64,000 bases of DNA from Stigmatella aurantiaca DW4/3-1 (lineage in GTDB: Bacteria > Myxococcota > Myxococcia > Myxococcales > Myxococcaceae): contig NC_014623.1 of the NCBI RefSeq assembly GCF_000165485.1, positions 9,442,893 to 9,506,892 on the forward strand, written 5' to 3'. This document shows positions 1-64,000 of this stretch, in pieces. A program made the position numbers and the translations under genes. Each line of letters begins with the position of its first letter. The stretch's first letter is position 1. The notes beneath the pieces were generated by a model. It saw only the letters and a list, made by a program, of their open reading frames with translations. It made no database searches and had not been told where the DNA came from.

Positions 1-2
1 TT

Positions 3-556
3 ACTGCCTGCGGCGACGACCCCCTGGACCAGGACGGCGATACGCCTGAGCCGCTTGTCTGTGACACACAGACCTATGCCACAGCGGTGCGAGATGCCGC
101 CGAGCCAACCTCGGAGGACATCTACACCGGCCTGTGGGCCATTACCCCCTCCAACCCGAAGCTGATCTGGAACGAGACGCGCACAGCGGTCCGCATGGTG
201 ACCTGGACCACCGCCAACGGCTAACGGAGCAGGACGAGTCGAGCTACGTCGTCGAGATGTGGGTCAAGCCGGAGGACATGTTCCGGCCCTGCCCGGACGC
301 GGAGATAGATGACACCTCGTGTGGCCTGACCTTCCCAGCTTCGGCCACCGACGCGCACAAGAACTGGATGAACGCCAACTATGCGTTCAGCTTCAGCTTC
401 TGGCAGCAGCCTCACTACCCATGGACAGGCCTGGGCTATACCTATGACTGGTGCAACACCGCGACTCGCGTGGGCGCCAGCGAGTACGTCGTCCGTGCTG
501 GCTCCACCGTCAACGTGACGGGGCTGATTCAGCGCGACACCTACTGCGCTCCGTAG
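3..556 (+). pseudogene. Frameshifted lipoprotein-like gene, 5' end outside window
   Basis: The window opens inside an ORF whose first residues (TACGDDPLDQDGD) look like the end of a lipoprotein signal with its lipobox Cys. This frame runs to a TAA at 222-224. A second frame then carries an equally protein-like C-terminus up to the TAG at 554-556, beginning LTEQDESSYVVEMW and rich in Trp, Tyr and Cys. The two halves join if one base is restored near 215-222, so the gene seems to carry a single-base deletion, or the read has an error there. The Cys pairs and export signal suggest a secreted beta-rich domain. I do not recognise the family. Confidence 0.5.
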
Positions 557-1024
557 CGCTTTCCTCTGGGATCCTGAAGTCTGCGGCCCGTACCCCCTGC
601 GCGCGCAGTGTACGCAGGCAGCGACCGGCCGGGGACGGACAGTCACGACGGGGGAGTCTGGGCACGCGCAAGAATACATTCGACCTGCGTCGCCTCTGTG
701 CCGTGCAGAACCTGGAGACCCTCGCACGACGCTCAGCGGCGAACGGAGGGGCTCTAACCTGCTCGGTGCTCTAGCAACCCCAGGACGCTGCCGCCTCCCT
801 CGGCTGGGGCCTGGCTGAGCACTGGTGTGCCCCAAGCGCCTGCAGGGCCGGGACTCCGGCCTGGCGCACGGCCCTGGGACCCAGTCAGCCACCCTCCGCT
901 GCTGCGCCATTCTCCTGCTTCTCACGCATCAGTGCCCCTGTCCCTCCTATGCGTCCAACGGCACATGACCATTTTTTAAGAAGTCACGCTCCATCGTCAG
1001 CGGGTGGTTTTATAAGCTGAGTGC
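557..1024. other. Non-coding stretch with decayed sequence
   Basis: I see no convincing gene here. The right half holds repeat copy A. The left half has short open frames with poor codon bias. No strong ribosome binding site precedes the ATG at 1025. Confidence 0.4.
865..956 (+). repeat. Dispersed repeat copy A (IS91-like 3'-end relic)
   Basis: This stretch shares a core with copies near 8.1 and 19.6 kb: GCACGGCCC, then GTCAGCCACC, then CTTCTCACGCATCAGTGCC followed by CTGTCC. All copies have the same orientation. The upstream hairpin seen in copies B and C is not recognisable here, so this is the most degraded member. Confidence 0.55.
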
Positions 1025-1834
1025 ATGCCGATGACCGCCAGCCTGCCGATGTACAACGCCCCCGGCATGCGGGCGGCGAACACCGCCTTCTGGACGGCCC
1101 TGAGTGAGCTGCTGTGCGAGGCGGGGCTTGACGGCGTGCCCGAGAGCCTGTCGTTCGAACGGCCACCGGTGCCCGACGTGATCGGTGACGAGGTGCTGTT
1201 CACCCAGGTCTGCGGTTATCCCCTGCAGACCGTCTACCAAGGCCAGTACCGACTCCTGGCCCGGCCCTGCTACGACGCCGCGGGCTGCACCGGCTCCACC
1301 CACAGCGCCTTCCTCGTGGCGCGGAAGTCTTCGCCCGCGCGCCGGGTGGCCGACCTGCGCGGTCAGCGCTTCGCCCTGAACAGCCTTCACTCCAACTCGG
1401 GCATGAACCTGCCGCGCCGGATGCTGGCGGAAGTGGCCGGCGGCAAGCCCTTCTTCGGCGAGGTGATTGAGACCGGCGGGCATGGTGCCAGCATGAGGCT
1501 GGTCGCCGAGGGCGGCGCCGACTGCGCCTCGATCGACTGCCTGACCTACGCCTTCTCTCAGGACCATCAGCCGGAGTTGGTCGAGGAACTCCGGGTCATC
1601 GCCCAGACGCCATCGAGCCCTACCCTGCCGTTCGTCACCTCGGCCCGCACCGACGACGCGACCGTGGCCGTGCTGCAGCGGTGCCTGTACCGGCTGTCAG
1701 CGGAGCCTCGCTTCGCCAGCGTGTTGAGCGGCTTGCGGATCGCCCGTATCGAGCCGGCGCCGCGGGCCGAGTACAGCGCCCTCCTCGACCATGCACGGCG
1801 GGCCGCCGAGCTGGGCTACCCTGTTCTGGTCTAG
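1025..1834 (+). CDS. PhnD/SsuA/transferrin-family substrate-binding-like protein
   Basis: The 269-residue product resembles periplasmic binding proteins of the phosphonate/sulfonate ABC type. It starts with a beta strand ending SLPMYNAP, has the central GSTHSAFLVARKSS and VADLRGQRFALNSLHSNSGMN stretches (the 'domain 2 entry' typical of PhnD-like folds), and a late segment around residues 155-180 with paired Cys. There is no signal peptide, and no ABC permease or ATPase lies nearby, so it may be a cytoplasmic or orphan ligand-binding protein. It is convergent with the desaturase gene and their stop codons overlap. Its ligand cannot be told from sequence. Confidence 0.7.
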   Translation: MPMTASLPMYNAPGMRAANTAFWTALSELLCEAGLDGVPESLSFERPPVPDVIGDEVLFTQVCGYPLQTVYQGQYRLLARPCYDAAGCTGSTHSAFLVARKSSPARRVADLRGQRFALNSLHSNSGMNLPRRMLAEVAGGKPFFGEVIETGGHGASMRLVAEGGADCASIDCLTYAFSQDHQPELVEELRVIAQTPSSPTLPFVTSARTDDATVAVLQRCLYRLSAEPRFASVLSGLRIARIEPAPRAEYSALLDHARRAAELGYPVLV

Positions 1835-2835
1835 GCGCCACGACGCGCCGCGGGCGTCACGGCCTTGTCGGGCGACCCGCGCGGGTGGATGGGGATGAAC
1901 ACCGGCCTCAGCAACCAGCGCCGCGCGATCTCCCCATAACCCCTGAACACGTAGGAGCCGTTGCGGCGCAACAGCCCCTCGCGGTCGCGGCGGTAGGCGC
2001 CGGGGATCTCGTACCAAGGCAGGACCGGATCCAGGTGGTGCACGATGTGAAGGTTGTTCCACAGGAACACCAGGCCAAAAACCCAGTTGCTCTCGACACT
2101 CGCGACCCGCTCCTCCGGATGCTCGCCCCACCGGTGCTCGATGAAGGCCCGCACCAGTCCCAGGCTGAAGGCCGGGTAGACCATCAGGAGGTAGTACTTC
2201 CAGATCGGCATATGGGCAACGGACGAGACGAACCACAGCACCGCCGCCAGCCCCACGGCGAAGCGCAACCAGATGCCGCCGTTGCGGAAGTCACCCGCGC
2301 GCACCAGCGCCCCCTCTGTCAGCAACAGCTTGCGAAGGCGCAGGACCGGCCCGATCAGCATGCGCCCGAGCAGGGTCTGGTTGAACATCAGGACCGCTCG
2401 CCACGCCTTCGAATAGCGGGCCCAGTCCTCTTCACGGTGATACACGCTCTCGGTGTCCAGCCCCGGATAGGTCAAGTGGTGGTTGCGGTGGTGGACGGTA
2501 TGACTGTGCCGGTAGAGCGCGAAGGGCAGCCAGCCGCCCAGCGGCGGCCAGACGAGCGCCGTGCGCAACCAGAGTGGGATGCTCCGCCAGCCGTGGATCG
2601 CCTCGTGCTGCAACGAGAAGTGCCAGGCAAGCACATAGGCGCCGGCGACCACCAAGAGCGGCCAGGGAATCACGGCATGGAACAACACCAGCCCCGCCCA
2701 GGCGCCATAGATGGCGACGGCGACGAGCCAGGTCGGAATCTCCCAACGCCGCCACCAGGCGACGCCACGCGAGTCCGCTGGAGCACTGACGGTGTCGGCA
2801 TCGACTGCGGATGGGGTCGGGGGAGCAGCCACCAT
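1831..2835 (-). CDS. Membrane fatty acid desaturase family protein
   Basis: This is an integral-membrane di-iron desaturase/hydroxylase. The three histidine clusters of the family are present: HEAIH at residues 77-81, HSHTVHH at 110-116 and HIVHH near 263-267. They sit among four or more hydrophobic segments. The family oxidises acyl chains or carotenoids using O2 and an electron donor. Substrate and regiospecificity cannot be read here, and a carotenoid ketolase/hydroxylase-like role is an alternative. I chose the ATG at 2835. A GTG at 2892 would add 19 residues and nearly touch the divergent MFS gene. No ferredoxin or reductase partner is adjacent. Confidence 0.75.
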   Translation of the reverse strand: MVAAPPTPSAVDADTVSAPADSRGVAWWRRWEIPTWLVAVAIYGAWAGLVLFHAVIPWPLLVVAGAYVLAWHFSLQHEAIHGWRSIPLWLRTALVWPPLGGWLPFALYRHSHTVHHRNHHLTYPGLDTESVYHREEDWARYSKAWRAVLMFNQTLLGRMLIGPVLRLRKLLLTEGALVRAGDFRNGGIWLRFAVGLAAVLWFVSSVAHMPIWKYYLLMVYPAFSLGLVRAFIEHRWGEHPEERVASVESNWVFGLVFLWNNLHIVHHLDPVLPWYEIPGAYRRDREGLLRRNGSYVFRGYGEIARRWLLRPVFIPIHPRGSPDKAVTPAARRGA

Positions 2836-2895
2836 GCCGGCATCATAACGACTGGCGCTCTGTCCAACCACGTGGGCTTGGCGTAACGTCACGGC

Positions 2896-4227
2896 ATGCC
2901 CGAGAGTCAGGTTCGAGCGTTGGAGGTTGATGAGCGCACCAGCCGCCGCGCGGTCATCGCCGCCTGCAGCGGCAACGTCTTCGAGTGGTACGACTTCACC
3001 GTCTACGCCCTCTTCGCCCTCTCCATCGCCAAGGCCTTCTTTCCTGGCTCCGACCCGACCATCGAGTTGGTGAAGGCCTTTCTCGCCTTCGGTCTGGGCT
3101 TCGTGGTGCGGCCCCTGGGGGCGGTGCTGCTCGGCATCTACGGCGACCGGTCAGGTCGCAAGGCGGTGCTCACCGCCACCATCGCCCTGATGGCGGTAGG
3201 CACCCTGATCATCGCCGTCTCGCCGACCTATGCGGCCATCGGGATCGGCGCACCTTTGCTGCTGCTCGCGGGCCGTGTGCTGCAGGGCTTCTCGGCCGGC
3301 GGCGAGGTCGGGGGGGCGGCAGCGCTCCTGATCGAGCATGCCCCCGGCCACCGGCGAGGGGAGTACGCCTCTTGGCTCCAGGCGAGCATGGCTGCCTCGA
3401 ACATCCTGGGGGCCCTGGTGGCCTTCGGAGTGACCTCGCTGTTGACCCAGGAGCAGTTGGATGGCTTCGGCTGGCGCCTGCCGTTCGTGATCGGCCTGCT
3501 GATCGCGCCGATCGGCATGTGGATCCGCAACACCCTCGACGAGACGCCGGAGTTCAAGCGTGAGGCCGAGCACCGGGGCGACGCGCCCGCCCGGCCACTG
3601 AGGACGCTCTTGTCCGAGTTCCCGCGGATGGTGCTGAAGGGCTCGAGCCTGTCGATCCTCTGGACGGTCTCCAGCTACGTCCTCGTCATCTTCATGCCGA
3701 CCTACGTGCAGCGGAGCTTCGGCTACACCCCGTCCGAAGCCTTCACCGCCTCGCTGGTTGGCAACGTCGCCATGGTGGCCATCTGTGTCCTCGCCGGGAT
3801 TGCCTCGGACCGCCTGGGCCGCAAGACCGTGCTGATTGCAGCGGCCCTGTGGCTGGTGGTGCTGGTCCACCCGATGATCTGGCTCGTGCAGACTCAGCAC
3901 GGCCTCGCCTCGCTGATCGCCGCCCAGACCCTGCTGTGCATCGGCGTCGGCTGTTTCGTGGGAGTGGCCCCCTCGACGCTCGCCGAGTTGTTTCCGGCCC
4001 GCGTGCGCTCGACCGGGGTGTCGGTCTGCTACAACCTCGCCGTCACCCTTTTCAGTGGCTTCGCGCCGGCGGTGCTCGCCTGGCTCACGGGGCGCGGCGG
4101 CGTCTTCGCTCCCGGCTGGTATGTGATCATCGCCGCGGTGCTGGCGGCGCCCGCCCTCGTCAGCCTCAAGCCCGGCCTCGCGCCGGGCCCCTCCATCTCA
4201 CAAGGCGTCAGCCCCTCACAGGGCTGA
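2896..4227 (+). CDS. MFS transporter, metabolite:H+ symporter (MHS) type
   Basis: The 443-residue protein has about twelve hydrophobic segments and the MHS signature near its N-terminus (GNVFEWYDFTVYALFA). It also has the MFS loop motif between TM2 and TM3 (GDRSGRKAVL) and its repeat after the central loop (SDRLGRKTVL). MHS carriers such as ProP, KgtP and ShiA import compatible solutes or dicarboxylates with protons across the inner membrane. The substrate is not identifiable. The gene is divergent from the desaturase with a short shared promoter region, and convergent with the porin, 18 bases away. Confidence 0.85.
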   Translation: MPESQVRALEVDERTSRRAVIAACSGNVFEWYDFTVYALFALSIAKAFFPGSDPTIELVKAFLAFGLGFVVRPLGAVLLGIYGDRSGRKAVLTATIALMAVGTLIIAVSPTYAAIGIGAPLLLLAGRVLQGFSAGGEVGGAAALLIEHAPGHRRGEYASWLQASMAASNILGALVAFGVTSLLTQEQLDGFGWRLPFVIGLLIAPIGMWIRNTLDETPEFKREAEHRGDAPARPLRTLLSEFPRMVLKGSSLSILWTVSSYVLVIFMPTYVQRSFGYTPSEAFTASLVGNVAMVAICVLAGIASDRLGRKTVLIAAALWLVVLVHPMIWLVQTQHGLASLIAAQTLLCIGVGCFVGVAPSTLAELFPARVRSTGVSVCYNLAVTLFSGFAPAVLAWLTGRGGVFAPGWYVIIAAVLAAPALVSLKPGLAPGPSISQGVSPSQG

Positions 4228-4245
4228 CCGGCGGCCGGGCTCCCG

Positions 4246-5475
4246 CTAGGGATAGTAATAGCCGACGTTCATGAAGTAGGCCTTGTGCCACAGATCGTCG
4301 CCACCCACGCCCAGGCCATTCACATACGAGCCGGTGTACGGATCGTTCCTGCCGAAGCGGAACTCCGCGGCGATCCACCACCGGTCGTACAGGGAGAACG
4401 AGGTGCCCGCGAAGAAGCGGTGCGAGGTCTTGAACGCCGCTTCATCCTTCGCGAAGACGCTGTAGTTCAGATACGGCCTCACGCCACTGACGTATGCCCA
4501 TGAGCCCGGCACGCTGTAGCTGAGGTCGACCGAGAGGAACTTCCCCTTGGTGGCCACGTTGAAGGAGCCGCCGAAGCCGCCCATGGTGATGAGCGAGGTG
4601 TTTTGGTCCGGGTTCCGAGGGTCGATTCGCTGTAGACCGGCCTCGATCATGGTGCGGACCCTGCCGTAATTGCCGACGAGGTGGAGCGCGGTGGCCAGTC
4701 GGCCGCCGGACTCGCGGGTATCCAGATTCTGGATCCGGGAGTACAACCCGGAGGCGCCGACTTCGGACGAACTCTCCGTGCCATGGGCGAACTTGTAGGC
4801 CACGCGCCCGATGAACTGGTGCCGCTCCCGGCTGTTGGTGCCCCCTTCGACGTAGCTGTCGTGCCGAACGAAGCCAATCGAGTAACGGTTCGCATCCTCC
4901 GTCGGGCCGAAGTAGCTGCCGCCATCACGCAGGTAGTAGGCAGCATCGAGGGTGAGCGCGCCACCGCTATAGTTGTATTTGATACCGACGTTGTGCACAT
5001 CCTCCAGACCAATGACGTTGGCCATGGTCTGGTAGAACGAGCTGCTCACCCAGGGGAGGATGCCGAACGGTACCTGGTGCATTCCCAGGGCGAGCTTGTG
5101 CTCGTGGGTGAGGTTGTAGCCCAGGTACGCGAACGTGAGGTAATTCTCCTGCCCCAGGTTGGTGGTGTCCGCGTACCCGATGGCATTGGTGCCACCATAG
5201 AAGCGGTACTGGAAGGCGCCGAAGAGCGTGGGGGAGTCGTACTTGGCGCTCAACCACGCCACATCCCAGGAAATGCCGCTCGTAGGCTTGGGATCGTCCA
5301 GCGTGGCATCCAGGCGAACGCGGAGCACGCCACCCACCTTCAAAGTCCCGTCGCCCAGCTTGAACACCCCGAGTGGGGCATCATCCTCATCGGCCCTGGC
5401 GGCGGTACTGGTGGCCATGATCAGGGCGCCCATCATCAGCGCGGGAAAACACGGCCTGCTTCGCGGGTTGCTCAT
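4246..5475 (-). CDS. Outer-membrane porin-like beta-barrel
   Basis: The product begins with a signal peptide cleaved near AARADEDDAP. It continues as an alternating amphipathic protein rich in Tyr, Gly and Phe, with many predicted beta strands of 9-12 residues, and ends MNVGYYYP. Length (about 409 residues) and composition fit a 16-strand porin. The ATG at 5475 is preceded by GGAG. An upstream TTG in frame would start too close to the lyase stop. The gene follows the exported lyase gene closely and is probably co-transcribed, so it may admit or release that enzyme's substrate or product. The terminal Pro is unusual, since most porins end in Phe. Confidence 0.65.
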   Translation of the reverse strand: MSNPRSRPCFPALMMGALIMATSTAARADEDDAPLGVFKLGDGTLKVGGVLRVRLDATLDDPKPTSGISWDVAWLSAKYDSPTLFGAFQYRFYGGTNAIGYADTTNLGQENYLTFAYLGYNLTHEHKLALGMHQVPFGILPWVSSSFYQTMANVIGLEDVHNVGIKYNYSGGALTLDAAYYLRDGGSYFGPTEDANRYSIGFVRHDSYVEGGTNSRERHQFIGRVAYKFAHGTESSSEVGASGLYSRIQNLDTRESGGRLATALHLVGNYGRVRTMIEAGLQRIDPRNPDQNTSLITMGGFGGSFNVATKGKFLSVDLSYSVPGSWAYVSGVRPYLNYSVFAKDEAAFKTSHRFFAGTSFSLYDRWWIAAEFRFGRNDPYTGSYVNGLGVGGDDLWHKAYFMNVGYYYP

Positions 5476-5502
5476 TGTCGTCTCCGAAGAACTCAAGCCA
5501 AC

Positions 5503-7143
5503 CTAATCGTGGTAGTTCCGCAGGACCTCGGCGGCCGCGCGGAAGTCTGGTGTCAACGGACGATCCTCGTCGAGGAACGCGACCTTGCGCCGTACCGCGC
5601 CGTAGAGCTTCGTGGTCGCGGGCGCGAGCGTGAACTCCTTGCGGCTCGCACGGCGCAGGTCGATGGCCTGGGCGCTGTGAATGGACTCGATTCCGAGCAG
5701 CGCGTAGCTGTTGTCGATCTGCTTCTGGACTCGCTTCACGACCTCGGGCGCGTTCGTCGCGATGTCTTCGATCCCACCCGCCACGGGCAAGAACTCGGTG
5801 GACACGGGAGTCGCCAGCACCTTGTTCTCCAGCGCCAGGGCCACCACGGGCTTCTCCATCGCGCCGAACGCATGCACGGTCTTCTCGGTCCCGAGATAGC
5901 GCTCCAGGCCGGTGATGTTGGGGTCGTCCAATTTGATGATGCGCTGCGCGGAGGTAAGCGAGTTGTGCGCCAGCGCGATGCCCAGCTGCTCGAAGGCGAG
6001 GACCCAGGGCAGCGGCTCGAAGTTGGCACTGGGCAGCACCGCGCCCGCCGTGTCCGCCGCCACGTAGCTCTTCTTCTCCTGCCAGCGCTGCGACTTCGGC
6101 GTCACGTTCACCGCCACGCCCGGGTTGTCGTCGGAGGAATTCAGCTGGATGTTGAGCAGGCCGCGTGCCTCGTCGTACGTGCGGGTCACTTCGCCCAGCA
6201 CATAGACGCTGTCGCGGAAGCTGAGCGGGTCCTGAAGCCGGCGCGTGGCATCCTGGTTCCACAAGCTCGAGCCGGAGAGCAGCTCCCGCAGCTCCGCGCC
6301 CGCGCGGACCGTTTGGGGAAAGGGGCGCAGCGCCAGCGTGTCCTCGAGAAAGGGCGACACGTTGCCGTTGATCGCCTGCAGACTGAGCGCGTACACCAGC
6401 TTGTTCACGGTGATGAGGTGCGACAGGTCGTTGAGCGCGAGCGCCGCCAGGCCCGCCGAATATGCGTTCGAACTCAGGATCGCGAGGGCGTCCTTGCCAA
6501 ACAGCTTCACCGGCTTCACGCCCGCGGCCTGGAGCGCCTTCGCCGCGGAGGTCTTCTGGCCTTTGTAATAGACCTCGCCCTCACCGAGCATCGCGAGCCC
6601 GACATGGCTGATGATGGTGATATCGGCTTCGCCCAGGGAGCCGCCCGTCGGAATGACCGGCGCGATGCCCCGATTCAAGAACTGCACGTAGGCGTCGATC
6701 ACCTCCGGTTGAACGCCCGCCCCACCGACCAGCATGGTGTTGAGCCTGGCCGCCATCGTCGCCCGCACCGTCCGGACATCCATCTCGGGACCGACACTGC
6801 CGGAGTGCGCGCGGATGAGCCCGACCTGGAAGCGCCGCGACGCCTCGATGACTTCCTCGGTGAGCTTGCCCTGCGCGTCGACCATGGCCCGGTCCTTGTT
6901 CAAGCCCACGCCCACGGTCAGGCCGTAGATGGTCTGGCCTTCGGCCGCGGCCTGCAGCAGCACCCGGTGCGCCTGCTCGATGCGCTTGAATGCCTCGGGG
7001 GCGATCTTCACGGGTTGGCCTTGCGCGATGGCGGCGATCGCTTCGGGAGTGGCCGATTTGCCATCAAGCGTCACGTCAGCCTGGGCCGGCGCCGCGCGCA
7101 GGAACATTGCTGCGATGATCACGTACAGCGCTGTTTGGGACAT
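5503..7143 (-). CDS. Exported aromatic amino-acid ammonia-lyase homologue lacking MIO triad
   Basis: The 546-residue protein belongs to the HAL/PAL/TAL fold. It keeps the catalytic-Tyr loop as TIYGLTVGVG (Tyr about 73), a late NSSDDNPGV in place of NS.TDNP, and GLAMLGEGEV after the active-site helix. The Ala-Ser-Gly that cyclises to the MIO electrophile is absent: the expected GSVGASGDLAPLAH is replaced by GSLGEADITIISH, one residue shorter (about 168-180). The NGTQ and YSxRC stretches are also altered. It has an N-terminal signal (ending about AAPAQA), so it acts outside the cytoplasm. The start at 7143 is favoured by AAGGAG five bases upstream. It is either a non-lyase relative or an enzyme with different chemistry. 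Confidence 0.8.
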   Translation of the reverse strand: MSQTALYVIIAAMFLRAAPAQADVTLDGKSATPEAIAAIAQGQPVKIAPEAFKRIEQAHRVLLQAAAEGQTIYGLTVGVGLNKDRAMVDAQGKLTEEVIEASRRFQVGLIRAHSGSVGPEMDVRTVRATMAARLNTMLVGGAGVQPEVIDAYVQFLNRGIAPVIPTGGSLGEADITIISHVGLAMLGEGEVYYKGQKTSAAKALQAAGVKPVKLFGKDALAILSSNAYSAGLAALALNDLSHLITVNKLVYALSLQAINGNVSPFLEDTLALRPFPQTVRAGAELRELLSGSSLWNQDATRRLQDPLSFRDSVYVLGEVTRTYDEARGLLNIQLNSSDDNPGVAVNVTPKSQRWQEKKSYVAADTAGAVLPSANFEPLPWVLAFEQLGIALAHNSLTSAQRIIKLDDPNITGLERYLGTEKTVHAFGAMEKPVVALALENKVLATPVSTEFLPVAGGIEDIATNAPEVVKRVQKQIDNSYALLGIESIHSAQAIDLRRASRKEFTLAPATTKLYGAVRRKVAFLDEDRPLTPDFRAAAEVLRNYHD

Positions 7144-7835
7144 CGAGACTCCTTGTAACGGTGTCATGGCTTGTCTTGTCCGCCGCGCCGCTGCCGATGC
7201 AGCCGCCGGACGTTGGCCAGTGCGGCGCCGGGCGTAATCGCCGGGTCTCCCGGGTTTCAGGGAGCGACCTTCCTGAGACGCACCAGTGGGTCTGGCTTGA
7301 GTTGCGCCACGGCAATGAAAGCGGGCGTGGGATTGTCATCCTGGGCGTCTGACAGCGTCGTGGAGCACCTTCACGGCGGGCACGGTCGTCGCGGTGACGT
7401 CTGCCCAACCGAGGTTGGAAGAGCGCATTCGGTTGCGGTCATCCGCCATAGCGGACGGCGGCGGCAACCAGGCCAGGAACGCAAGGCGGCGAGGTTCGAG
7501 CACGCATTCATAGCGGCGCGCATCGCCAGTAGGCGCGGGGGACAGGAGCACGGACAACCCTCGGGAGGAAGGCCACACGGGGCCCCGTCATGGGCATCTT
7601 GGCAGAGGAATATCCAATATAACGGACACCCTGTCAACAAGGAAACCCTTCATAACGGGTTGAGCGGGAATCCTGGTCGTTACCCAACAGGTCCAGGCAG
7701 ACACTGCGTATGCCCGCAGGTCCCGGGTTGACACGTGGGTTGGTGTGGCCGCACGCGACAGGGAGCATCCGCGGTCTCGGACGGTCCCCGTCGATGGTCC
7801 CCACCCGTCGGCAGCAGCCGCTTCACGGTACCAAC
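7144..7835. other. Intergenic region with possible decayed coding sequence
   Basis: This region lies upstream of the lyase gene and should hold its promoter. On the minus strand at about 7274-7385, a short frame ends AVAQLKPDPLVRLRKVAP and stops, which looks like a C-terminal relic. A block with ATAGCGGACGGCGG near 7453 resembles one near 49131. No intact gene is visible. Confidence 0.35.
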
Positions 7836-8018
7836 CACGTGTTCGCGTGCCCTCACTGTGGAGGCAGACGCAAGGTGCTGGCGGAGGTGACGACATCGCA
7901 AGCAGTGCGCTCCATCCTGCAACACTGGGGACTGCCCTCTCAGCCTGGGAGGCTGTCTCCTGCACGGGGGCCTCCTCAGCGCGGGGGGGGGCTGAGCCCG
8001 CAGCAGTCATCGTCATAA
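7836..8018 (+). pseudogene. C-terminal fragment of IS91-type (Y2) transposase
   Basis: The frame reads FACPHCGGRRKVLAEV, then TSQAVRSILQHWGLPSQPGRL and SPARGPPQ, ending at the TAA at 8016-8018. This resembles the C-terminal zinc-ribbon and tail of IS91/Y2-type transposases. Everything upstream (the Cys-rich N-terminal zinc finger and the Y2 catalytic region) is missing, and sequence before about 7836 does not continue the protein. It is a 5'-truncated relic. Repeat copy B begins at its stop codon, which suggests what the dispersed repeat is. Confidence 0.6.
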
Positions 8019-8150
8019 CTCCTGGAGCCCGCCTTGCCCTGAGGAAACAGCGGGCGGGGCGGGGCGGCGCACGGCCCTTGGACCCAGTCAGCCACCCTCC
8101 GCTGCCGCCCCATTCCCCTCCTTCTCACGCATCAGTGCCTCTGTCCTGGG
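8008..8150 (+). repeat. Dispersed repeat copy B (IS91-like 3'-end relic)
   Basis: This copy directly follows the transposase fragment. It contains a hairpin at 8028-8063: left arm CCCGCCTTGCCC, right arm GGGCGGGGCGGG, pairing with G-T wobbles. The shared core GTCAGCCACCCTCCGCTG to CACGCATCAGTGCC follows. IS91-family elements carry their replication origin and a hairpin downstream of the transposase, which fits this arrangement. Confidence 0.6.
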
Positions 8151-8559
8151 AGCGCACATCCTCCCAGCATCCAGAACCCAGGCATGGCATCCTGTCTTCA
8201 GTGCGACGAGGTGAAGGCACGGACGTCAGTGTAGGAAATCTCCGCGGTGCAGCGCGAGCAAGCCTGCGCGTCCTGAGCCTGCCCTGGTGTTGAGTGGACA
8301 CCCCCGATAAGTCGAAGCACGTCTGGACAGCCGAAGGCTGACCTTACCTGTCGTCGAGGCCGCGCTCGAGTTGGGGGAGGGGGACCCGGAGAAACCTTCT
8401 CCCGTACGGGATGTGATGATGTGACTCATGCGCTTCGGCGTGAGGGGCCGGGTGGTGCGCGTCCGACACTCCCGCTGGCTCCCGGCGGGTCCCTGCGATT
8501 GAAACCCGCTTCCGTCGCATGATAGGACCGGGGAGGCCGGTCGCTCGCACCCCAACATC
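8151..8559. other. Intergenic region upstream of the ydbH-like operon
   Basis: No gene is supported here. The stretch must contain the promoter for the three-gene operon starting at 8560, but I cannot place a -35/-10 pair with confidence. The ATG at 8560 lacks a clear Shine-Dalgarno sequence. Confidence 0.35.
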
Positions 8560-11500
8560 ATGGAATCCTCCGGAGCTGTGCGTCCTCGCCGGCGGTTGGC
8601 TCGAATTATCGCAGGCGTGCTCCTGGGTCTCGTCGCGACCTTGGTGCTGGTGCTGGCCGCGGCGGTGGTCGCGCTGCACCACCTCGAGCACCTCTGGCTG
8701 AAACCGCGCATCGTCTCGCAGGTGGAAGCAGCCACGGGGCTGCAGCTGGACTATCAGACAGCCCGGATCGCCGTGCTCTCGGGCCTGCGCCTGGAAGGGC
8801 TGGTGGTGCGGACTCCGTCGCCGTTTCAGGGCGTCGCGCCCGACCTGCTGCGCGTCGGCAGCCTGGAGGTTCAGTGGTCATTTGGAGCCCTGCTGAGCAA
8901 ATCACCGCGGGTGGAGCGGGTGACGGCGCGAGACGTCGCCCTGGCCCTGGTAGCCGACGAGGCAGGGCTCACGTCTTTCTCCGGGTTGATGGGGCCGGCA
9001 GCCCCTGAGCCACCGCCCGTCAAGCCGCCCCTCGGAGCCTCTCAGCAGGTGGCTGCATTCCTGGCCTCCGCGCCCCCCTTCGGAAAGGCCGAGATATCGG
9101 GCGTGTCGTTGAGCTTCACCCGCGTTCGGAGCGGTGAAGTGCTCGAGCGCTGGTCCTTGGGTGGGCTCGCCGTCACGGTCGAAGCCAAGCATCAGGACGA
9201 TGGATGGAAGCTCCTTGCCACTACGGGTCAGACCGGTGCGCCGCTTCCCGTGGAGTTGGTCCGTGAAGGTTCAGCCCATCCGCCGGCCCAGGCCTCGTTG
9301 GAGCTGATCTTCTCGGCGGAGGCTGGAGCCTCGGCCGCCCGCACGCGGGTGGATCTCGACATCGCGCGGCAAACGTTCGATCCGCAGTTCACAGTCCGCT
9401 CGCTGCTGCACGGCACGGCCTCGGCGAGGTTCGATGGCGAGAAGCGGCACATCACCATCGAGTTGGACCGCACGCAGCTCACCGACAGCGCCGAGGTACA
9501 GGCCCGCCTGGTGCTTCCGGATGCGGCGGAGGCTCCTCCCGTCGTGACGCGGGCCTTGGTGGATGTGGAGCTTGGACGGCTGCTGCAGTGGCTCCCCGCC
9601 GAGTGGCGGCTGTTCTCACTCGAGCGCGGCAAGGTGCACTTGGACGCTCAGGAGCTCACCCTCAGCGCCCTCCCGCAGCTGGGAGCCCAGGGCAGACTCG
9701 GGCTGGACGTCGACGTCGCGGCGCTCCAGCTTGCTCACGGCGATTCCCGGGTGGCACTCGACAGTGGACGCATCTCCTGGGTGGCAGCCCCTGATCCCCA
9801 CCAGGGGCTGTCCACTCAGCTCGCATTCGCGCTTCAGAGGCTCGATGTCGGAGGGCCCACCACGCTTCTCGTTCCGAAGGTCTCCGGTGAATTGAAGGGG
9901 CAGCAACTGCGGCCAGACCCCTCATCGCCCATCAAGGTCGCTGGGGATGCCGTTCTGTCCGGAAAGGTGGACGCATTGGACGTCCGTGCAGCCGGGATCC
10001 GCGCGACGGCTGAACGTCTGGGCTTCCAGCTCCAAGCGCCCCTGACGGGCGAGCCGCCCTTCGCACTGAAAGCGGACGTGCCCATCGGGGCGCTCCGGGT
10101 GGTCATGGCGGATGGACGCGAGGTGCTGAAGGGCCCCGTGCACGTGAAGCTCGACGTGTCGAAGGCCTTCCCTCAGATGGAGGAGCCACGGCTAAGCCGG
10201 GCCCGCGCCCGTCTGGAGCTCGACGTGGGCACGGTGCACGCGTCGCTGGATGCCACCAAAGGGGCCGACGATGTGGCGTACACCCTGTCCCTCCAGACCC
10301 CGGACCTCGTGGCCGCCCGGCCCTTCATTCCCGAGTCTGTCGCCGCACGGGTCCCTTGGAAGCACCTGGCCGTGAATCTGGCATCCACGGGCAGACTGGC
10401 GGGGCTCTTCTCTCCCTCGCCCCGGCTGGAGCATCGGACGGAGCTGCGCCTGCAGCGGCCAGGATGGGACGACGTGTCGGCCGGCAACATCGCCGCCGTG
10501 ATGAGCTCGCAAGGAGATGCTTGGCGGCACAAGGGTGAACTGGACCTTCAGATCGAAGGCCTGCGCATCGGTGAGACCGAGGCGGGTTCTCAACACCAGA
10601 CCCTGACGCTGGACCTCGATCGCCGCAAACCATCGCTGCGGCTGGGGCTCCAAAGCCATGCAGGGTTGAAGATGCCACTCGATGCCGCGTTGGCGTTCGA
10701 CCGGAAGGCCCGCGCGCTTCGCTTGGATGTGAAGGGAGAGCTTCCCCCCCTCGGAGCACTGTCACCGCTCCTGGCCAAGGCTCAGATGCCCGCGGAGCTG
10801 GATACCTCGCGGCTCGCGCTGAACATCGAGCTGCAGGGCACGCTGCTCGGCGCGATCACGGACATCGCACCGGACGGAACCCTGAGTCTGGCCCCCGATC
10901 CTCGGCGGACTGCCAGCTTCGAGGGAAAGGCGGTGGTGGACGCACGCGGCATCCGCTGGAGGCAGGAGGGCTTGTCGATCAACCTTCCCGCGCTGCGCTG
11001 GCAGGTCGAGTCGGACGTCGATGGGCCCCATCGAAGCGTCCACAGCCACCTGACGGTGGAGAGACTCTCCCTGGGCCTGAGCGATCGCCGGCTGACCTTC
11101 GCTGACCTGGCGAGCGACACCACCGCCACGTTCACCGGCCAGTGGGAAGCGGGCGAGATCGAACTGAAGCAACTGTTGAAGGCCCGCTCCCTCGAGCAGA
11201 AGCCCGCGCTGCCGTATCCGGTTCAGGACCTGGAGGGGTCGTTCTCCGTCCGCTGGAAGCCCCATGGCGTCATTCACATTCCCGACCTTTCCCTGTCCCA
11301 TGCAGGGACCCAGACCTTGCTGAAAGCCAGAGGCCGGCTCGATCTCAGCGACAACGGGCGCCGTCTGGCGGTGCAGGGGTCGCTGGAGCAAGACCTGTCC
11401 AAGCTCGCGCAGCCTGGCCTCCTCGAGAGCAGCGGCAAGGCCACGGTCGAGTTCCGGGTGGCTTCGCCCGACCTGGTGGTCTTCCGAACCCTCTCCAACC

Positions 11501-12246
11501 TGCTCCTCCAGAACGTGAATGTGCGGCTGCCCGAGTCGGGGATCGCCATCGAAGCCCTCGATGGCAACGTGCCGGTGAATGGGAACGTGGAGCTGACCGG
11601 GAGCGGGGTGCGGCTGCTGAGCGACATTGATACGAACCCATACTCGATGCTTCGTTTTGCCGACCAGCATCCCTTGCTCACGCGCAGCAGCTTCATGTCC
11701 GCGAGCAGCATCATCACGCCGTTCGTCTCCATCGCGCCCCTGGCTGGAAACCTGTCCATCAACCAGAGCGTGGTGTCCATGAGCCAGTTGGAGATGGGCG
11801 TCCGCGGTGGGCGCATCACCGGACAGTGCGTGCTGGACTGGCAGGGGAAGCACTCCCTCCTGGAGGCTCACGTGCGGGCGACCGGCGTGAGATCGTCCCG
11901 GGGAGAGCCCTTCGACGGAAATGCCGCCGTGGTCATCTCCGGCAAGGATCGCAGCATCAACGGGCGCGCGGAGATCCTGCGCATCGGCAACCGCCACCTG
12001 CTCGATCTGCTCGATCTCGAGGATCCGCACCATGCCGATCCCGCCACCAACCGTGTCCGCTACGCGTTGGGGCTGGGCTACCCGAAGCACGTGCGGGTGA
12101 GCTTCAACCACGGCTTCGGCCGCCTGGCCATCACCATGGGCGGCCCGGCCAGTCTGCTCAGCATCGATGAGATCCGGGGCATCCCCATGGGCCCCATCAT
12201 CGACCGCGTCATCAACTCCCTGTCGCTTCCGGAGGCCACACCATGA
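8560..12246 (+). CDS. YdbH/AsmA-like intermembrane transport protein
   Basis: This 1228-residue protein has a single N-terminal membrane anchor (about residues 14-41) followed by a very long, repetitive beta-strand region. AsmA-like proteins (YdbH, TamB, YhdP) have this plan and form bridges that carry phospholipids from inner to outer membrane. The C-terminal 130 residues (ISGKDRSINGRAEILRIG, then HHADPATNRVRYALGLGYPK) fit the YdbH group best. The gene overlaps the next by four bases (ATGA), implying translational coupling to a DUF1318-type lipoprotein. E. coli ydbH likewise sits with ynbE and ydbL (DUF1318). Length exceeds E. coli YdbH by roughly 350 residues. Confidence 0.75.
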   Translation: MESSGAVRPRRRLARIIAGVLLGLVATLVLVLAAAVVALHHLEHLWLKPRIVSQVEAATGLQLDYQTARIAVLSGLRLEGLVVRTPSPFQGVAPDLLRVGSLEVQWSFGALLSKSPRVERVTARDVALALVADEAGLTSFSGLMGPAAPEPPPVKPPLGASQQVAAFLASAPPFGKAEISGVSLSFTRVRSGEVLERWSLGGLAVTVEAKHQDDGWKLLATTGQTGAPLPVELVREGSAHPPAQASLELIFSAEAGASAARTRVDLDIARQTFDPQFTVRSLLHGTASARFDGEKRHITIELDRTQLTDSAEVQARLVLPDAAEAPPVVTRALVDVELGRLLQWLPAEWRLFSLERGKVHLDAQELTLSALPQLGAQGRLGLDVDVAALQLAHGDSRVALDSGRISWVAAPDPHQGLSTQLAFALQRLDVGGPTTLLVPKVSGELKGQQLRPDPSSPIKVAGDAVLSGKVDALDVRAAGIRATAERLGFQLQAPLTGEPPFALKADVPIGALRVVMADGREVLKGPVHVKLDVSKAFPQMEEPRLSRARARLELDVGTVHASLDATKGADDVAYTLSLQTPDLVAARPFIPESVAARVPWKHLAVNLASTGRLAGLFSPSPRLEHRTELRLQRPGWDDVSAGNIAAVMSSQGDAWRHKGELDLQIEGLRIGETEAGSQHQTLTLDLDRRKPSLRLGLQSHAGLKMPLDAALAFDRKARALRLDVKGELPPLGALSPLLAKAQMPAELDTSRLALNIELQGTLLGAITDIAPDGTLSLAPDPRRTASFEGKAVVDARGIRWRQEGLSINLPALRWQVESDVDGPHRSVHSHLTVERLSLGLSDRRLTFADLASDTTATFTGQWEAGEIELKQLLKARSLEQKPALPYPVQDLEGSFSVRWKPHGVIHIPDLSLSHAGTQTLLKARGRLDLSDNGRRLAVQGSLEQDLSKLAQPGLLESSGKATVEFRVASPDLVVFRTLSNLLLQNVNVRLPESGIAIEALDGNVPVNGNVELTGSGVRLLSDIDTNPYSMLRFADQHPLLTRSSFMSASSIITPFVSIAPLAGNLSINQSVVSMSQLEMGVRGGRITGQCVLDWQGKHSLLEAHVRATGVRSSRGEPFDGNAAVVISGKDRSINGRAEILRIGNRHLLDLLDLEDPHHADPATNRVRYALGLGYPKHVRVSFNHGFGRLAITMGGPASLLSIDEIRGIPMGPIIDRVINSLSLPEATP

Positions 12247-12782
12247 AACACCGCGGGTTGCTGCTGCTTGCCGCCCTCGCCGCTCCCGGGTGCATCCGCG
12301 CTCCGGAGATCGTCATGGTCGATCGCGCGACAGCGCTCGAAGAACAGGCCTCGGGATCGTTCCAGGACATGGAGCGGCGGCTTGCTCGCTCGGGCATGAG
12401 CCCGGCGCCGGTGCCGCTCACGCCCAACCAACTGGAGGAGCTGGGGCTCCAACCCACGCCGTTGGTCGAGAACATGGGAAAGACTCAGGCGGACCGCGTC
12501 GACGATCTGCTGCGGCGCCACTGCGTGGGAGAGGCGCGGGACGGGCTGCTCGTGGACACCCGGCGCAGTTGTCAGGCCGGACGCCTATCGGCGGATGACG
12601 TCGCCCTGGTGGAGCGAGTGAACCGGGCCCGGCTGCAGCTCTGGCATTGGATGCAGACGCTCCGCCCCGGCGTGCCAGAAGAGTCCCTGAGGCAGAGTTG
12701 GCGGCAGTTCCATGCGGAAGGGGTGGTCTGCGGTGGCTGGGTCGAGTCCGATGATGGCACCTGGGGAGAAAAGAAGTGCTGA
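12243..12782 (+). CDS. DUF1318 (YdbL-like) lipoprotein
   Basis: The 179-residue product begins with a lipoprotein signal (lipobox LAAPGC, Cys about 17). A conserved segment follows (APEIVMVDRATALEEQASG), then a C-terminal domain with an 'LVERVNRARLQLWHWMQ ... GVVCGGWVESDDGTWGEKKC' plan. This resembles DUF1318, where a 'V..VN..R' helix precedes a 'G..V....G.W' turn as in YdbL. Four Cys in the mature part could form disulfides. It overlaps both neighbours (ATGA upstream, GTGCTGA downstream), so the three proteins are likely made in fixed ratio. By analogy with E. coli YdbL and YnbE it would assist the YdbH-like bridge. Confidence 0.7.
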   Translation: MKHRGLLLLAALAAPGCIRAPEIVMVDRATALEEQASGSFQDMERRLARSGMSPAPVPLTPNQLEELGLQPTPLVENMGKTQADRVDDLLRRHCVGEARDGLLVDTRRSCQAGRLSADDVALVERVNRARLQLWHWMQTLRPGVPEESLRQSWRQFHAEGVVCGGWVESDDGTWGEKKC

Positions 12783-15700
12783 CGTTTCGTGGCGGGCTCT
12801 TCCTGGCCCTGGCCGTTCTCCTGACGTGCGCCGCCTGGGCGCAGGACGATGAGAATGACGGTGGCTTGCGCACGCCCACGCGGCTCACCGTGGGCATGGG
12901 AGATCACTTCCTGGGGCAGTTGGAGCCCGATGGGAAGCGGCTGATCTTCGTGTCCAACCGCAACATCGCGACCGAGATCTATGCTCAGGATCTGGAAGGG
13001 GGGCGAGAGCGCCGTCTCTTCGATGAAGGCGCCGACGTGACCTGGCCGCGGATCAGCCCCGACGGCAAGCATCTGCTCTACATCTCGTTCCGGGATCAGG
13101 CCGGCGGTCAACTGTGTGTGCGAACTCTGCCAGCTGCGGAGGAGCGCCGCTGCCTCGATGAGGAGAGCAGCGCGGTGCAGGCGGAATGGATCGATGCCTC
13201 GCATGTCGCGCTGGTGAGCCGGGCGGCCATCCAGGGCGATCTGCACTTGTCGCGGGTCGACGTGGCGCTCAAGCTGAGCGCGAAGCCCCTGCTGGAGCGC
13301 AACCTGACCAGTCCCGCCCTCTCTCCCGATGGGCGCTGGCTGGTGTACGTCCCGATCGAGCGCGCCGTGCCGCAGGTAGGCCCCGGATTCGCCGCGCGCG
13401 CCGCGCGCCACCTGGAGGTACTGCGGCTGGATCGCCCGGGCGCCGCGCCCATCCCGCTGACGCTCGATCTTCCAGGACAAACCGGACAGCCGGTGTTCGC
13501 CCGTGATGGGCGCTCCCTGTACGTGGTGCAGTTCTTCACCGACTCCAATGGGGACGAGGTGATCGACGCCAGCGACAGCGGGGTGCTGTTCCGGGTGCCT
13601 TTCGCCGCGGAGCGCGACGATGCGCCCGAACTGGCCGCCGCCTCCAGTCCGGACCAGCTCACCAGTGTGGCCTGGAACTGCGAGTATCCGGCCCCTGCGG
13701 CCGAGTCACTCATCGCCACCTGCTCGCGCGATCGAACGCTGGATGTGTACCAGCTACCGCTGGATGGCCAGGTTCCCAGCCATTGGGACGTTCCTCGTCT
13801 CAACGAAGAGTTGAGAATGGTCGGCCGACGCGCGGATCAGCTCCTGCTCTATCGCCAGCGCCTGCTGCTCGAGGCTCGGCCCAAACCCCGCCGGCTGCTG
13901 ATGATGCGCCTGAGCTATCTGCACCTGGCCTTCGAGGACTTCGACGCGGCAGGGTTCTACGCCCGCGGCATGCGCTCGGTGAACGATCCCGCCACCGCGG
14001 GACTGGCGGAGCCACTGCACATCCTCATCGACCACCGGCGCGCTATGAAGGAGCGCGAGCGCGGCCGCATGGTGGACGAGCTGAGCGAGACCGAGCGGCA
14101 GCGCATGGCCGCGTTGGATCCCGCCGCTGCTCCGAGCCCGCCCTCCACCGTCTTTCAACACGTGGTGCGCAGCGAACTGGCGGAGGACGCTGGCGACTTC
14201 ACGCGGGCGCGCCAGGAGTTGGAGGCGGCACAGCTGACCGACACCACGCCGCGCGCGGTGCTGGAAGCCTGGTTCGAACGAGCGGACTCGCTCTACCGCA
14301 AGCTCGACGATCGGGAGGCCCTGGTGGAAGCCGGCCGCCGGCTCTCCCTGAACAAGGTCTTCCATGAGGACGATCAGCTCGACTTCGCGCGTGCCGCCGT
14401 CCGCGCCCTGTACCGGGGACATCCCTATGATCAGGCGGATGCCGCCATGGCCCAGGCCCTTGCGTCGGCACCCGCTGGCTCGGCCTATGCGTTCGCCTTG
14501 GAGATGGGCCGACGTGTCAACGCGGTGCACGACGAGCGCCCCCCCCGTCCTGTCCGGGATGCCTTGATTGCGTTCTACCAGCAGCAGAAGGATCCCCTTC
14601 GCCGCCGTGCATTGGTGCAAGACGCCGTCGAGCGCGCGGCGAGTCTCGGGGCCGACGGAGTGCTGGAGGCGCTGGCAACGGTCTACGTCGATGACACCCC
14701 AGCCGGCACCGAGGAACGCCGCCGCGCCGAACGGTTGTTCCGCCGTGCGATGACGGGCCGCGCCTACCGCCGGTTGGGAAGGCAGCGCCTGGACGACGCC
14801 CGTGCCGACTTCGATCTCGTGACGCAACGGACGGGCTCCCTGGAGAGTGCTGTCGAGTCCATCAACCTGCGTCTGCGCGCCGGCACGAGCCCCGAGAAGG
14901 TGGAGAAGGAAGTCACCACCACCGCCGCCAAGATGGCCGAGCCGCTCGCGCACTTCGTGAAGGCCTATCTCATGGCGTGCCGGCTGCCCGAGCTGGATGA
15001 CGAGGCCCACGCTCAGACGGTGTCGGCGGCCGTGAAGGAATTGCGCGTGTCGTGGAAGGAGCTCAAGAGCCAGCGCGCGGTGCAGGCCCTCTCTGGCGCC
15101 ATCCATCACGAGGACTTCCTCCGCCGTCAGGATCCGGCCGCCGCGGAACGGGCCAACCGGCACTACTTGATCGCCCTGGATCTGGTGCGCAACAACGTCC
15201 GCTACCGGGCGATGATTCTCGGCGCGTTAGGGCTGCTGCACACCCAGGTGGGCAACTTCCACATCGCTCTGGAGTACCTCGAGCAACGGGACAAGCTCCC
15301 CTACGTGGACAACGCAGCGGGGCTGGCGGTGTCCCTGGCCCGAGCTCGCGCGCTCTTGCACGTTGGCCGCGAGGAGGAGGCAGCGAAGACGGCGGATCAA
15401 GCCCTGGCCCGACTGGATGCCACACCGGAGCTGGCCGGATTCGTCCTGCTGGCACTGGATCGCGCGGCGCTCTACAACCTCGCCGCGGGACGGTTCAAGC
15501 GTGCGTTGGCGCTCTATGATCGCGAGCTGCTCCTCCTGGACGCGGAGGCTCGCGACCAGGAGGGTCTGCGCAACCGGCTGGTCGTGCGGCTGGCCCGCAG
15601 CGCCGCGAAGCTGGGGGGGGAGCAACCCCAGCAAGCCTTGGAGGATCTGGCCATCGTCGATCGAGACCTGGCAGATCCTGCGGTGCAGGCCACGTTGGGC

Positions 15701-16366
15701 TGGCGACGCGCCACCCCCGAGCACGTCATGCGATCCTATCGCATCATCGCCGCGGGACTGCGCGCCAACGCGGAGACCCGGCTCGGGCGCCTGGACGCTG
15801 CTGCCCGCGCGCTCGAGCAGCGGCGTGCGCTATTCCTGAAGCAGTTCGACGAGCTGGATCGCGATCAGGACGTCGGCGAGGTGACGCTGGCGGAGCTGCG
15901 GCTGGCCGAGAATGCCGCGGATCGCCGGGACATGGCACAGGCAGCCCGCTGGTTGGGCGAGGCGATCGCACATGCCGACACCCTGATCGAGCGCACCCAC
16001 GCGCCGGTTGATGCCGGTCAGCTGGGAGTGCTCTGGCTCGCGGCGCAGGTGCACGCAGAGGGGAGCACGCAGCTTCCTTTCGACGTGCCCAAGCGCCTGG
16101 GCCAAGCGCATCGCTCCCTCATCGACCAGCGTTCTCCTGCCTGGCGTTCATATCTGGCGTGGTTCGAGATCTATCTGGCCCTCGGTGCAGACCCTCTTCC
16201 GAGTCTCCAGAGGGCCAGGAGCAGCAGTGCGAGCGGAGCACTCCCTGTGGCGCCACAGCCACTCCCACCCGAGTCCTCTCCGTCACCCGGCGCCCCCGTA
16301 CCCGCGTCCGGATTGCCCAGCCCGGTTCCGCCGTCCCCTCCACCTCAAAACCAGACGTCCACCTAG
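12776..16366 (+). CDS. Exported PD40 beta-propeller and TPR protein
   Basis: This 1196-residue protein starts at a GTG overlapping the stop of the lipoprotein gene. It has a signal peptide (cleavage about CAAWAQ/DD). Residues about 30-330 contain TolB-like PD40 repeats: 'PDGKRLIFVSNR', 'SPDGKHLLYIS', 'SPDGRWLVYVP', 'RDGRSLYVV'. A calcium-loop-like DSNGDEVIDASD lies near residue 260. From about 360 onward the protein is helical with many TPR-like units, and the last 70 residues are a Pro/Ser-rich tail. The plan suggests a periplasmic scaffold. Its coupling to the YdbH-like and DUF1318 genes implies a shared envelope role. This partner is not part of the E. coli operon. Confidence 0.7.
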   Translation: MLTFRGGLFLALAVLLTCAAWAQDDENDGGLRTPTRLTVGMGDHFLGQLEPDGKRLIFVSNRNIATEIYAQDLEGGRERRLFDEGADVTWPRISPDGKHLLYISFRDQAGGQLCVRTLPAAEERRCLDEESSAVQAEWIDASHVALVSRAAIQGDLHLSRVDVALKLSAKPLLERNLTSPALSPDGRWLVYVPIERAVPQVGPGFAARAARHLEVLRLDRPGAAPIPLTLDLPGQTGQPVFARDGRSLYVVQFFTDSNGDEVIDASDSGVLFRVPFAAERDDAPELAAASSPDQLTSVAWNCEYPAPAAESLIATCSRDRTLDVYQLPLDGQVPSHWDVPRLNEELRMVGRRADQLLLYRQRLLLEARPKPRRLLMMRLSYLHLAFEDFDAAGFYARGMRSVNDPATAGLAEPLHILIDHRRAMKERERGRMVDELSETERQRMAALDPAAAPSPPSTVFQHVVRSELAEDAGDFTRARQELEAAQLTDTTPRAVLEAWFERADSLYRKLDDREALVEAGRRLSLNKVFHEDDQLDFARAAVRALYRGHPYDQADAAMAQALASAPAGSAYAFALEMGRRVNAVHDERPPRPVRDALIAFYQQQKDPLRRRALVQDAVERAASLGADGVLEALATVYVDDTPAGTEERRRAERLFRRAMTGRAYRRLGRQRLDDARADFDLVTQRTGSLESAVESINLRLRAGTSPEKVEKEVTTTAAKMAEPLAHFVKAYLMACRLPELDDEAHAQTVSAAVKELRVSWKELKSQRAVQALSGAIHHEDFLRRQDPAAAERANRHYLIALDLVRNNVRYRAMILGALGLLHTQVGNFHIALEYLEQRDKLPYVDNAAGLAVSLARARALLHVGREEEAAKTADQALARLDATPELAGFVLLALDRAALYNLAAGRFKRALALYDRELLLLDAEARDQEGLRNRLVVRLARSAAKLGGEQPQQALEDLAIVDRDLADPAVQATLGWRRATPEHVMRSYRIIAAGLRANAETRLGRLDAAARALEQRRALFLKQFDELDRDQDVGEVTLAELRLAENAADRRDMAQAARWLGEAIAHADTLIERTHAPVDAGQLGVLWLAAQVHAEGSTQLPFDVPKRLGQAHRSLIDQRSPAWRSYLAWFEIYLALGADPLPSLQRARSSSASGALPVAPQPLPPESSPSPGAPVPASGLPSPVPPSPPPQNQTST

Positions 16367-16419
16367 GAAGGCATGAGACATCACCAGAACAAAACTCCCA
16401 CTGGAGGCCGCAGAGCACC

Positions 16420-16782
16420 TCAGTGGAGCCGCACTTTCACGCTCACGTGTGCCCAGTGGCCATGCATCGCGGGCCTTGGCGCTGCGTCTCGGGAGGCCTC
16501 GGAAGTCCGTGCCGTCTCCACGTCGCGGAACGGAACTCCCGCCTGACCTGGATGCGATGACGTGGGCGTCGAGCAGCCCGGGCGCCGGGCGTCGTAGCGC
16601 TGGCGCTTCTCCGGGTCAACCAGCTCTTCATAGGCAGCCTGGAACTGGAGGAAGCGCTCCGTGGATTCCGGCCGCGCGTCCCGGTCCGGGTGGTATTGCT
16701 GCACGAGGCGCAAGTAGGCTCGCCGAATGTCCCTCGCGTCCGCCGTCGCCGCCACGCTAAGCACCGTATAGAGGTCCACCAT
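16420..16782 (-). CDS. Small J-domain (DnaJ-like) protein
   Basis: From the ATG at 16782 the protein begins with a J-domain: VDLYTVLSV..., [18 protein letters not shown] with the invariant HPD, and [19 protein letters not shown]. About 50 residues of unstructured tail follow. J-domains stimulate the ATPase of DnaK-type Hsp70s. There is no G/F-rich or zinc-finger region, so it is a class III co-chaperone whose tail would decide its client. An upstream start at 16851 would add 23 residues of non-J sequence and is less likely. Confidence 0.8.
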
Positions 16783-16916
16783 GCGCCGAACCTGGGGACG
16801 CTGCGCAAACGAGGCAAGGCCTGCGAGGCGCGGGCACGTCCTGTGTTTCAAAGCAGAAAGTCATCTTCTTGGAGGCTCCTTGCCCAGGTCAGTCCAGCAG
16901 ATATTCTGACGGTCCC

Positions 16917-17381
16917 ATGGATCGCCCTCCCCTGCCCCCTTTCACCGCCGAGACCGCGGCGATCAAGGCGCGTCTCGCGGAAGACGCCTGGAACAGCCGC
17001 GATCCTGCCCGGGTCGCGCAGGCCTATACTCACGACAGCCGCTGGAGGAACCGCGCGGAGTTCTTCCAGGGCCGCGAGGCCATCCAGGCCTTCCTCGTTC
17101 GAAAGTGGCAACGCGAACTCGGCTACCGCCTCATCAAGGAGGTCTGGGCCTTCACGGGGAACCGGATCGCGGTGCGCTTCGCCTACGAGTGGCACGACGA
17201 CAGCCACCACTGGATGCGCTCACATGGCAACGAGCAGTGGGAGTTCGACGAACACGGCCTCATGCGTCGGCGCGAGGCGAGCATCAACGATGTTCGAATC
17301 ACGGAGGGCGAAAGGCTGTTCCATTGGCCTCAAGGACCTCGGCCCCAGGAACACCCAGGGCTGAGCCAACTCGGGCTCTGA
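16917..17381 (+). CDS. DUF1348 / NTF2-like (SnoaL-type) protein
   Basis: The 154-residue product matches the DUF1348 group of the nuclear-transport-factor-2 fold: [15 protein letters not shown], then [39 protein letters not shown], and [13 protein letters not shown]. These proteins form a cone-shaped pocket. Function is generally unknown, with some acting as small isomerases or binding proteins. It is cytoplasmic. The start at 16917 gives the usual family N-terminus, and an in-frame ATG at 16869 is upstream. The gene stands alone, divergent from the J-domain gene. Confidence 0.85.
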
Positions 17382-17413
17382 GGCGCTCCGAAAGGCGCAC
17401 GATTCACTCGATA

Positions 17414-17430
17414 AGCCGTTTATTACGGCT
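17414..17430. terminator. AGCCGT-N5-ACGGCT hairpin, possible weak terminator
   Basis: A perfect six-base stem with an AT-rich five-base loop lies 33 bases after the DUF1348 stop. There is no clear T-run after it, so it may instead be an operator for the carboxypeptidase gene, 54 bases on. Confidence 0.3.
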
Positions 17431-17483
17431 ATTGTGCGGGCGCTTCACGGGCAGAGAAAACCGGTCGCCTCAGAGGATCCCCC

Positions 17484-19169
17484 ATGCCGCTCCACGCCGC
17501 AGGTGCGCTCGCTGTCGCAGCGCTTACCCTTTCCCCCTCCCCCTCCCCCACGAGTTCCCCTGGGGATGCCGTCCTCCCCGCCTCGCGTCCTGGCACCGAG
17601 GCACCCTCCCGCCCCTCCCTCATCCTGGCGCGGGTGTTCTTCAAGGACAGGGCAGATCTCAATCGGCTCGCCGAGACGTTGGACCTCAGCGCGGCGGTGG
17701 ACCGCGAGAAGCGGAGCGTGGAGGCGGTGCTCTCGCCCGAGGAGTACGACGCGCTGGTGAAGGAGGGACGGCGGGTGGAGCTGCTCGAGGAGCAGACCCG
17801 GCTCATGAACGCGCCGCGCGATGGAATGAGGATCCTGGCCGGCATCCCTGGCTACACCTGCTACCGCACGGTGGACGAGACCTACGCCGCCATGGCGCGG
17901 TTGGCCACCACCTCCCCGAACCTCGCCTCGTGGAACGACATCGGCGACAGCTGGGACAAGGTGACGGCCGGGGGCAAACCCGGGGATGACCTGCGGGTGC
18001 TGGTGCTGACGAACAAGTCCCGCTCGGGCACCAAACCGCGGTTCTTCCTGATGGGCGGCATCCACGCCCGCGAGTACACGACGGCGGAGGTGGCCGCGCG
18101 CTTCGCGGAGCAGTTGGTGAGCCGCTACGGTACGGACGCTGACGCCACCTGGCTGCTCGACTATTACGAGCTCCACGTGGTGGTGCAGTCCAACCCAGAC
18201 GGCCGCCGCATCGCGGAGACGGGGCTGTCCAAGCGCAAGAACACCAACACCAGCCTGGGCTCCTGCTCCACGACGACGTACGGGGTGGACCTCAACCGCA
18301 ACAGCAGCTTCGATTGGGGCGGGCCGGGCGCGAGCACCAGCGCATGCAGCGAGACCTACCGCGGGCGCGCGGCGGCCTCTGAGCCGGAGACCCAGGCGTT
18401 GGAGAACTACATCCGTTCCATCTTCCCGGACCAGCGCGGGCCCTCCCTCACGGACCCCGCCCCCGCGGATGCGACGGGCCTGATGGTCTCCCTCCACAGC
18501 TACGGTGGCTACGTGCTCTACCCGTGGGGGATTGGCACTGCGTCCTCGCCGAACGCCACGCAGTTGCGCACGCTGGGGCGCAAGTTCAACTACTTCAATG
18601 GCTACGAGGCTTGCCAGTCGAGCTTGTGCCTCTACGACGCCGCCGGCGCCACGGATGACTTCACCTACGGCACCCTTGGCGTGGCGGCGTACACCTTCGA
18701 AATGGGTGGCGCCTTCTTCGAGAGTTGCACCACTTTCGAGAACACCATCTACCCGAAGAACCTGTCGGCCCTCTATTACGCCTTCAAGGCGGCGCGGCGG
18801 CCGTACCAGACTCCGGCGGGCCCGGACTCCGTCAGCCTGACGCTGTCGGCCAGCACCGTCACGGCCGGCACCTCGGTGACCCTCACCGCCCAGGCCAATG
18901 ACACCCGTTACGGCACCAACGGGGGCACCGAGGCCTCGCAGGCGATCGCCGCTGCGCGCTTCTCCATCGACAACCCGTCGTGGGTGTCGGGGACGCCGAC
19001 GTACGCAATGAGCCCGGTGGATGGCAGCTTCAGCAGCTCCATCGAGTCCGTCAGGGGCACGGTTTTCACCTCAGGGCTGGCGCCGGGCCGGCACACCCTC
19101 TTCGTCGAGAGCCAGGACATTAACGGCAACTGGGGCGCACCCACCGCCATCTTCTTGAACGTGCAGTAA
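17484..19169 (+). CDS. Secreted M14 zinc carboxypeptidase
   Basis: The 561-residue protein has an N-terminal hydrophobic signal, a propeptide-like region to about residue 118, and an M14 catalytic domain to about 440. Visible catalytic features are the zinc ligands GGIHAREY (H194, E197) and LHSYGGY (H338), the substrate-binding Arg in DLNRNSSFDWGG (R272), and the general base in YTFEMGG (E406). A C-terminal Ig-like domain of about 100 residues follows. M14 enzymes remove C-terminal residues from peptides, and secretion fits a predatory or scavenging lifestyle. AGAGGA precedes the ATG at 17484. Confidence 0.9.
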   Translation: MPLHAAGALAVAALTLSPSPSPTSSPGDAVLPASRPGTEAPSRPSLILARVFFKDRADLNRLAETLDLSAAVDREKRSVEAVLSPEEYDALVKEGRRVELLEEQTRLMNAPRDGMRILAGIPGYTCYRTVDETYAAMARLATTSPNLASWNDIGDSWDKVTAGGKPGDDLRVLVLTNKSRSGTKPRFFLMGGIHAREYTTAEVAARFAEQLVSRYGTDADATWLLDYYELHVVVQSNPDGRRIAETGLSKRKNTNTSLGSCSTTTYGVDLNRNSSFDWGGPGASTSACSETYRGRAAASEPETQALENYIRSIFPDQRGPSLTDPAPADATGLMVSLHSYGGYVLYPWGIGTASSPNATQLRTLGRKFNYFNGYEACQSSLCLYDAAGATDDFTYGTLGVAAYTFEMGGAFFESCTTFENTIYPKNLSALYYAFKAARRPYQTPAGPDSVSLTLSASTVTAGTSVTLTAQANDTRYGTNGGTEASQAIAAARFSIDNPSWVSGTPTYAMSPVDGSFSSSIESVRGTVFTSGLAPGRHTLFVESQDINGNWGAPTAIFLNVQ

Positions 19170-19338
19170 GCCGCAGCCGGGCTCAGGGGCCCATGCGTAA
19201 GCCAACCGGCAATCCGCATGGGTCCGCATCGCCGACGCGTAGAACACCACGGGGGCTGTCACGGCGATGACCTCCTCCAGGGTTCACCCTGGGGCACATG
19301 GCTTCGCTGTATCGGCCCGCGAGTGACCCCGTCGCCGG

Positions 19339-19524
19339 TCAAACTTCATCGTCGGGCAAAAGCGTGCGGAGCAACTCATCGTCGGGGCCGAGTGGGCGCA
19401 AGCCAAGCGACGGTGGAGTGGCGCGCAGCGCTGCTCTCGCTTGTTTGACTCGCTCTTTATAAGTATCAATTGATTGGTGGTGCGCTTGCTCCAACTTGAG
19501 CCGCTGCCTCCAGCAACAGTCATT
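19339..19524 (-). pseudogene. C-terminal fragment of an unrecognised gene
   Basis: The minus-strand frame reads CCWRQRLKLEQAHHQSIDTY, KERVKQARAALRA and then LLRTLLPDDEV before the TGA. It looks like a true protein C-terminus and uses AT-ending codons (AAT, TAT, AAA, CAA) unlike its surroundings. Its 5' part is replaced by repeat copy C, so it was probably truncated by that element. Confidence 0.4.
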
Positions 19525-19710
19525 GTCAAAGCCCCAGGAGCCCGCCTTGCCCTGAGTAGACGGCGGGCAGGGCGGGCGTGTGCCCCTCGCCGACTGCACG
19601 GCCTCTCCACCCGCCCGGCGCATGGCCCTGGGACACCGTCAGCCACCCGCCGCTGCCGCTCCATTCCCTTCCTTCTCACGCATCAGTGCCTCTGTCCCTC
19701 ATATGCGTCG
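19512..19710 (+). repeat. Dispersed repeat copy C (IS91-like 3'-end relic)
   Basis: This is the longest copy. It has the hairpin at 19541-19576 (CCCGCCTTGCCC / GGGCAGGGCGGG), then a segment with CACGGCCTCTCCAC shared with copy D, then the GTCAGCCACC to CACGCATCAGTGCCTCTGTCC core shared with A and B. The bases left of the hairpin also match copy B back to CAGCA. Confidence 0.6.
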
Positions 19711-19935
19711 CGAAGAAGGCCGGCCACCAAGAAACCCATACAGCCAGTTCACCCCCCCGCGGCATGTGCCCAATCTCATACACATTCCTATTTCGAGCAC
19801 AGGGCGGATTTCATCAACCACGACTAGCCCGACACAAATCCATTTCCGCCGCTGCGCGGAACTCATGGAATCCGTCGCACACCATACCGCTCCACCTGCG
19901 TGCGGGAATGCCTTGCTCTCACCTGAGTGAAGCCA

Positions 19936-19995
19936 TTCACAGGTCCCGGCACCTCCTGTGAAGGCATTCACAGGTTCCAGCACCTCCGCTGTGAA
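19936..19995. promoter_or_regulatory. Two tandem TTCACAG...CTGTGAA palindromes
   Basis: TTCACAGG and CCTGTGAA bracket an 11-base spacer at 19936-19962. A second pair (TTCACAG / CTGTGAA) lies at 19967-19995, and another TTTTCACA half-site follows near 19997. The two spacers are also alike (GCACCTCC shared). Dyads in tandem look like repressor or activator sites. The next gene downstream is the first kelch lipoprotein, 270 bases away. Confidence 0.45.
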
Positions 19996-20264
19996 ACTTT
20001 TCACATGATCAAAGTGATCTGTACACAGCGATTTATTCATGCAACTGTTTGCATCAGCTCCCTGGGGGGGCAGCGCCATCTCGTGGCAGACCCTGACGAT
20101 TCCGCATCGCACCTGAGCGGGACGTGTCGCAACGGACACTTGCCGGATTCCATCTGACGCCAGAGACCGCTTCTTTTGAGCCCATTCCATGGGGGGACAG
20201 GTCCGTTCCTACCCATCTGAAACCGGGCTTTTCCCGTAAACGCATACACACCCGGAACCTCCTG

Positions 20265-22604
20265 ATGAGAACTTCCTTTACTCCCCTGCTGCTCACAATG
20301 AGTCTGGCGCTCTTGGCAAGTTGTTCGCCTTCTTCGTCTTCTCACAAGACCGGCTCGGCGCGATTCATCGTCTCCACGCGCCAAGCCCTCACCACCGCCA
20401 TCTCCCGCATCACCGTCACCACCAGCGCCGCGGACATGCCCTCCGCCACCGTGGATCTGGTGCTCACCAGCGAGGGATGGGGTGGCACCCTCGGAAACAT
20501 CCCCGTTGGCGCGGAGCGCACCTTCCAGGCCCAGGCCTTTGATTCAGCGGGAACCCTGCGCTTCGAGGGCACGGCCTCCGGCGTCTGGATCTGGGAGAAC
20601 GCGGCCGTGCTGGTGGCCATCAGCGTGGTGGAGGTCAACGCACCGCCTCCGTTCAGCAATGAGGCACCGTTCATAGACTCGTTGGTGGCGTCCTCCCTCA
20701 CGGTGGCCACGGGTGGCACCCTCCTGCTGGAGGCCACGGCGCATGACCCCAACCCGGGCGACAGCCTCTCGTACCAATGGTCCTCAGCGGATGGGAGTTT
20801 CTCTTCCCTCCACACGAGCGCCACGCAATGGGTGGCACCGTCCTCCGATGGCGCCCATGGGCTCAAGCTGACGGTGACGGACTCGAAAGGCCTCTCCTCG
20901 AACCTCTCGCTGGTGGTCACGGTGCAGGGCGAAAGCCGGGGGGAGGTCCGGCCTTCCCTCTCCTTCAACAGTTGGCCGGTGGTGAGCGCCATGACGGCCA
21001 CGCCCTCGCCCCTGAAGGTGGGGCAGACGGCGAGTGTCTCCGCCTCGACCTCGGACGCGGACGGGGACACGCTCTCCTATGCCTGGAGCGCCACGTGCGA
21101 GGGCTCGTGGGACAACGCCGCTTCGAGAACAGCCCAGTTCACGCCCACGGAACAGCCCGGCGGCGCCTGCAACAACTGCAACCTCATCGTCGAGGTCTCG
21201 GACGGCCAGGGCGGGCAGACGGCGGGCATCGTGGCGCTGTGCATCGGCGGCACGGCTCCGACCATCCCTCCCTCTGCGCCCTACATCGCCCGCGCCTTCA
21301 GTTCCTCGGACACCGCCACCGCCCATCAGGTGCTCACCTACGAAGTGGCGGCCAAGGATCCGCAGGGCGCCCCGCTCAGCTTCTCCTGGGCCGCCAATGC
21401 GGGCACCCTGGGCGTGGCCACCGAGGGCGGCTCCAACAGCCGCATCACCTGGACAGCACCTGCCTGCGTCGACGAGAACCTGACGCTCACCATCACCGCC
21501 ACCGTCACCAACCCCTTCAACCTGTCGAACACGCGAAGCTTTGGGGTGTCCGGGGTGCCCGCCTGCTCGCATGCGTGGACCTCGACGGGCGCCCTGTCCA
21601 CGCCTCGCCAGCACGCCACGGCCACGCTGCTGCCCGACGGAAAGGTGCTCATCGCGGGCGGGGACAGTGGCACCTACCCCGTCAGCCACCTCGCAACGGC
21701 AGAGCGGTATGATCCCGCCACGGGCACCTGGAGCCCGGCGGGCGCCCTGTCCACGCCTCGCCAGCACGCCACGGCCACGCTGCTGCCCAACGGAAAGGTG
21801 CTCGTCGCGGGCGGCCAAGGAAGCTCTCCCATCGCTCTGGCCACAGCGGAGCTGTATGACCCGGCCACGGACACCTGGAGTGCGACCGGCGCCATGGCCT
21901 CCACCCGCTATCGTCACATGGCGGTGCTGCTGCCCAATGGCCAAGTGCTCGTCGCGGGCGGCTATGACTATTATTCTGGCGCCCTGGCGGTGGCGGAGTT
22001 GTACGACCCCGCCACGGGGACCTGGAGCCAAACAGGCTCCATGGCGGCATCTCGCCCGTACGCCACGGCCACGCTGCTGCCCAACGGAAAGGTGCTCGTC
22101 GCGGGTGGCTATGGTTATTACGCAGCCCTGGCGGCGGCGGAGCTGTATGACCCCACCACGGGGACCTGGAGCCAAACAGGCTCCATGGCCACGGTCCGCT
22201 ATTCTCACACGGCGACACTGCTGTCCAATGGCCAGGTGCTCGTCGCGGGCGGCTATGATGACTCTTCCGGCGCCTTGGCGGTGGCGGAACTGTATGACCC
22301 AGCCTCGGGAACCTGGAGCGCGACGAGCCCCATGACGTTCCCCCGCTACCACCACTCGGCGACGCTGTTGCCCAGCGGCAAAGTGCTCGTCGTCGGGGGA
22401 AGCGCAGGAGGCGGGAGCGGCCTCGAGCTCAACAAGACACTGCTGTATGAGCCGGGCTCAGGTACCTGGAGCCGCCATGGCTCCCTGGGAACATCCCGAT
22501 ACTTCCATAGCACGGTGTTGCTGGCGAACGGTCAAGTGCTCGCCGCCGGGGGCTACGGCTACTGGGACGGCACCCTCGCGACGGCTGAACGCTATACGCC
22601 CTGA
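20265..22604 (+). CDS. Kelch-repeat lipoprotein, copy 1
   Basis: From the ATG at 20265 the protein (779 residues) begins with a lipoprotein signal ending LALLASC. Residues about 25-440 form Ig/PKD-like beta domains with a Cys-containing 'CNNCNL' loop. The C-terminal 340 residues contain about seven kelch motifs of the form 'ATATLLPNGKVLVAGGY...LATAELYDPATGTW', enough for a closed propeller. It is likely a surface lipoprotein that binds a protein or polysaccharide, with ligand unknown. It is followed 52 bases later by a paralogue of the same architecture. In-frame sequence back to 20124 lacks a signal and is not used. Confidence 0.8.
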   Translation: MRTSFTPLLLTMSLALLASCSPSSSSHKTGSARFIVSTRQALTTAISRITVTTSAADMPSATVDLVLTSEGWGGTLGNIPVGAERTFQAQAFDSAGTLRFEGTASGVWIWENAAVLVAISVVEVNAPPPFSNEAPFIDSLVASSLTVATGGTLLLEATAHDPNPGDSLSYQWSSADGSFSSLHTSATQWVAPSSDGAHGLKLTVTDSKGLSSNLSLVVTVQGESRGEVRPSLSFNSWPVVSAMTATPSPLKVGQTASVSASTSDADGDTLSYAWSATCEGSWDNAASRTAQFTPTEQPGGACNNCNLIVEVSDGQGGQTAGIVALCIGGTAPTIPPSAPYIARAFSSSDTATAHQVLTYEVAAKDPQGAPLSFSWAANAGTLGVATEGGSNSRITWTAPACVDENLTLTITATVTNPFNLSNTRSFGVSGVPACSHAWTSTGALSTPRQHATATLLPDGKVLIAGGDSGTYPVSHLATAERYDPATGTWSPAGALSTPRQHATATLLPNGKVLVAGGQGSSPIALATAELYDPATDTWSATGAMASTRYRHMAVLLPNGQVLVAGGYDYYSGALAVAELYDPATGTWSQTGSMAASRPYATATLLPNGKVLVAGGYGYYAALAAAELYDPTTGTWSQTGSMATVRYSHTATLLSNGQVLVAGGYDDSSGALAVAELYDPASGTWSATSPMTFPRYHHSATLLPSGKVLVVGGSAGGGSGLELNKTLLYEPGSGTWSRHGSLGTSRYFHSTVLLANGQVLAAGGYGYWDGTLATAERYTP

Positions 22605-22656
22605 GCCTTGTGACTCATTGGGCTCCATCCAACACATCCATTCCTGGAACTCTCCT

Positions 22657-24984
22657 ATGCGAAATGTATCGACTCGCCTCCTCCTGGCGCTGGGTCTGGC
22701 ACTGCTTGCGGGCTGCTCTCCCACGCCTTCCACCTCCGGCTCAGCCCGCCTCGCGGTCTCCACGCGCAAGGCCGTCACCTCCGTCCCCTCGGGCATCTCC
22801 CGCGTCACCGTGACCTCGAGTGCCGAGGACATGTCCCCTCTCCCGGTGGAGCTGAAGCTCGCCAACGGGGTCTGGGGGGGCATCATCGGCGACATTCCCG
22901 CGGGTTCGGACCGGACCTTCCAGGCGCAGGCCTTTGATTCCTGGGGCAACCTGCGCTTCGAGGGCACTGCCTCCGGCATCACCATCGGGGCGGGGCAGTC
23001 CTCGCTGGTGGCCATCACCCTGCAGGAGGTCAACGCACCGCCCCCCTACATCAACGAATCCCCCCTCATCGACTCGCTGGTGGTCTCCTCCAGCACCGTG
23101 CTCGCGGGCGACACCCTCCTCCTGGAGGCCACGGCGCACGATCCCAACGAGAGCGACAGCTTCTGGTACTCCTGGTCCGCGACCGGTGGCTACTTCTTCT
23201 CGGACTACAACCACACCACGGCGTGGCAAGCGCCGTCGTCCTCTGGCGTGTACAGGCTCACGCTCACGGTGACGGATTCCGCGGGCACCTCCTCGAGCAT
23301 CTCGCTGGAGGTCGTCGTGCACGGGGGAGCCGAGGGAAGCGCGGAGATCACCATCTCCTTCAACGGCTCACCGGGCGTGAGCAGCGTGAGGGCCTCACGC
23401 TCTCCGTTGGAGGTGGGTCAGACGACGACGGTCTCAGCGGCAGCCTCGGACCTGGACGGGGACACGCTCTCCTATGCCTGGAGCGCCAACTGTGAGGGCT
23501 CCTGGGAGGACGCCTCTTCAAGCACGGCCCAGTTCACACCCACGGCGCTGCCCCCAGGGGTCTGCAACAACTGCCACCTCACGGTCACGGTGTCGGACGA
23601 CAAGGGGGGGCAGACCACCGGCACCGTGGCCCTGTGCGTCAACACCCCCTCGACGGGCTCCCACTCCCCTCCCAGCATCGCCCGCTCCTACCGCTCCTCG
23701 GACACGGCCTCCGCCAACCAGGTGCTCACCTATGCGGTGGTGGCCAGCGATCCGGAGGGCTCTGCACTCAGCTTCTCCTGGACCGCGAACAGCGGCACGC
23801 TGGGCACCGCTGCCAGCGGCCCCTTCAACAGCAGCATCACCTGGAAGGCCCCTCTCTGTGCGGGGGTTGGGGTGAGCCCGGCCATCACCGCCACCGTCAT
23901 CAACGCCTTCGGCATGACGGCCACGCGGAGCTTCCCAATCACCGGGCTGCCCACCTGCGCCCCGGGGACCTGGGCCTCAACGGGTGCTCTGTCCACGGCT
24001 CGCCAGTACGCCACGGCCACGCTGCTGCCCAACGGAAAGGTGCTCGTCGCGGGCGGATACCACTCCACCTATTCCTATACCTACCTGGCGACGGCGGAGC
24101 TGTATGACCCGGCCACGGGCACTTGGAGCCCGGCCGGCGCCATGGCCTCCCCCCGCTACCAGCACACGGCGACGCTGCTGCCCAATGGGAAGGTGCTCGT
24201 CGTGGGCGGCTATGCGGGGTCCTCGGGCGCTCTGGCGACGGCGGAACTGTATGACCCAGCCACGGGCACCTGGAGCCAGACCAGCACCATGGCCTCCACC
24301 CGCTACAACCATCTGGCCACACTGCTGGCCCATGGCAAGGTGCTCATCGCGGGCGGCAATGGGGGTTCCTCGGGCACTCTGACAAAGGCGGAGCTGTATG
24401 ACCCGGCCACGGGCACCTGGAGCCCGACGGGTTCCATGACCACGTCCCGCCAATACGCCACAGCGACGCTGCTGCCCGACGGCAAAGTGCTCGTCGCGGG
24501 CGGCTCGGGTTATTACTCCGGCCTGACGGCAGCAGAGCTGTATGACCCCGCGACGGGGACATGGAGAGCGGCCCGCTCCATGGTCTCGCCGCGCTACAAC
24601 CATTCGGCGACGCTGCTGCCCAATGGAAAGGTGCTCGTCGCGGGGGGATACAACTACGACCCCATGGCGACGGCGGAGGTGTACGATCCTTCCACGGACA
24701 AGTGGAGCACGACCGGCTCCATGATCTCGCCGCGCTCTTCTCAAACGGCGACGCTGCTGCCCAGCGGCAAGGTGCTCGCCGTGGGGGGAGCCAGCTACTA
24801 TGCCAACCAGACGACGGCGGAAGTCTATGATCCGTCGACGAGCACCTGGAGCATCGCCGTGCCCATGACCGTGCCTCGCTCCTCGCACACGGCAACGCTG
24901 CTCTCCAACGGCGATGTCCTCATCGCGGGAGGCTACAGCTACTGGGACGGCACCCTCAAAGCGGCGGAGCTGTTCAAGCCTTGA
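22657..24984 (+). CDS. Kelch-repeat lipoprotein, copy 2
   Basis: This 775-residue paralogue of the preceding gene starts at the ATG 22657 with lipobox LALLAGC. The order is the same: a short 'STRKAVTSVPSGISRVTVT' N-terminal domain, Ig/PKD-like domains with the 'CNNCHL' loop, and a C-terminal set of about seven kelch blades. The two proteins are clearly homologous along their whole length but differ at many positions, so the duplication is not recent. Co-orientation and the 52-base gap suggest one transcript ending at the strong hairpin at 25018-25047. Confidence 0.8.
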   Translation: MRNVSTRLLLALGLALLAGCSPTPSTSGSARLAVSTRKAVTSVPSGISRVTVTSSAEDMSPLPVELKLANGVWGGIIGDIPAGSDRTFQAQAFDSWGNLRFEGTASGITIGAGQSSLVAITLQEVNAPPPYINESPLIDSLVVSSSTVLAGDTLLLEATAHDPNESDSFWYSWSATGGYFFSDYNHTTAWQAPSSSGVYRLTLTVTDSAGTSSSISLEVVVHGGAEGSAEITISFNGSPGVSSVRASRSPLEVGQTTTVSAAASDLDGDTLSYAWSANCEGSWEDASSSTAQFTPTALPPGVCNNCHLTVTVSDDKGGQTTGTVALCVNTPSTGSHSPPSIARSYRSSDTASANQVLTYAVVASDPEGSALSFSWTANSGTLGTAASGPFNSSITWKAPLCAGVGVSPAITATVINAFGMTATRSFPITGLPTCAPGTWASTGALSTARQYATATLLPNGKVLVAGGYHSTYSYTYLATAELYDPATGTWSPAGAMASPRYQHTATLLPNGKVLVVGGYAGSSGALATAELYDPATGTWSQTSTMASTRYNHLATLLAHGKVLIAGGNGGSSGTLTKAELYDPATGTWSPTGSMTTSRQYATATLLPDGKVLVAGGSGYYSGLTAAELYDPATGTWRAARSMVSPRYNHSATLLPNGKVLVAGGYNYDPMATAEVYDPSTDKWSTTGSMISPRSSQTATLLPSGKVLAVGGASYYANQTTAEVYDPSTSTWSIAVPMTVPRSSHTATLLSNGDVLIAGGYSYWDGTLKAAELFKP

Positions 24985-25017
24985 GCCCCGAGGTTCACGC
25001 CAGTCCATGACAGACCC

Positions 25018-25047
25018 GCGGCGGGGCTCGCAGCACGGCCCCGCCGC
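25018..25047 (+). terminator. GC-rich hairpin after the kelch genes
   Basis: GCGGCGGGGC and GCCCCGCCGC form a perfect ten-base stem with a ten-base loop, 34 bases past the kelch-2 stop. There is no T-run, as is common for hairpin ends in very GC-rich genomes. Confidence 0.55.
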
Positions 25048-25318
25048 CCCCGCCGGATGGTCAAGGTTCATCGAGGAGCCGGATCGCGGGCCCGCGCGGA
25101 GTGGGCCCGGTTGGGTGTCGGCGAGCTCCAGTACGAGGTCGTCTCTGGCAATCCTCGGACCTGAGGCTCAACGGATGCCCCCTGGTGACTGCGCTCATCA
25201 CTGGTGACTCGGCGCTCCCCTCCTCCCAGGTGAGCCGCGTCACCACCCTGTGCGCCCAACGCCTCCCCCCATCGAGTAACTCCTTGAGAAGACAGCCTCT
25301 TGCCAGGCCACAGGGCCT

Positions 25319-25334
25319 GGCACGCACGCTGCAA
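25319..25334 (+). promoter_or_regulatory. Sigma-54-type (-24/-12) promoter
   Basis: TGGCACG-N4-CTGCA differs from the consensus TGGCACG-N4-TTGCA at one position and keeps the essential GG and GC. Transcription would begin about 50 bases before the ATG at 25395. An inverted repeat GCCAGGCC-N4-GGCCTGGC overlaps its upstream edge. Confidence 0.6.
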
Positions 25335-25394
25335 TGAAGCCTTCCCGTCAAAGCTTCTTCCTCCTCTCAATCTCTCATCCTTCCGGAGCGCGTC

Positions 25395-26291
25395 ATGGGC
25401 ATCAAACTCGGTGGTGTTGGCAACCTCTTCAAGGGCGGCGGCAAGATTCCGGACTTCAAGCCCAGCGCTCCCAAGCCGGACCTGAAGCCCAGCGCTCCCA
25501 AGCCGGACGCGAAGCCCCAGTTCACCCCACGCCCCGACATCAACGGCAAGCCTCAGCTCCCCAAGCCGGACGCGAAGCCTCAGTTCAGCCCCCGCCCTGA
25601 TATCAACGGCAACCTCCCCGACACGCGGCCGAACCTGAACCGCCCGAACTTCAACGGGCTGGACAACTTCAAGCCCAACGGGCTGAACAACCTCAAGCCC
25701 AACGGGCTGGGCAACGGCCTGGGCGCCGCGGGCGATGTGTTCGGCGGGCTTGCCCAGGGTGCCGCAGGTCTGGCCGGAGCCGGGCTCGATGCCGCCTCCA
25801 CGCTCGGCATGATGGGTCCGGGGCCCGTGATGGACCCGTACGCGGCCGGTGGCCTGCCCCCGGAGCTCGGCATGATGGGTCCGGGGCCCGTGATGGACCC
25901 GTATGCGGCCGGTGGCCTGCCCCCAGAGCTCGGCATGATGGGTCCGGGGCCCGTGATGGACCCGTACGCGGCCGGTGGCCTGCCTCCGGAGCTCGGCATG
26001 ATGGGTCCGGGGCCCGTGATGGACCCGTACGCGGCCGGTGGCCTGCCTCCGGCTGAGGCCATGGCCCCCACCGCTGGCGGCTTCGGAGGCCCCGCCGTGG
26101 ACGGCAGCGGCCAGTCCGGCTCGGGCCTGAGCGCCCTGCTGGACACAGTGGCCAACGCCGTCTCCACCGTGACCCAGGTGGCCGAGGCCGTGACGAGCCT
26201 CGTGGACCAAGCCAGCGGCGCGAACGCCCTGCCCACGCTGGCCAAGACCGTCGCAGAGGCCGTGAAGACCCCGCAGACCCTGGAGTTCTGA
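25395..26291 (+). CDS. Pro/Gly-rich repeat protein, function unknown
   Basis: The 298-residue protein is not recognised. Three parts are visible. Residues 1-105 are Pro/Lys/Asn-rich with repeated 'APKPDLKP' and 'PRPDINGK' units. Residues 137-219 contain four tandem copies of a 21-residue unit (LGMMGPGPVMDPYAAGGLPPE). Residues about 230-298 are an amphipathic Ala/Val-rich helix region (LLDTVANAVSTVTQVAEAVTSLV) that could oligomerise. There is no signal peptide. The sigma-54-type promoter upstream suggests induction by an enhancer-binding activator, perhaps during development or starvation. A structural or secreted adhesive role is possible but unproven. Confidence 0.75.
   Translation: MGIKLGGVGNLFKGGGKIPDFKPSAPKPDLKPSAPKPDAKPQFTPRPDINGKPQLPKPDAKPQFSPRPDINGNLPDTRPNLNRPNFNGLDNFKPNGLNNLKPNGLGNGLGAAGDVFGGLAQGAAGLAGAGLDAASTLGMMGPGPVMDPYAAGGLPPELGMMGPGPVMDPYAAGGLPPELGMMGPGPVMDPYAAGGLPPELGMMGPGPVMDPYAAGGLPPAEAMAPTAGGFGGPAVDGSGQSGSGLSALLDTVANAVSTVTQVAEAVTSLVDQASGANALPTLAKTVAEAVKTPQTLEF
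25803..26054 (+). repeat. Four tandem 63-bp coding repeats
   Basis: Four units in frame encode the same 21 residues and differ only at silent positions (for example GTACGCGG versus GTATGCGG). The last unit diverges at its final two codons. Such identity suggests recent expansion or ongoing homogenisation, so copy number may vary between strains. Confidence 0.9.
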
Positions 26292-26392
26292 CAAGCAGGG
26301 CTCCTCTTGCGAGCCTCTTGAGGTGTGGATGGAGGGGGAAGGTGATCCGGGCCCTCTGACCACACCGTGGAGCAATGCCCAGACGGAGGCGC

Positions 26393-26690
26393 TCAGGCGG
26401 CCTGGACCCCGTTGAGCGCAGAGCCGACCCGGAACCACTCCAGCTGGGGCGCGCTGTCGCTGTGCTCCAACTGGAGCGTCTCCTGCGTGCCGTCGCCGTG
26501 CACCACCTGGCACTCCCGTGGAAATCCTCACCCTCCCACGCAAGCCGGGGTTGCAGGGCCTGGAGCCGCTCGCTGCCAGGGGAGATTTCGAGCCAGATCC
26601 CGCTGCCGTCCTCGGGCGGAGTCACCAGGAAAGCGCCCGCGCGCTCGAAAGGATGAACCGGCACCTCGGGCGCGTTGCCGGAGAGACAAC
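26393..26690 (-). pseudogene. Broken gene, C-terminal part with frameshift
   Basis: Two minus-strand frames join into one plausible protein: 'CLSGNAPEVPVHPFERAG', then 'IWLEISPGSERLQALQPRLA', and, after a shift near 26508-26520, 'QVVHGDGTQETLQLEHSD' to 'LEWFRVGSALNGVQAA' and a stop. The 5' end vanishes exactly at repeat copy D. The family is not recognised. Confidence 0.45.
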
Positions 26691-26779
26691 GGGCGGGGCG
26701 GGCCTAGGCCCCTCTCCGGCTTCACGGCCTCTCCACACGCCCGGCTCACGGCCCCGGGACCAAGTCAGCCACCCTCCGC
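26690..26779 (+). repeat. Dispersed repeat copy D (IS91-like 3'-end relic)
   Basis: The right hairpin arm (GGGCGGGGCGGG), CACGGCCTCTCCAC and AGTCAGCCACCCTCCG blocks match copies B and C. The left arm and the terminal CACGCATCAGTGCC are missing. Both edges abut gene fragments. Confidence 0.55.
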
Positions 26780-26878
26780 GAGATCTCGAAGTGGCTGACT
26801 GCCGAGCAGGACGAGCGCAAGCGACGCGCCTCCCTCCTCAAAGGGACCTTCGGAAAAGAGAGCAGCACCGGGAAGTGA
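26765..26878 (+). pseudogene. C-terminal fragment of an unrecognised gene
   Basis: The frame reads LREISKWLTAEQDERKRRAS then LLKGTFGKESSTGK and stops at 26876-26878. The charged helical composition is protein-like, but there is no start, because the frame emerges from repeat copy D. It appears to be the tail of a gene cut by the element. Confidence 0.35.
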
Positions 26879-26882
26879 CTGC

Positions 26883-27014
26883 TCAGCGCGTGGTGCACTG
26901 ACCACTGCGGCAGGCGCCACCCCCACATTCCGAATCCGAGTGACACTCGGCGCGAGCAACGAAGGCGGACAAGAGCACGTAGAGCGCGAGCGGCACGAGA
27001 AGGAGTCGGGACAT
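26883..27014 (-). CDS. Tiny secreted Cys-rich protein (43 aa)
   Basis: An ATG at 27014 with AGAGGTG upstream opens a 43-codon frame. It has a clean signal peptide (MSRLLLVPLALYVLLSAFVARA) followed by ECHSDSECGGGACRSGQCTTR. The mature peptide is about 21 residues with four Cys, likely two disulfides. The C-x5-C-x4-C-x3-C pattern resembles short secreted Cys motifs in myxobacterial genomes. Its role is unknown. It lies 86 bases downstream of another small Cys-rich exported protein on the same strand, so the two may be expressed together. Confidence 0.65.
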   Translation of the reverse strand: MSRLLLVPLALYVLLSAFVARAECHSDSECGGGACRSGQCTTR

Positions 27015-27099
27015 GGTCACCTCTGGAGCAGAAATGGCCACGGAACTCTGCGGCGACTGCTTGCGCGCTTCCCCTACGCCACCCGCGCCCGCTGACCGG

Positions 27100-27372
27100 C
27101 TACTCGTACGCCGGGGAGCAGCGGCCGTAGGACCAGAGACACGTGGGAGAAGCCGTGCGACATGAGGCCTCTGTCTTGAACGACTTGCAGAAACACTCTA
27201 CGGGAGCCTCGAGGCAGATCGCCTCCGCGCCCACCTGCTCCGCGCCAGGTGCCGCAACCTGGGCAGGCATCGCCTCCTCCGTGGACATGGGAGACTGGCT
27301 CTCTTCGAGGGGCAATTCCCCACCACATGCAGTCAGGCCCAACAACGCGGTCACAAGAATGAAGCGACGCAT
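27100..27372 (-). CDS. Small Cys-rich lipoprotein
   Basis: The 90-residue product has a lipoprotein signal (lipobox LGLTAC, Cys about 16), an acidic linker, and a C-terminal Cys-rich knot (ICLEAPVECFCKSFK, then CRTASPTCLWSYGRC). Six Cys in the mature region suggest three disulfides. It is probably surface-exposed. It lies between the CHAT operon and the 43-residue secreted protein, all on the minus strand, but a gap of about 80 bases separates it from the CHAT gene. Function unknown. Confidence 0.7.
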   Translation of the reverse strand: MRRFILVTALLGLTACGGELPLEESQSPMSTEEAMPAQVAAPGAEQVGAEAICLEAPVECFCKSFKTEASCRTASPTCLWSYGRCSPAYE

Positions 27373-27450
27373 GAACGCCTCCAGTTCCCCAAATGGGGGC
27401 AGAGCAGGTGACCATTCTACCTCCAGACCACGGGGTCAATGGTGGGCGTG

Positions 27451-30342
27451 TCACCCAGCCCCACGCGTCGTATCGGCTCGCGGGCCCTTGCGCGCACGGC
27501 GCCACCACCCCGTCAGGGCGTAGAGGCCCAAGGCTCCCCCCCCCAGCATCAGGCCGAGCGCGGTGCCCCCTGGCCGCGCGGCCTTCGCTTCGTTTGAAGG
27601 AACGGGGACCAGCGCCGCGTCCCCCATCACCCCGAGCCCCGCCCAGGCAGCCGCGGGCTGACCGTCCTCCCAGGCCTCGCGCTGGGCGGAACGCAAGGCC
27701 TGGGACACCCCCTGCCCGGAGGCCAAATGTCTGTAATAGCGCTCCAGGAGCCACGCGGCTTCGGCGTCGCGCAGGGGCCACAGGCTCGCCACCACCGCGC
27801 GGGCCCTCGCTTCGAAGAAGGCCCTCGCGAGGCTCAGCACCCCTTCTCCCGCCAGCAGCGTGCCGGACGCGCCCTGGCAACTGGAGAGCACCACCAGCGC
27901 ATCCCCCAGCCCCAGCCCCGTGATTTCCCGGGGCTGAAGCAGGCCGTCCTCCTGCTCCGCGCCTGGAGCCAACACCAGCGCGGAACGCTCGGGGGCGTCG
28001 ACGTCGACGACGGCGTGAGCGGCCACATGGAGGATGCGCACATCCTCCAACCGGGACGCCTTGAGGGCCTGCTCGGATGCGGCAGCACCCACCAGCAGCC
28101 GGGGCCTCACGACCGTGTCCTCCAGGGAGTCCTCCACGGTGTGCCCTTCGCGCCTTGCTTCGGGGAGCGAGCCCAGGTTCGCCATCTCCCCAAACACGCC
28201 GCCTCGCGCACTGGCCACCGCCGTCGCTGCGGCCCCGCGGTCGGGATCCGCCAGAACCAGGGCTTCTCCTCCCGGGGGGCGGACGGCCCGCTGCCTCCAG
28301 TGGTGCAGCAAGCTGGCGGAAGGCACCAGCGCGAGTTCGTACCGGGCGATCAATGGCGGCCCATCCGCCCGCTCCCGCAGCGCGGCGAAGGCCAGGTCGT
28401 GCAGCGGCCCATCCGGCACGAACAGCAGGCGGGACACGCCCGGGGGAAGCTCCCGCAGGGCGGGGGCGAGCAGTTGCGCGTACAGCGCGGTGGCGGCCCC
28501 GGCCTCCGAACCGTCCCGCCGCTCGATGAGGCCCGACAGGAGCGCCACCGCGGGACGCAGCCGTGCACGTTCGGGGAGGCGGTACGCGCGCGTGCCCTCG
28601 CGGGTCACGGCCAGCACCCACGCGCCCCCCGCTGGCACGCCCTGGAGGTCCTGAACCGCGCCCACGAGGAAGACGAGCAGCGCCTCCCCGGGTCCCAGGC
28701 CCCGCTCGGTCTGGGCCAATGAGGCGAACCGAACCTCGGCGTGACGGGGTGTCGGCCGCAGCTCGTGCTCCCGTCGCTCCAGCTCCTGGAGTTCGCCCAG
28801 CAGGCGCGTGCGCTCGGACGCGGACAGCTCCTTCTCCAGCAGCCGCCGCTGGGTGGCGGACAGGTCGCGCAGCACGCCGGCCCGCGACTCCTGGCGCTCC
28901 GGTGTGTCCTCTGCGGAAACAAGCGCCCGGGAAGCCACGAGCGCTTCGAACAACGTCCGCGCGCGCAGCCGCTCGCTCACCGCGAAGGCACGCTCCAGTG
29001 CCTCGCGGGACGGCAGGGCGGACGTCTCACCCGCCTCCAGCGTGCGGCCAGCGAGCCGGTGATAGTCATTGGCCCAGCCGGAAAACAACTCCGCCTGGCT
29101 GGAGGCGTCCTTCTGCAACTGGCGCAGGACCTCCACCGCGTCCAGGGCCCGCTCCGCCTGTCGAAGGGCCTCCGGCAGGGGCTTCGTGCGAAAGGCCACC
29201 ATCGAGCGTGCCCTCCACGCGGAGGCGAGATAGCGCGGGTTGTCGTGCTCGGCGGCCAGGGCCAGGGCCGCATCCGCGTCACGCTCGGCGGCGGCGGCAT
29301 CCACGCCCGCGAGCCGTTCCGCGCGCGTCCACAGACAGGCGATGCGCCGCTCGGGCAGCCCCGCGTCCCGGGCCAGGTCCAGACAGCGCTCCAGGTGTCC
29401 TTCCGCCTCGCTCCGCTCCTCTGGGCTGTCCCCCAGCAGCTCCGCCACGAGGCGCAGGGATTGGGCCTCGAAGGCCTTGCTCCCCGCGTTCTTCGCCGCC
29501 GCGAGCGCCTCCCTCGCGAGGCGCAACAGCTCCGGCCTGCCCCCCAGTTCGGGACGCTCCTCGCCGCGCCTCAGCGCGAGGTTCGCGAAGGCGAAGCGCA
29601 CGCGGGCCTCGGTGCCCACGTCGTGGGTGCTCCGTGCGAGTTCCGCGAGCCGCGCATAGGCATCCAGCGCCTCGTCGAAGCGTCCCAGGTTCGCGCTCAC
29701 GGACGCCAGGGGGGTCAGCAGTTGCTTCTTCACGCCGTCGCTGCCTCCCGGGAAGGCGAGCGCCTCCGCGCGCTTGAGCAGGCGATAGGCACGTCCCAGG
29801 TCCTGCCCCAGATCGGAGAGTTCGGCGGCTTCCAAGATGAGCGCGCGCACCTGGAGCTGAGCGTTGCCGGAGGCGCGGGCCACCTCTCCCACCCGCTGGA
29901 CCCACGTGTGCGCTTCCTCCGTCCTGCCCAGCACCCCCAGCACGTTGCGCAGGTTGATGCCGGCCATCACCTCGCCCTCCGCGTCCTCCAATCGCCGGAA
30001 CGCGAGGGCCGCGCTCCGGTAGGACGCCTCCGCCAGGCGCGGCTCGGAGAGCATCTCCAGGTGCCCCAGGACGAGCATGAGCCACGGGCGATCCGGATAA
30101 CTCGCGAGGAGGCCCCGCAGCCTGCGCCGAGCCTCCTCGCGCCGCGCCGGGGCCTGGGCCTCGCGAAAGAAACACATCGCCGTCTCCGAACCCTCCGGAT
30201 GGGCGACAAAGCCCTCCTCGCACCGGGCGAGCGCGGAAACCTCCGGGGCTTCGGCGGCGACCGCGAGGCCGTGAGGAATCAGCCCCCCGAGGAAGAGCCA
30301 TCCCAGACAAACCAGGCGCTGTCGCCAGCCGCGTCCCGACAC
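27451..30342 (-). CDS. Exported TPR-CHAT caspase-like protease
   Basis: Starting at a GTG one base after the preceding stop, the 963-residue protein has a signal or anchor (GWLFLGGLIPHGLAVAAEA) and about 500 residues of TPR-like helices. A CHAT domain follows with catalytic His in LHVAAHAVVD (about H776) and Cys in VVLSSCQGASG (about C822). A single transmembrane segment lies near residues 923-945 before a basic tail. CHAT proteins are caspase/separase-clan peptidases often activated by partners. With an N-terminal export signal and a C-terminal anchor, the protease would sit outside the inner membrane, unusual for CHAT. It ends a sigma/anti-sigma operon. Confidence 0.85.
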   Translation of the reverse strand: MSGRGWRQRLVCLGWLFLGGLIPHGLAVAAEAPEVSALARCEEGFVAHPEGSETAMCFFREAQAPARREEARRRLRGLLASYPDRPWLMLVLGHLEMLSEPRLAEASYRSAALAFRRLEDAEGEVMAGINLRNVLGVLGRTEEAHTWVQRVGEVARASGNAQLQVRALILEAAELSDLGQDLGRAYRLLKRAEALAFPGGSDGVKKQLLTPLASVSANLGRFDEALDAYARLAELARSTHDVGTEARVRFAFANLALRRGEERPELGGRPELLRLAREALAAAKNAGSKAFEAQSLRLVAELLGDSPEERSEAEGHLERCLDLARDAGLPERRIACLWTRAERLAGVDAAAAERDADAALALAAEHDNPRYLASAWRARSMVAFRTKPLPEALRQAERALDAVEVLRQLQKDASSQAELFSGWANDYHRLAGRTLEAGETSALPSREALERAFAVSERLRARTLFEALVASRALVSAEDTPERQESRAGVLRDLSATQRRLLEKELSASERTRLLGELQELERREHELRPTPRHAEVRFASLAQTERGLGPGEALLVFLVGAVQDLQGVPAGGAWVLAVTREGTRAYRLPERARLRPAVALLSGLIERRDGSEAGAATALYAQLLAPALRELPPGVSRLLFVPDGPLHDLAFAALRERADGPPLIARYELALVPSASLLHHWRQRAVRPPGGEALVLADPDRGAAATAVASARGGVFGEMANLGSLPEARREGHTVEDSLEDTVVRPRLLVGAAASEQALKASRLEDVRILHVAAHAVVDVDAPERSALVLAPGAEQEDGLLQPREITGLGLGDALVVLSSCQGASGTLLAGEGVLSLARAFFEARARAVVASLWPLRDAEAAWLLERYYRHLASGQGVSQALRSAQREAWEDGQPAAAWAGLGVMGDAALVPVPSNEAKAARPGGTALGLMLGGGALGLYALTGWWRRARKGPRADTTRGAG

Positions 30343-30343
30343 G

Positions 30344-30853
30344 TCAGTCCCGGATGAAGAGGTACGAGCACTCCAGCGACGTGGTGGGCTCCGGCGTGCC
30401 GCCTCGCGGGTCAATGGTGTTCGTCCTGGGAATCCGGCAGACGGGAGGCGGCTCGATCGACGGAGCCGTGCCGGTCCATCGTTCCAGCACCAGGACGCCC
30501 GCCGCCAGCGCTTCGGTGTTCGGCGGCAGCAGGAGCTGGGCGCGGACCCCGGCGGACGTTGGAGCCGTCGCGCTGAGCCGCAGCGGGAAGCCCTCGGTCA
30601 CCGGGCCGGTGATTTCCGCGAGCACCACGCCCCGGTCCGACAGGATGCGCAACGTCACCGTCAACGTGCCGCCCCGGCTCACACCCACGTCCATCACAGA
30701 AGCCACCACCGCGTCGTGCGCCGCGCCCGACACGGGCACCGTCGTCATCACCGTCATGGGAGGCGCGGCCTGCGCCGCCGCCGTGAGTCCCCACAGGAGC
30801 ACCATCGCCGCCACCGCACGCATCCATCCCCTCACTGCATTGAGTGTCTTCAT
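30344..30853 (-). CDS. Secreted protein of the CHAT operon, unknown function
   Basis: From the ATG at 30853 the 169-residue protein has a strong signal peptide (VLLWGLTAAAQA/AP) and a beta-rich domain (GGTLTVTLRILSDRGVVLAEI). Two Cys lie near the C-terminus (PPPVCRIPR and LECSYLFIRD). It is not recognised. The stop is one base from the GTG of the CHAT gene, so translation is probably coupled, and the product may be a partner, substrate or inhibitor of the CHAT protease in the periplasm. Confidence 0.7.
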   Translation of the reverse strand: MKTLNAVRGWMRAVAAMVLLWGLTAAAQAAPPMTVMTTVPVSGAAHDAVVASVMDVGVSRGGTLTVTLRILSDRGVVLAEITGPVTEGFPLRLSATAPTSAGVRAQLLLPPNTEALAAGVLVLERWTGTAPSIEPPPVCRIPRTNTIDPRGGTPEPTTSLECSYLFIRD

Positions 30854-30920
30854 CACAGCCACCTCTTCATTGTCATTGAATGAATCGCCCACCCACCCCG
30901 CACGGGCCTTTGCCGCATGC

Positions 30921-31631
30921 TCACTGCAAACGGTTCACGAACGTGCTGCTTCGCCGGACACCGCCATCCGGCAACCGTGCTTCGACCTGCCAGAGCACCC
31001 TCGCCCCCGAGGGCAGCTCCGCCAGCACTGAGGCCGGCACGGTGTACTCCCGCTGCTCCAGCCGCTCCACGCGGTGGAACACCTTCAAGTCCTCCGACGA
31101 CACCTGCACACTCCACTGCGTCGCCTGGGCCACACCCCTCCAACGCAACACGAAGCGGTCGCGAGGAAGCGCGGCGGCGTCCGGCACCACCGCGGTGATC
31201 GCCTCGGCCTCGCCCCCCCGGATCCGATCCGGATCCTCCCCCTGCTGCTGCTGCCGCAGCACCACGACCACCCCCACCAGGACCACCCACATCGCCGCCA
31301 TCGCGACCCATGCGGGACGGCCCCCCCACGAACGCTTCCCCCGCGCCTTGCGGTCCGTCAGCGACAGCACCTTCGCCGGTGCATCCGCCTTCGCAGCCGC
31401 CTGGGACATCGTCCGGGCCAGCCGCCAAGCCTGGGCCCACGCGGGATCCGCCGCGACGCGCTCGATGACCGCGCGGCGCTCCTCGGCCGGCAGGTCCTGC
31501 GTCACCGCACGCCAGACGCGTTCCGCGTCCACCGGTTCCCCTGCCGCCGCGTCCTCGTCGCGCAGCGCCTTCCGCAGCCGCTCCACGCCCGCGTCGTCGA
31601 TGGAGTCATCCTCGGGGCGGTGTTCGCTCAC
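30921..31631 (-). CDS. Anti-sigma factor-like single-pass membrane protein
   Basis: The 236-residue protein has an acidic N-terminal half (about 110 residues, cytoplasmic) and one transmembrane helix (VAMAAMWVVLVGVVVVL, about 108-124). A periplasmic beta-rich domain follows (FVLRWRGVAQATQWSVQV), resembling a fibronectin-like 'W..V..A..Y.V.V' fold. Its GTG start overlaps the stop of the sigma gene (GTGA), the classic sigma/anti-sigma coupling. It lacks the HxxxCxxC motif of zinc anti-sigma factors. It would hold the sigma factor at the membrane and release it upon an envelope signal. Confidence 0.75.
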   Translation of the reverse strand: MSEHRPEDDSIDDAGVERLRKALRDEDAAAGEPVDAERVWRAVTQDLPAEERRAVIERVAADPAWAQAWRLARTMSQAAAKADAPAKVLSLTDRKARGKRSWGGRPAWVAMAAMWVVLVGVVVVLRQQQQGEDPDRIRGGEAEAITAVVPDAAALPRDRFVLRWRGVAQATQWSVQVSSEDLKVFHRVERLEQREYTVPASVLAELPSGARVLWQVEARLPDGGVRRSSTFVNRLQ

Positions 31632-32179
31632 GGCGTGACTCCTTTCGTGGAGAGACAGGCGCGCAGGGCGCTGAGTCCACGGTAGATGAGGTTTTCGGTG
31701 CGCTTGCTCTCCCAGCCCAGCAGTTCCGCAGCCTCGTGGAGGGTGTGGCCCTGCAGGTGCAGCGTCACGGCGAGGCGGCGGTCCTGCATGAGCCCCTGGA
31801 GGCAGTCGCGCACGGCCCGGGCAATCTGCGCGGCGCCGGCCGACCGCTCCGGATCTCCCGGTGCCACGGGCTGCACGGGCGCCTGCTCCCCCTCCTCCAG
31901 CGCCACCTCCTTGCGTGCGTTCACCCGGCGCAGCTCATCGATGAGCGCTGTGTACGCCACCCGGTACAGGTACGCGGACGAGAGCGCCGCGTGTCCCGGG
32001 TCCCGCTTGCGCAGCTCCACCACCCGCATCATCGCCACCTGCAACAAGTCGTCCCGCCGGTCCGCGAGGGACGGAGGGCAGACGCTGGCGAGGGCCTTGT
32101 CCAGGTCGCGCCGCAGCGTTTCGAGCCCGGCGTCCGGCGAAGCCCCCGCGGAGTGGCCGTGTCGCATCTCCAAGTGCAT
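31628..32179 (-). CDS. ECF-type RNA polymerase sigma factor
   Basis: The product shows sigma region 2 (DRRDDLLQVAMMRVVELRKR, then AYLYRVAYTALIDELRRVN) and region 4 with a helix-turn-helix (LHLQGHTLHEAAELLGWESK, then RTENLIYRGLSALRACL). Regions 1 and 3 are absent, as in ECF sigmas. It is followed without a gap by its likely anti-sigma factor. The start is uncertain: I use ATG 32179 with GGAGGGG just upstream. An ORF open to 32284 would run into the terminator of the M23-like gene. It probably autoregulates this operon and controls unknown targets. Confidence 0.8.
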   Translation of the reverse strand: MHLEMRHGHSAGASPDAGLETLRRDLDKALASVCPPSLADRRDDLLQVAMMRVVELRKRDPGHAALSSAYLYRVAYTALIDELRRVNARKEVALEEGEQAPVQPVAPGDPERSAGAAQIARAVRDCLQGLMQDRRLAVTLHLQGHTLHEAAELLGWESKRTENLIYRGLSALRACLSTKGVTP

Positions 32180-32254
32180 CCCCTCCGGGAAAGGGAGCCG
32201 ATGGTCGTTGAATCCCTCCCAGGCGGCAAGGTGGCGTCGCGCTATCCGGGCAAA

Positions 32255-32278
32255 TCCCCCGAGACGGTGCTCGGGGGA
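32255..32278 (-). terminator. Rho-independent-like terminator of the M23-like gene
   Basis: TCCCCCGAG and CTCGGGGGA form a perfect nine-base stem with a six-base loop. On the minus strand it is followed by a short T-run (TTTG). It separates the M23-like gene from the sigma operon. Confidence 0.6.
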
Positions 32279-32289
32279 GGACACCCGTG

Positions 32290-34197
32290 TCAGGGCAGGT
32301 TGGCGTCCCAGGCGATCAACCGCACGTCACCGCCCGAGGTCAGACGCACGCCGGTGATGACGAAGCGGGCGCCCACGTAGGTGGAGGTGATGGCCATGCC
32401 GTCCAGGATGTCACCCGCGAGTTCCTGTCCAGTACGGTGCACCTGGCTGTTCGCGTCCACGTCCCACGTGAACACGCGCAGGTTGCCCCCCGAGTCGCGC
32501 ACCGGCGTCACCAGGTGTTGGCCCACCACCCGCGCCGCCTGCACGTCCAGCACGCCGCTGGCGTCCTCGTCGTCACGGCGCACGAGTTCGCCCGCGTCGG
32601 TGATGTCGAAGGAGATGTTGCGCAACACACCCGTGGGCAGCCGGGCGCTGACGACCACCACGTCCCGCACGTTGTTGCCGATGGTGAGGTTGCTGATGGC
32701 CACGTCCGCCACGTCGCCGCCCACGTCGTTGCCGCGCTTGTAGACGAGGCCCGTGGAGCCGATTTCCCAGGCCGTGACGCTCAGCTTGCCCGCCGGGGTA
32801 CGCACCGCGGTGACGACGCCCTTGAAATAGCCCGTGTCCCCCGCGACGCGGCCGAAGGCGACGGGCGCGAGCGAGACATGGGTGGCTTCCTCGCCGAAGC
32901 CGTTGCCCCGCCGGGTGATCGTGTCCAGGCTGGACGAGGTCTCCCAGGTGCTGACCTTCAAGCGGCCCGCGGAATCCCGGACGGCGCTCACCACGCCCAG
33001 GCTTCCGCCCGGAATGGGCGCAAGCGCCATCTGGCTGGACACCACGTCACCGCCCGCCTCCGCCTGCCGGGAGAAGAGGCCGGTGGCTGATACGCGCCAC
33101 GCGATGAGCTTGAGCTTGCCGTCGGCGGCCCGCGCGGCCGTCACCACGTCGCGACCCAGGCCGGGGTTCGCGATCGACACGTAGGTGGAAGCGTCCGGGG
33201 TGGTGATGCCGGAGAGCTTCGTGAAGGTACCGTCCCCGGCGAGCCGCCAGGAGCCCATCACGAGCCGGCCGGAGATGTCGCGCGTGGCGCTTACCACCGT
33301 GTCGCCCGAGGACGCCAGCGCAACCTCCATCGCCGCGTCACCGGTGATGGAGCCCCGGCGCAGCAGGGGGTCGGGGTGGATGGCGGAGGGGAACTGGTTC
33401 AGCGCTTCGGAGCGCAGCGGAACGAAATCGAGCGACGAGTCGTAGTTGACCGCCCCGTCCTTCTGCCAGGCCTGCGAGAAGGGGAGCGGGAGGGAATTGC
33501 CCATCGTCGTCTCGCTGGTCATCGGTTGCAGGTGCACGTGCAGGTGCGGGTTCGACGAAGCGCCGGAGCTGCCCACGCGGCCGATGAACTGTCCCCGCTT
33601 CACGAAGGCCCGCTGCGTGGCGGGCACCATCACCTCGCGGGGCAGGTCGCCCACACGGTCCTCCGCGTCCGCCACGTAGGTGTTGTTGAAGGGGCACAGC
33701 GACTCCGGGATGCTGCCCGGCTGCAGGTGCGCGTAGAGGATGATCTTCCCGTCGTTCGTGCGGATGTTCAGGTGGTTGCCCGAACGCGGGATAATGGGCG
33801 GATTCGCGGTGCGGCCCGGGTGAGGCACGTCGTCCCCTCCGTGCACGGCCGGCTTGAGTCCCTCGGGGGCATTGCGCCAACAGGTCAGCACCTCGCCGTC
33901 CGCGATGGCGGTGACGGGCAGTCCGTAGATGACCCAATCGGAGTTCTTGGGGTTCACGGCGTAGTCCGCGAAGGGAATCTTCACGCGGGTGAACCGGCGC
34001 TCGGTGGCGTCGAAGCGCACGGCACTGAGGTCGCGGTTCTCAGTGCCAGAGTGGTCGCTGGAGATCCACCAGTGACTGCCCTCCGGAAGGTCCGCGCTGC
34101 TGCCGGGAAAGGCGTAGGTCTGGGCGGAAGCACTGACGCTGACGGTGGCGACGGCCACGGCGGTAAGCCGGACGGCGGAACGAAGACGGGAAGACAT
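32290..34197 (-). CDS. Secreted M23-like protein with C-terminal beta-propeller
   Basis: From ATG 34197 (AGGAG upstream) the 635-residue protein has a signal peptide (VSVSASA/QT), an M23 (LytM)-like domain at about 85-225, and about 380 residues of repeating 'VVSAVRDSAGRLKVSTWE' units, likely a beta-propeller. The M23 core keeps YAHLQPGS (H157) and SNPHLHVHL (H219, H221). However, the first HxxxD zinc motif expected before GLPVTAIADG is missing, replaced by NPKNSD. It may be a degenerate peptidase that binds rather than cuts peptidoglycan. Its own terminator separates it from the sigma operon downstream. Confidence 0.7.
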   Translation of the reverse strand: MSSRLRSAVRLTAVAVATVSVSASAQTYAFPGSSADLPEGSHWWISSDHSGTENRDLSAVRFDATERRFTRVKIPFADYAVNPKNSDWVIYGLPVTAIADGEVLTCWRNAPEGLKPAVHGGDDVPHPGRTANPPIIPRSGNHLNIRTNDGKIILYAHLQPGSIPESLCPFNNTYVADAEDRVGDLPREVMVPATQRAFVKRGQFIGRVGSSGASSNPHLHVHLQPMTSETTMGNSLPLPFSQAWQKDGAVNYDSSLDFVPLRSEALNQFPSAIHPDPLLRRGSITGDAAMEVALASSGDTVVSATRDISGRLVMGSWRLAGDGTFTKLSGITTPDASTYVSIANPGLGRDVVTAARAADGKLKLIAWRVSATGLFSRQAEAGGDVVSSQMALAPIPGGSLGVVSAVRDSAGRLKVSTWETSSSLDTITRRGNGFGEEATHVSLAPVAFGRVAGDTGYFKGVVTAVRTPAGKLSVTAWEIGSTGLVYKRGNDVGGDVADVAISNLTIGNNVRDVVVVSARLPTGVLRNISFDITDAGELVRRDDEDASGVLDVQAARVVGQHLVTPVRDSGGNLRVFTWDVDANSQVHRTGQELAGDILDGMAITSTYVGARFVITGVRLTSGGDVRLIAWDANLP

Positions 34198-34268
34198 GGG
34201 CTGCTCCTTGGATGGGGGCGCTCGTTTCGCGCCTGCCCCCACCCAACGAAATGACCCATTTTTTCTCC

Positions 34269-34746
34269 TCACCCCACCTTCAAGCCCTTGGGACGGGCCG
34301 CCAGCCGGTCCACATAGGCCTCCAGCTTGGGACGGCCCGTCTTGCCCCCGAGCATGCGCTGGTAGCTGAACATCGAGCCGATCATCACGTCGGCCGCGGT
34401 GAACCAATCGCCGAACAGGTAGGGCCCATCGCCCAGCTCACGCTCCATGGCGTCCAGGGCCTCCGAGTACGACGTCCACCCGCGCTGCGGCAGCGTCTTG
34501 GTCCCCGTCATGTGGTCGGCCATCGACGGTTCGAGTTGAGACGTCGAATACACCAGCAGCGACAGGTACCGCCCGCGCTCCGGCGCATCCACCTTCGGCG
34601 CGAGTTTCGCCTGGGGATACTTGTCCGCCACGTACAGACAGATGGCCGCGTTCTCGAACACGCGCGCCGCTCCGTCCACCAGCGCGGGCAGCTTGCCGGC
34701 TGGGTTGATCTTCAGGAACTCCGGCGCCTTGTTCTCCTTAAGGGAC
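34269..34746 (-). pseudogene. 5'-truncated glutathione S-transferase
   Basis: The frame begins mid-domain with KAPEFLKINPAGKLPALVDG, which in GSTs lies about 45 residues in. It continues with ENAAICLYVADKYP, the inter-domain linker and a C-terminal helical domain (GPYLFGDWFTAADVMIGSM). The first beta-alpha unit with the catalytic Ser/Tyr/Cys and half of the glutathione site is gone, replaced by unrelated residues (MKARRS). The break near 34740 borders the broken phospholipase gene. It is unlikely to be active. Confidence 0.75.
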
Positions 34747-34791
34747 GAACGTCGGGCTTTCACCTAGCAGAACACCGCCTCGAGGTTCCTC

Positions 34792-35430
34792 ATGTCCTTG
34801 CAGCACCCTCCAAGCCCCCATCGAGCCACCGCCTCCCTCCTCCTGTCCCTCTTCACCGTGCTCGCCCCCCTTCACCTCGCCGCCGCCAGCAACTCTGACT
34901 GGATCGATACCAACTTCGACAACGTGCTGCTCTCGGTGAGGCAGTTCCTCATCAATCATCCCGCGGAGACCATCCTGATGCGCGTCAAAGAGGAGCACTC
35001 CCCAGAGTCCACGACACGCTCCTTCGCAGAGACCTTCGAGTGGTATCGCGATCAGCCAGACTATGCCCCGATCATCTGGCGAGGCACGACGGTACCGTCC
35101 CTGGGCCAGGTGCGAGGCAAGATTGTCATCATCGATGACTTCTCTGCCGGGGAGAGCTACGGGATCCGTTGGGGTGAGCTCGCCATCCAGGATGCGTATG
35201 ATTTCACCGACACAGACCTCCAATGGGAACTGGTGCGCAATCACCTCCTCGCGGCCAAAACGGGCGACATCAACACGCTGTAGGTGAACTTCCTCTCGGC
35301 GTCGGGCTTCTCGATCTGGGAGTGTGTGACGCCCTTCTGCGTGGCAGAGGAGATCAATGCGTAGGCTCACAACTTCCTCATGCGCTTCGCGGTGCATGAG
35401 GGGCGCCCCGAGCTGTGCCGCAATGCCTGA
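34792..35430 (+). pseudogene. Phosphatidylinositol phospholipase C relic
   Basis: A signal peptide (SLFTVLAPLHLAAA) is joined to the middle of a PI-PLC X domain: VLLSVRQFLINHPAETILMR, then IWRGTTVPSLGQVRGKIVII. The same frame continues past a TAG at 35281 with VNFLSASGFSIWECVTP, then past a second TAG at 35362 with AHNFLMRFAVHEG. About 60-70 residues with both catalytic His of PI-PLC are missing after the signal. One internal deletion and two nonsense changes make it dead. Bacterial PI-PLCs cleave PI lipids outside the cell. Confidence 0.75.
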
Positions 35431-35830
35431 CGGTGATGCGCCCCGGTGCAAGGCTTTTACCTACGTCAAGGCCGGTGTGCAGAACAATGACCGGGTGCTG
35501 TGCTACCTCAAGGACGGGACTCCCGCTCCGGTGCTCAACGCCAACGTGGACTCCGGCCCCACGCTGGCCAACCCCAGCGTGGGGCTCTACAGCGGGCTGG
35601 TGGAGACCCATGTGGATCGGCCCGATCAGGACTACAGGAGCTTCGACCTGTCCCAAGCACAGCCCGAGCTGTGCCGGGAGGCATGCCGCAATGAGTCGCA
35701 CGTCTGCAAGGCGTACACGTACCTCAGACCCGGTGGTGGCAATCCCCTGCCTCGGTGTTTCCTCAAGAGCGGCATCCCGGCGCCCGTGGCCAGCCCCCGG
35801 TCCGACTCTGGCATCAACGTCGGGCCATAA
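35425..35830 (+). pseudogene. PAN/apple-domain tail of the broken gene
   Basis: After a one-base shift near 35425 the reading continues as two PAN/apple-like units: DGDAPRCKAFTYVKAGV...CYLKDGTPAP, and YRSFDLSQAQPELCREAC, then HVCKAYTYLRPGGGN..RCFLKSG. The first is incomplete: its N-terminal strands are lost and its GRPELCRNA lies in the phospholipase frame. PAN domains bind proteins or sugars. The ORF has no own start signal. It was probably the C-terminus of the PI-PLC gene or of a second gene fused by deletion. Confidence 0.65.
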
Positions 35831-36165
35831 GCCTCGGGGGCACCACGAATCTCTCTGGGGGGCGCTGTATGGTCCGCTGTACCGGCGGACCTATGAGGCC
35901 TTCGCCAAGCTGCTCGAAAGTCATTTTCGGGGTGCCCCCCTCTCGACACGCGAACTCGGCATCTTCTCGGCATACGTGACGATGGGGACGGTGCCGCTCC
36001 AGCCAATGCTCATGGCGGCAGATTCGACCCCATGGTCGCTTGACGCGGTCATGTCGACCGTCCAGCCCAGGGCTCGCCATTCCCATGCGTCAGCAGCTAC
36101 AGGCTTGTGCTTCTTTCCGCCAACGGGAAACCACCGCACGCTGACCGCTGTCTGAGATCCGCCGT
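35831..36165. other. Unrecognised coding relic
   Basis: A plus-strand frame reads WGALYGPLYRRTYEAFAKLL then RELGIFSAYVTMGTVPLQPM without a start of its own. It has good codon bias to about 36050, then decays. A competing minus-strand frame also reads plausibly, so neither is called as a gene. Confidence 0.3.
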
Positions 36166-37767
36166 TCAGCGGGGGAGCAACCGTTCCCGGAGAACATGTT
36201 TCTGAACCTTGCCCAGGGCGTTGCGCGGCAGCGCGTCAACGAACTCCACGCGACGGGGCTTCTTGAAGCTGGCCAGACGGTCCTTGCACCAGTCCACCAG
36301 CGCCTGCACGCCGGGCACGGGCTGTCCGGCGGCGGGAACCACCACGGCGACCACCTGCTCGCCGAAGTCCGGATCCGGAAGCCCCAGCACCGCCACCTCG
36401 CCCACGCCTGGATGCGTGGCGAGCACCTCCTCTACCTCGCGAGGATAGATGTTGAACCCCCCGCTGATGATCAGCTCGCGGGCACGGCCGGTGATGTGGA
36501 AGTAGCCGTCCGCATCCCGAAGTCCCAGATCACCTGTCCGGAACCATCCCCCCTCCTTGTCGAAGGCCTCCTCCGTGGCCTGTTCTCGCCTCCAGTAGCC
36601 AGCAAAGACGTGAGGGCCGCGAACTTCGATCTCGCCAGGCTCCCCATCCGGCACGGGCTTGCGGGTGCGTACGTCCACCACTCGCGCCTCCTGGCCGGGG
36701 AAGGGCATGCCCACCGTGCCAGGACGCCGCTCGCCCTCATAGGGGTTGGTGGTGTTCATGATCGTCTCGGTCATCCCATAGCGCTCGAGGATTCGCTGCC
36801 CGAACTCGGCTTCGATCTCGTGGAAGAGTTGGGCGCTGAGCGGCGCGGAGCCAGAGACCATCAACCGCAGGGGACGGGGCCGGACGCCGGTGCGCCGGGA
36901 CTCCTCCAGCAGCCGCCCGTACATGGTGGGCACACCGAAGAACAGCGTGATGGCTGGATCATCGCGCAGCGTCTCCAGCGTCTCCGAGGCCACGAAGCGG
37001 CGGCGCAGATCCACGCTGGCGCCCATGTAGAGGGTGCCGTGCAGGCCCACCATGAGCCCGTGGGTATGGAACAACGGCAGGGCGAGCAGCAGCCGGTCTT
37101 GCTCTGTCCACCGCCAGGCCTGGGTGACAGCCCGGATGTTGGAGAGCAGGTGGCTCTGCCGCAACATGGCTCCCTTGGAGCGCCCGGTGGTGCCCGAGGT
37201 GTAGCCCAGCACGGCAATGTCGCTGCCCCCTGGCACGGACATGGGGCGCTCCTCCACCGGCTCGGCGAGGAGTGTGTCCAAGGAGAGGACGGTCAGAGAC
37301 GGTGGGGGCGAAGCAGTCAGCGGCTCCGCGGTGATGAGCCACTCCAGGGCGGGGAGCCCCCCCAACAGGGGAGTCAGCTCCGTGGCGCCAGCGGCCCCGG
37401 TGACGCAAACGCGGGTCTCGGAGTCGGTGAGGATGTGGTCCAGCTCCACCTGCCGGTACTGCGTGTTGACGAGCACCACGATGCCGTGGGCGTACTGCAC
37501 GCCCAGGTAGGCGATGACGAACGCCGGGCTGTTCTCCAGATAGAGCGCGACGCGCTCACCCGGCTTCAAGTGACGGCGAAGAAGCGCCTGAGCCAAGGCG
37601 GTGACGTGACGGGCGAGCTCGCCATAGGTGTAACGCTTCGCCTCGAAGCTCAGGGCCAGCCGATCGGGGGTCTTCCGGGCGTGCTCCAGGAAGACCTCGA
37701 GGATGCTGCATGGACTCTCTGGGCGGTGCTCGCCCGGAGGCGTCGAGGGCGCATGAGGGGTCGTCAT
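36166..37767 (-). CDS. Malonyl-CoA synthetase-like acyl-CoA ligase
   Basis: The 533-residue ANL-superfamily enzyme activates a carboxylic acid with ATP and transfers it to CoA. Visible motifs are the P-loop YTSGTTGRSKGA (about 190), the A5 region YGMTETIMNTTNPYEG, GWFRTGDLG, and a C-terminal KVQKHVLRE with the catalytic Lys. The 'MTETIMNTTNPYEGERRPGTVG' plan and FFGVPTMYGRLLEE match MatB-type malonyl-CoA synthetases more closely than long-chain ligases. Malonyl-CoA could supply polyketide or fatty acid synthesis, but no decarboxylase or PKS gene is adjacent. Methylmalonate or another short acid is possible. Confidence 0.8.
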   Translation of the reverse strand: MTTPHAPSTPPGEHRPESPCSILEVFLEHARKTPDRLALSFEAKRYTYGELARHVTALAQALLRRHLKPGERVALYLENSPAFVIAYLGVQYAHGIVVLVNTQYRQVELDHILTDSETRVCVTGAAGATELTPLLGGLPALEWLITAEPLTASPPPSLTVLSLDTLLAEPVEERPMSVPGGSDIAVLGYTSGTTGRSKGAMLRQSHLLSNIRAVTQAWRWTEQDRLLLALPLFHTHGLMVGLHGTLYMGASVDLRRRFVASETLETLRDDPAITLFFGVPTMYGRLLEESRRTGVRPRPLRLMVSGSAPLSAQLFHEIEAEFGQRILERYGMTETIMNTTNPYEGERRPGTVGMPFPGQEARVVDVRTRKPVPDGEPGEIEVRGPHVFAGYWRREQATEEAFDKEGGWFRTGDLGLRDADGYFHITGRARELIISGGFNIYPREVEEVLATHPGVGEVAVLGLPDPDFGEQVVAVVVPAAGQPVPGVQALVDWCKDRLASFKKPRRVEFVDALPRNALGKVQKHVLRERLLPR

Positions 37768-37853
37768 GGGGAGGTGAGCATACCCGGCCCCACTGGGGGA
37801 GCGACACGCCAGAGCGGGGCCCTCACCTTCTCAGGAGGCAATTCTCCTTCGCC

Positions 37854-38960
37854 TCAGCCCGCTGCCTCGGCGTTCAGCTCCTGCGCCAGGAGAATCAGCT
37901 TGGCACGGCTGGGCACGGCCAGCTTGACGAAGATCCGCTTCAGGTGCGTCTTCATCGTGTTCATCGAGCCCCCCATGTCCTCCGAGATGGTCCGGTTGTC
38001 CCAACCCTTCAACACCCGCTCCACCACTTCCATCTCGCGCGGGGTGAGCCGCTTGCGCCACTCCCTCGGAGCCGGCACCGCGTGAGACACCTCCTGCAGC
38101 AACAGCGCCCACGGCCTTCTCCCGAGCTGGGCGGGCAACCGGAGGAAAGTCACCTTCAAGCTTCGCTCCGGCCGCCGGAACACCAGGACGTCCTGCTCGG
38201 AGAGCACCAGCCGCTCTGAGCGGCTGAGCCGTTCCAGCGTGTCCAGGAGCACCACGGGCAGGCCCAAGCGGCCACAGGGAGCCCCTTTGAACCACCGGTG
38301 GAGCAACTCGGTGGAACGGGGCGTGCGCATCAGCTCGGTGGCGGGCGGGCTCAGCACGATGCTCTCGAACCCAGCCTGGTGGAAGAGCCTGTCCATGATG
38401 GCTCCCTGCTGAACGGCGTCTCCCATCAAGCGGCAGTTGCGGACCGTTCTTGCCAGGATGGGCGTCAGGCGCTGCAGGAAAGCCCGCTCCTGATCCGAGA
38501 AAGGCCGCCGGCTCTCCCGGTACAACGTGAAGCCACCGTGCCAGTCGAGTCCCACGTCCAGAAGCACGGACATCACGCGCTCCACCGGCATATTCATCTC
38601 CCGGCAGTGCGCATACATCGCGCTGTTCCTCATCGCCTGGCGCGACAGCATCTCGGAGTCCCGCAGCACGGTATTGGGCCGCTGAATCACCGCGAAGCTC
38701 ACGAAGCACTCGTCCGAAATCTCCGGGTAGCGATCAAAGAAGACCTGGGGCATCTCATGCACCATCGGCCAATCGTATTGGTCGGGCTCGCCGGGCCTGG
38801 ACACGCAGAGCCCTCCAAAGTCCGCAGCCAGCACCCGGGACAGGATTTTGTGGGATTCCGAGAAGACTTCCGCCAGGTCAAGCGAGCTGGTCAATGCGGC
38901 CATCACATCCAAGAGCACTTGCTCGCGCGATACGGCGTTCTGATGATTTTTCACGCGCAC
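37854..38960 (-). CDS. GAF-like sensor with LuxR-type HTH
   Basis: The 368-residue protein starts with a GAF-like sensory region: LLDVMAALTSSLDLAEVFSE...LAADFGGLCV, and FTLYRESRRPFSDQERAFLQ. It ends with a GerE/LuxR helix-turn-helix (RLTPREMEVVERVLKGWDNR, then MNTMKTHLKRIFVKLAVPSR). There is no phosphoacceptor domain or kinase partner, so the GAF part would sense a small molecule directly. The GTG at 38960 is used, and a second GTG lies two codons on. It is divergent from the secreted repeat protein and 86 bases from the acyl-CoA ligase stop-to-start region. Confidence 0.8.
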   Translation of the reverse strand: MRVKNHQNAVSREQVLLDVMAALTSSLDLAEVFSESHKILSRVLAADFGGLCVSRPGEPDQYDWPMVHEMPQVFFDRYPEISDECFVSFAVIQRPNTVLRDSEMLSRQAMRNSAMYAHCREMNMPVERVMSVLLDVGLDWHGGFTLYRESRRPFSDQERAFLQRLTPILARTVRNCRLMGDAVQQGAIMDRLFHQAGFESIVLSPPATELMRTPRSTELLHRWFKGAPCGRLGLPVVLLDTLERLSRSERLVLSEQDVLVFRRPERSLKVTFLRLPAQLGRRPWALLLQEVSHAVPAPREWRKRLTPREMEVVERVLKGWDNRTISEDMGGSMNTMKTHLKRIFVKLAVPSRAKLILLAQELNAEAAG

Positions 38961-38986
38961 ACCCCTCCAGGCTTGGATTCAAGCGT

Positions 38987-39002
38987 CGGCACGGCATCTG
39001 CG
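38987..39002 (+). promoter_or_regulatory. Possible sigma-54-type promoter
   Basis: CGGCACG-N4-CTGCG keeps the GG and GC pairs at correct spacing but deviates from consensus at three positions. It would serve the secreted repeat protein starting at 39136, leaving a leader of about 120 bases. Weaker than the other two candidates. Confidence 0.3.
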
Positions 39003-39135
39003 AAACGTATACCCTTTCGGCCTCCGCTGTCCCGCCCCCTGAGGCGCACCAACCCCATCACCCCTATGGGTGATGCCCGCCCTCTGCGAGTTCCTTGTAC
39101 CTTCCTCCATGCCCCCAGCAGACGGAGAAGCCCTC

Positions 39136-40431
39136 ATGGTATTTGCATTCTCGAAGACAGAAGGCGGTCAAGGCATTGCCCCCAGAAGAAGCGCGCTCCT
39201 CCTGGCCGCCGCGGCCCTGCTGGCAGGACTTCCAGGACAGGCGTTCGCACAAAGTGTCGGGGTCATTCCGGCAAGCGCCGGGGCCTGCCCCCGTGGAAGC
39301 GAATACGTCTCGTTCTACATGGACAACGAAGACTCGTCCCCCATCTCCACGGTGAGTGGATGGACGGGTGCCATCACCCTGGAGGCCAATCGCAATACGA
39401 ACCTGGGGTTCTGCCGGGTGGACGGGAGCAGATTCCGCAGCCACCCCTACGCGGATTTCGCGGTCTTGTCGCTCGACACGAGCTGCCCGGCAGCTTCGGT
39501 CCGGATATCCCGGCTGTTCGACAACGAGAACACAAAACACTCCAACGGGCACCAGGGAAACATCTACCCGAACGTGAGCAGCGCCGACACGTTGCTGTAC
39601 TTCTGTGTGTTCCGGGCTTCCGGCGTGATGTTGTCTGAGTTTCCCAACTTCCAGGCGCCCTATGGTGTGTTCTCCAGTCTTCTTGGGACGACTTCGTATG
39701 GGGGAGAGGCCCGGGCCCTTGCCACCGGCGTCGTGTTCACGGATGACGAAGACAGCAACAACCAAGACTCTGGCTATGTGCCCGACATCATCCATGGCTC
39801 GGACGGGATTGGGCTCACGGGCAGGAACTCCTATCTGAAGGTCGCGCAGGTGAGAAACGACCCCATCCCAAACTGCATCTACGGAGGGAGCCTCGCCGGA
39901 CCGAACTGCAAGATCCTGGCGTTCCAGAATCCACAGGTCATCCCGGGCATCTCCTACTGGGTGGATGCCGATCCGCGCTGGCCGGGGGTCTACTACGCCC
40001 AGGTCAATGGCGGGTGCCCCTATGGAGGCAGCGTGTCCGGCCCTAACTGCGCGGTTGTCAGCCTCCCGCCAGGCAAACTCACCCAGGGAGTGGCCTACGG
40101 GGTCGCCACGGATCCACGCTGGCCGGGCATCTACTATGCCCCCATCAACGGGGGTTGCCCCTACGGGGGAGAACCCGGGGTCAACTGCCGGGTGATGGCC
40201 TTCACGACGCCGGCGCAGTATGTCGTGCAAGGCATCAACTATGGGGTCGCCACGGATCCGCGATGGCCAGGGGTCTACTATCCCCCCATCGACGGGGGCT
40301 GCCCCTACGGGGGAGAACCCGGGGTCAACTGCAGACTGGTCGCCTTCCCTGTTGGGAAAGTCGTGCCCGGCGTCAACTACTGGGTCGACACCAGCCCCCT
40401 GGCGCCGGGCGTCTACTACTCGAACCACTGA
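39136..40431 (+). CDS. Secreted protein with four Cys-containing C-terminal repeats
   Basis: From ATG 39136 the 431-residue protein has a signal peptide (LLAAAALLAGLPGQAFA/QS). Its N-terminal domain of about 200 residues contains paired Cys and Asp/Asn-rich turns (DNEDSS, DDEDSNNQDSG) that may bind calcium. The last 170 residues comprise four units of about 42 residues with the plan 'CxYGGxxxGxNC..................G..Y.V.TDPRWPGVYY...NG', each with two Cys. I do not recognise the family. Repeats with aromatic Tyr/Trp patches and internal disulfides suggest a carbohydrate- or surface-binding role. An ATG at 39070 lies upstream in frame but would precede the signal by 22 residues. Confidence 0.75.
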   Translation: MVFAFSKTEGGQGIAPRRSALLLAAAALLAGLPGQAFAQSVGVIPASAGACPRGSEYVSFYMDNEDSSPISTVSGWTGAITLEANRNTNLGFCRVDGSRFRSHPYADFAVLSLDTSCPAASVRISRLFDNENTKHSNGHQGNIYPNVSSADTLLYFCVFRASGVMLSEFPNFQAPYGVFSSLLGTTSYGGEARALATGVVFTDDEDSNNQDSGYVPDIIHGSDGIGLTGRNSYLKVAQVRNDPIPNCIYGGSLAGPNCKILAFQNPQVIPGISYWVDADPRWPGVYYAQVNGGCPYGGSVSGPNCAVVSLPPGKLTQGVAYGVATDPRWPGIYYAPINGGCPYGGEPGVNCRVMAFTTPAQYVVQGINYGVATDPRWPGVYYPPIDGGCPYGGEPGVNCRLVAFPVGKVVPGVNYWVDTSPLAPGVYYSNH

Positions 40432-40521
40432 GTTCCCACCGCGGCCCCCCGCCGTGCACGCCTCGTCTGCTGTCCGTGAGCCTTACCCGCTCAGGATTCA
40501 CGCCCTCTATACTTTGGCTCC

Positions 40522-43299
<2,778 letters not shown>

Positions 43300-43371
43300 A
43301 GAAGGAAGCGCAGCTCAGGCGTGAAGGCGGCCCGGAACCGTGAAGGCCCCAGGCCCTTCGCGGCGCGGCTT

Positions 43372-43926
43372 CTACGCCCGGATGCCGCAGTTGTGGCGCG
43401 CGCTGAAGATGTCGCGGCTGGCCTGCCGCTGCAGCTCCCTCAGCTGGGTGTACTCCGCCTCGTCCATCGTGCCATCGGCCAGCGCGCTGCCCTTCGCTTC
43501 CGCGATGCGGTTCTGCTGGTCCATCAGGCCTCTGGCCTCGCTGGCGGTGAGCGAGCCGTCCTCCAGGCCCCGCTGGATCCGGTTGCCCTGGTTGTTCTGG
43601 TGCGAGTCGATGCGGGGGGAGCGCTCGCTGGGAGCCGCGGGGCGCTCGGTCGCGTTGTGCCGCTGCTCGAAGATGTCGCGGCTGGCGCTCCGCTGCATCT
43701 GCCGCAACTCCTTGAACTCCCCCCGGTCCAGCTTGCCGTCGGCCAGCGCGCGGCTCCCCGCTTCCGCGATACGGGCCTGCTGGGCCGCCAGGCCACCGGC
43801 CTCGCCGAGGGTCAGGGTGCCATCACTGAGGCCCTTCTGGATGCGGTTGACCTGGTTGCCCAGGTGACGGGTGACACAAGCGGTCTGAGAACGGGAGGCA
43901 GAGGGGATCGCGCACATGGTCTTCAT
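43372..43926 (-). CDS. Two-repeat helical protein with EF-hand-like loops
   Basis: The 184-residue product has an N-terminal Cys-containing head and two copies of a unit of about 65 residues, with the plan NRIQ.GL.DG.LT..EA.GL..QQ.RIAEA...ALADG..D..E...LR..Q..ASRDIF..RHN. The DG.LT..EA and DG..D..E turns resemble EF-hand loops, so metal binding is possible. ATG 43926 is annotated, although the ATG at 43917 has better spacing from AAGG. A strong sigma-54-type promoter lies upstream, and a sigma-54 activator gene lies just beyond it, so it is probably that activator's target. Confidence 0.75.
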   Translation of the reverse strand: MKTMCAIPSASRSQTACVTRHLGNQVNRIQKGLSDGTLTLGEAGGLAAQQARIAEAGSRALADGKLDRGEFKELRQMQRSASRDIFEQRHNATERPAAPSERSPRIDSHQNNQGNRIQRGLEDGSLTASEARGLMDQQNRIAEAKGSALADGTMDEAEYTQLRELQRQASRDIFSARHNCGIRA

Positions 43927-43984
43927 CCTTTTCGGTCGGTCAGGCGCAGCGTCCGGAGGAGCGCTGCTGTGTGCCTTTGCCTAC

Positions 43985-44000
43985 TGCGAGGGACGTGCCA
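43985..44000 (-). promoter_or_regulatory. Sigma-54-type (-24/-12) promoter
   Basis: On the minus strand TGGCACG-N4-TCGCA matches TGGCACG-N4-TTGCA except for one base. Transcription would begin about 45-50 bases before the two-repeat gene at 43926. The gene of an FHA sigma-54 activator ends only 143 bases upstream. Confidence 0.65.
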
Positions 44001-44142
44001 CACATTCACCCGGCCCGCAGCACAAGGTGCGCACCTCCCTTCAAGGGTTTAGCGAGGAGGACACCGCCCGCGGCGCTGGGCGGCGGGCGCCGTCCCCGGC
44101 AAGCCCCGTTGCCACCTGGCAACAGCCGTTGCCACCCCCGGC

Positions 44143-45528
44143 TCAGTGCCCGTCCAGACCGTGCTTCTTCAACAGCTTGCGCAGGTAGAACCGGTCAATG
44201 CCCGCCTCGCGCGAGGCGCGAGAGACGTTGCCCTCGCACCGCTCCATCAGGCTCCGGAAATAATCGCGCTCGAAGCCTTCGATGAGCCGCTCCTTGGCCT
44301 CCTTGAAGGGCAGGTCCAGTCCGGCCGAGCCCGCACCGGCGGAGAGTTCGAGCGGGTCCGGTGTCATCTCGGGCAGCGACTCCTCGCCCAGGTTCACCAC
44401 CTGCTCCACCACGTTGCGCAGCTCTCGCACGTTGCCCGGCCACGGGTACTGGGCCAACAACGCCCGCGTCTGCTCCGACAGCGCGCCGGGGGGTTTCTCC
44501 ATCCGCCGCAGCACCGTGTCCACCAAGAGGGGAATGTCCTCGGGCCGCTCGCGCAGGGGCGGCAGGGTGACGCGCAGCACCGCCAGCCGGTGGAACAAGT
44601 CCCTGCGGAACTTGCCGGCCTTCACCGCGCCCTCCAGGTCGACATGCGTGGCCGCGACCACCCGCATGGCCACGGTGCGGTAGTCATTGGCCCCCACCCG
44701 CTTCACCTGGCGCCGCTCCAGCGCCCGCAGCAACCGGGGCTGGAGCTCCAGCGGCAGTTCCCCCACCTCATCCAGAAAGACGGTGCCCCCGTTGGCCCGC
44801 TCGAAAGCCCCGGCTCGGTCCCCCTGGGCCCCGGTGAAGGCCCCCTTCACATGGCCGAACAGCTCGGACTCGATCAGCGAGGGCGCCACGCCGGCCAGAT
44901 CGACGATGACGAACGGGCCTTGGCTGCGCTTGCTCTGCTGATGAATGGCCTCGGCGCACAGCTCCTTGCCGGTGCCCGTCTCGCCTTGCACGAGCACATC
45001 CGAGTCCCCCGCCGCCAGCCGCTCCAGCAGGGTGAACAGCTCGCGCATGGGCCGACTGCCGCCCACCAGCGCGCCAAAGGACTCCCGAGAGGACGGAGGA
45101 ACGACGCGCTCGCGGGACTCCTCCGGCACCAGCTTGAACTCGGTGGTGCCCACCTGGAGCACCGCGCCCACGCGGACCTCCAGCTCGGAGAAGCGCATCT
45201 GCTCGCAGTAGGAGCCATTGCGCGAGCCCGCATCCACAGCCCGCACGCCATCCTCTCGCACCTCGAGCCGCAGGTGCTGGCGCGAGACGGTCTTGTCGCT
45301 CAAGGCGATCTCGCACGAGGGGGCGCTGCCAATCCGGTACGCTCCAGGCTCGAGCGACACGCTGCGGCCCACATCCGGCCCGGAGAGCACCAAGAGCTTC
45401 AGGCGGACCCGCGTGAGGCCGCGCACTTGCTGGAGGGGAGCGGTCTCCACCGCCCCAAGCTGCTCCTCTTCCTCTGGAGGCACGGGTGCCAAGCCCCCGG
45501 ATGCTAGCACACGCCGTGCGCCGGGCAC
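44143..45528 (-). CDS. FHA-domain sigma-54-dependent transcriptional activator
   Basis: The 461-residue protein has an N-terminal FHA domain (about 45-130: YRIGSAPSCEI, SRQH, GSRNGS), which binds phosphothreonine. An AAA+ domain follows, with Walker A GETGTGKE (about 182-189), the sigma-54 contact loop GAFTGA (about 229-234) and Walker B VFLDEVG (about 250-256). A Fis-type helix-turn-helix lies at the end (NVSRASREAGIDRFYLRKLL). Enhancer-binding proteins of this type respond to Ser/Thr kinases rather than response-regulator phosphorylation. The TPR kinase at 40522 is a nearby candidate. It starts at a GTG 22 bases after the C39-like peptidase gene and may be co-transcribed with it. Confidence 0.9.
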   Translation of the reverse strand: MPGARRVLASGGLAPVPPEEEEQLGAVETAPLQQVRGLTRVRLKLLVLSGPDVGRSVSLEPGAYRIGSAPSCEIALSDKTVSRQHLRLEVREDGVRAVDAGSRNGSYCEQMRFSELEVRVGAVLQVGTTEFKLVPEESRERVVPPSSRESFGALVGGSRPMRELFTLLERLAAGDSDVLVQGETGTGKELCAEAIHQQSKRSQGPFVIVDLAGVAPSLIESELFGHVKGAFTGAQGDRAGAFERANGGTVFLDEVGELPLELQPRLLRALERRQVKRVGANDYRTVAMRVVAATHVDLEGAVKAGKFRRDLFHRLAVLRVTLPPLRERPEDIPLLVDTVLRRMEKPPGALSEQTRALLAQYPWPGNVRELRNVVEQVVNLGEESLPEMTPDPLELSAGAGSAGLDLPFKEAKERLIEGFERDYFRSLMERCEGNVSRASREAGIDRFYLRKLLKKHGLDGH

Positions 45529-45550
45529 TTTTCGCGAGCGGAGTTCCGGC

Positions 45551-46528
45551 TCACCAGAGGCAGGGATCCCCCACCAGCTTCTTGCCGATGCCAGGTTGTT
45601 TCAGTTCGGCCCGCGTGACGCGCTCACACACGCGCTGGTCGCGAGAAAAGGGGCTGGACTGGAGGTAAGCGAGAAGGAAGAGGGCCTTGGGGTCCCCTTT
45701 GCGCTTGAGCCACAGCAGCCGGTCCGCGAACTCCGGCACGGACAGGCGCTCCGGGGTCACGGGCCGGGAGAAGCCCCAGCGTTCCGCCTCGCGGCCGATG
45801 TAGTCGATGTCGAGTTCGAAGTCATGGCGCGCCTCCCGGCGAGCCATGACCCCGCAAGGGGCACCGTCTCGCTTGGGCGCTTCCAACCAAGCGGCCTTGG
45901 GCTTGGAGGGCCCGGAAGCCTCGGAAACATAGCGAGGCTCGGCCACGGGGATGAGCATCCCCCCATCGGGCGGCGCCCGGCCCACGAGCCCCCGGAGCCG
46001 CTGGGGAGACACCACCTGGGGGTGCCCGGCCAAGGGATTCGAGATGCGGTAATTGCCCTCGGGCGTCATCCCGCGCACCAGGATGTAGTGCGCGCTGCGC
46101 TCCCCTGTCTTCGCGTTGACCGACTCCACCTGGGCGATGAGCTTGTGGCCCTGACGCAGGTGCTGCTGCAGCTCCGCGTCCGAGTAGGAGCCGCCCAGCG
46201 CCGGGCCGCCCAGGGGAAGGTTGACGCGCTCGAGCATCGTCGCCAGATCTTGCGGAGACGCCCCATTGGGGGACACCAGGCCCTGGGCGAGTTCCTGGAT
46301 GAGCCGGGCATCGCTCAGACCGCTCTGCCGGTTGGCGCCCCGGGCCAGCATCGCCACCACGGCCGGCCCACAGAAGGTGTTGCCATTCACGTAGCCTTCG
46401 TTGGCGCCATCGGGGCGAAGCTGCTGGATGTGCGGGATGTTCTGCCAGCCAGGACTCTTCCCGGCCCCCTTGTTCGGGACGGCGGTCAGTGTCGCGGAAG
46501 ACTGGGTACGCGCAAAGTTCAGGGTCAC
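45551..46528 (-). CDS. C39-like papain-fold cysteine peptidase
   Basis: The 325-residue protein fits the C39-like (peptidase_C39_2) papain fold. It has the nucleophile Cys in GNTFCGPAVVAML (C53), His in SAHYILVRGM (H147) and Asn in YRISNPLAG (about N164). The C-terminal 130 residues (TPERLSVPEFADRLLWLKRK) are helical and unassigned. There is no signal peptide. The start is GTG 46528. It is followed closely by the FHA sigma-54 activator gene, so a regulatory or processing role is conceivable. Substrate unknown. Confidence 0.7.
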   Translation of the reverse strand: MTLNFARTQSSATLTAVPNKGAGKSPGWQNIPHIQQLRPDGANEGYVNGNTFCGPAVVAMLARGANRQSGLSDARLIQELAQGLVSPNGASPQDLATMLERVNLPLGGPALGGSYSDAELQQHLRQGHKLIAQVESVNAKTGERSAHYILVRGMTPEGNYRISNPLAGHPQVVSPQRLRGLVGRAPPDGGMLIPVAEPRYVSEASGPSKPKAAWLEAPKRDGAPCGVMARREARHDFELDIDYIGREAERWGFSRPVTPERLSVPEFADRLLWLKRKGDPKALFLLAYLQSSPFSRDQRVCERVTRAELKQPGIGKKLVGDPCLW

Positions 46529-46717
46529 AGGTCCGCTCCGCGGGAATCACTCCACGGAGGTATTTTCTCAAGCGGAGGGACTTGGTTTCGTACTTTGTGT
46601 GGAAGGGTCCCTGGGTGGCACCTCCAGGCGCCAAGGTGGGCATATGTACATCCTCCACTTACTTGCCCCAAAACATGCTGGGCCCCTGGGCGCCCTGAGG
46701 GCTTAGAGGATACGACC

Positions 46718-47365
46718 ATGAGCAAGCCCTATCGCCGTCTCGACATCCACAATGCCGCGGTGCTGTTGGTGGACCATCAGGCAGGCCTGCTGTCGCTGGT
46801 CCGCGACTTCAACCCGGACCCGTTCAGGAACAACGTGCTCGCCCTGGCGGACCTGGCCGCCTACTTCAAGCTTCCGGTGGTGCTGACGACCAGCTTCGAG
46901 GAAGGGCCCAATGGGCCGCTCATGCCCGAGCTGCGGGAGAAGTTCCCGGACGCGCCCTTCATCCCCCGCCCGGGCCAGATCAATGCCTGGGACAACGAGG
47001 ACTTCGTCAAGGCGGTGAAGGCCACCGGCCGCAAGCAGCTCATCCTCGCGGGCGTCGTGACCGAGGTGTGCGTGGCGTTCCCGGCGCTGTCGGCCGTGGA
47101 GGAGGACTTCGAGGTGTTCGTCGTGACGGATGCTTCCGGCACGTTCAATGAAGTGTCACGCCACGCCTCGTGGGACCGGATGTCCCAGGCCGGAGCACAG
47201 CTCATGACGTGGTTCGCCGTCGCCGCGGAGTTGCACCGCGACTGGCGCCGGGACGTCGAGGGGCTGGGAGCGCTGTTCTCCAACCACATCCCCGACTACC
47301 GAAACCTCATCACCAGCTACAACACGTTCAAGGCCCCCAAGCCCCAACCGAAGGCAGCACCGTAA
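46718..47365 (+). CDS. Isochorismatase-family (YcaC-like) cysteine hydrolase
   Basis: The 215-residue enzyme has the cysteine-hydrolase triad: Asp in LLVDHQAG (D19), Lys in ATGRKQLILAG (K106) and Cys in VVTEVCVAFPALSA (C118). The non-prolyl cis-peptide region GVVTEV is present. YcaC-like members hydrolyse amides or related small molecules, usually as cytoplasmic multimers, but natural substrates are mostly unknown. AGAGGA precedes ATG 46718. It is divergent from the C39-like peptidase and convergent with the RHS immunity gene. Confidence 0.85.
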   Translation: MSKPYRRLDIHNAAVLLVDHQAGLLSLVRDFNPDPFRNNVLALADLAAYFKLPVVLTTSFEEGPNGPLMPELREKFPDAPFIPRPGQINAWDNEDFVKAVKATGRKQLILAGVVTEVCVAFPALSAVEEDFEVFVVTDASGTFNEVSRHASWDRMSQAGAQLMTWFAVAAELHRDWRRDVEGLGALFSNHIPDYRNLITSYNTFKAPKPQPKAAP

Positions 47366-47381
47366 GGCCTCGACTTGAACG

Positions 47382-48005
47382 TCATGTCCCGCCCAACGCC
47401 TTGGGGGCTGTCGCCATCAAGTATGTTTCGCCATCGAAGGCAGGAATAAACGCCAAGACATACCGGGCCATCACGCCTTCTATCTCTGCCTCGCCTGCCT
47501 TCTCCAAATACGGTATCTGCTCGGCTCCCAAATCTACCACACAGCCGAAGCCAGGCGGATTGCCTGACAGCCGCCGTATCGCGCGCTCAGCATCCCCCGT
47601 ACCAAACTCCGGAAGACCAACCGCGTGAAAAACCTGCCCCCCTCTGGTGCGCGCGAAGGGATACCGCGCCCAAAACGGGTCGCCAGGTGCCGCCAGTGAA
47701 TCCTCAATCAGGCATACCAAATTGCCAGAATTCCCTCTGAGGCTCGCCAAGCTCCTCAGGAGGCACTGGAAAGACTTCTCGACAATACCATCACCCAGGC
47801 CTCCCATAGAGCACGAAAGATCGAGCCCCTTCCCAGAACGGGGAAGCAACACGGAAAGACCAGATTCCGGTCTCTCCCAAATCTTGGCAAAAGCCTCCGA
47901 AAAAGAACCTCCATTCAAGAGCGAATCACCAAAAAACTCATGACACGTTCCTGGCACAGGGAACCACAAGAGCTTTTCACTGCTACTTTGGGTGAACAGT
48001 CCCAT
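47382..48005 (-). CDS. Putative immunity protein of the RHS toxin
   Basis: The 207-residue protein follows the toxin-tail frame and its ATG (48005) overlaps the last 23 bases of it, the usual toxin-immunity arrangement. It is a soluble alpha/beta protein: KLLWFPVPGTCHEFFGDSLL, then DLSCSMGGLGDGIVEKSFQC and YLEKAGEAEIEGVMARYV. GC content is lower than in neighbouring genes. I do not recognise an immunity family. An ATG at 48032 is an alternative start. If the toxin is dead, this gene may persist as protection against kin. Confidence 0.6.
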   Translation of the reverse strand: MGLFTQSSSEKLLWFPVPGTCHEFFGDSLLNGGSFSEAFAKIWERPESGLSVLLPRSGKGLDLSCSMGGLGDGIVEKSFQCLLRSLASLRGNSGNLVCLIEDSLAAPGDPFWARYPFARTRGGQVFHAVGLPEFGTGDAERAIRRLSGNPPGFGCVVDLGAEQIPYLEKAGEAEIEGVMARYVLAFIPAFDGETYLMATAPKALGGT

Positions 48006-48840
48006 CTGGGTGAATCCTCCATGCGTTGCCATTCTTATCTTTCCAATCCCAATGCGGGCCAATTGGATCAGGGTGATGCAAATCCGGGTAAAGCGATTCC
48101 CCAGTGCTCGGGTTTGTCCACGCCCCTCGTTTACCGCCAGGGGGGCGTCCTTCCCTCGCCACTCCCAACCTTCTCCTGGACACGCAGCGGGATCATTGCC
48201 TGGATACGGGGGAGGGCTCTCTGCCACATTTTGAGTTTCAGCTTCAGAGCAGAAAGCTCCAAAGTATTCGCATAGAAATCCAACACTGCCTGCCGCAGCA
48301 CCAGCCCCCCGCTGCACCAGCCGCTCCTCCTCCAGCTGTCAGAAGATTACAGTACGCTGGATTCCTGGCACATATAGCTGTCATCGAATCAACGGCCTGC
48401 AATCCGTTTTCATCCACAAAACCAAGCGGGTCATTCAGAGCATAGGCGTACGTAGGCACGCGCAACGCACGTCCAATCGCAGTGACGATATACCAGGGTT
48501 GATGAAGAAGCGGCTCAGCTTGCAGGTATCGTCCGATGCTTGGATCATAATAACGGTTCCAGTTCTCAAAGAGATCGGTCTCCTCATCGTAGTACTGCCC
48601 TGGGAAGCGCAACGGCGTCCAGAATGGCTGGGCTCCTGTCTGGAACCGCCGATACTCGTAGCCCGCTACGGTCACACCTTCGTAGTTGCACGTCATGGTG
48701 CAATCCAGCGTTCCATTCGCCTCCGGGCAGCAGTTCCCCGCGTTGGAGTTGAAGTGTACCGAGACGCGGTCATTCGACGGCTGCATCCACGCCGACCAGA
48801 TCTCCAGTAGCTTTTTCCGCTCGCAGAGGGCGATGTTCGG
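47983..48840 (-). pseudogene. RHS core with toxin tail (Ntox37-like), frameshifted
   Basis: Three frames join into one protein. The first has the RHS-associated core (FPGQYYDEETDLFENWNRYY, then DPSIGRYLQAEP and YAYALNDPLGFVDENGLQ). The second starts after a run of six G near 48306-48311 (GSVGFLCEYFGAFCSEAE to GEGWEWRGKDAP). The third starts after a run of six C near 48140-48145 and holds a toxin-like tail (TNPSTGESLYPDLHHPDPIG, then HWDWKDKNGNAWRIHPDG). One extra G and one lost C would explain both shifts. The large N-terminal RHS shell is absent. The tail resembles polymorphic toxin type 37. Confidence 0.65.
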
Positions 48841-48949
48841 TTAGAACACTGTCTTGACCGGGCGCCATCTGGACAGTCCCTAAATTCGTCTCTGCACAGC
48901 CCCCCCACCAGATGAGCGCACAAAACCCTACGACGCGTTTTTTCGACAT
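48770..48949 (-). CDS. 59-residue lipoprotein-like ORF, probably a truncated gene start
   Basis: ATG 48949 opens a frame with a lipoprotein signal (VVGFCALIWWGGC) and a short mature part (AETNLGTVQMAPGQDSVLTE) before a TGA. The RHS frame begins inside it near 48840 with PNIALCERKKLLEIWSAWMQ. It may be the N-terminus of an RHS-family lipoprotein joined out of frame to its distal part. It is unlikely to be functional alone. Confidence 0.4.
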   Translation of the reverse strand: MSKKRVVGFCALIWWGGCAETNLGTVQMAPGQDSVLTEHRPLRAEKATGDLVGVDAAVE

Positions 48950-49382
48950 GATAAGTCCCTACCAATGAAGCAACGGCAGGTCAGAAAAAGAGGCTCTGCT
49001 GCGATTGCAACCGAACCGTGGAATAGCCAGAGCTATAGCAACTCGCAAACCTTCAGCACAAGCTCGTTCCCAAGCTTGCATGGGTTCATCCCAGGATGGG
49101 AAATTTGAAGAGCCGCTCCTGCCGTGTCAATAGCGGACGGCGGGGGCAAACCTCGCCAGGATAAATACGGCGCGGCCAGCAGGTAATCCGGCACAGCGCT
49201 CTCTTGAAGTTTGTGAGGGTGTGAGGAATTCTCTGTCACCTGTAGGGCTTACGATTTTCTACCTTCCGAAACGCCTGCCGCACTCTTCCACTGCCGAACC
49301 TTGTCCTAAAAGAGCTGCCCGTTGGGCACCCCATTCTGCAAGCAAGGCTTCACAAATACCCTCCTAATCGCAGGATTCTCAC
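48950..49382. other. Lower-GC intergenic region, no gene seen
   Basis: This 433-base stretch contains short frames only. A segment with ATAGCGGACGGCGG near 49131 resembles sequence near 7453. It may be IS debris, but no inverted terminal repeat is visible. Confidence 0.35.
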
Positions 49383-49997
49383 TCACTGTTGCAGCCGATC
49401 CAGGGCCAGTTCCACAATCCCTAGCAGCTCTTGCTCGGTGGCGCCGTCCCGGGCCTGCACGGACATGCCTTGGATGATGGCGCCATAGAACCGGGCGAGC
49501 TCCGCGGCATCCATGGTTTCCGGTAGCTCTCCCTCCGCGATGGCCCGCTCGAAACGGGCCTGAAACAAGCCGAGCGCCTTCTTCCTGAGGTGGGCGACGT
49601 GCTCCGCCACGGGCTGGTTCTCCTCCGCGCAGGAGAGCACCGCCGTGGACACCATGCACCCCGCGGGATGAGCAGGGGCCGTGAACTGCTTCGCGGACTC
49701 CCTCAGCACCGAGGCCAGGGCCGTGCGAATCTTCGGCTCCTCCAGGAACCGAACGGTGGAGGCCCCCACCTCCGTCTGGTAGCGCGCCAGCGCCTCCCGG
49801 TACAGCGCCTCCTTGGAGTGGAAGGCCGTATAGAGGCTGGGTGCGGTGATGCCCATCGCCCGGGTGAGATCGGCGATCGAGGCCCCCTCGTAGCCATACC
49901 GCCAGAACACCTCCAGCGCCCGGGCCAGGGCTGCCTCCCGATCGAACTCCCGGGGTCTGCCCCGGGGCCGCCCCCCGGTCGAAGAAGTTTTTTTCAT
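49383..49997 (-). CDS. TetR/AcrR-family regulator
   Basis: From ATG 49997 the 204-residue protein has the TetR helix-turn-helix at residues 15-60 (ALEVFWRYGYEGASIADLTR, then MGITAPSLYTAFHSKEALYR). The C-terminal ligand domain holds Cys in AGCMVSTAVLSCAEEN, typical of YxaF/LmrA-like groups. It is divergent from the serine hydrolase gene with a 73-base gap holding a palindrome (50033-50056), so it probably represses both genes. The ligand is unknown. Confidence 0.9.
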   Translation of the reverse strand: MKKTSSTGGRPRGRPREFDREAALARALEVFWRYGYEGASIADLTRAMGITAPSLYTAFHSKEALYREALARYQTEVGASTVRFLEEPKIRTALASVLRESAKQFTAPAHPAGCMVSTAVLSCAEENQPVAEHVAHLRKKALGLFQARFERAIAEGELPETMDAAELARFYGAIIQGMSVQARDGATEQELLGIVELALDRLQQ

Positions 49998-50032
49998 AGT
50001 GATCGCTCTGAAATTCAACCCGCCTGCGCCTA

Positions 50033-50056
50033 TTTATGTATCGGTCATTACGTAAA
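50033..50056. promoter_or_regulatory. TetR operator-like palindrome
   Basis: TTTATGTA-N8-TACGTAAA is a dyad with seven of eight arm bases matching. It lies between the divergent tetR-like and serine hydrolase genes, 14 bases before the hydrolase ATG. Its AT-rich core stands out in this GC-rich window. Confidence 0.55.
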
Positions 50057-50070
50057 AAGAGCATAACCCG

Positions 50071-51276
50071 ATGCACACCCGAATTCGTCCCCTGCTCACC
50101 GTCCTCCTCTCCCTGGCCCTGGCCGGCTCCGCCGCCGCCGAGCAGCCCGCGTTGGTCACGCGGCTCGACCGCGTCATCGATCAGGCCCTCGCGGACCAGC
50201 GCATCGTCGGCACGGTGGTGCTGGTGGCCCAGGATGGAAAGGTCATCTACCACCGCGCCGCCGGGTACGCCGACCGGGAGGCGAAGCGCCCCATGCGGGA
50301 GGACACCCTCTTCCGGCTCGCCTCCATGACCAAGCCCATCGTCTCGGCGGCGGCGCTGTCACTCGTGGACCAAGGCCAACTGACCCTGGATGCGCCCATC
50401 ACCCGGTGGCTGCCCACCTTCCGCCCCAAGCTGGCGGACGGGCGCGAGCCCCCCATCACGGTCCGCCAGTTGCTGACCCACACCGCCGGGCTGGCCTATG
50501 GCTTCGGCGAGGCCGAGACCGATCCTTATCTCCAGGCGCACGTGTCGAACGGGCTGGAGCAACCTGGGTTGGACCTGGACGAGAACCTCCGGCGCATCGC
50601 CTCCGTGCCCCTGCTGTTCGAGCCGGGCACCCAGTGGAACTACTCCGTCGCCACGGACGTCCTGGGCGCGGTGCTCATTCGCGCCGGAGGAGCTCCCCTT
50701 CCCACCCTCGTCGAGCGGCTCATCACCCGCCCCCTGGGGCTGACCGACACCGCCTTCACCGTGAAAGCGCCCGCACGGCTCGCCGCGGCCTACACCGATG
50801 AGCGCCCTGCCCCGGCCCGCGTCGATGGCTACCGGCTCGTCCGCACGGAGACGATGAACCTGCGCGTGGATCCAAGCCGTGCCTTCCACCCCCAAGCGTT
50901 TCCCTCGGGCGGGGCCGGCATGATCGGCACCGCGAAGGACTTCCTGACGTTTCTGGAGGCGGTGCGCACAGGCACCCTCCCAGGCCTGAAGAAGGCCACC
51001 CTGGCCCAGATGACAACCAACCAAGTGGGCACCCTGCGGCAGCCCACCGACCCGGGCCGGGGCTTCACCTTCGGCGCCTCCGTGCTCGTTGATCCGGCGC
51101 GGGCCCACAGCCCCCAATCCCCGGGCACCTTCCACTGGGGGGGCGTTTACGGACACAGCTGGTTCGTCGACCCCGAGCGCCGCCTCACCGTCATCGCCCT
51201 CACCAACACCTTTCCCGAGGGCATGTCGGGCACCTTCCCCACGGCGGTGAGAGACGCTCTCTACGCGCCCCGTTAA
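50071..51276 (+). CDS. Exported beta-lactamase-family serine hydrolase (class C fold)
   Basis: The 401-residue protein has a signal peptide (LSLALAGSAAA/EQ) and the penicillin-binding/class C motifs: SMTK (S85, K88), YSV (Y191) and GGVYGHSW near residue 365 in place of KTG. Such proteins include esterases and D-aminopeptidases more often than true beta-lactamases. Its substrate is unknown, and it acts in the periplasm or outside. The adjacent TetR regulator and shared palindrome imply ligand-induced expression. Confidence 0.85.
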   Translation: MHTRIRPLLTVLLSLALAGSAAAEQPALVTRLDRVIDQALADQRIVGTVVLVAQDGKVIYHRAAGYADREAKRPMREDTLFRLASMTKPIVSAAALSLVDQGQLTLDAPITRWLPTFRPKLADGREPPITVRQLLTHTAGLAYGFGEAETDPYLQAHVSNGLEQPGLDLDENLRRIASVPLLFEPGTQWNYSVATDVLGAVLIRAGGAPLPTLVERLITRPLGLTDTAFTVKAPARLAAAYTDERPAPARVDGYRLVRTETMNLRVDPSRAFHPQAFPSGGAGMIGTAKDFLTFLEAVRTGTLPGLKKATLAQMTTNQVGTLRQPTDPGRGFTFGASVLVDPARAHSPQSPGTFHWGGVYGHSWFVDPERRLTVIALTNTFPEGMSGTFPTAVRDALYAPR

Positions 51277-51324
51277 CGCGTTGCATCGTGAAGACACACC
51301 CCGCGGGTAACGCACCGCATCGTG
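51274..51324. repeat. 17-bp imperfect direct repeat after the hydrolase gene
   Basis: TAACGCGTTGCATCGTG at 51274-51290 and TAACGCACCGCATCGTG at 51308-51324 differ at three positions and are spaced 34 bases start to start. The first includes the stop codon of the hydrolase gene. Between here and 51486 I see no gene and no clear amylase promoter. Confidence 0.45.
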
Positions 51325-51486
51325 TCTGATGTTTCACGCTCAGCGCCCTTTCCGGGAATTTATTGAGGTCCCCACTATCGGACAGACTACATTCCCCGTC
51401 GCCCACTTTCCTGGAAAGGGATTCGGCTACTCCAGGGCTGTGAACGCTCACAGCGTGGCACCCACCCGGAACACAAGGCAGAGGGA

Positions 51487-53529
51487 ATGCTCGCTCAATC
51501 AATCAGGCGCGGTGGAGGACTGCTCGCCCTGGCAGGCTCGTTGTGGCTCGGCATGCCAGGGGAGGCTCAGGCACAAACCTATGTCCACCTGTTCGAGTGG
51601 AGATGGGCAGATGTCGCCAAGGAATGCGAGACATTCCTGGGGCCCAAGGGCTACACCGCCGTCCAGGTCTCTCCGCCCAACGAGCACATCTCGGGCGGGG
51701 AGTGGTGGGCGCGCTATCAGCCGGTGAGCTACAAGCTGGACAGCCGCGGGGGCACCCGGGCGCAGTTCATCGACATGGTCCAGCGCTGCAACGCGGCAGG
51801 CGTCGCCATCTACGCGGACCTGGTCATCAACCACACCGCCGCCGGGAGCGGGGGGACTGGCTCCGGAGGCTCCACCTGGAGCAACCGGCGCCACCCGATG
51901 TTCAGCCCCCAGGACTACCACTCGCCCATCTGCACCATCAGCAACTACCAGGATGCCTGGAACGTGCAGAATTGCGATCTCGTGGGCCTGCCGGACCTGA
52001 ACACCGGCGCGAGCTACGTGCAGCAGACGATCGCCAACTACGTCAATGACCTGACCTCCATTGGCGTGAAGGGCTACCGCATTGACGCCGCCAAGCACAT
52101 GAGCTCCGGGGACATCTCGGGCATCAAGGGCCGGTTCACCGGCTCGCCCTACATCTTCCAGGAGGTGATTGATCTGGGCGGCGAGGCGGTGACGGCCAGC
52201 CAGTACTTCGGCAATGGGGCGGTGACGGAGTTCAAGTACAGCGCCAACATTGGCACCCAGTTCAAGACGGGCCAGCTCAAGAACCTGAATGCCTTTGGCG
52301 AGAGCTGGGGCTTCATGGCCAGCGACCGGGCGGTGGTGTTCACCGACAACCACGACAACCAGCGGGGCCATGGCGCGGGCGGCGCCAACGTCCTGACCTA
52401 CAAGGACGGCAACCTCTACACGCTGGCCAACGTCTTCATGCTGGGCTGGCCGTATGGGTACCCCCAGGTCATGTCCAGCTATGCCTTCACCAACACGGAT
52501 GCGGGGCCTCCGGGCGGCAGCGTCCACAACGGCTCGAACGTCGACTGCTTCGGCAGCGCCTGGCAGTGCGAGCACCGCTGGCGGCCCATCGCCAACATGG
52601 TGACCTTCCGGAAGACGACCCAGGGCGCGGCCGTGTCGCGGTGGTGGGACAACGGCAACAACCAGGTGGCCTTCGCGCGCACCGGCAAGGGTTTCGTGGT
52701 CATCAACCGCGAGGGCGGCACGCTCAGCCGCTCCTTCGCCACGGGCCTGCCCGCTGGCACCTACTGCAACATCATCACCGGTGACTTCGCCAATGGCACG
52801 TGCTCGGGGAGCACCCTCACGGTGGATGCGGCCGGCAACGCGTCCTTCAGCGTGCCGGGCATGACGGCGGCCGCCATCCACATCAACGCCAAGGGCAGCA
52901 GCGGAGGCGGAGGGGGTGGCTACACCAAGAACTATCCCCAGGTGTACTTCCGGGGCACCCCCAACAACTGGGGGGTCACGGCCATGACGCTGGTGGCCAA
53001 CAACACCTGGAGGACCACGGCCACCTTCGGGAGCACCACCACCGAGCGATTCAAGTTCGACATCTACGGGGACTGGACGGTGAACTTCGGCGATACCCAG
53101 AGGGACGGCATCGCAGAGAGCGGCGGCGGCGACATCCCCATCCCCCAGGCGGGCACCTACACCCTCACCTTCAATGACAGCACCCTCGCCTACACCGCGC
53201 AGCGCGACTCCGGAGGAGGTGGCGGAGGCACCGTGGCCGTCACCTTCACCTGCAACAACGGGCAGACCGTGGCGGGCCAGAGCGTCTACGTGGTGGGCAG
53301 CCTCGCTGCGCTGGGCACCTGGGCGCCCGCGAGCGCCATCAAGCTCACGCCGTCGAGCTATCCCACGTGGACCGGCACCGTCACCTTGCCGGCGAGCACG
53401 GGCCTTGAGTGGAAGTGCCTCAAGCGCAACGAGACCGATGCAACCCAGGGCGTTCAGTGGCAGGGGGGTGGCAACAACGCGCTCACCACCCCGGCCTCGG
53501 GAACGGCCTCCGCCTCGGCCAGCTTCTAG
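51487..53529 (+). CDS. Secreted GH13 alpha-amylase with two starch-binding modules
   Basis: The 680-residue enzyme hydrolyses alpha-1,4-glucans outside the cell. It has a signal peptide (cleavage about GEAQA/QT), a GH13 barrel with ADLVINH, nucleophile in GYRIDAAKHM (D200), acid/base in IFQEVIDLG (E226) and third acid in TDNHDNQRGHG (D290). A C-domain extends to about 470. A Gly-rich linker leads to a module of about 95 residues (YPQVYFRGTPNNWG), and a second Gly linker leads to a CBM20-like domain (YVVGSLAALGTWAPASAIKL, then WKCLKRNETD). Both modules probably bind starch granules. The early Cys pairs are typical of secreted amylases. Confidence 0.93.
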   Translation: MLAQSIRRGGGLLALAGSLWLGMPGEAQAQTYVHLFEWRWADVAKECETFLGPKGYTAVQVSPPNEHISGGEWWARYQPVSYKLDSRGGTRAQFIDMVQRCNAAGVAIYADLVINHTAAGSGGTGSGGSTWSNRRHPMFSPQDYHSPICTISNYQDAWNVQNCDLVGLPDLNTGASYVQQTIANYVNDLTSIGVKGYRIDAAKHMSSGDISGIKGRFTGSPYIFQEVIDLGGEAVTASQYFGNGAVTEFKYSANIGTQFKTGQLKNLNAFGESWGFMASDRAVVFTDNHDNQRGHGAGGANVLTYKDGNLYTLANVFMLGWPYGYPQVMSSYAFTNTDAGPPGGSVHNGSNVDCFGSAWQCEHRWRPIANMVTFRKTTQGAAVSRWWDNGNNQVAFARTGKGFVVINREGGTLSRSFATGLPAGTYCNIITGDFANGTCSGSTLTVDAAGNASFSVPGMTAAAIHINAKGSSGGGGGGYTKNYPQVYFRGTPNNWGVTAMTLVANNTWRTTATFGSTTTERFKFDIYGDWTVNFGDTQRDGIAESGGGDIPIPQAGTYTLTFNDSTLAYTAQRDSGGGGGGTVAVTFTCNNGQTVAGQSVYVVGSLAALGTWAPASAIKLTPSSYPTWTGTVTLPASTGLEWKCLKRNETDATQGVQWQGGGNNALTTPASGTASASASF

Positions 53530-53566
53530 GCCACCGGTCCCGGAATGGGCTCCTGACGAATGCGGC

Positions 53567-55264
53567 TCAAGGCTGCGTCAGCCGCAGCGGCTGACGCTCC
53601 AGCGCTGTCGCGAAGCCATCTTGGCGCGAGTCCCTCACACACACCGGTAAACCCTCCAGCACACCGCAGCGCGCACCGGACTGGAGAAACAGCGTGAGGT
53701 GCTCGGGATTCACCACGTACACCGTCTCGGCATCCACCCCGCCGGAGGGCAGGGCTGCTCGGCAGTCCTCCACCGCCTGGGGAGGCACCCGGGCCGCATT
53801 CCCACTGTTGAAGGTGAGCCCCTCCCGGTACGCCAGATAGGACAGCTTGTTCACCAAGTGCTCGTCATAGCGGCACAACCACTGAATCTGGGGAGGGAAG
53901 AGGGCGAGGTGACGGTAGTGCCCCTTCATCTCCTTCCACTCGGGAGCCTGGAGACGGTGGAACGCCACCGGCCAGCGCAGGGAGCTCCGATCGGCACGCC
54001 ACTCATACGCTTGCACCGCCAGGGCCAGCCCCAACCCCACGCCGCTCACCCAGGGCCGGTCGCGCCACAGCCTCACCACCAGGAGCAGAGCTCCCCCCAC
54101 CAGCAGGTAGTGCAGCGGCCAGATGAATCGCCCTGATGCGCGAAACGCCGCCGTCTGCGCGGCGAACGGCGCATAGAGCGCGCTCAGGTCCACCACTTGC
54201 CGGCCCTGCCAGGCCACCCGCCAGGACAGCGCATACACCGCCATCAGCAACACCACCGCCAACGCTGGCAGCCCCCGCCGCCAGGAGAGCGCCCGCGCCA
54301 CCCGCCAGCGCGCCGCCACGCTGGCCACGGCCAAGGCTCCCAGGAGCATCGCCCCCAGCCCCAGGTAGCCGAATCCCTCTCCCTGCCGGGGCCTCGCGGG
54401 CAGCTCCGGCATCACCCGGGACCAGCCCATGGGGTTGACCAGCGTCACCAGGTCCGACGAGAAATCGCCAAACCCTTCCGCTCCCAGCCCAGGCCCTCCG
54501 AGGTAGCCAAAGAGCAGGAAGAGGAGGCCATCCAGCAGGGCGATGCCTCCCACCGCGGCCAGGGCGCGCCCCCCGCCGAGCCGCCGGGATCGTGCCACCC
54601 GCACCGCCAGCGCCGCCGTCAGCGGCAAGAGCATCGCAACCCAATAGGGATGCACCCCCGCGGCCACACCGTTGAAGAGTGCCGCCAGCGCCAGGCTTCG
54701 CCACGCGGTGCGCTCGTCCGGAATGTCTCGCAGGTTGAGCCAGAGCATCGCCAGCAGCAACCAGTGCGCGCACAAGGCAGGGTGGCCGAAGCGGGCCGCC
54801 AGGACTGGGGCCAAGGCCAGCAACACGCCCCCCAGCACCCGGGGCACCGCGCGCGCCGATGCCACCGCCACCAGCCGGGAGCCGAAGTAACCCATCAGCG
54901 CATAGCACAGCGCCAACCACGCGCCGGTGTATTGGAAATTTACCGGCAGCCACCCCGAGAAGGGCTTGAGCCCCACCGCCACCCAGGGAATGCCGTCCGT
55001 GAGCGACACCCGCGTTCCATAGGGGTGGAAGAGGTTGGGCATGTCGCCCAGGGGCAACCCCCACGGGGCCTGGCGCAGAAAGAGCCAGCCAAAGAGGTTC
55101 ATGGCCCAGTCGCCCTGCGTCAGCCAGTCAATGCGCGTGGGCGACAGCACCGCCCCACCGCCCAGCCACAGGAACCACCCCAGCCCGCCCAGGGCGGCGA
55201 GCCACCCGGGCAGGCGGTCGAGCAACACGGAGCCTTCGTCACGGCTTACGGACTTCGGGAGCAT
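53567..55264 (-). CDS. Polytopic membrane protein, DUF6311/GT-C-like
   Basis: From ATG 55264 the 565-residue protein has about ten transmembrane helices in its first 400 residues. Its first loop (MPNLFHPYGTRVSLTDGIPW) resembles DUF6311 and GT-C-type glycosyltransferases. The C-terminal 150 residues form a soluble domain with paired Cys. A role in transferring sugars from polyprenol carriers is plausible but unproven. It is convergent with the amylase gene and downstream of the pirin gene (36-base gap), perhaps reading through from it. Confidence 0.65.
   Translation of the reverse strand: MLPKSVSRDEGSVLLDRLPGWLAALGGLGWFLWLGGGAVLSPTRIDWLTQGDWAMNLFGWLFLRQAPWGLPLGDMPNLFHPYGTRVSLTDGIPWVAVGLKPFSGWLPVNFQYTGAWLALCYALMGYFGSRLVAVASARAVPRVLGGVLLALAPVLAARFGHPALCAHWLLLAMLWLNLRDIPDERTAWRSLALAALFNGVAAGVHPYWVAMLLPLTAALAVRVARSRRLGGGRALAAVGGIALLDGLLFLLFGYLGGPGLGAEGFGDFSSDLVTLVNPMGWSRVMPELPARPRQGEGFGYLGLGAMLLGALAVASVAARWRVARALSWRRGLPALAVVLLMAVYALSWRVAWQGRQVVDLSALYAPFAAQTAAFRASGRFIWPLHYLLVGGALLLVVRLWRDRPWVSGVGLGLALAVQAYEWRADRSSLRWPVAFHRLQAPEWKEMKGHYRHLALFPPQIQWLCRYDEHLVNKLSYLAYREGLTFNSGNAARVPPQAVEDCRAALPSGGVDAETVYVVNPEHLTLFLQSGARCGVLEGLPVCVRDSRQDGFATALERQPLRLTQP
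53575..53597. terminator. Perfect inverted repeat between convergent genes
   Basis: GCGTCAGCCGC and GCGGCTGACGC flank a single base, inside the last codons of the membrane-protein gene and just after the amylase stop. It may stop transcription from both sides. No T-run follows. Confidence 0.45.
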
Positions 55265-55300
55265 GGCACCTCGTCCAACACGAGAGCCCAATCTCCGCGC

Positions 55301-55996
55301 TCAGGCCAGATCGAAAAGCAGCGCCTCGACGGGCTCGGTGGCGGAGAGCACCAACCGGGACTCCTCGGACACCGCCACCCCATCGCCCGCGCTCACCGCC
55401 ACGCCGTTGAGCGTCCCCTTCCCACGCGCCATCTGCAGCCACGCGTGCCGGCCCGGGGCCAGCGTGTACTCGGTCTGCTCCCCCTGACCCAGCAGGGTGC
55501 TGTACAGCCGCAGGTCCTGGTTCACCTTCAGCGAGCCGTCCTTCCCCTCCGGGGACACCACCAGCCGGAACCGCCCCTGGCGCTCCTGCTCCGGGAAGGC
55601 CTTCTGCTCGTAGCTCGGCGTCAACCCCGTGCGCTCGGGGAGAACCCAGATCTGCAGCAGGTGCAATTCCTCTCCCGTCGGGTTCTGCTCGCTGTGCCGC
55701 ACGCCCGTGCCCGCCGTCATCCGCTGCATCTCCCCCGCGCGCAGGATGCCCACCGAGCCCATGCTGTCCCGGTGCTCGACGGCGCCCGAGAGCACATAGG
55801 TGATGATCTCCATGTCCTGGTGGGGGTGGGTGCCAAAGCCTCGGCGGGGCGCCACGCGGTCCTCGTTGATGACGCGCAGCGCGCGGAAGTTCATGTGCGC
55901 CGGGTCGTAGTAACCCGCGAACGAGAACGTATGGTGGGCATCCAGCCAGCCATGGTTCGCATGGCCACGCTGATTCGACGGTCGAACGGTCAACAT
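55301..55996 (-). CDS. Pirin-family bicupin
   Basis: The 231-residue protein matches the pirin/YhhW group: HHTFSFAGYYDP, then GFGTHPHQDMEIITYVLSG with metal ligands H57 and H59, and TAGTGVRHSEQNP with H101 and E103. Members bind iron, and some show quercetin 2,3-dioxygenase activity while others act in redox sensing. The cytoplasmic enzyme's natural substrate is unclear. A GTTCCA-N4-TGGAAC palindrome lies 87 bases upstream, the same as at the LysR/YceI promoter, so LysR control is likely. Confidence 0.9.
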   Translation of the reverse strand: MLTVRPSNQRGHANHGWLDAHHTFSFAGYYDPAHMNFRALRVINEDRVAPRRGFGTHPHQDMEIITYVLSGAVEHRDSMGSVGILRAGEMQRMTAGTGVRHSEQNPTGEELHLLQIWVLPERTGLTPSYEQKAFPEQERQGRFRLVVSPEGKDGSLKVNQDLRLYSTLLGQGEQTEYTLAPGRHAWLQMARGKGTLNGVAVSAGDGVAVSEESRLVLSATEPVEALLFDLA

Positions 55997-56082
55997 GGGG
56001 GGCTCCTTTTCCCAAACCTCATCTGTGAACCATCATGGGGGCGCGTCCCCTCCTCGACCAGGAGCCTCGGGTGGGAAGGACG

Positions 56083-56098
56083 GTTCCATGGATGGAAC
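56083..56098. promoter_or_regulatory. GTTCCA-N4-TGGAAC palindrome upstream of pirin
   Basis: This is an exact 16-base dyad with a central TGGA. It has the same arms and spacing as the site at 57025-57040. It lies in the gap between the lysR-like stop and the pirin start, suited to regulate pirin. Confidence 0.6.
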
Positions 56099-56119
56099 AA
56101 CAGGCGGGGCGGCCCCTGA

Positions 56120-57001
56120 CTACGGGTTCGGCCAGTGCTCCCGCAGGAAGTCCACGAACGCCATCACCTTGGGCGAATGGTGCCGGGTGACCGGGTAGAG
56201 GGCATGCACCGAGGCCCCCGGCGAGCTCCACTCCGGCAGGATGCGTTGCATCCGTCCGGTGGCGATGTCCTCGGCGTAGAGGCTGTTGGGAAGCAGGGCG
56301 ATTCCAAAGCCCGCCAGCGTCACCGCGCGCAACATGTCGGGCTCGTTCACGGTGAGCCGCGCGCGGATGGACACCTCGGCCGACCGGTTGCCGGAGACCA
56401 GCGACCACACATTGCCCCCCGTCCCCACGCCAAAGAGCAGACAGTCATGCGCGGCGAGCTCTTTGGGAGACTTGGGAGCGCCCCGCTCCTGGATGTAGCG
56501 GGGGGAGGCCATGACGCCCCGCTCGATGCTCCCGAGCCGACGGGCAATGAGCGAGGAGGAGTCCGGCAGCCGCCCGGCGCGCACGGCCAGATCGAACCCT
56601 TCCTCCACCAGATCGACCGTGCGGTCCGTGCACACCATTTCGATCTGCACCTCGGGGTAGCGCGTCAGGAACGCCGCGAGGATGCTCCCCATGAAGTTGA
56701 ACGCCAGCGGGGCCGTCACGCGGAGCAGTCCATGCGGCGCGGACTGCATGCGGGTGACGGCCAGTTCGGCCTGCTCGGCCTCGGCCACGATGCGGGCGCA
56801 GTGCTCGTAGTAGGCCTGCCCCACCTCGGTGAGGCGCAGCTTGCGCGTGGTGCGTTGCAGAAGCTGGGCGCCCACGCGCTCCTCCAGCTCGGACACCTTG
56901 CGGCTCACGGTGGACTTGGGCATGCGCAGCCCCCGCGCCGCCAAGGTGAAGCTGCCTGCCTGGACGACCTTCGCGAAGACGAGGAGTTCGTTGAGATCCA
57001 T
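56120..57001 (-). CDS. LysR-family transcriptional regulator
   Basis: From ATG 57001 the 293-residue protein has the LysR winged helix at its N-terminus (MDLNELLVFAKVVQAGSFTL, then MPKSTVSRKVSELEERVG). A periplasmic-binding-like effector domain follows (GLLRVTAPLAFNFMG). It belongs to the group often placed beside pirin or oxidoreductase genes. It is divergent from the YceI gene, and the two share a GTTCCA-N4-TGGAAC site. The same site precedes the pirin gene, suggesting this regulator controls itself, pirin and yceI. Confidence 0.92.
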   Translation of the reverse strand: MDLNELLVFAKVVQAGSFTLAARGLRMPKSTVSRKVSELEERVGAQLLQRTTRKLRLTEVGQAYYEHCARIVAEAEQAELAVTRMQSAPHGLLRVTAPLAFNFMGSILAAFLTRYPEVQIEMVCTDRTVDLVEEGFDLAVRAGRLPDSSSLIARRLGSIERGVMASPRYIQERGAPKSPKELAAHDCLLFGVGTGGNVWSLVSGNRSAEVSIRARLTVNEPDMLRAVTLAGFGIALLPNSLYAEDIATGRMQRILPEWSSPGASVHALYPVTRHHSPKVMAFVDFLREHWPNP

Positions 57002-57024
57002 GATGGTGCGGAGTCCGGGGAGTT

Positions 57025-57040
57025 GTTCCACCCATGGAAC
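57025..57040. promoter_or_regulatory. GTTCCA-N4-TGGAAC palindrome between lysR and yceI
   Basis: The 16-base dyad (central CCCA) extends to 18 bases with flanking T and A. It lies 24 bases upstream of the lysR-like start and 90 bases before the yceI-like start, fitting a shared divergent operator. Confidence 0.65.
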
Positions 57041-57129
57041 AGAACGTCCAGCCCGTCCCATCTAATCAAGGCCGGTGCGCACCGCTAGCTTCAGTCCTGT
57101 CAACAGCGCCTTTTTCAAGGAGAGCCGCC

Positions 57130-57681
57130 ATGGCCCACAGCACCTGGAACATCGACCCCACCCACTCTGGCGTCCACTTCACCGTCCGCCACATGGTCAT
57201 CTCGAAGGTCCGCGGAAACTTCCGCAAGTTCACCGGCACGGTCTCCCTGGATGAGCAGTCGCTCGGCACCTCCTCGGTGACTGCGGTCATCGAGACGGCG
57301 AGCATCGACACGGGCGTCGAGCAACGGGACAACCACCTGCGCTCGCCGGACTTCTTCGACGCGGCGAAGTTCCCCACCATCACCTTTCAGAGCACGAAGG
57401 TGGAGAAGGGCTCGGGCGACGGCTTCCGGGTGACCGGCAAGCTGACCATCCGGGACATCACCCGCGACGTGGTCCTCGAGGCCGAGCAGCTCGGCGTTGG
57501 CAAGGACCCCTGGGGCAACACCAAGGCCGCCTTCGAGGCGAAGACCTCCATCGACCGCAAGGACTTCGGCCTGACCTGGAATCAAGCACTGGAGGCGGGT
57601 GGCGTGCTCGTTGGCGAGAAAATCGAGATCGGCCTGGAGATCCAGGCGGTCAAGGCGCAGGCCGCCGAGAAGGCCGCCTGA
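57130..57681 (+). CDS. YceI-family lipid-binding protein
   Basis: The 183-residue protein has the YceI lipocalin-like barrel: WNIDPTHSGVHFTVRHMVIS, then VRGNFRKFTGTVSLDE, IETASIDTGVEQRDNHLRSP, FPTITFQSTKVEK and FGLTWNQALEAGGVLVGEKI. The family binds polyisoprenoids and is often stress-induced. Many members are periplasmic, but this one has no signal peptide and would be cytoplasmic. AAGGAG lies seven bases before the ATG. Divergent from lysR with a shared palindrome. Confidence 0.92.
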   Translation: MAHSTWNIDPTHSGVHFTVRHMVISKVRGNFRKFTGTVSLDEQSLGTSSVTAVIETASIDTGVEQRDNHLRSPDFFDAAKFPTITFQSTKVEKGSGDGFRVTGKLTIRDITRDVVLEAEQLGVGKDPWGNTKAAFEAKTSIDRKDFGLTWNQALEAGGVLVGEKIEIGLEIQAVKAQAAEKAA

Positions 57682-57701
57682 GCCTCTCACCCGTGACACA
57701 C

Positions 57702-57738
57702 CCGTGAGGGCGAAGGCCACCTCCCTTCGCCCTCACGG
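57702..57738. terminator. Bidirectional terminator between yceI and RCC1 gene
   Basis: CCGTGAGGGCGAAGG and CCTTCGCCCTCACGG form a perfect 15-base stem with a seven-base loop between two convergent genes. The GGGCGAAGG core recurs in the terminator of the other RCC1 copy. Confidence 0.7.
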
Positions 57739-57745
57739 ACCGACA

Positions 57746-60055
57746 CTACGGAGTGGGAGCGAGAACCTGGATGTCGCCCGCGACGGAAGGCAGCTCGTTG
57801 TCACCGATGATGGTGGTATTGCCGTAGCCGAGCTGTCCATACGCATTCCAGCCCCAGCATCGCGCCGCCCCCGTGCTCAGCAGAGCGCACGTGTGCGCAC
57901 TTCCCACGGTGACTTGGTAGGCGGTCGCGCCGTCCAAATCCACCACCGTGCTGGGTGGCACGGTCTGCTGATTGGTGTTGCCATAACCCAACCGGCCCTC
58001 GTTGCCCGCTCCCCAGCACTTGATGCCACCGCTGCTCAGCAGAGCGCACGTGTGCGCTTCTCCCGCTGCCACCTGAAGGACCTTGCCACCCGTGTTCACG
58101 TCACCGGCGCTCGCAGGCACGCTGATACTGCTCGCATGGCCATAACCCAGCTGGCCGACGTTGTTGTATCCCCAGCAGCGGACGAAGCCCGTGGTGAGCA
58201 CGGCACAGGTCGAGTGGAAGCTCGTCGACAGCTGCAAGACATTCCCACCCATGTTCACGTCTCCCGCCACCGACGGCAATTCATTGTCTCCAATGTTCGT
58301 GGCGTGGCCGTAGCCCAACTCACCGTTGGCGTTGTAGCCCCAGCAGCGCACCTTGCCCGTGTCCAGCAGCACGCACGTGTGGTAGGCGCCTGCCACGATG
58401 TCCTTGACGGTGCCGCCGACCTGCACGTCTCCCACACTCCACGGCTGCTCATTGTCTCCCACGTTCTGCGTGTTTCCGTAGCCCAACTGCCCATAGTTGT
58501 TCCGGCCCCAGCAGCGCACCTTCCCCGTGTCCATCAGCGCGCACGTGTGGCTTCCCCCCGCCGCCAGCTTCACCGCGATGCCTCCCACGTTCACATAGCC
58601 GTAGCTGGCAATCGCCTCTCCATCTCCCACGTGCTGCGTCGTGTTGTACCCTAGCTGCCCGTAGGTGTTCTCTCCCCAGCACCTCAACAACCCCGTGTCG
58701 AACAGCGCGCACGTGTGGTTGGCTCCCGCCACAATCTTCGCCCCCACTCCCACCAGCGCCACGTCTCCCGCCGTATACGGCTTCTCGTTGTCTCCAATGT
58801 TGAACGTGTTCCCGTACCCCAACTGGCCGAACTGGCTGCGGCCCCAGCACCGCATCGTCCCGTTGTTGAACAACACACACGTGTGCGCATTGCCCGCCCG
58901 GATGGAGTTGAAGCCTGTCACCGGCCCCTCCGCCACTGGGTTGTCCGGGAACTGGTCCGGCGTCAGCGGATACGACAGCGTCGTCTTTCCTCCCTTGCTG
59001 TCCTTCACCTCCACCTTCACCGTCCCCTGCACCTGCACCGTGTAGTTCTCCAGCGTCGACGGGTTCGTCCCCCCCGTGAACGCGGGCTGCGGATCAAACG
59101 TCGTCCCCGCCGCGGGCGTGAAGCTCCACGTGTAGCTCAGCGCTGCCTCCGCGTCGTCGTCCGCCACCTCCGCCTTGAACAACACGTTCCCCGTCCCCGT
59201 CAGACGGTGCGTCGTGATGCTGTTGATCACCGGGTTGAACAACACCTGCAACACGCTGTCCCTCACTCCGTCCGTCGTCCCTGGCGGCTTCACCTTCGTC
59301 TGGAACGTCGTCACCACCGAGTGCCCCGCCTCGTTCGTCAACTTCACCGTGTGCGTGTACTCCGTCACCGCGCTCACCGTCGGCGGCACGTACTGGCTCA
59401 CGAACGTCCCCGCCACCGCCGCCAGCGTGATTCCTCCCGTCAACGGGTAGAACGTCCCTCCTCCCGCCGCTGCCGTAATCTCATACGTCAGCGACTCCCC
59501 CGTGTTCGCCTCCACCGAGAACGACACGTTCCCGCTCTGGTCCGAACCGAACGCCGACGGCACCGAGATCTTCTTGATTCTCGGAATCGTGATGCTCTGC
59601 CCATCGTTCGCCGCCGCCAGGGTGATGACCACCTTGTCGTTGTTGATCGCCAGCGTCTGCTCCGTCGTCCCTTGGAACAGCAACTTGCCCGCCGTGTCGC
59701 TCGCCCTCGCCGAGAACACCAGCACCTTCCCCTTGGGCAAGAAGGGGATCGTCCCCGTCCACTGGTCCGCCGACTTGAACAGGTCGAAGTTCACGTACAG
59801 CGGCGCGCTCGAGTCCTTCTCCTTCACATCGATCCGGATCGCCGCCACATCCGTGAAGGCAAACGCCTGCGCCGTGTGCGCCGAGGAGGCCGAGTACGAG
59901 CGCACCTTCGACGCTCCGCTGGACGTGTAGATGTCCCCGGCCTGAATCGCGAACGACGCGCTCGTGGACTCTTCTTCCTGCTGTCCGGGCACCTCAGGAG
60001 CCTGGGAACTACAACTCACCGAGCCAAAGGTGAGCGCAGACAAAAGAACAACCAT
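57746..60055 (-). CDS. RCC1-repeat lipoprotein, copy 1
   Basis: The 769-residue lipoprotein (ATG 60055; a TTG at 60079 is an alternative) has lipobox TFGSVSC. About 400 residues of beta-sandwich domains follow, then seven RCC1 blades of the form 'HTCALLDTGKVRCWG.N..GQLGYGNT..IGDNE'. Each blade has two Cys, suggesting one disulfide per blade as suits an extracellular propeller. RCC1 proteins bind partners through the propeller face; here the ligand is unknown. It is probably surface-displayed. A near-identical copy lies immediately upstream on the same strand, and they differ mainly in the last blades. Confidence 0.85.
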   Translation of the reverse strand: MVVLLSALTFGSVSCSSQAPEVPGQQEEESTSASFAIQAGDIYTSSGASKVRSYSASSAHTAQAFAFTDVAAIRIDVKEKDSSAPLYVNFDLFKSADQWTGTIPFLPKGKVLVFSARASDTAGKLLFQGTTEQTLAINNDKVVITLAAANDGQSITIPRIKKISVPSAFGSDQSGNVSFSVEANTGESLTYEITAAAGGGTFYPLTGGITLAAVAGTFVSQYVPPTVSAVTEYTHTVKLTNEAGHSVVTTFQTKVKPPGTTDGVRDSVLQVLFNPVINSITTHRLTGTGNVLFKAEVADDDAEAALSYTWSFTPAAGTTFDPQPAFTGGTNPSTLENYTVQVQGTVKVEVKDSKGGKTTLSYPLTPDQFPDNPVAEGPVTGFNSIRAGNAHTCVLFNNGTMRCWGRSQFGQLGYGNTFNIGDNEKPYTAGDVALVGVGAKIVAGANHTCALFDTGLLRCWGENTYGQLGYNTTQHVGDGEAIASYGYVNVGGIAVKLAAGGSHTCALMDTGKVRCWGRNNYGQLGYGNTQNVGDNEQPWSVGDVQVGGTVKDIVAGAYHTCVLLDTGKVRCWGYNANGELGYGHATNIGDNELPSVAGDVNMGGNVLQLSTSFHSTCAVLTTGFVRCWGYNNVGQLGYGHASSISVPASAGDVNTGGKVLQVAAGEAHTCALLSSGGIKCWGAGNEGRLGYGNTNQQTVPPSTVVDLDGATAYQVTVGSAHTCALLSTGAARCWGWNAYGQLGYGNTTIIGDNELPSVAGDIQVLAPTP
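58399..60010 (-). repeat. Tandem duplication block, copy 1 (partner 60907-62518)
   Basis: By eye, almost every base here equals the base 2508 positions further on, with no indels, including silent positions. The visible differences are a small cluster near 58877-58915 and scattered single bases. Outside the block the two genes diverge clearly, so it looks like recent duplication or gene conversion. Confidence 0.85.
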
Positions 60056-60163
60056 CTTCCTGCCACCGTGTAATGCCAAGGGAACACCCTTTCAATCTTT
60101 GAGAATCAAGCTGGAGACATGAGCCAGCCGACGTCTGAAACGGGCAGACGCCGACGAAAGGAA

Positions 60164-60193
60164 AGGGCGAAGGCTCACCCACACCTTCGCCCT
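60164..60193 (-). terminator. Terminator hairpin of RCC1 copy 2
   Basis: AGGGCGAAGG and CCTTCGCCCT form a perfect ten-base stem with a ten-base loop, just past the copy-2 stop. It shares its core with the terminator after copy 1, so the terminator was probably duplicated with the gene. Confidence 0.65.
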
Positions 60194-60205
60194 CTTGGGA
60201 TGGGG

Positions 60206-62575
60206 CTACGGCGTGGGCGCGAGAACCTGGATGTCACCCGCGACCGAAGGCAGCTCGTTGTCACCGATGTGATTGGTGTTGCCGTAACCGAGCTGACCGT
60301 AAGTACCGGCTCCCCAGCAACGGGCCGCTCCCGTGCTCAGCAGCGCGCACGTGTGCGCTCCTCCCGTGGCCACCTGGTACGCGGTCGCTCCGTCCAGATC
60401 CACCGCAGCGGTGGGAGGCGCGTTCTGCTGAGAGGTGTTGCCGTAACCCAACCGGCCTTCGTTGCCCGCACCCCAGCACTTGATGCTGCCGCTGCTCAAC
60501 AAGGCACACGTGTGCGTCTCGCCCGCCGCCACCTGGAGCACCTTGCCGCCCGTGTTGATGTCACCAGCGTTGGCGGGCACCTCGTTGTCTCCCACGTCAT
60601 TGTTGAAGTAGTTGTACGGGTAGCTTGGGTTCGTATAGCTGTAATTGCCATAACCCAGCTGGCCAGAGCTGTTGTAACCCCAGCAGCGGACAAAGCCCGT
60701 CGTGAGCAGCGCACAGGTGTGGTTGTAGCCCGCCGACAGCTGGAGGACATTCCCGCCCACGTTCACGTCTCCCGCCACCGACGGCAACTCATTGTCTCCG
60801 ATGGTGGTGAGATTGCCGTAGCCCAGTCGTCCTTCGCCACCGTACCCCCAGCAGCGCACCTTCCCCGTGTCCAGCAACGCGCACGTATGAGCAGCGCCCG
60901 CGACAATGTCCTTGACGGTGCCGCCGACCTGCACGTCTCCCACACTCCACGGCTGCTCATTGTCTCCCACGTTCTGCGTGTTTCCGTAGCCCAACTGCCC
61001 ATAGTTGTTCCGGCCCCAGCAGCGCACCTTCCCCGTGTCCATCAGCGCGCACGTGTGGCTTCCCCCCGCCGCCAGCTTCACCGCGATGCCTCCCACGTTC
61101 ACATAGCCGTAGCTGGCAATCGCCTCTCCATCTCCCACGTGCTGCGTCGTGTTGTACCCTAGCTGCCCGTAGGTGTTCTCTCCCCAGCACCTCAACAACC
61201 CCGTGTCGAACAGCGCGCACGTGTGGTTGGCTCCCGCCACAATCTTCGCCCCCACTCCCACCAGCGCCACGTCTCCCGCCGTATACGGCTTCTCGTTGTC
61301 TCCAATGTTGAACGTGTTCCCGTACCCCAACTGGCCGAACTGGCTGCGGCCCCAGCACCGCATCGTCCCGTTGTTGAACAACACGCACGTGTGGGTGCTC
61401 CCGGCTCGGATGGAGTTGAATCCCGTCACCGGCCCCTCCGCCACTGGGTTGTCCGGGAACTGGTCCGGCGTCAGCGGGTACGACAGCGTCGTCTTTCCTC
61501 CCTTGCTGTCCTTCACCTCCACCTTCACCGTCCCCTGCACCTGCACCGTGTAGTTCTCCAGCGTCGACGGGTTCGTCCCCCCCGTGAACGCGGGCTGCGG
61601 ATCAAACGTCGTCCCCGCCGCGGGCGTGAAGCTCCACGTGTAGCTCAGCGCTGCCTCCGCGTCGTCGTCCGCCACCTCCGCCTTGAACAACACGTTCCCC
61701 GTCCCCGTCAGACGGTGCGTCGTGATGCTGTTGATCACCGGGTTGAACAACACCTGCAACACGCTGTCCCTCACTCCGTCCGTCGTCCCTGGCGGCTTCA
61801 CCTTCGTCTGGAACGTCGTCACCACCGAGTGCCCCGCCTCGTTCGTCAACTTCACCGTGTGCGTGTACTCCGTCACCGCGCTCACCGTCGGCGGCACGTA
61901 CTGGCTCACGAACGTCCCCGCCACCGCCGCCAGCGTGATTCCTCCCGTCAACGGGTAGAACGTCCCTCCTCCCGCCGCTGCCGTAATCTCATACGTCAGC
62001 GACTCCCCCGTGTTCGCCTCCACCGAGAACGACACGTTCCCGCTCTGGTCCGAACCGAACGCCGACGGCACCGAGATCTTCTTGATTCTCGGAATCGTGA
62101 TGCTCTGCCCATCGTTCGCCGCCGCCAGGGTGATGACCACCTTGTCGTTGTTGATCGCCAGCGTCTGCTCCGTCGTCCCTTGGAACAGCAACTTGCCCGC
62201 CGTGTCGCTCGCCCTCGCCGAGAACACCAGCACCTTCCCCTTGGGCAAGAAGGGGATCGTCCCCGTCCACTGGTCCGCCGACTTGAACAGGTCGAAGTTC
62301 ACGTACAGCGGCGCGCTCGAGTCCTTCTCCTTCACATCGATCCGGATCGCCGCCACATCCGTGAAGGCAAACGCCTGCGCCGTGTGCGCCGAGGAGGCCG
62401 AGTACGAGCGCACCTTCGACGCTCCGCTGGACGTGTAGATGTCCCCAGCCTGAATCGCGAACGACGCGCTCGTGGACTCCTCTTCCTGCTGTCCGGGCAC
62501 CTCAGGAGCCTGGGAATTACAGCCTACCGAGCCAAACGTGAAGGCTGACAAAAGAAGGACTGTCTTCCTCAGCAT
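60206..62575 (-). CDS. RCC1-repeat lipoprotein, copy 2
   Basis: The 789-residue paralogue starts at ATG 62575 (lipobox TFGSVGC; an ORF open to 62629 adds 18 non-signal residues). Its beta-sandwich region and first blades are nearly identical to copy 1. Later blades differ, and one carries an insertion of about 20-30 residues rich in Tyr, Asn and Pro (YSYTNPSYPYNYFNNDVGDN). Seven blades with paired Cys would again close a propeller. The pattern suggests conserved anchoring and a diversified binding face. Its own hairpin terminator follows, and copy 1 begins about 110 bases further. Confidence 0.85.
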   Translation of the reverse strand: MLRKTVLLLSAFTFGSVGCNSQAPEVPGQQEEESTSASFAIQAGDIYTSSGASKVRSYSASSAHTAQAFAFTDVAAIRIDVKEKDSSAPLYVNFDLFKSADQWTGTIPFLPKGKVLVFSARASDTAGKLLFQGTTEQTLAINNDKVVITLAAANDGQSITIPRIKKISVPSAFGSDQSGNVSFSVEANTGESLTYEITAAAGGGTFYPLTGGITLAAVAGTFVSQYVPPTVSAVTEYTHTVKLTNEAGHSVVTTFQTKVKPPGTTDGVRDSVLQVLFNPVINSITTHRLTGTGNVLFKAEVADDDAEAALSYTWSFTPAAGTTFDPQPAFTGGTNPSTLENYTVQVQGTVKVEVKDSKGGKTTLSYPLTPDQFPDNPVAEGPVTGFNSIRAGSTHTCVLFNNGTMRCWGRSQFGQLGYGNTFNIGDNEKPYTAGDVALVGVGAKIVAGANHTCALFDTGLLRCWGENTYGQLGYNTTQHVGDGEAIASYGYVNVGGIAVKLAAGGSHTCALMDTGKVRCWGRNNYGQLGYGNTQNVGDNEQPWSVGDVQVGGTVKDIVAGAAHTCALLDTGKVRCWGYGGEGRLGYGNLTTIGDNELPSVAGDVNVGGNVLQLSAGYNHTCALLTTGFVRCWGYNSSGQLGYGNYSYTNPSYPYNYFNNDVGDNEVPANAGDINTGGKVLQVAAGETHTCALLSSGSIKCWGAGNEGRLGYGNTSQQNAPPTAAVDLDGATAYQVATGGAHTCALLSTGAARCWGAGTYGQLGYGNTNHIGDNELPSVAGDIQVLAPTP

Positions 62576-62963
62576 CCGCTGCGTGCTCTTGAAGCAAAGA
62601 TTGCGCATACCCGCTCCATCAGGACGCAAGTCCGCCGTGCCGCCTTACGCAGCCCTGCGAACGCGCGTCGCGTCATGACCTTGGTTGGAAAGCGAAACCC
62701 GGTGGGCGGGCATCGCCGCCCTGGCCCTGAGCAACATCCAAGCCACTTCGCTGGCCTCGGAATCCCCCACCCCTCAGTTCAGTTTTTGAACTGCTGTGCG
62801 GGAAGTCCTGGGGCGGGTCGCTCGCAACCCCCTGGATCCACTGGTTTTTTGCAAATGTTCAAAATTTAAACTATCAATTCCGAAATCTAAACTTCGCGTA
62901 GTCCAGAATTCCTGCCTTGCCCCGCACGGGCGGGAGTCAGGCTTTGTCTGCTTTTGGGTTTTC
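62576..62963. other. Intergenic region with AT-rich regulatory-looking segment
   Basis: No gene is seen in this 388-base gap. A perfect CAGTTCA-N5-TGAACTG dyad lies at 62775-62793. An AT-rich stretch at about 62847-62895 with a near-palindromic GTTCAAAATTTAAAC follows. A short GC hairpin-like stretch (TTGCCCCGCACGGGCGGG) near 62917 recalls the IS-like repeats. These probably belong to the promoter of the gene at 62964. Confidence 0.45.
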
Positions 62964-64000
62964 ATGTCACGAAAATCTTCCAGCCTTAATGACTTTCACA
63001 TTCTGGAACCCCTGGTCGGAGAGCGTCCCCTGGGGTCGCGTTTGGAAGAATCACGCATGCGATTCGAGCGAGGCCGGGGGACGCACCAGGTCATGGCCGC
63101 GCTGGAGTGCGCGGTGCTTGCCGCGCTCATGGGACGGCGTGCTGAAGCGGAGTCCTTCCTCCTGAGGGGCAGGTCCGTGGCCACCCGGGAGCTGGAGGGC
63201 CAGGTGGAGCTGGCGTCTGCTTTGGTCTTGCTGGAGGCCGGCTACTCCGCCCGCGTTGCGGGCGCGCTGGAGCGTGCCGAGGCCTTTTGGAGCGCTCAGG
63301 AGGAACCCGCCTCGCGGGCGCTGTGCCTCATCCTCTATGCCCAGGTGTTGTTGTTGGATGGCATGAGCACGGCTGCCGTGCGGGCCTCCCTGGAGGGACT
63401 GGATCAACTGCTCCCCGGCGAGGAGACCCCCCTGACGGTCCATGCCCACCTCGTCGCGGCCGAATGCCTGCTCGCGGCGAGCAACCTCCCCGAGGCCCTG
63501 ACGCTCCTGGAGAAGGCCGCGAGGATGTCCGCGTGCACCGGGCTGCTCGCGGCCCGCGCAGCGGTGCTGAGCGTGCGCGGAGGATTGGCCCAGGACATGC
63601 CCCACCTGGCGGGGCTCCGCGCCACGCTGGACCGGGCCACGGAGCGGTTCGAGCTGCTGGAGGCACCCCGGGAACAGGCCCTGGCCTATATGACCCATGC
63701 GGCGCTCGTGGCGAAGGGCGCCTCCGGCGCGCCCGAGCACTGGCTGGCCCGGGCGCATCCCCTGCTGGTCAAGGTGGGCACCGCCAAGGATCTCCGTCAG
63801 CTCCGGCAAGCCTTCCGGTGCGTCGCTCCCCACAAGGCCGATGGGCTCATCGACACGGACCTCTTCTCGGTGATGGAGGAGCTGCGCGAGCGCCATGCCC
63901 GGCTCAAGGACATCCTCTCTGCCCAGCGCGATGCCCGCTCGTCCGAGCACCCGCACCTGGCCGCGCTCCCCAGTCCCCTGGCGAAGATCGCCGATGGAGC
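62964..64000 (+). CDS. Helical-repeat (TPR-like) protein, 3' end outside window
   Basis: An open frame from ATG 62964 runs unbroken to the window end (345 residues seen). It begins SRKSSSLNDFHILEPLVGER and continues as Ala/Leu-rich paired helices: VMAALECAVLAALMGRRAEA, ELASALVLLEAGYSARVAGA, VHAHLVAAECLLAASNLPEA. This fits TPR-like repeats without signal peptide or membrane helix. A possible coiled-coil linker follows near residues 310-330. Myxobacterial proteins with such heads often continue into GAF, kinase or sigma-54 activator domains, but the window ends before any is visible. Confidence 0.7.
   Translation, partial: MSRKSSSLNDFHILEPLVGERPLGSRLEESRMRFERGRGTHQVMAALECAVLAALMGRRAEAESFLLRGRSVATRELEGQVELASALVLLEAGYSARVAGALERAEAFWSAQEEPASRALCLILYAQVLLLDGMSTAAVRASLEGLDQLLPGEETPLTVHAHLVAAECLLAASNLPEALTLLEKAARMSACTGLLAARAAVLSVRGGLAQDMPHLAGLRATLDRATERFELLEAPREQALAYMTHAALVAKGASGAPEHWLARAHPLLVKVGTAKDLRQLRQAFRCVAPHKADGLIDTDLFSVMEELRERHARLKDILSAQRDARSSEHPHLAALPSPLAKIADG

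Follow-up and report, generated by a model that had tools for sequence, protein, structure and literature searches.

The minus strand of the analysed window (a stretch of 64,000 nucleotides from Stigmatella aurantiaca DW4/3-1) carries four genes between positions 27451 and 32179. They encode, in the order of transcription, an ECF sigma factor, a single-pass anti-sigma factor, a small secreted protein and a TPR-CHAT protein; all features of these genes given below lie on the minus strand. The sigma and anti-sigma genes overlap by 4 nt, as they do in 34 of the 38 loci measured, and a single nucleotide separates the small gene from the CHAT gene. An earlier reading made from the sequence only had described all junctions as overlaps or one-base gaps. 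This holds for these two, but the anti-sigma and small genes are 67 nt apart. Directly upstream of the sigma gene lies a gene for an M23-peptidase protein (32290-34260). Several relatives retain it but others lack it, so it probably does not belong to the unit. The region between the two (32180-32290) contains a block, TTC(G)AACGAC..TCGGC, conserved between the window and Corallococcus, which is a possible regulatory element. We looked for an ECF promoter by aligning the upstream sequences of the window and Corallococcus, and no clear -35/-10 pair could be drawn from the alignment. Elsewhere in the window, positions 25395-26291 encode a protein in which GPVMDPYAAGGLPPE recurs in four near-identical repeats, alongside proline-rich PKPDAKP units.

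The sigma gene (31628..32173) probably starts at the TTG at 32173, since the ATG at 32179, taken as the start in the sequence-only reading, is out of frame in Corallococcus. The TTG lies after a GGAGG and its position is common to the window and Corallococcus; the reading frame itself is open to 32284. In profile searches the protein matched TIGR02937 (6e-15), and Pfam recognised Sigma70_r2 (PF04542, 1.8e-5) and Sigma70_r4_2 (PF08281, 4.5e-6), both above the cut-off. With regions 2 and 4_2 only, and with an adjoining anti-sigma gene, it has the make-up of an ECF sigma factor. Three cysteines (C34, C126 and C175, counted from the ATG at 32179) are invariant in 39/39 homologues, although the protein is cytoplasmic.

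The anti-sigma gene (30921..31631) encodes a protein of 236 aa with a degenerate ZAS domain, one transmembrane segment (aa 107-125) and a C-terminal extracytoplasmic domain, and has no match in Pfam. The zinc motif HxxxCxxC is absent and R58, D62 and W65 stand in place of the zinc ligands, in agreement with the earlier description of a single-pass anti-sigma factor without this motif. Distant homologues (L057, L061 and L062) keep HxxxCxxC at the aligned place, which suggests that the window protein is probably a relative of zinc anti-sigma factors that lost its zinc. About 12 residues outside the transmembrane segment, in a gap-rich linker of variable length, Arg138 (codon 31218..31220) is invariant in all 39 anti-sigma proteins and is followed by glycine in 37 of them. 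A site-1 cut would be expected in this region, and Arg138-Gly139 is a candidate cleavage site that might be tied to the specificity of the CHAT protein. The invariant arginine may instead have a structural role.

The small gene (30344..30853) encodes 169 aa with a hydrophobic N-terminus and two cysteines that are invariant in 36/36 sequences. The protein is predicted to be a beta-sandwich. The fold search gave no match at E<=0.001 and the better-supported matches were jelly-roll or CBM-like, with TM about 0.3-0.4; as these matches are weak, we claim only a beta-sandwich.

The last gene (27451..30342, GTG start) encodes the TPR-CHAT protein of 963 aa. Pfam recognised the CHAT domain (PF12770) at 3.2e-55 and 188 bits, against a cut-off of 24, and gave a weak TPR match. 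The histidine and cysteine of a caspase-like dyad, already pointed out from the sequence, correspond to His776 (codon 28015..28017, motif HVAAHA) and Cys822 (codon 27877..27879, motif LSSCQG). They are kept in 43/44 and 44/44 homologues of this split form, respectively, and the catalytic histidine is lost in the distant homologue L053. By profile and dyad the protein belongs to the CHAT caspase-like peptidases and would presumably be proteolytic. A PDB sequence search returned weak TPR matches only. Among the PADLOC models, BovA and TPR matched the CHAT protein weakly (E 2e-4), and no model matched the remaining genes of the operon. In the AlphaFold2 (AF2) model, built with 6 sequences, the TPR superhelix (aa 37-527) is confidently predicted. 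The CHAT part has a pLDDT of 20-50, so the model was dropped as a test of the catalytic site and no fold search was run on that part.

The topology of the TPR-CHAT protein was derived from hydropathy and conservation in 45 CHAT proteins, the window protein included. Its N-terminal signal sequence (30253..30342, aa 1-30) has an AVA-A type site, and the C-terminal membrane helix with the start of a basic tail (27493..27555) spans about aa 930-950. A hydrophobic, signal-like N-terminus was seen in nearly all of the 45 proteins as extracted; the one from L054 has a signal-like start, with a lipobox-like sequence, from an upstream start codon. The C-terminal hydrophobic helix followed by basic residues is present in all but four; contig ends truncate two of these, and the other two have longer tails beyond the aligned helix. 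Both features are kept down to 34% identity. Every protein (45/45) has C41 and C57, while C320 and C336 are jointly present in 39 homologues and jointly absent in 6. In the AF2 model the latter two occupy mirror positions in one helical hairpin, at about the same distance from its turn. These paired cysteines, like the two of the small protein, fit an oxidising extracytoplasmic compartment. MYXO-CTERM sorting of the CHAT protein was considered and rejected, as no NCBIfam model of C-terminal sorting matched. A cytoplasmic location was likewise dropped. The conserved signal, the C-terminal anchor, the paired cysteines and the topology of fused relatives (see below) argue for a location outside, as the sequence-only reading had proposed, and the predicted extracytoplasmic, membrane-anchored state is well supported.

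Export alone does not make this protein special. The Stigmatella genome (10,260,756 bases) contains 13 CHAT domains above the cut-off, and at least 9 of the 11 other full CHAT proteins read have a signal-like N-terminus, two having uncertain starts. The earlier view of an exported CHAT protein as an exception among mainly cytoplasmic systems thus does not hold for this genome. The other exported TPR-CHAT proteins resemble the window protein in the signal-like N-terminus, the TPR region and the dyad. They differ in the motif around the dyad (HLATHGFF...SACDTG), have no ECF pair directly beside them and show no C-terminal transmembrane helix in the termini read. Among the CHAT places of the genome, a sigma domain is found directly upstream only in the window and at C1:2716056. 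For the CHAT gene at C1:904455 the sigma gene is about 4 kb upstream, with other genes between. We also observed a signal-bearing CHAT gene that has another ECF sigma gene and a gene for an HxxxCxxC-type anti-sigma factor upstream of it, at about 1.5-2.6 kb (L108 1707-7523; G000:C1 about 899700-905500), with genes for a secreted protein and a methyltransferase-like protein lying between this pair and the CHAT gene.

We searched 96 Myxococcaceae genomes and more distant families, and gene order was read by tblastn of the four window proteins on the DNA around the CHAT relatives; all counts refer to related genomes and not to independent events. The CHAT protein has full-length relatives, at 57-94% identity, in Corallococcus-like and other genera; some of them came out of the search in two pieces. 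The sequence-only reading had suggested looking for the same four-gene order in other myxobacteria, and it was found at 34 Myxococcaceae loci besides the window. Moreover, the anti-sigma factor and an intact CHAT protein occur in exactly the same 39 of the 96 family genomes, the other 57 having neither intact. Judged by this orthologous order and exact co-occurrence, the arrangement is not due to chance, and the proposed four-gene operon is real and conserved. It is present in only 2/7 genomes of the genus and is therefore being lost or has been patchily acquired. One genome of the genus (G038, L069 8024-8419) contains a decayed remnant of the CHAT gene, and its sigma and anti-sigma genes are gone.

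CHAT relatives in the more distant families have 33-38% identity, and their surroundings vary. The order at L057 is sigma, anti-sigma and CHAT, with the small gene absent and the last two genes overlapping by 4 nt. At L052, inspection of the sequence showed sigma, anti-sigma, a secreted protein and CHAT; between this secreted protein and the small one there is a weak similarity (25% identity, E 3e-4). A paralogous locus (L064) has the small and CHAT genes without the sigma and anti-sigma genes, a lipoprotein gene precedes CHAT at L056, and tblastn on the flanking DNA of L053-L056 and L060 found no adjacent sigma or anti-sigma match. The CHAT protein can therefore exist without the sigma pair. 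A separate observation concerns Corallococcus praedator (G023:C737, L095 8061-18060), where the CHAT gene is followed by a two-gene antisense cassette encoding 873 and 315 aa, with lower GC3. Cassette and CHAT 3′ end recur together as tandem copies with a period of about 4,440 bp. The CHAT C-terminus is restored by the first of the extra copies, and the last one is truncated into another gene. The pattern resembles an insertion that has duplicated the end of its target.

The same Stigmatella genome encodes a related system in fused form. At C1:2713596-2716526, an ECF sigma gene overlaps through ATGA with a gene for a 977-aa protein that combines zf-HC2 (1.6e-9), a membrane helix, TPR and CHAT (5.5e-20), and a gene for a secreted protein of 172 aa follows. 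Relatives of this fusion were found in 67/195 genomes of the phylum, often several in each, with scoring confined to the best few candidates of every genome; among large Myxococcaceae genomes, most have it. Counting the query together with the 42 fusion proteins read, 43/43 keep the CHAT dyad and 42-43/43 keep four further cysteines; the zinc ligands are present in 35/43, the rest being mostly without an aligned N-terminus. All zinc-motif fusions read with their flanks have an ECF gene just upstream. A plasmid search with the fusion protein gave no match. Because the zinc anti-sigma domain is cytoplasmic and one membrane helix follows it, the TPR-CHAT part of the fusion must lie outside, which supports the same location for the split form. 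The split and fused forms may have been joined independently, since the two families differ in CHAT motifs and in the type of anti-sigma factor.

We propose that the TPR-CHAT protein is the extracytoplasmic sensor and protease of a membrane-spanning ECF sigma unit and cuts the anti-sigma factor, and put the probability of this reading at about 0.5. The single-pass anti-sigma factor would hold the sigma factor, and the exported TPR-CHAT protein, anchored by its C-terminal helix, would face the periplasm alongside the C-terminal domain of the anti-sigma factor. A ligand would act on the TPR superhelix and make the CHAT domain active; the small beta-sandwich protein may present this ligand or limit it. 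CHAT would then cut the anti-sigma factor just outside the membrane, with Arg138-Gly139 as the candidate site, and intramembrane and cytoplasmic proteolysis would free the sigma factor, as DegS, RseP and ClpXP do on RseA. In this scheme we infer the proteolytic activity, the substrate, the cleavage site, the sensing of a ligand, the nature of the signal and the regulon. Against it speak the loss of the catalytic histidine in L053, the CHAT proteins found without a sigma and anti-sigma pair, and the last place of CHAT in the operon, where an effector might stand.

According to the sequence-only reading, the anti-sigma factor itself would sense an envelope stress or a self/non-self signal and the sigma factor would induce the operon. 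The exported CHAT protein would come downstream, as an effector that works on envelope or foreign proteins, and the small protein would serve as a regulator or a substrate. The CHAT and small genes do come after the sigma and anti-sigma genes, and pairs such as small plus CHAT at L064, or lipoprotein plus CHAT at L056, would suit an effector. In the sister family, however, CHAT is physically part of the anti-sigma factor, which a merely induced effector would not need. The fusions beside ECF genes place CHAT inside the signalling step and favour the protease reading, so that a downstream caspase-like response is not supported as stated and we regard it as less likely. Somewhat less probable still is a sensor that does not cut: the TPR-CHAT protein would bind a ligand and pull on or shield the ectodomain of the anti-sigma factor in the manner of RseB, leaving the cut to another protease. 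The long TPR superhelix and the histidine lost in L053 agree with this, but the retention of the dyad in 43/44 split and 43/43 fused homologues is unlike a scaffold. That an exported housekeeping CHAT protein lies beside the ECF pair by coincidence, as the many exported CHAT proteins far from ECF genes in Stigmatella might suggest, is very improbable given the perfect co-occurrence, the conserved order and the fusions.

The sensor and protease reading may extend beyond this operon. Myxobacterial TPR-CHAT proteins outside the inner membrane could be the sensors and first-cut proteases of ECF pathways, both in the split form described here and in the fused form, present in multiple copies in most large Myxococcaceae genomes; we hold this broader proposal tentatively, at slightly under even odds. 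For many myxobacterial ECF pathways it supplies a concrete hypothesis of signal sensing. If true, caspase-like proteases would also be signal-transducing proteases of the envelope, beyond their roles as death effectors or CRISPR accessories.

In the literature searched we found no description of the fused or the split operon, and three known systems can be compared with them. ECF54 sigma factors resemble the window operon in the proposed control by a protease with a CHAT protein as gene neighbour: a review (PMC8999054) mentions CHAT, subtilase and carboxypeptidase neighbours as possible proteolytic regulators. They are described as lacking an anti-sigma factor, whereas the window operon has one. 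The control of RpoE by RseA, DegS and RseP (PMC8103513) shares with it a single-pass anti-sigma factor with an extracytoplasmic domain and a membrane-anchored periplasmic protein with protease features. DegS, however, is a serine PDZ protease encoded elsewhere, whereas the candidate here, a caspase-like cysteine protein, shares its operon with the anti-sigma factor or is fused to it. There is also a likeness in logic to the type III-E Craspase, in which the TPR-CHAT protein Csx29 cleaves Csx30, an inhibitor of the ECF-like CASP-sigma (PMC10028731). Membership of the window operon in this system was dropped, as the CHAT protein scored 13.1 bits with the Csx29 model against a cut-off of 300 and no cas gene was matched among the seven ORFs scanned at the locus. 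In both cases a TPR-CHAT protein is encoded with an ECF-like sigma factor and its inhibitor, but the Craspase protease is cytoplasmic and RNA-guided by Cas7-11, while the window protein is predicted to be exported and membrane-anchored and its partner is a membrane anti-sigma factor. The precedent shows that an ECF-like sigma factor can be relieved when a TPR-CHAT protease cuts its inhibitor. Craspase is a cytoplasmic analogue of the window system and, if the proposed reading is true, its logic would gain an extracytoplasmic counterpart.
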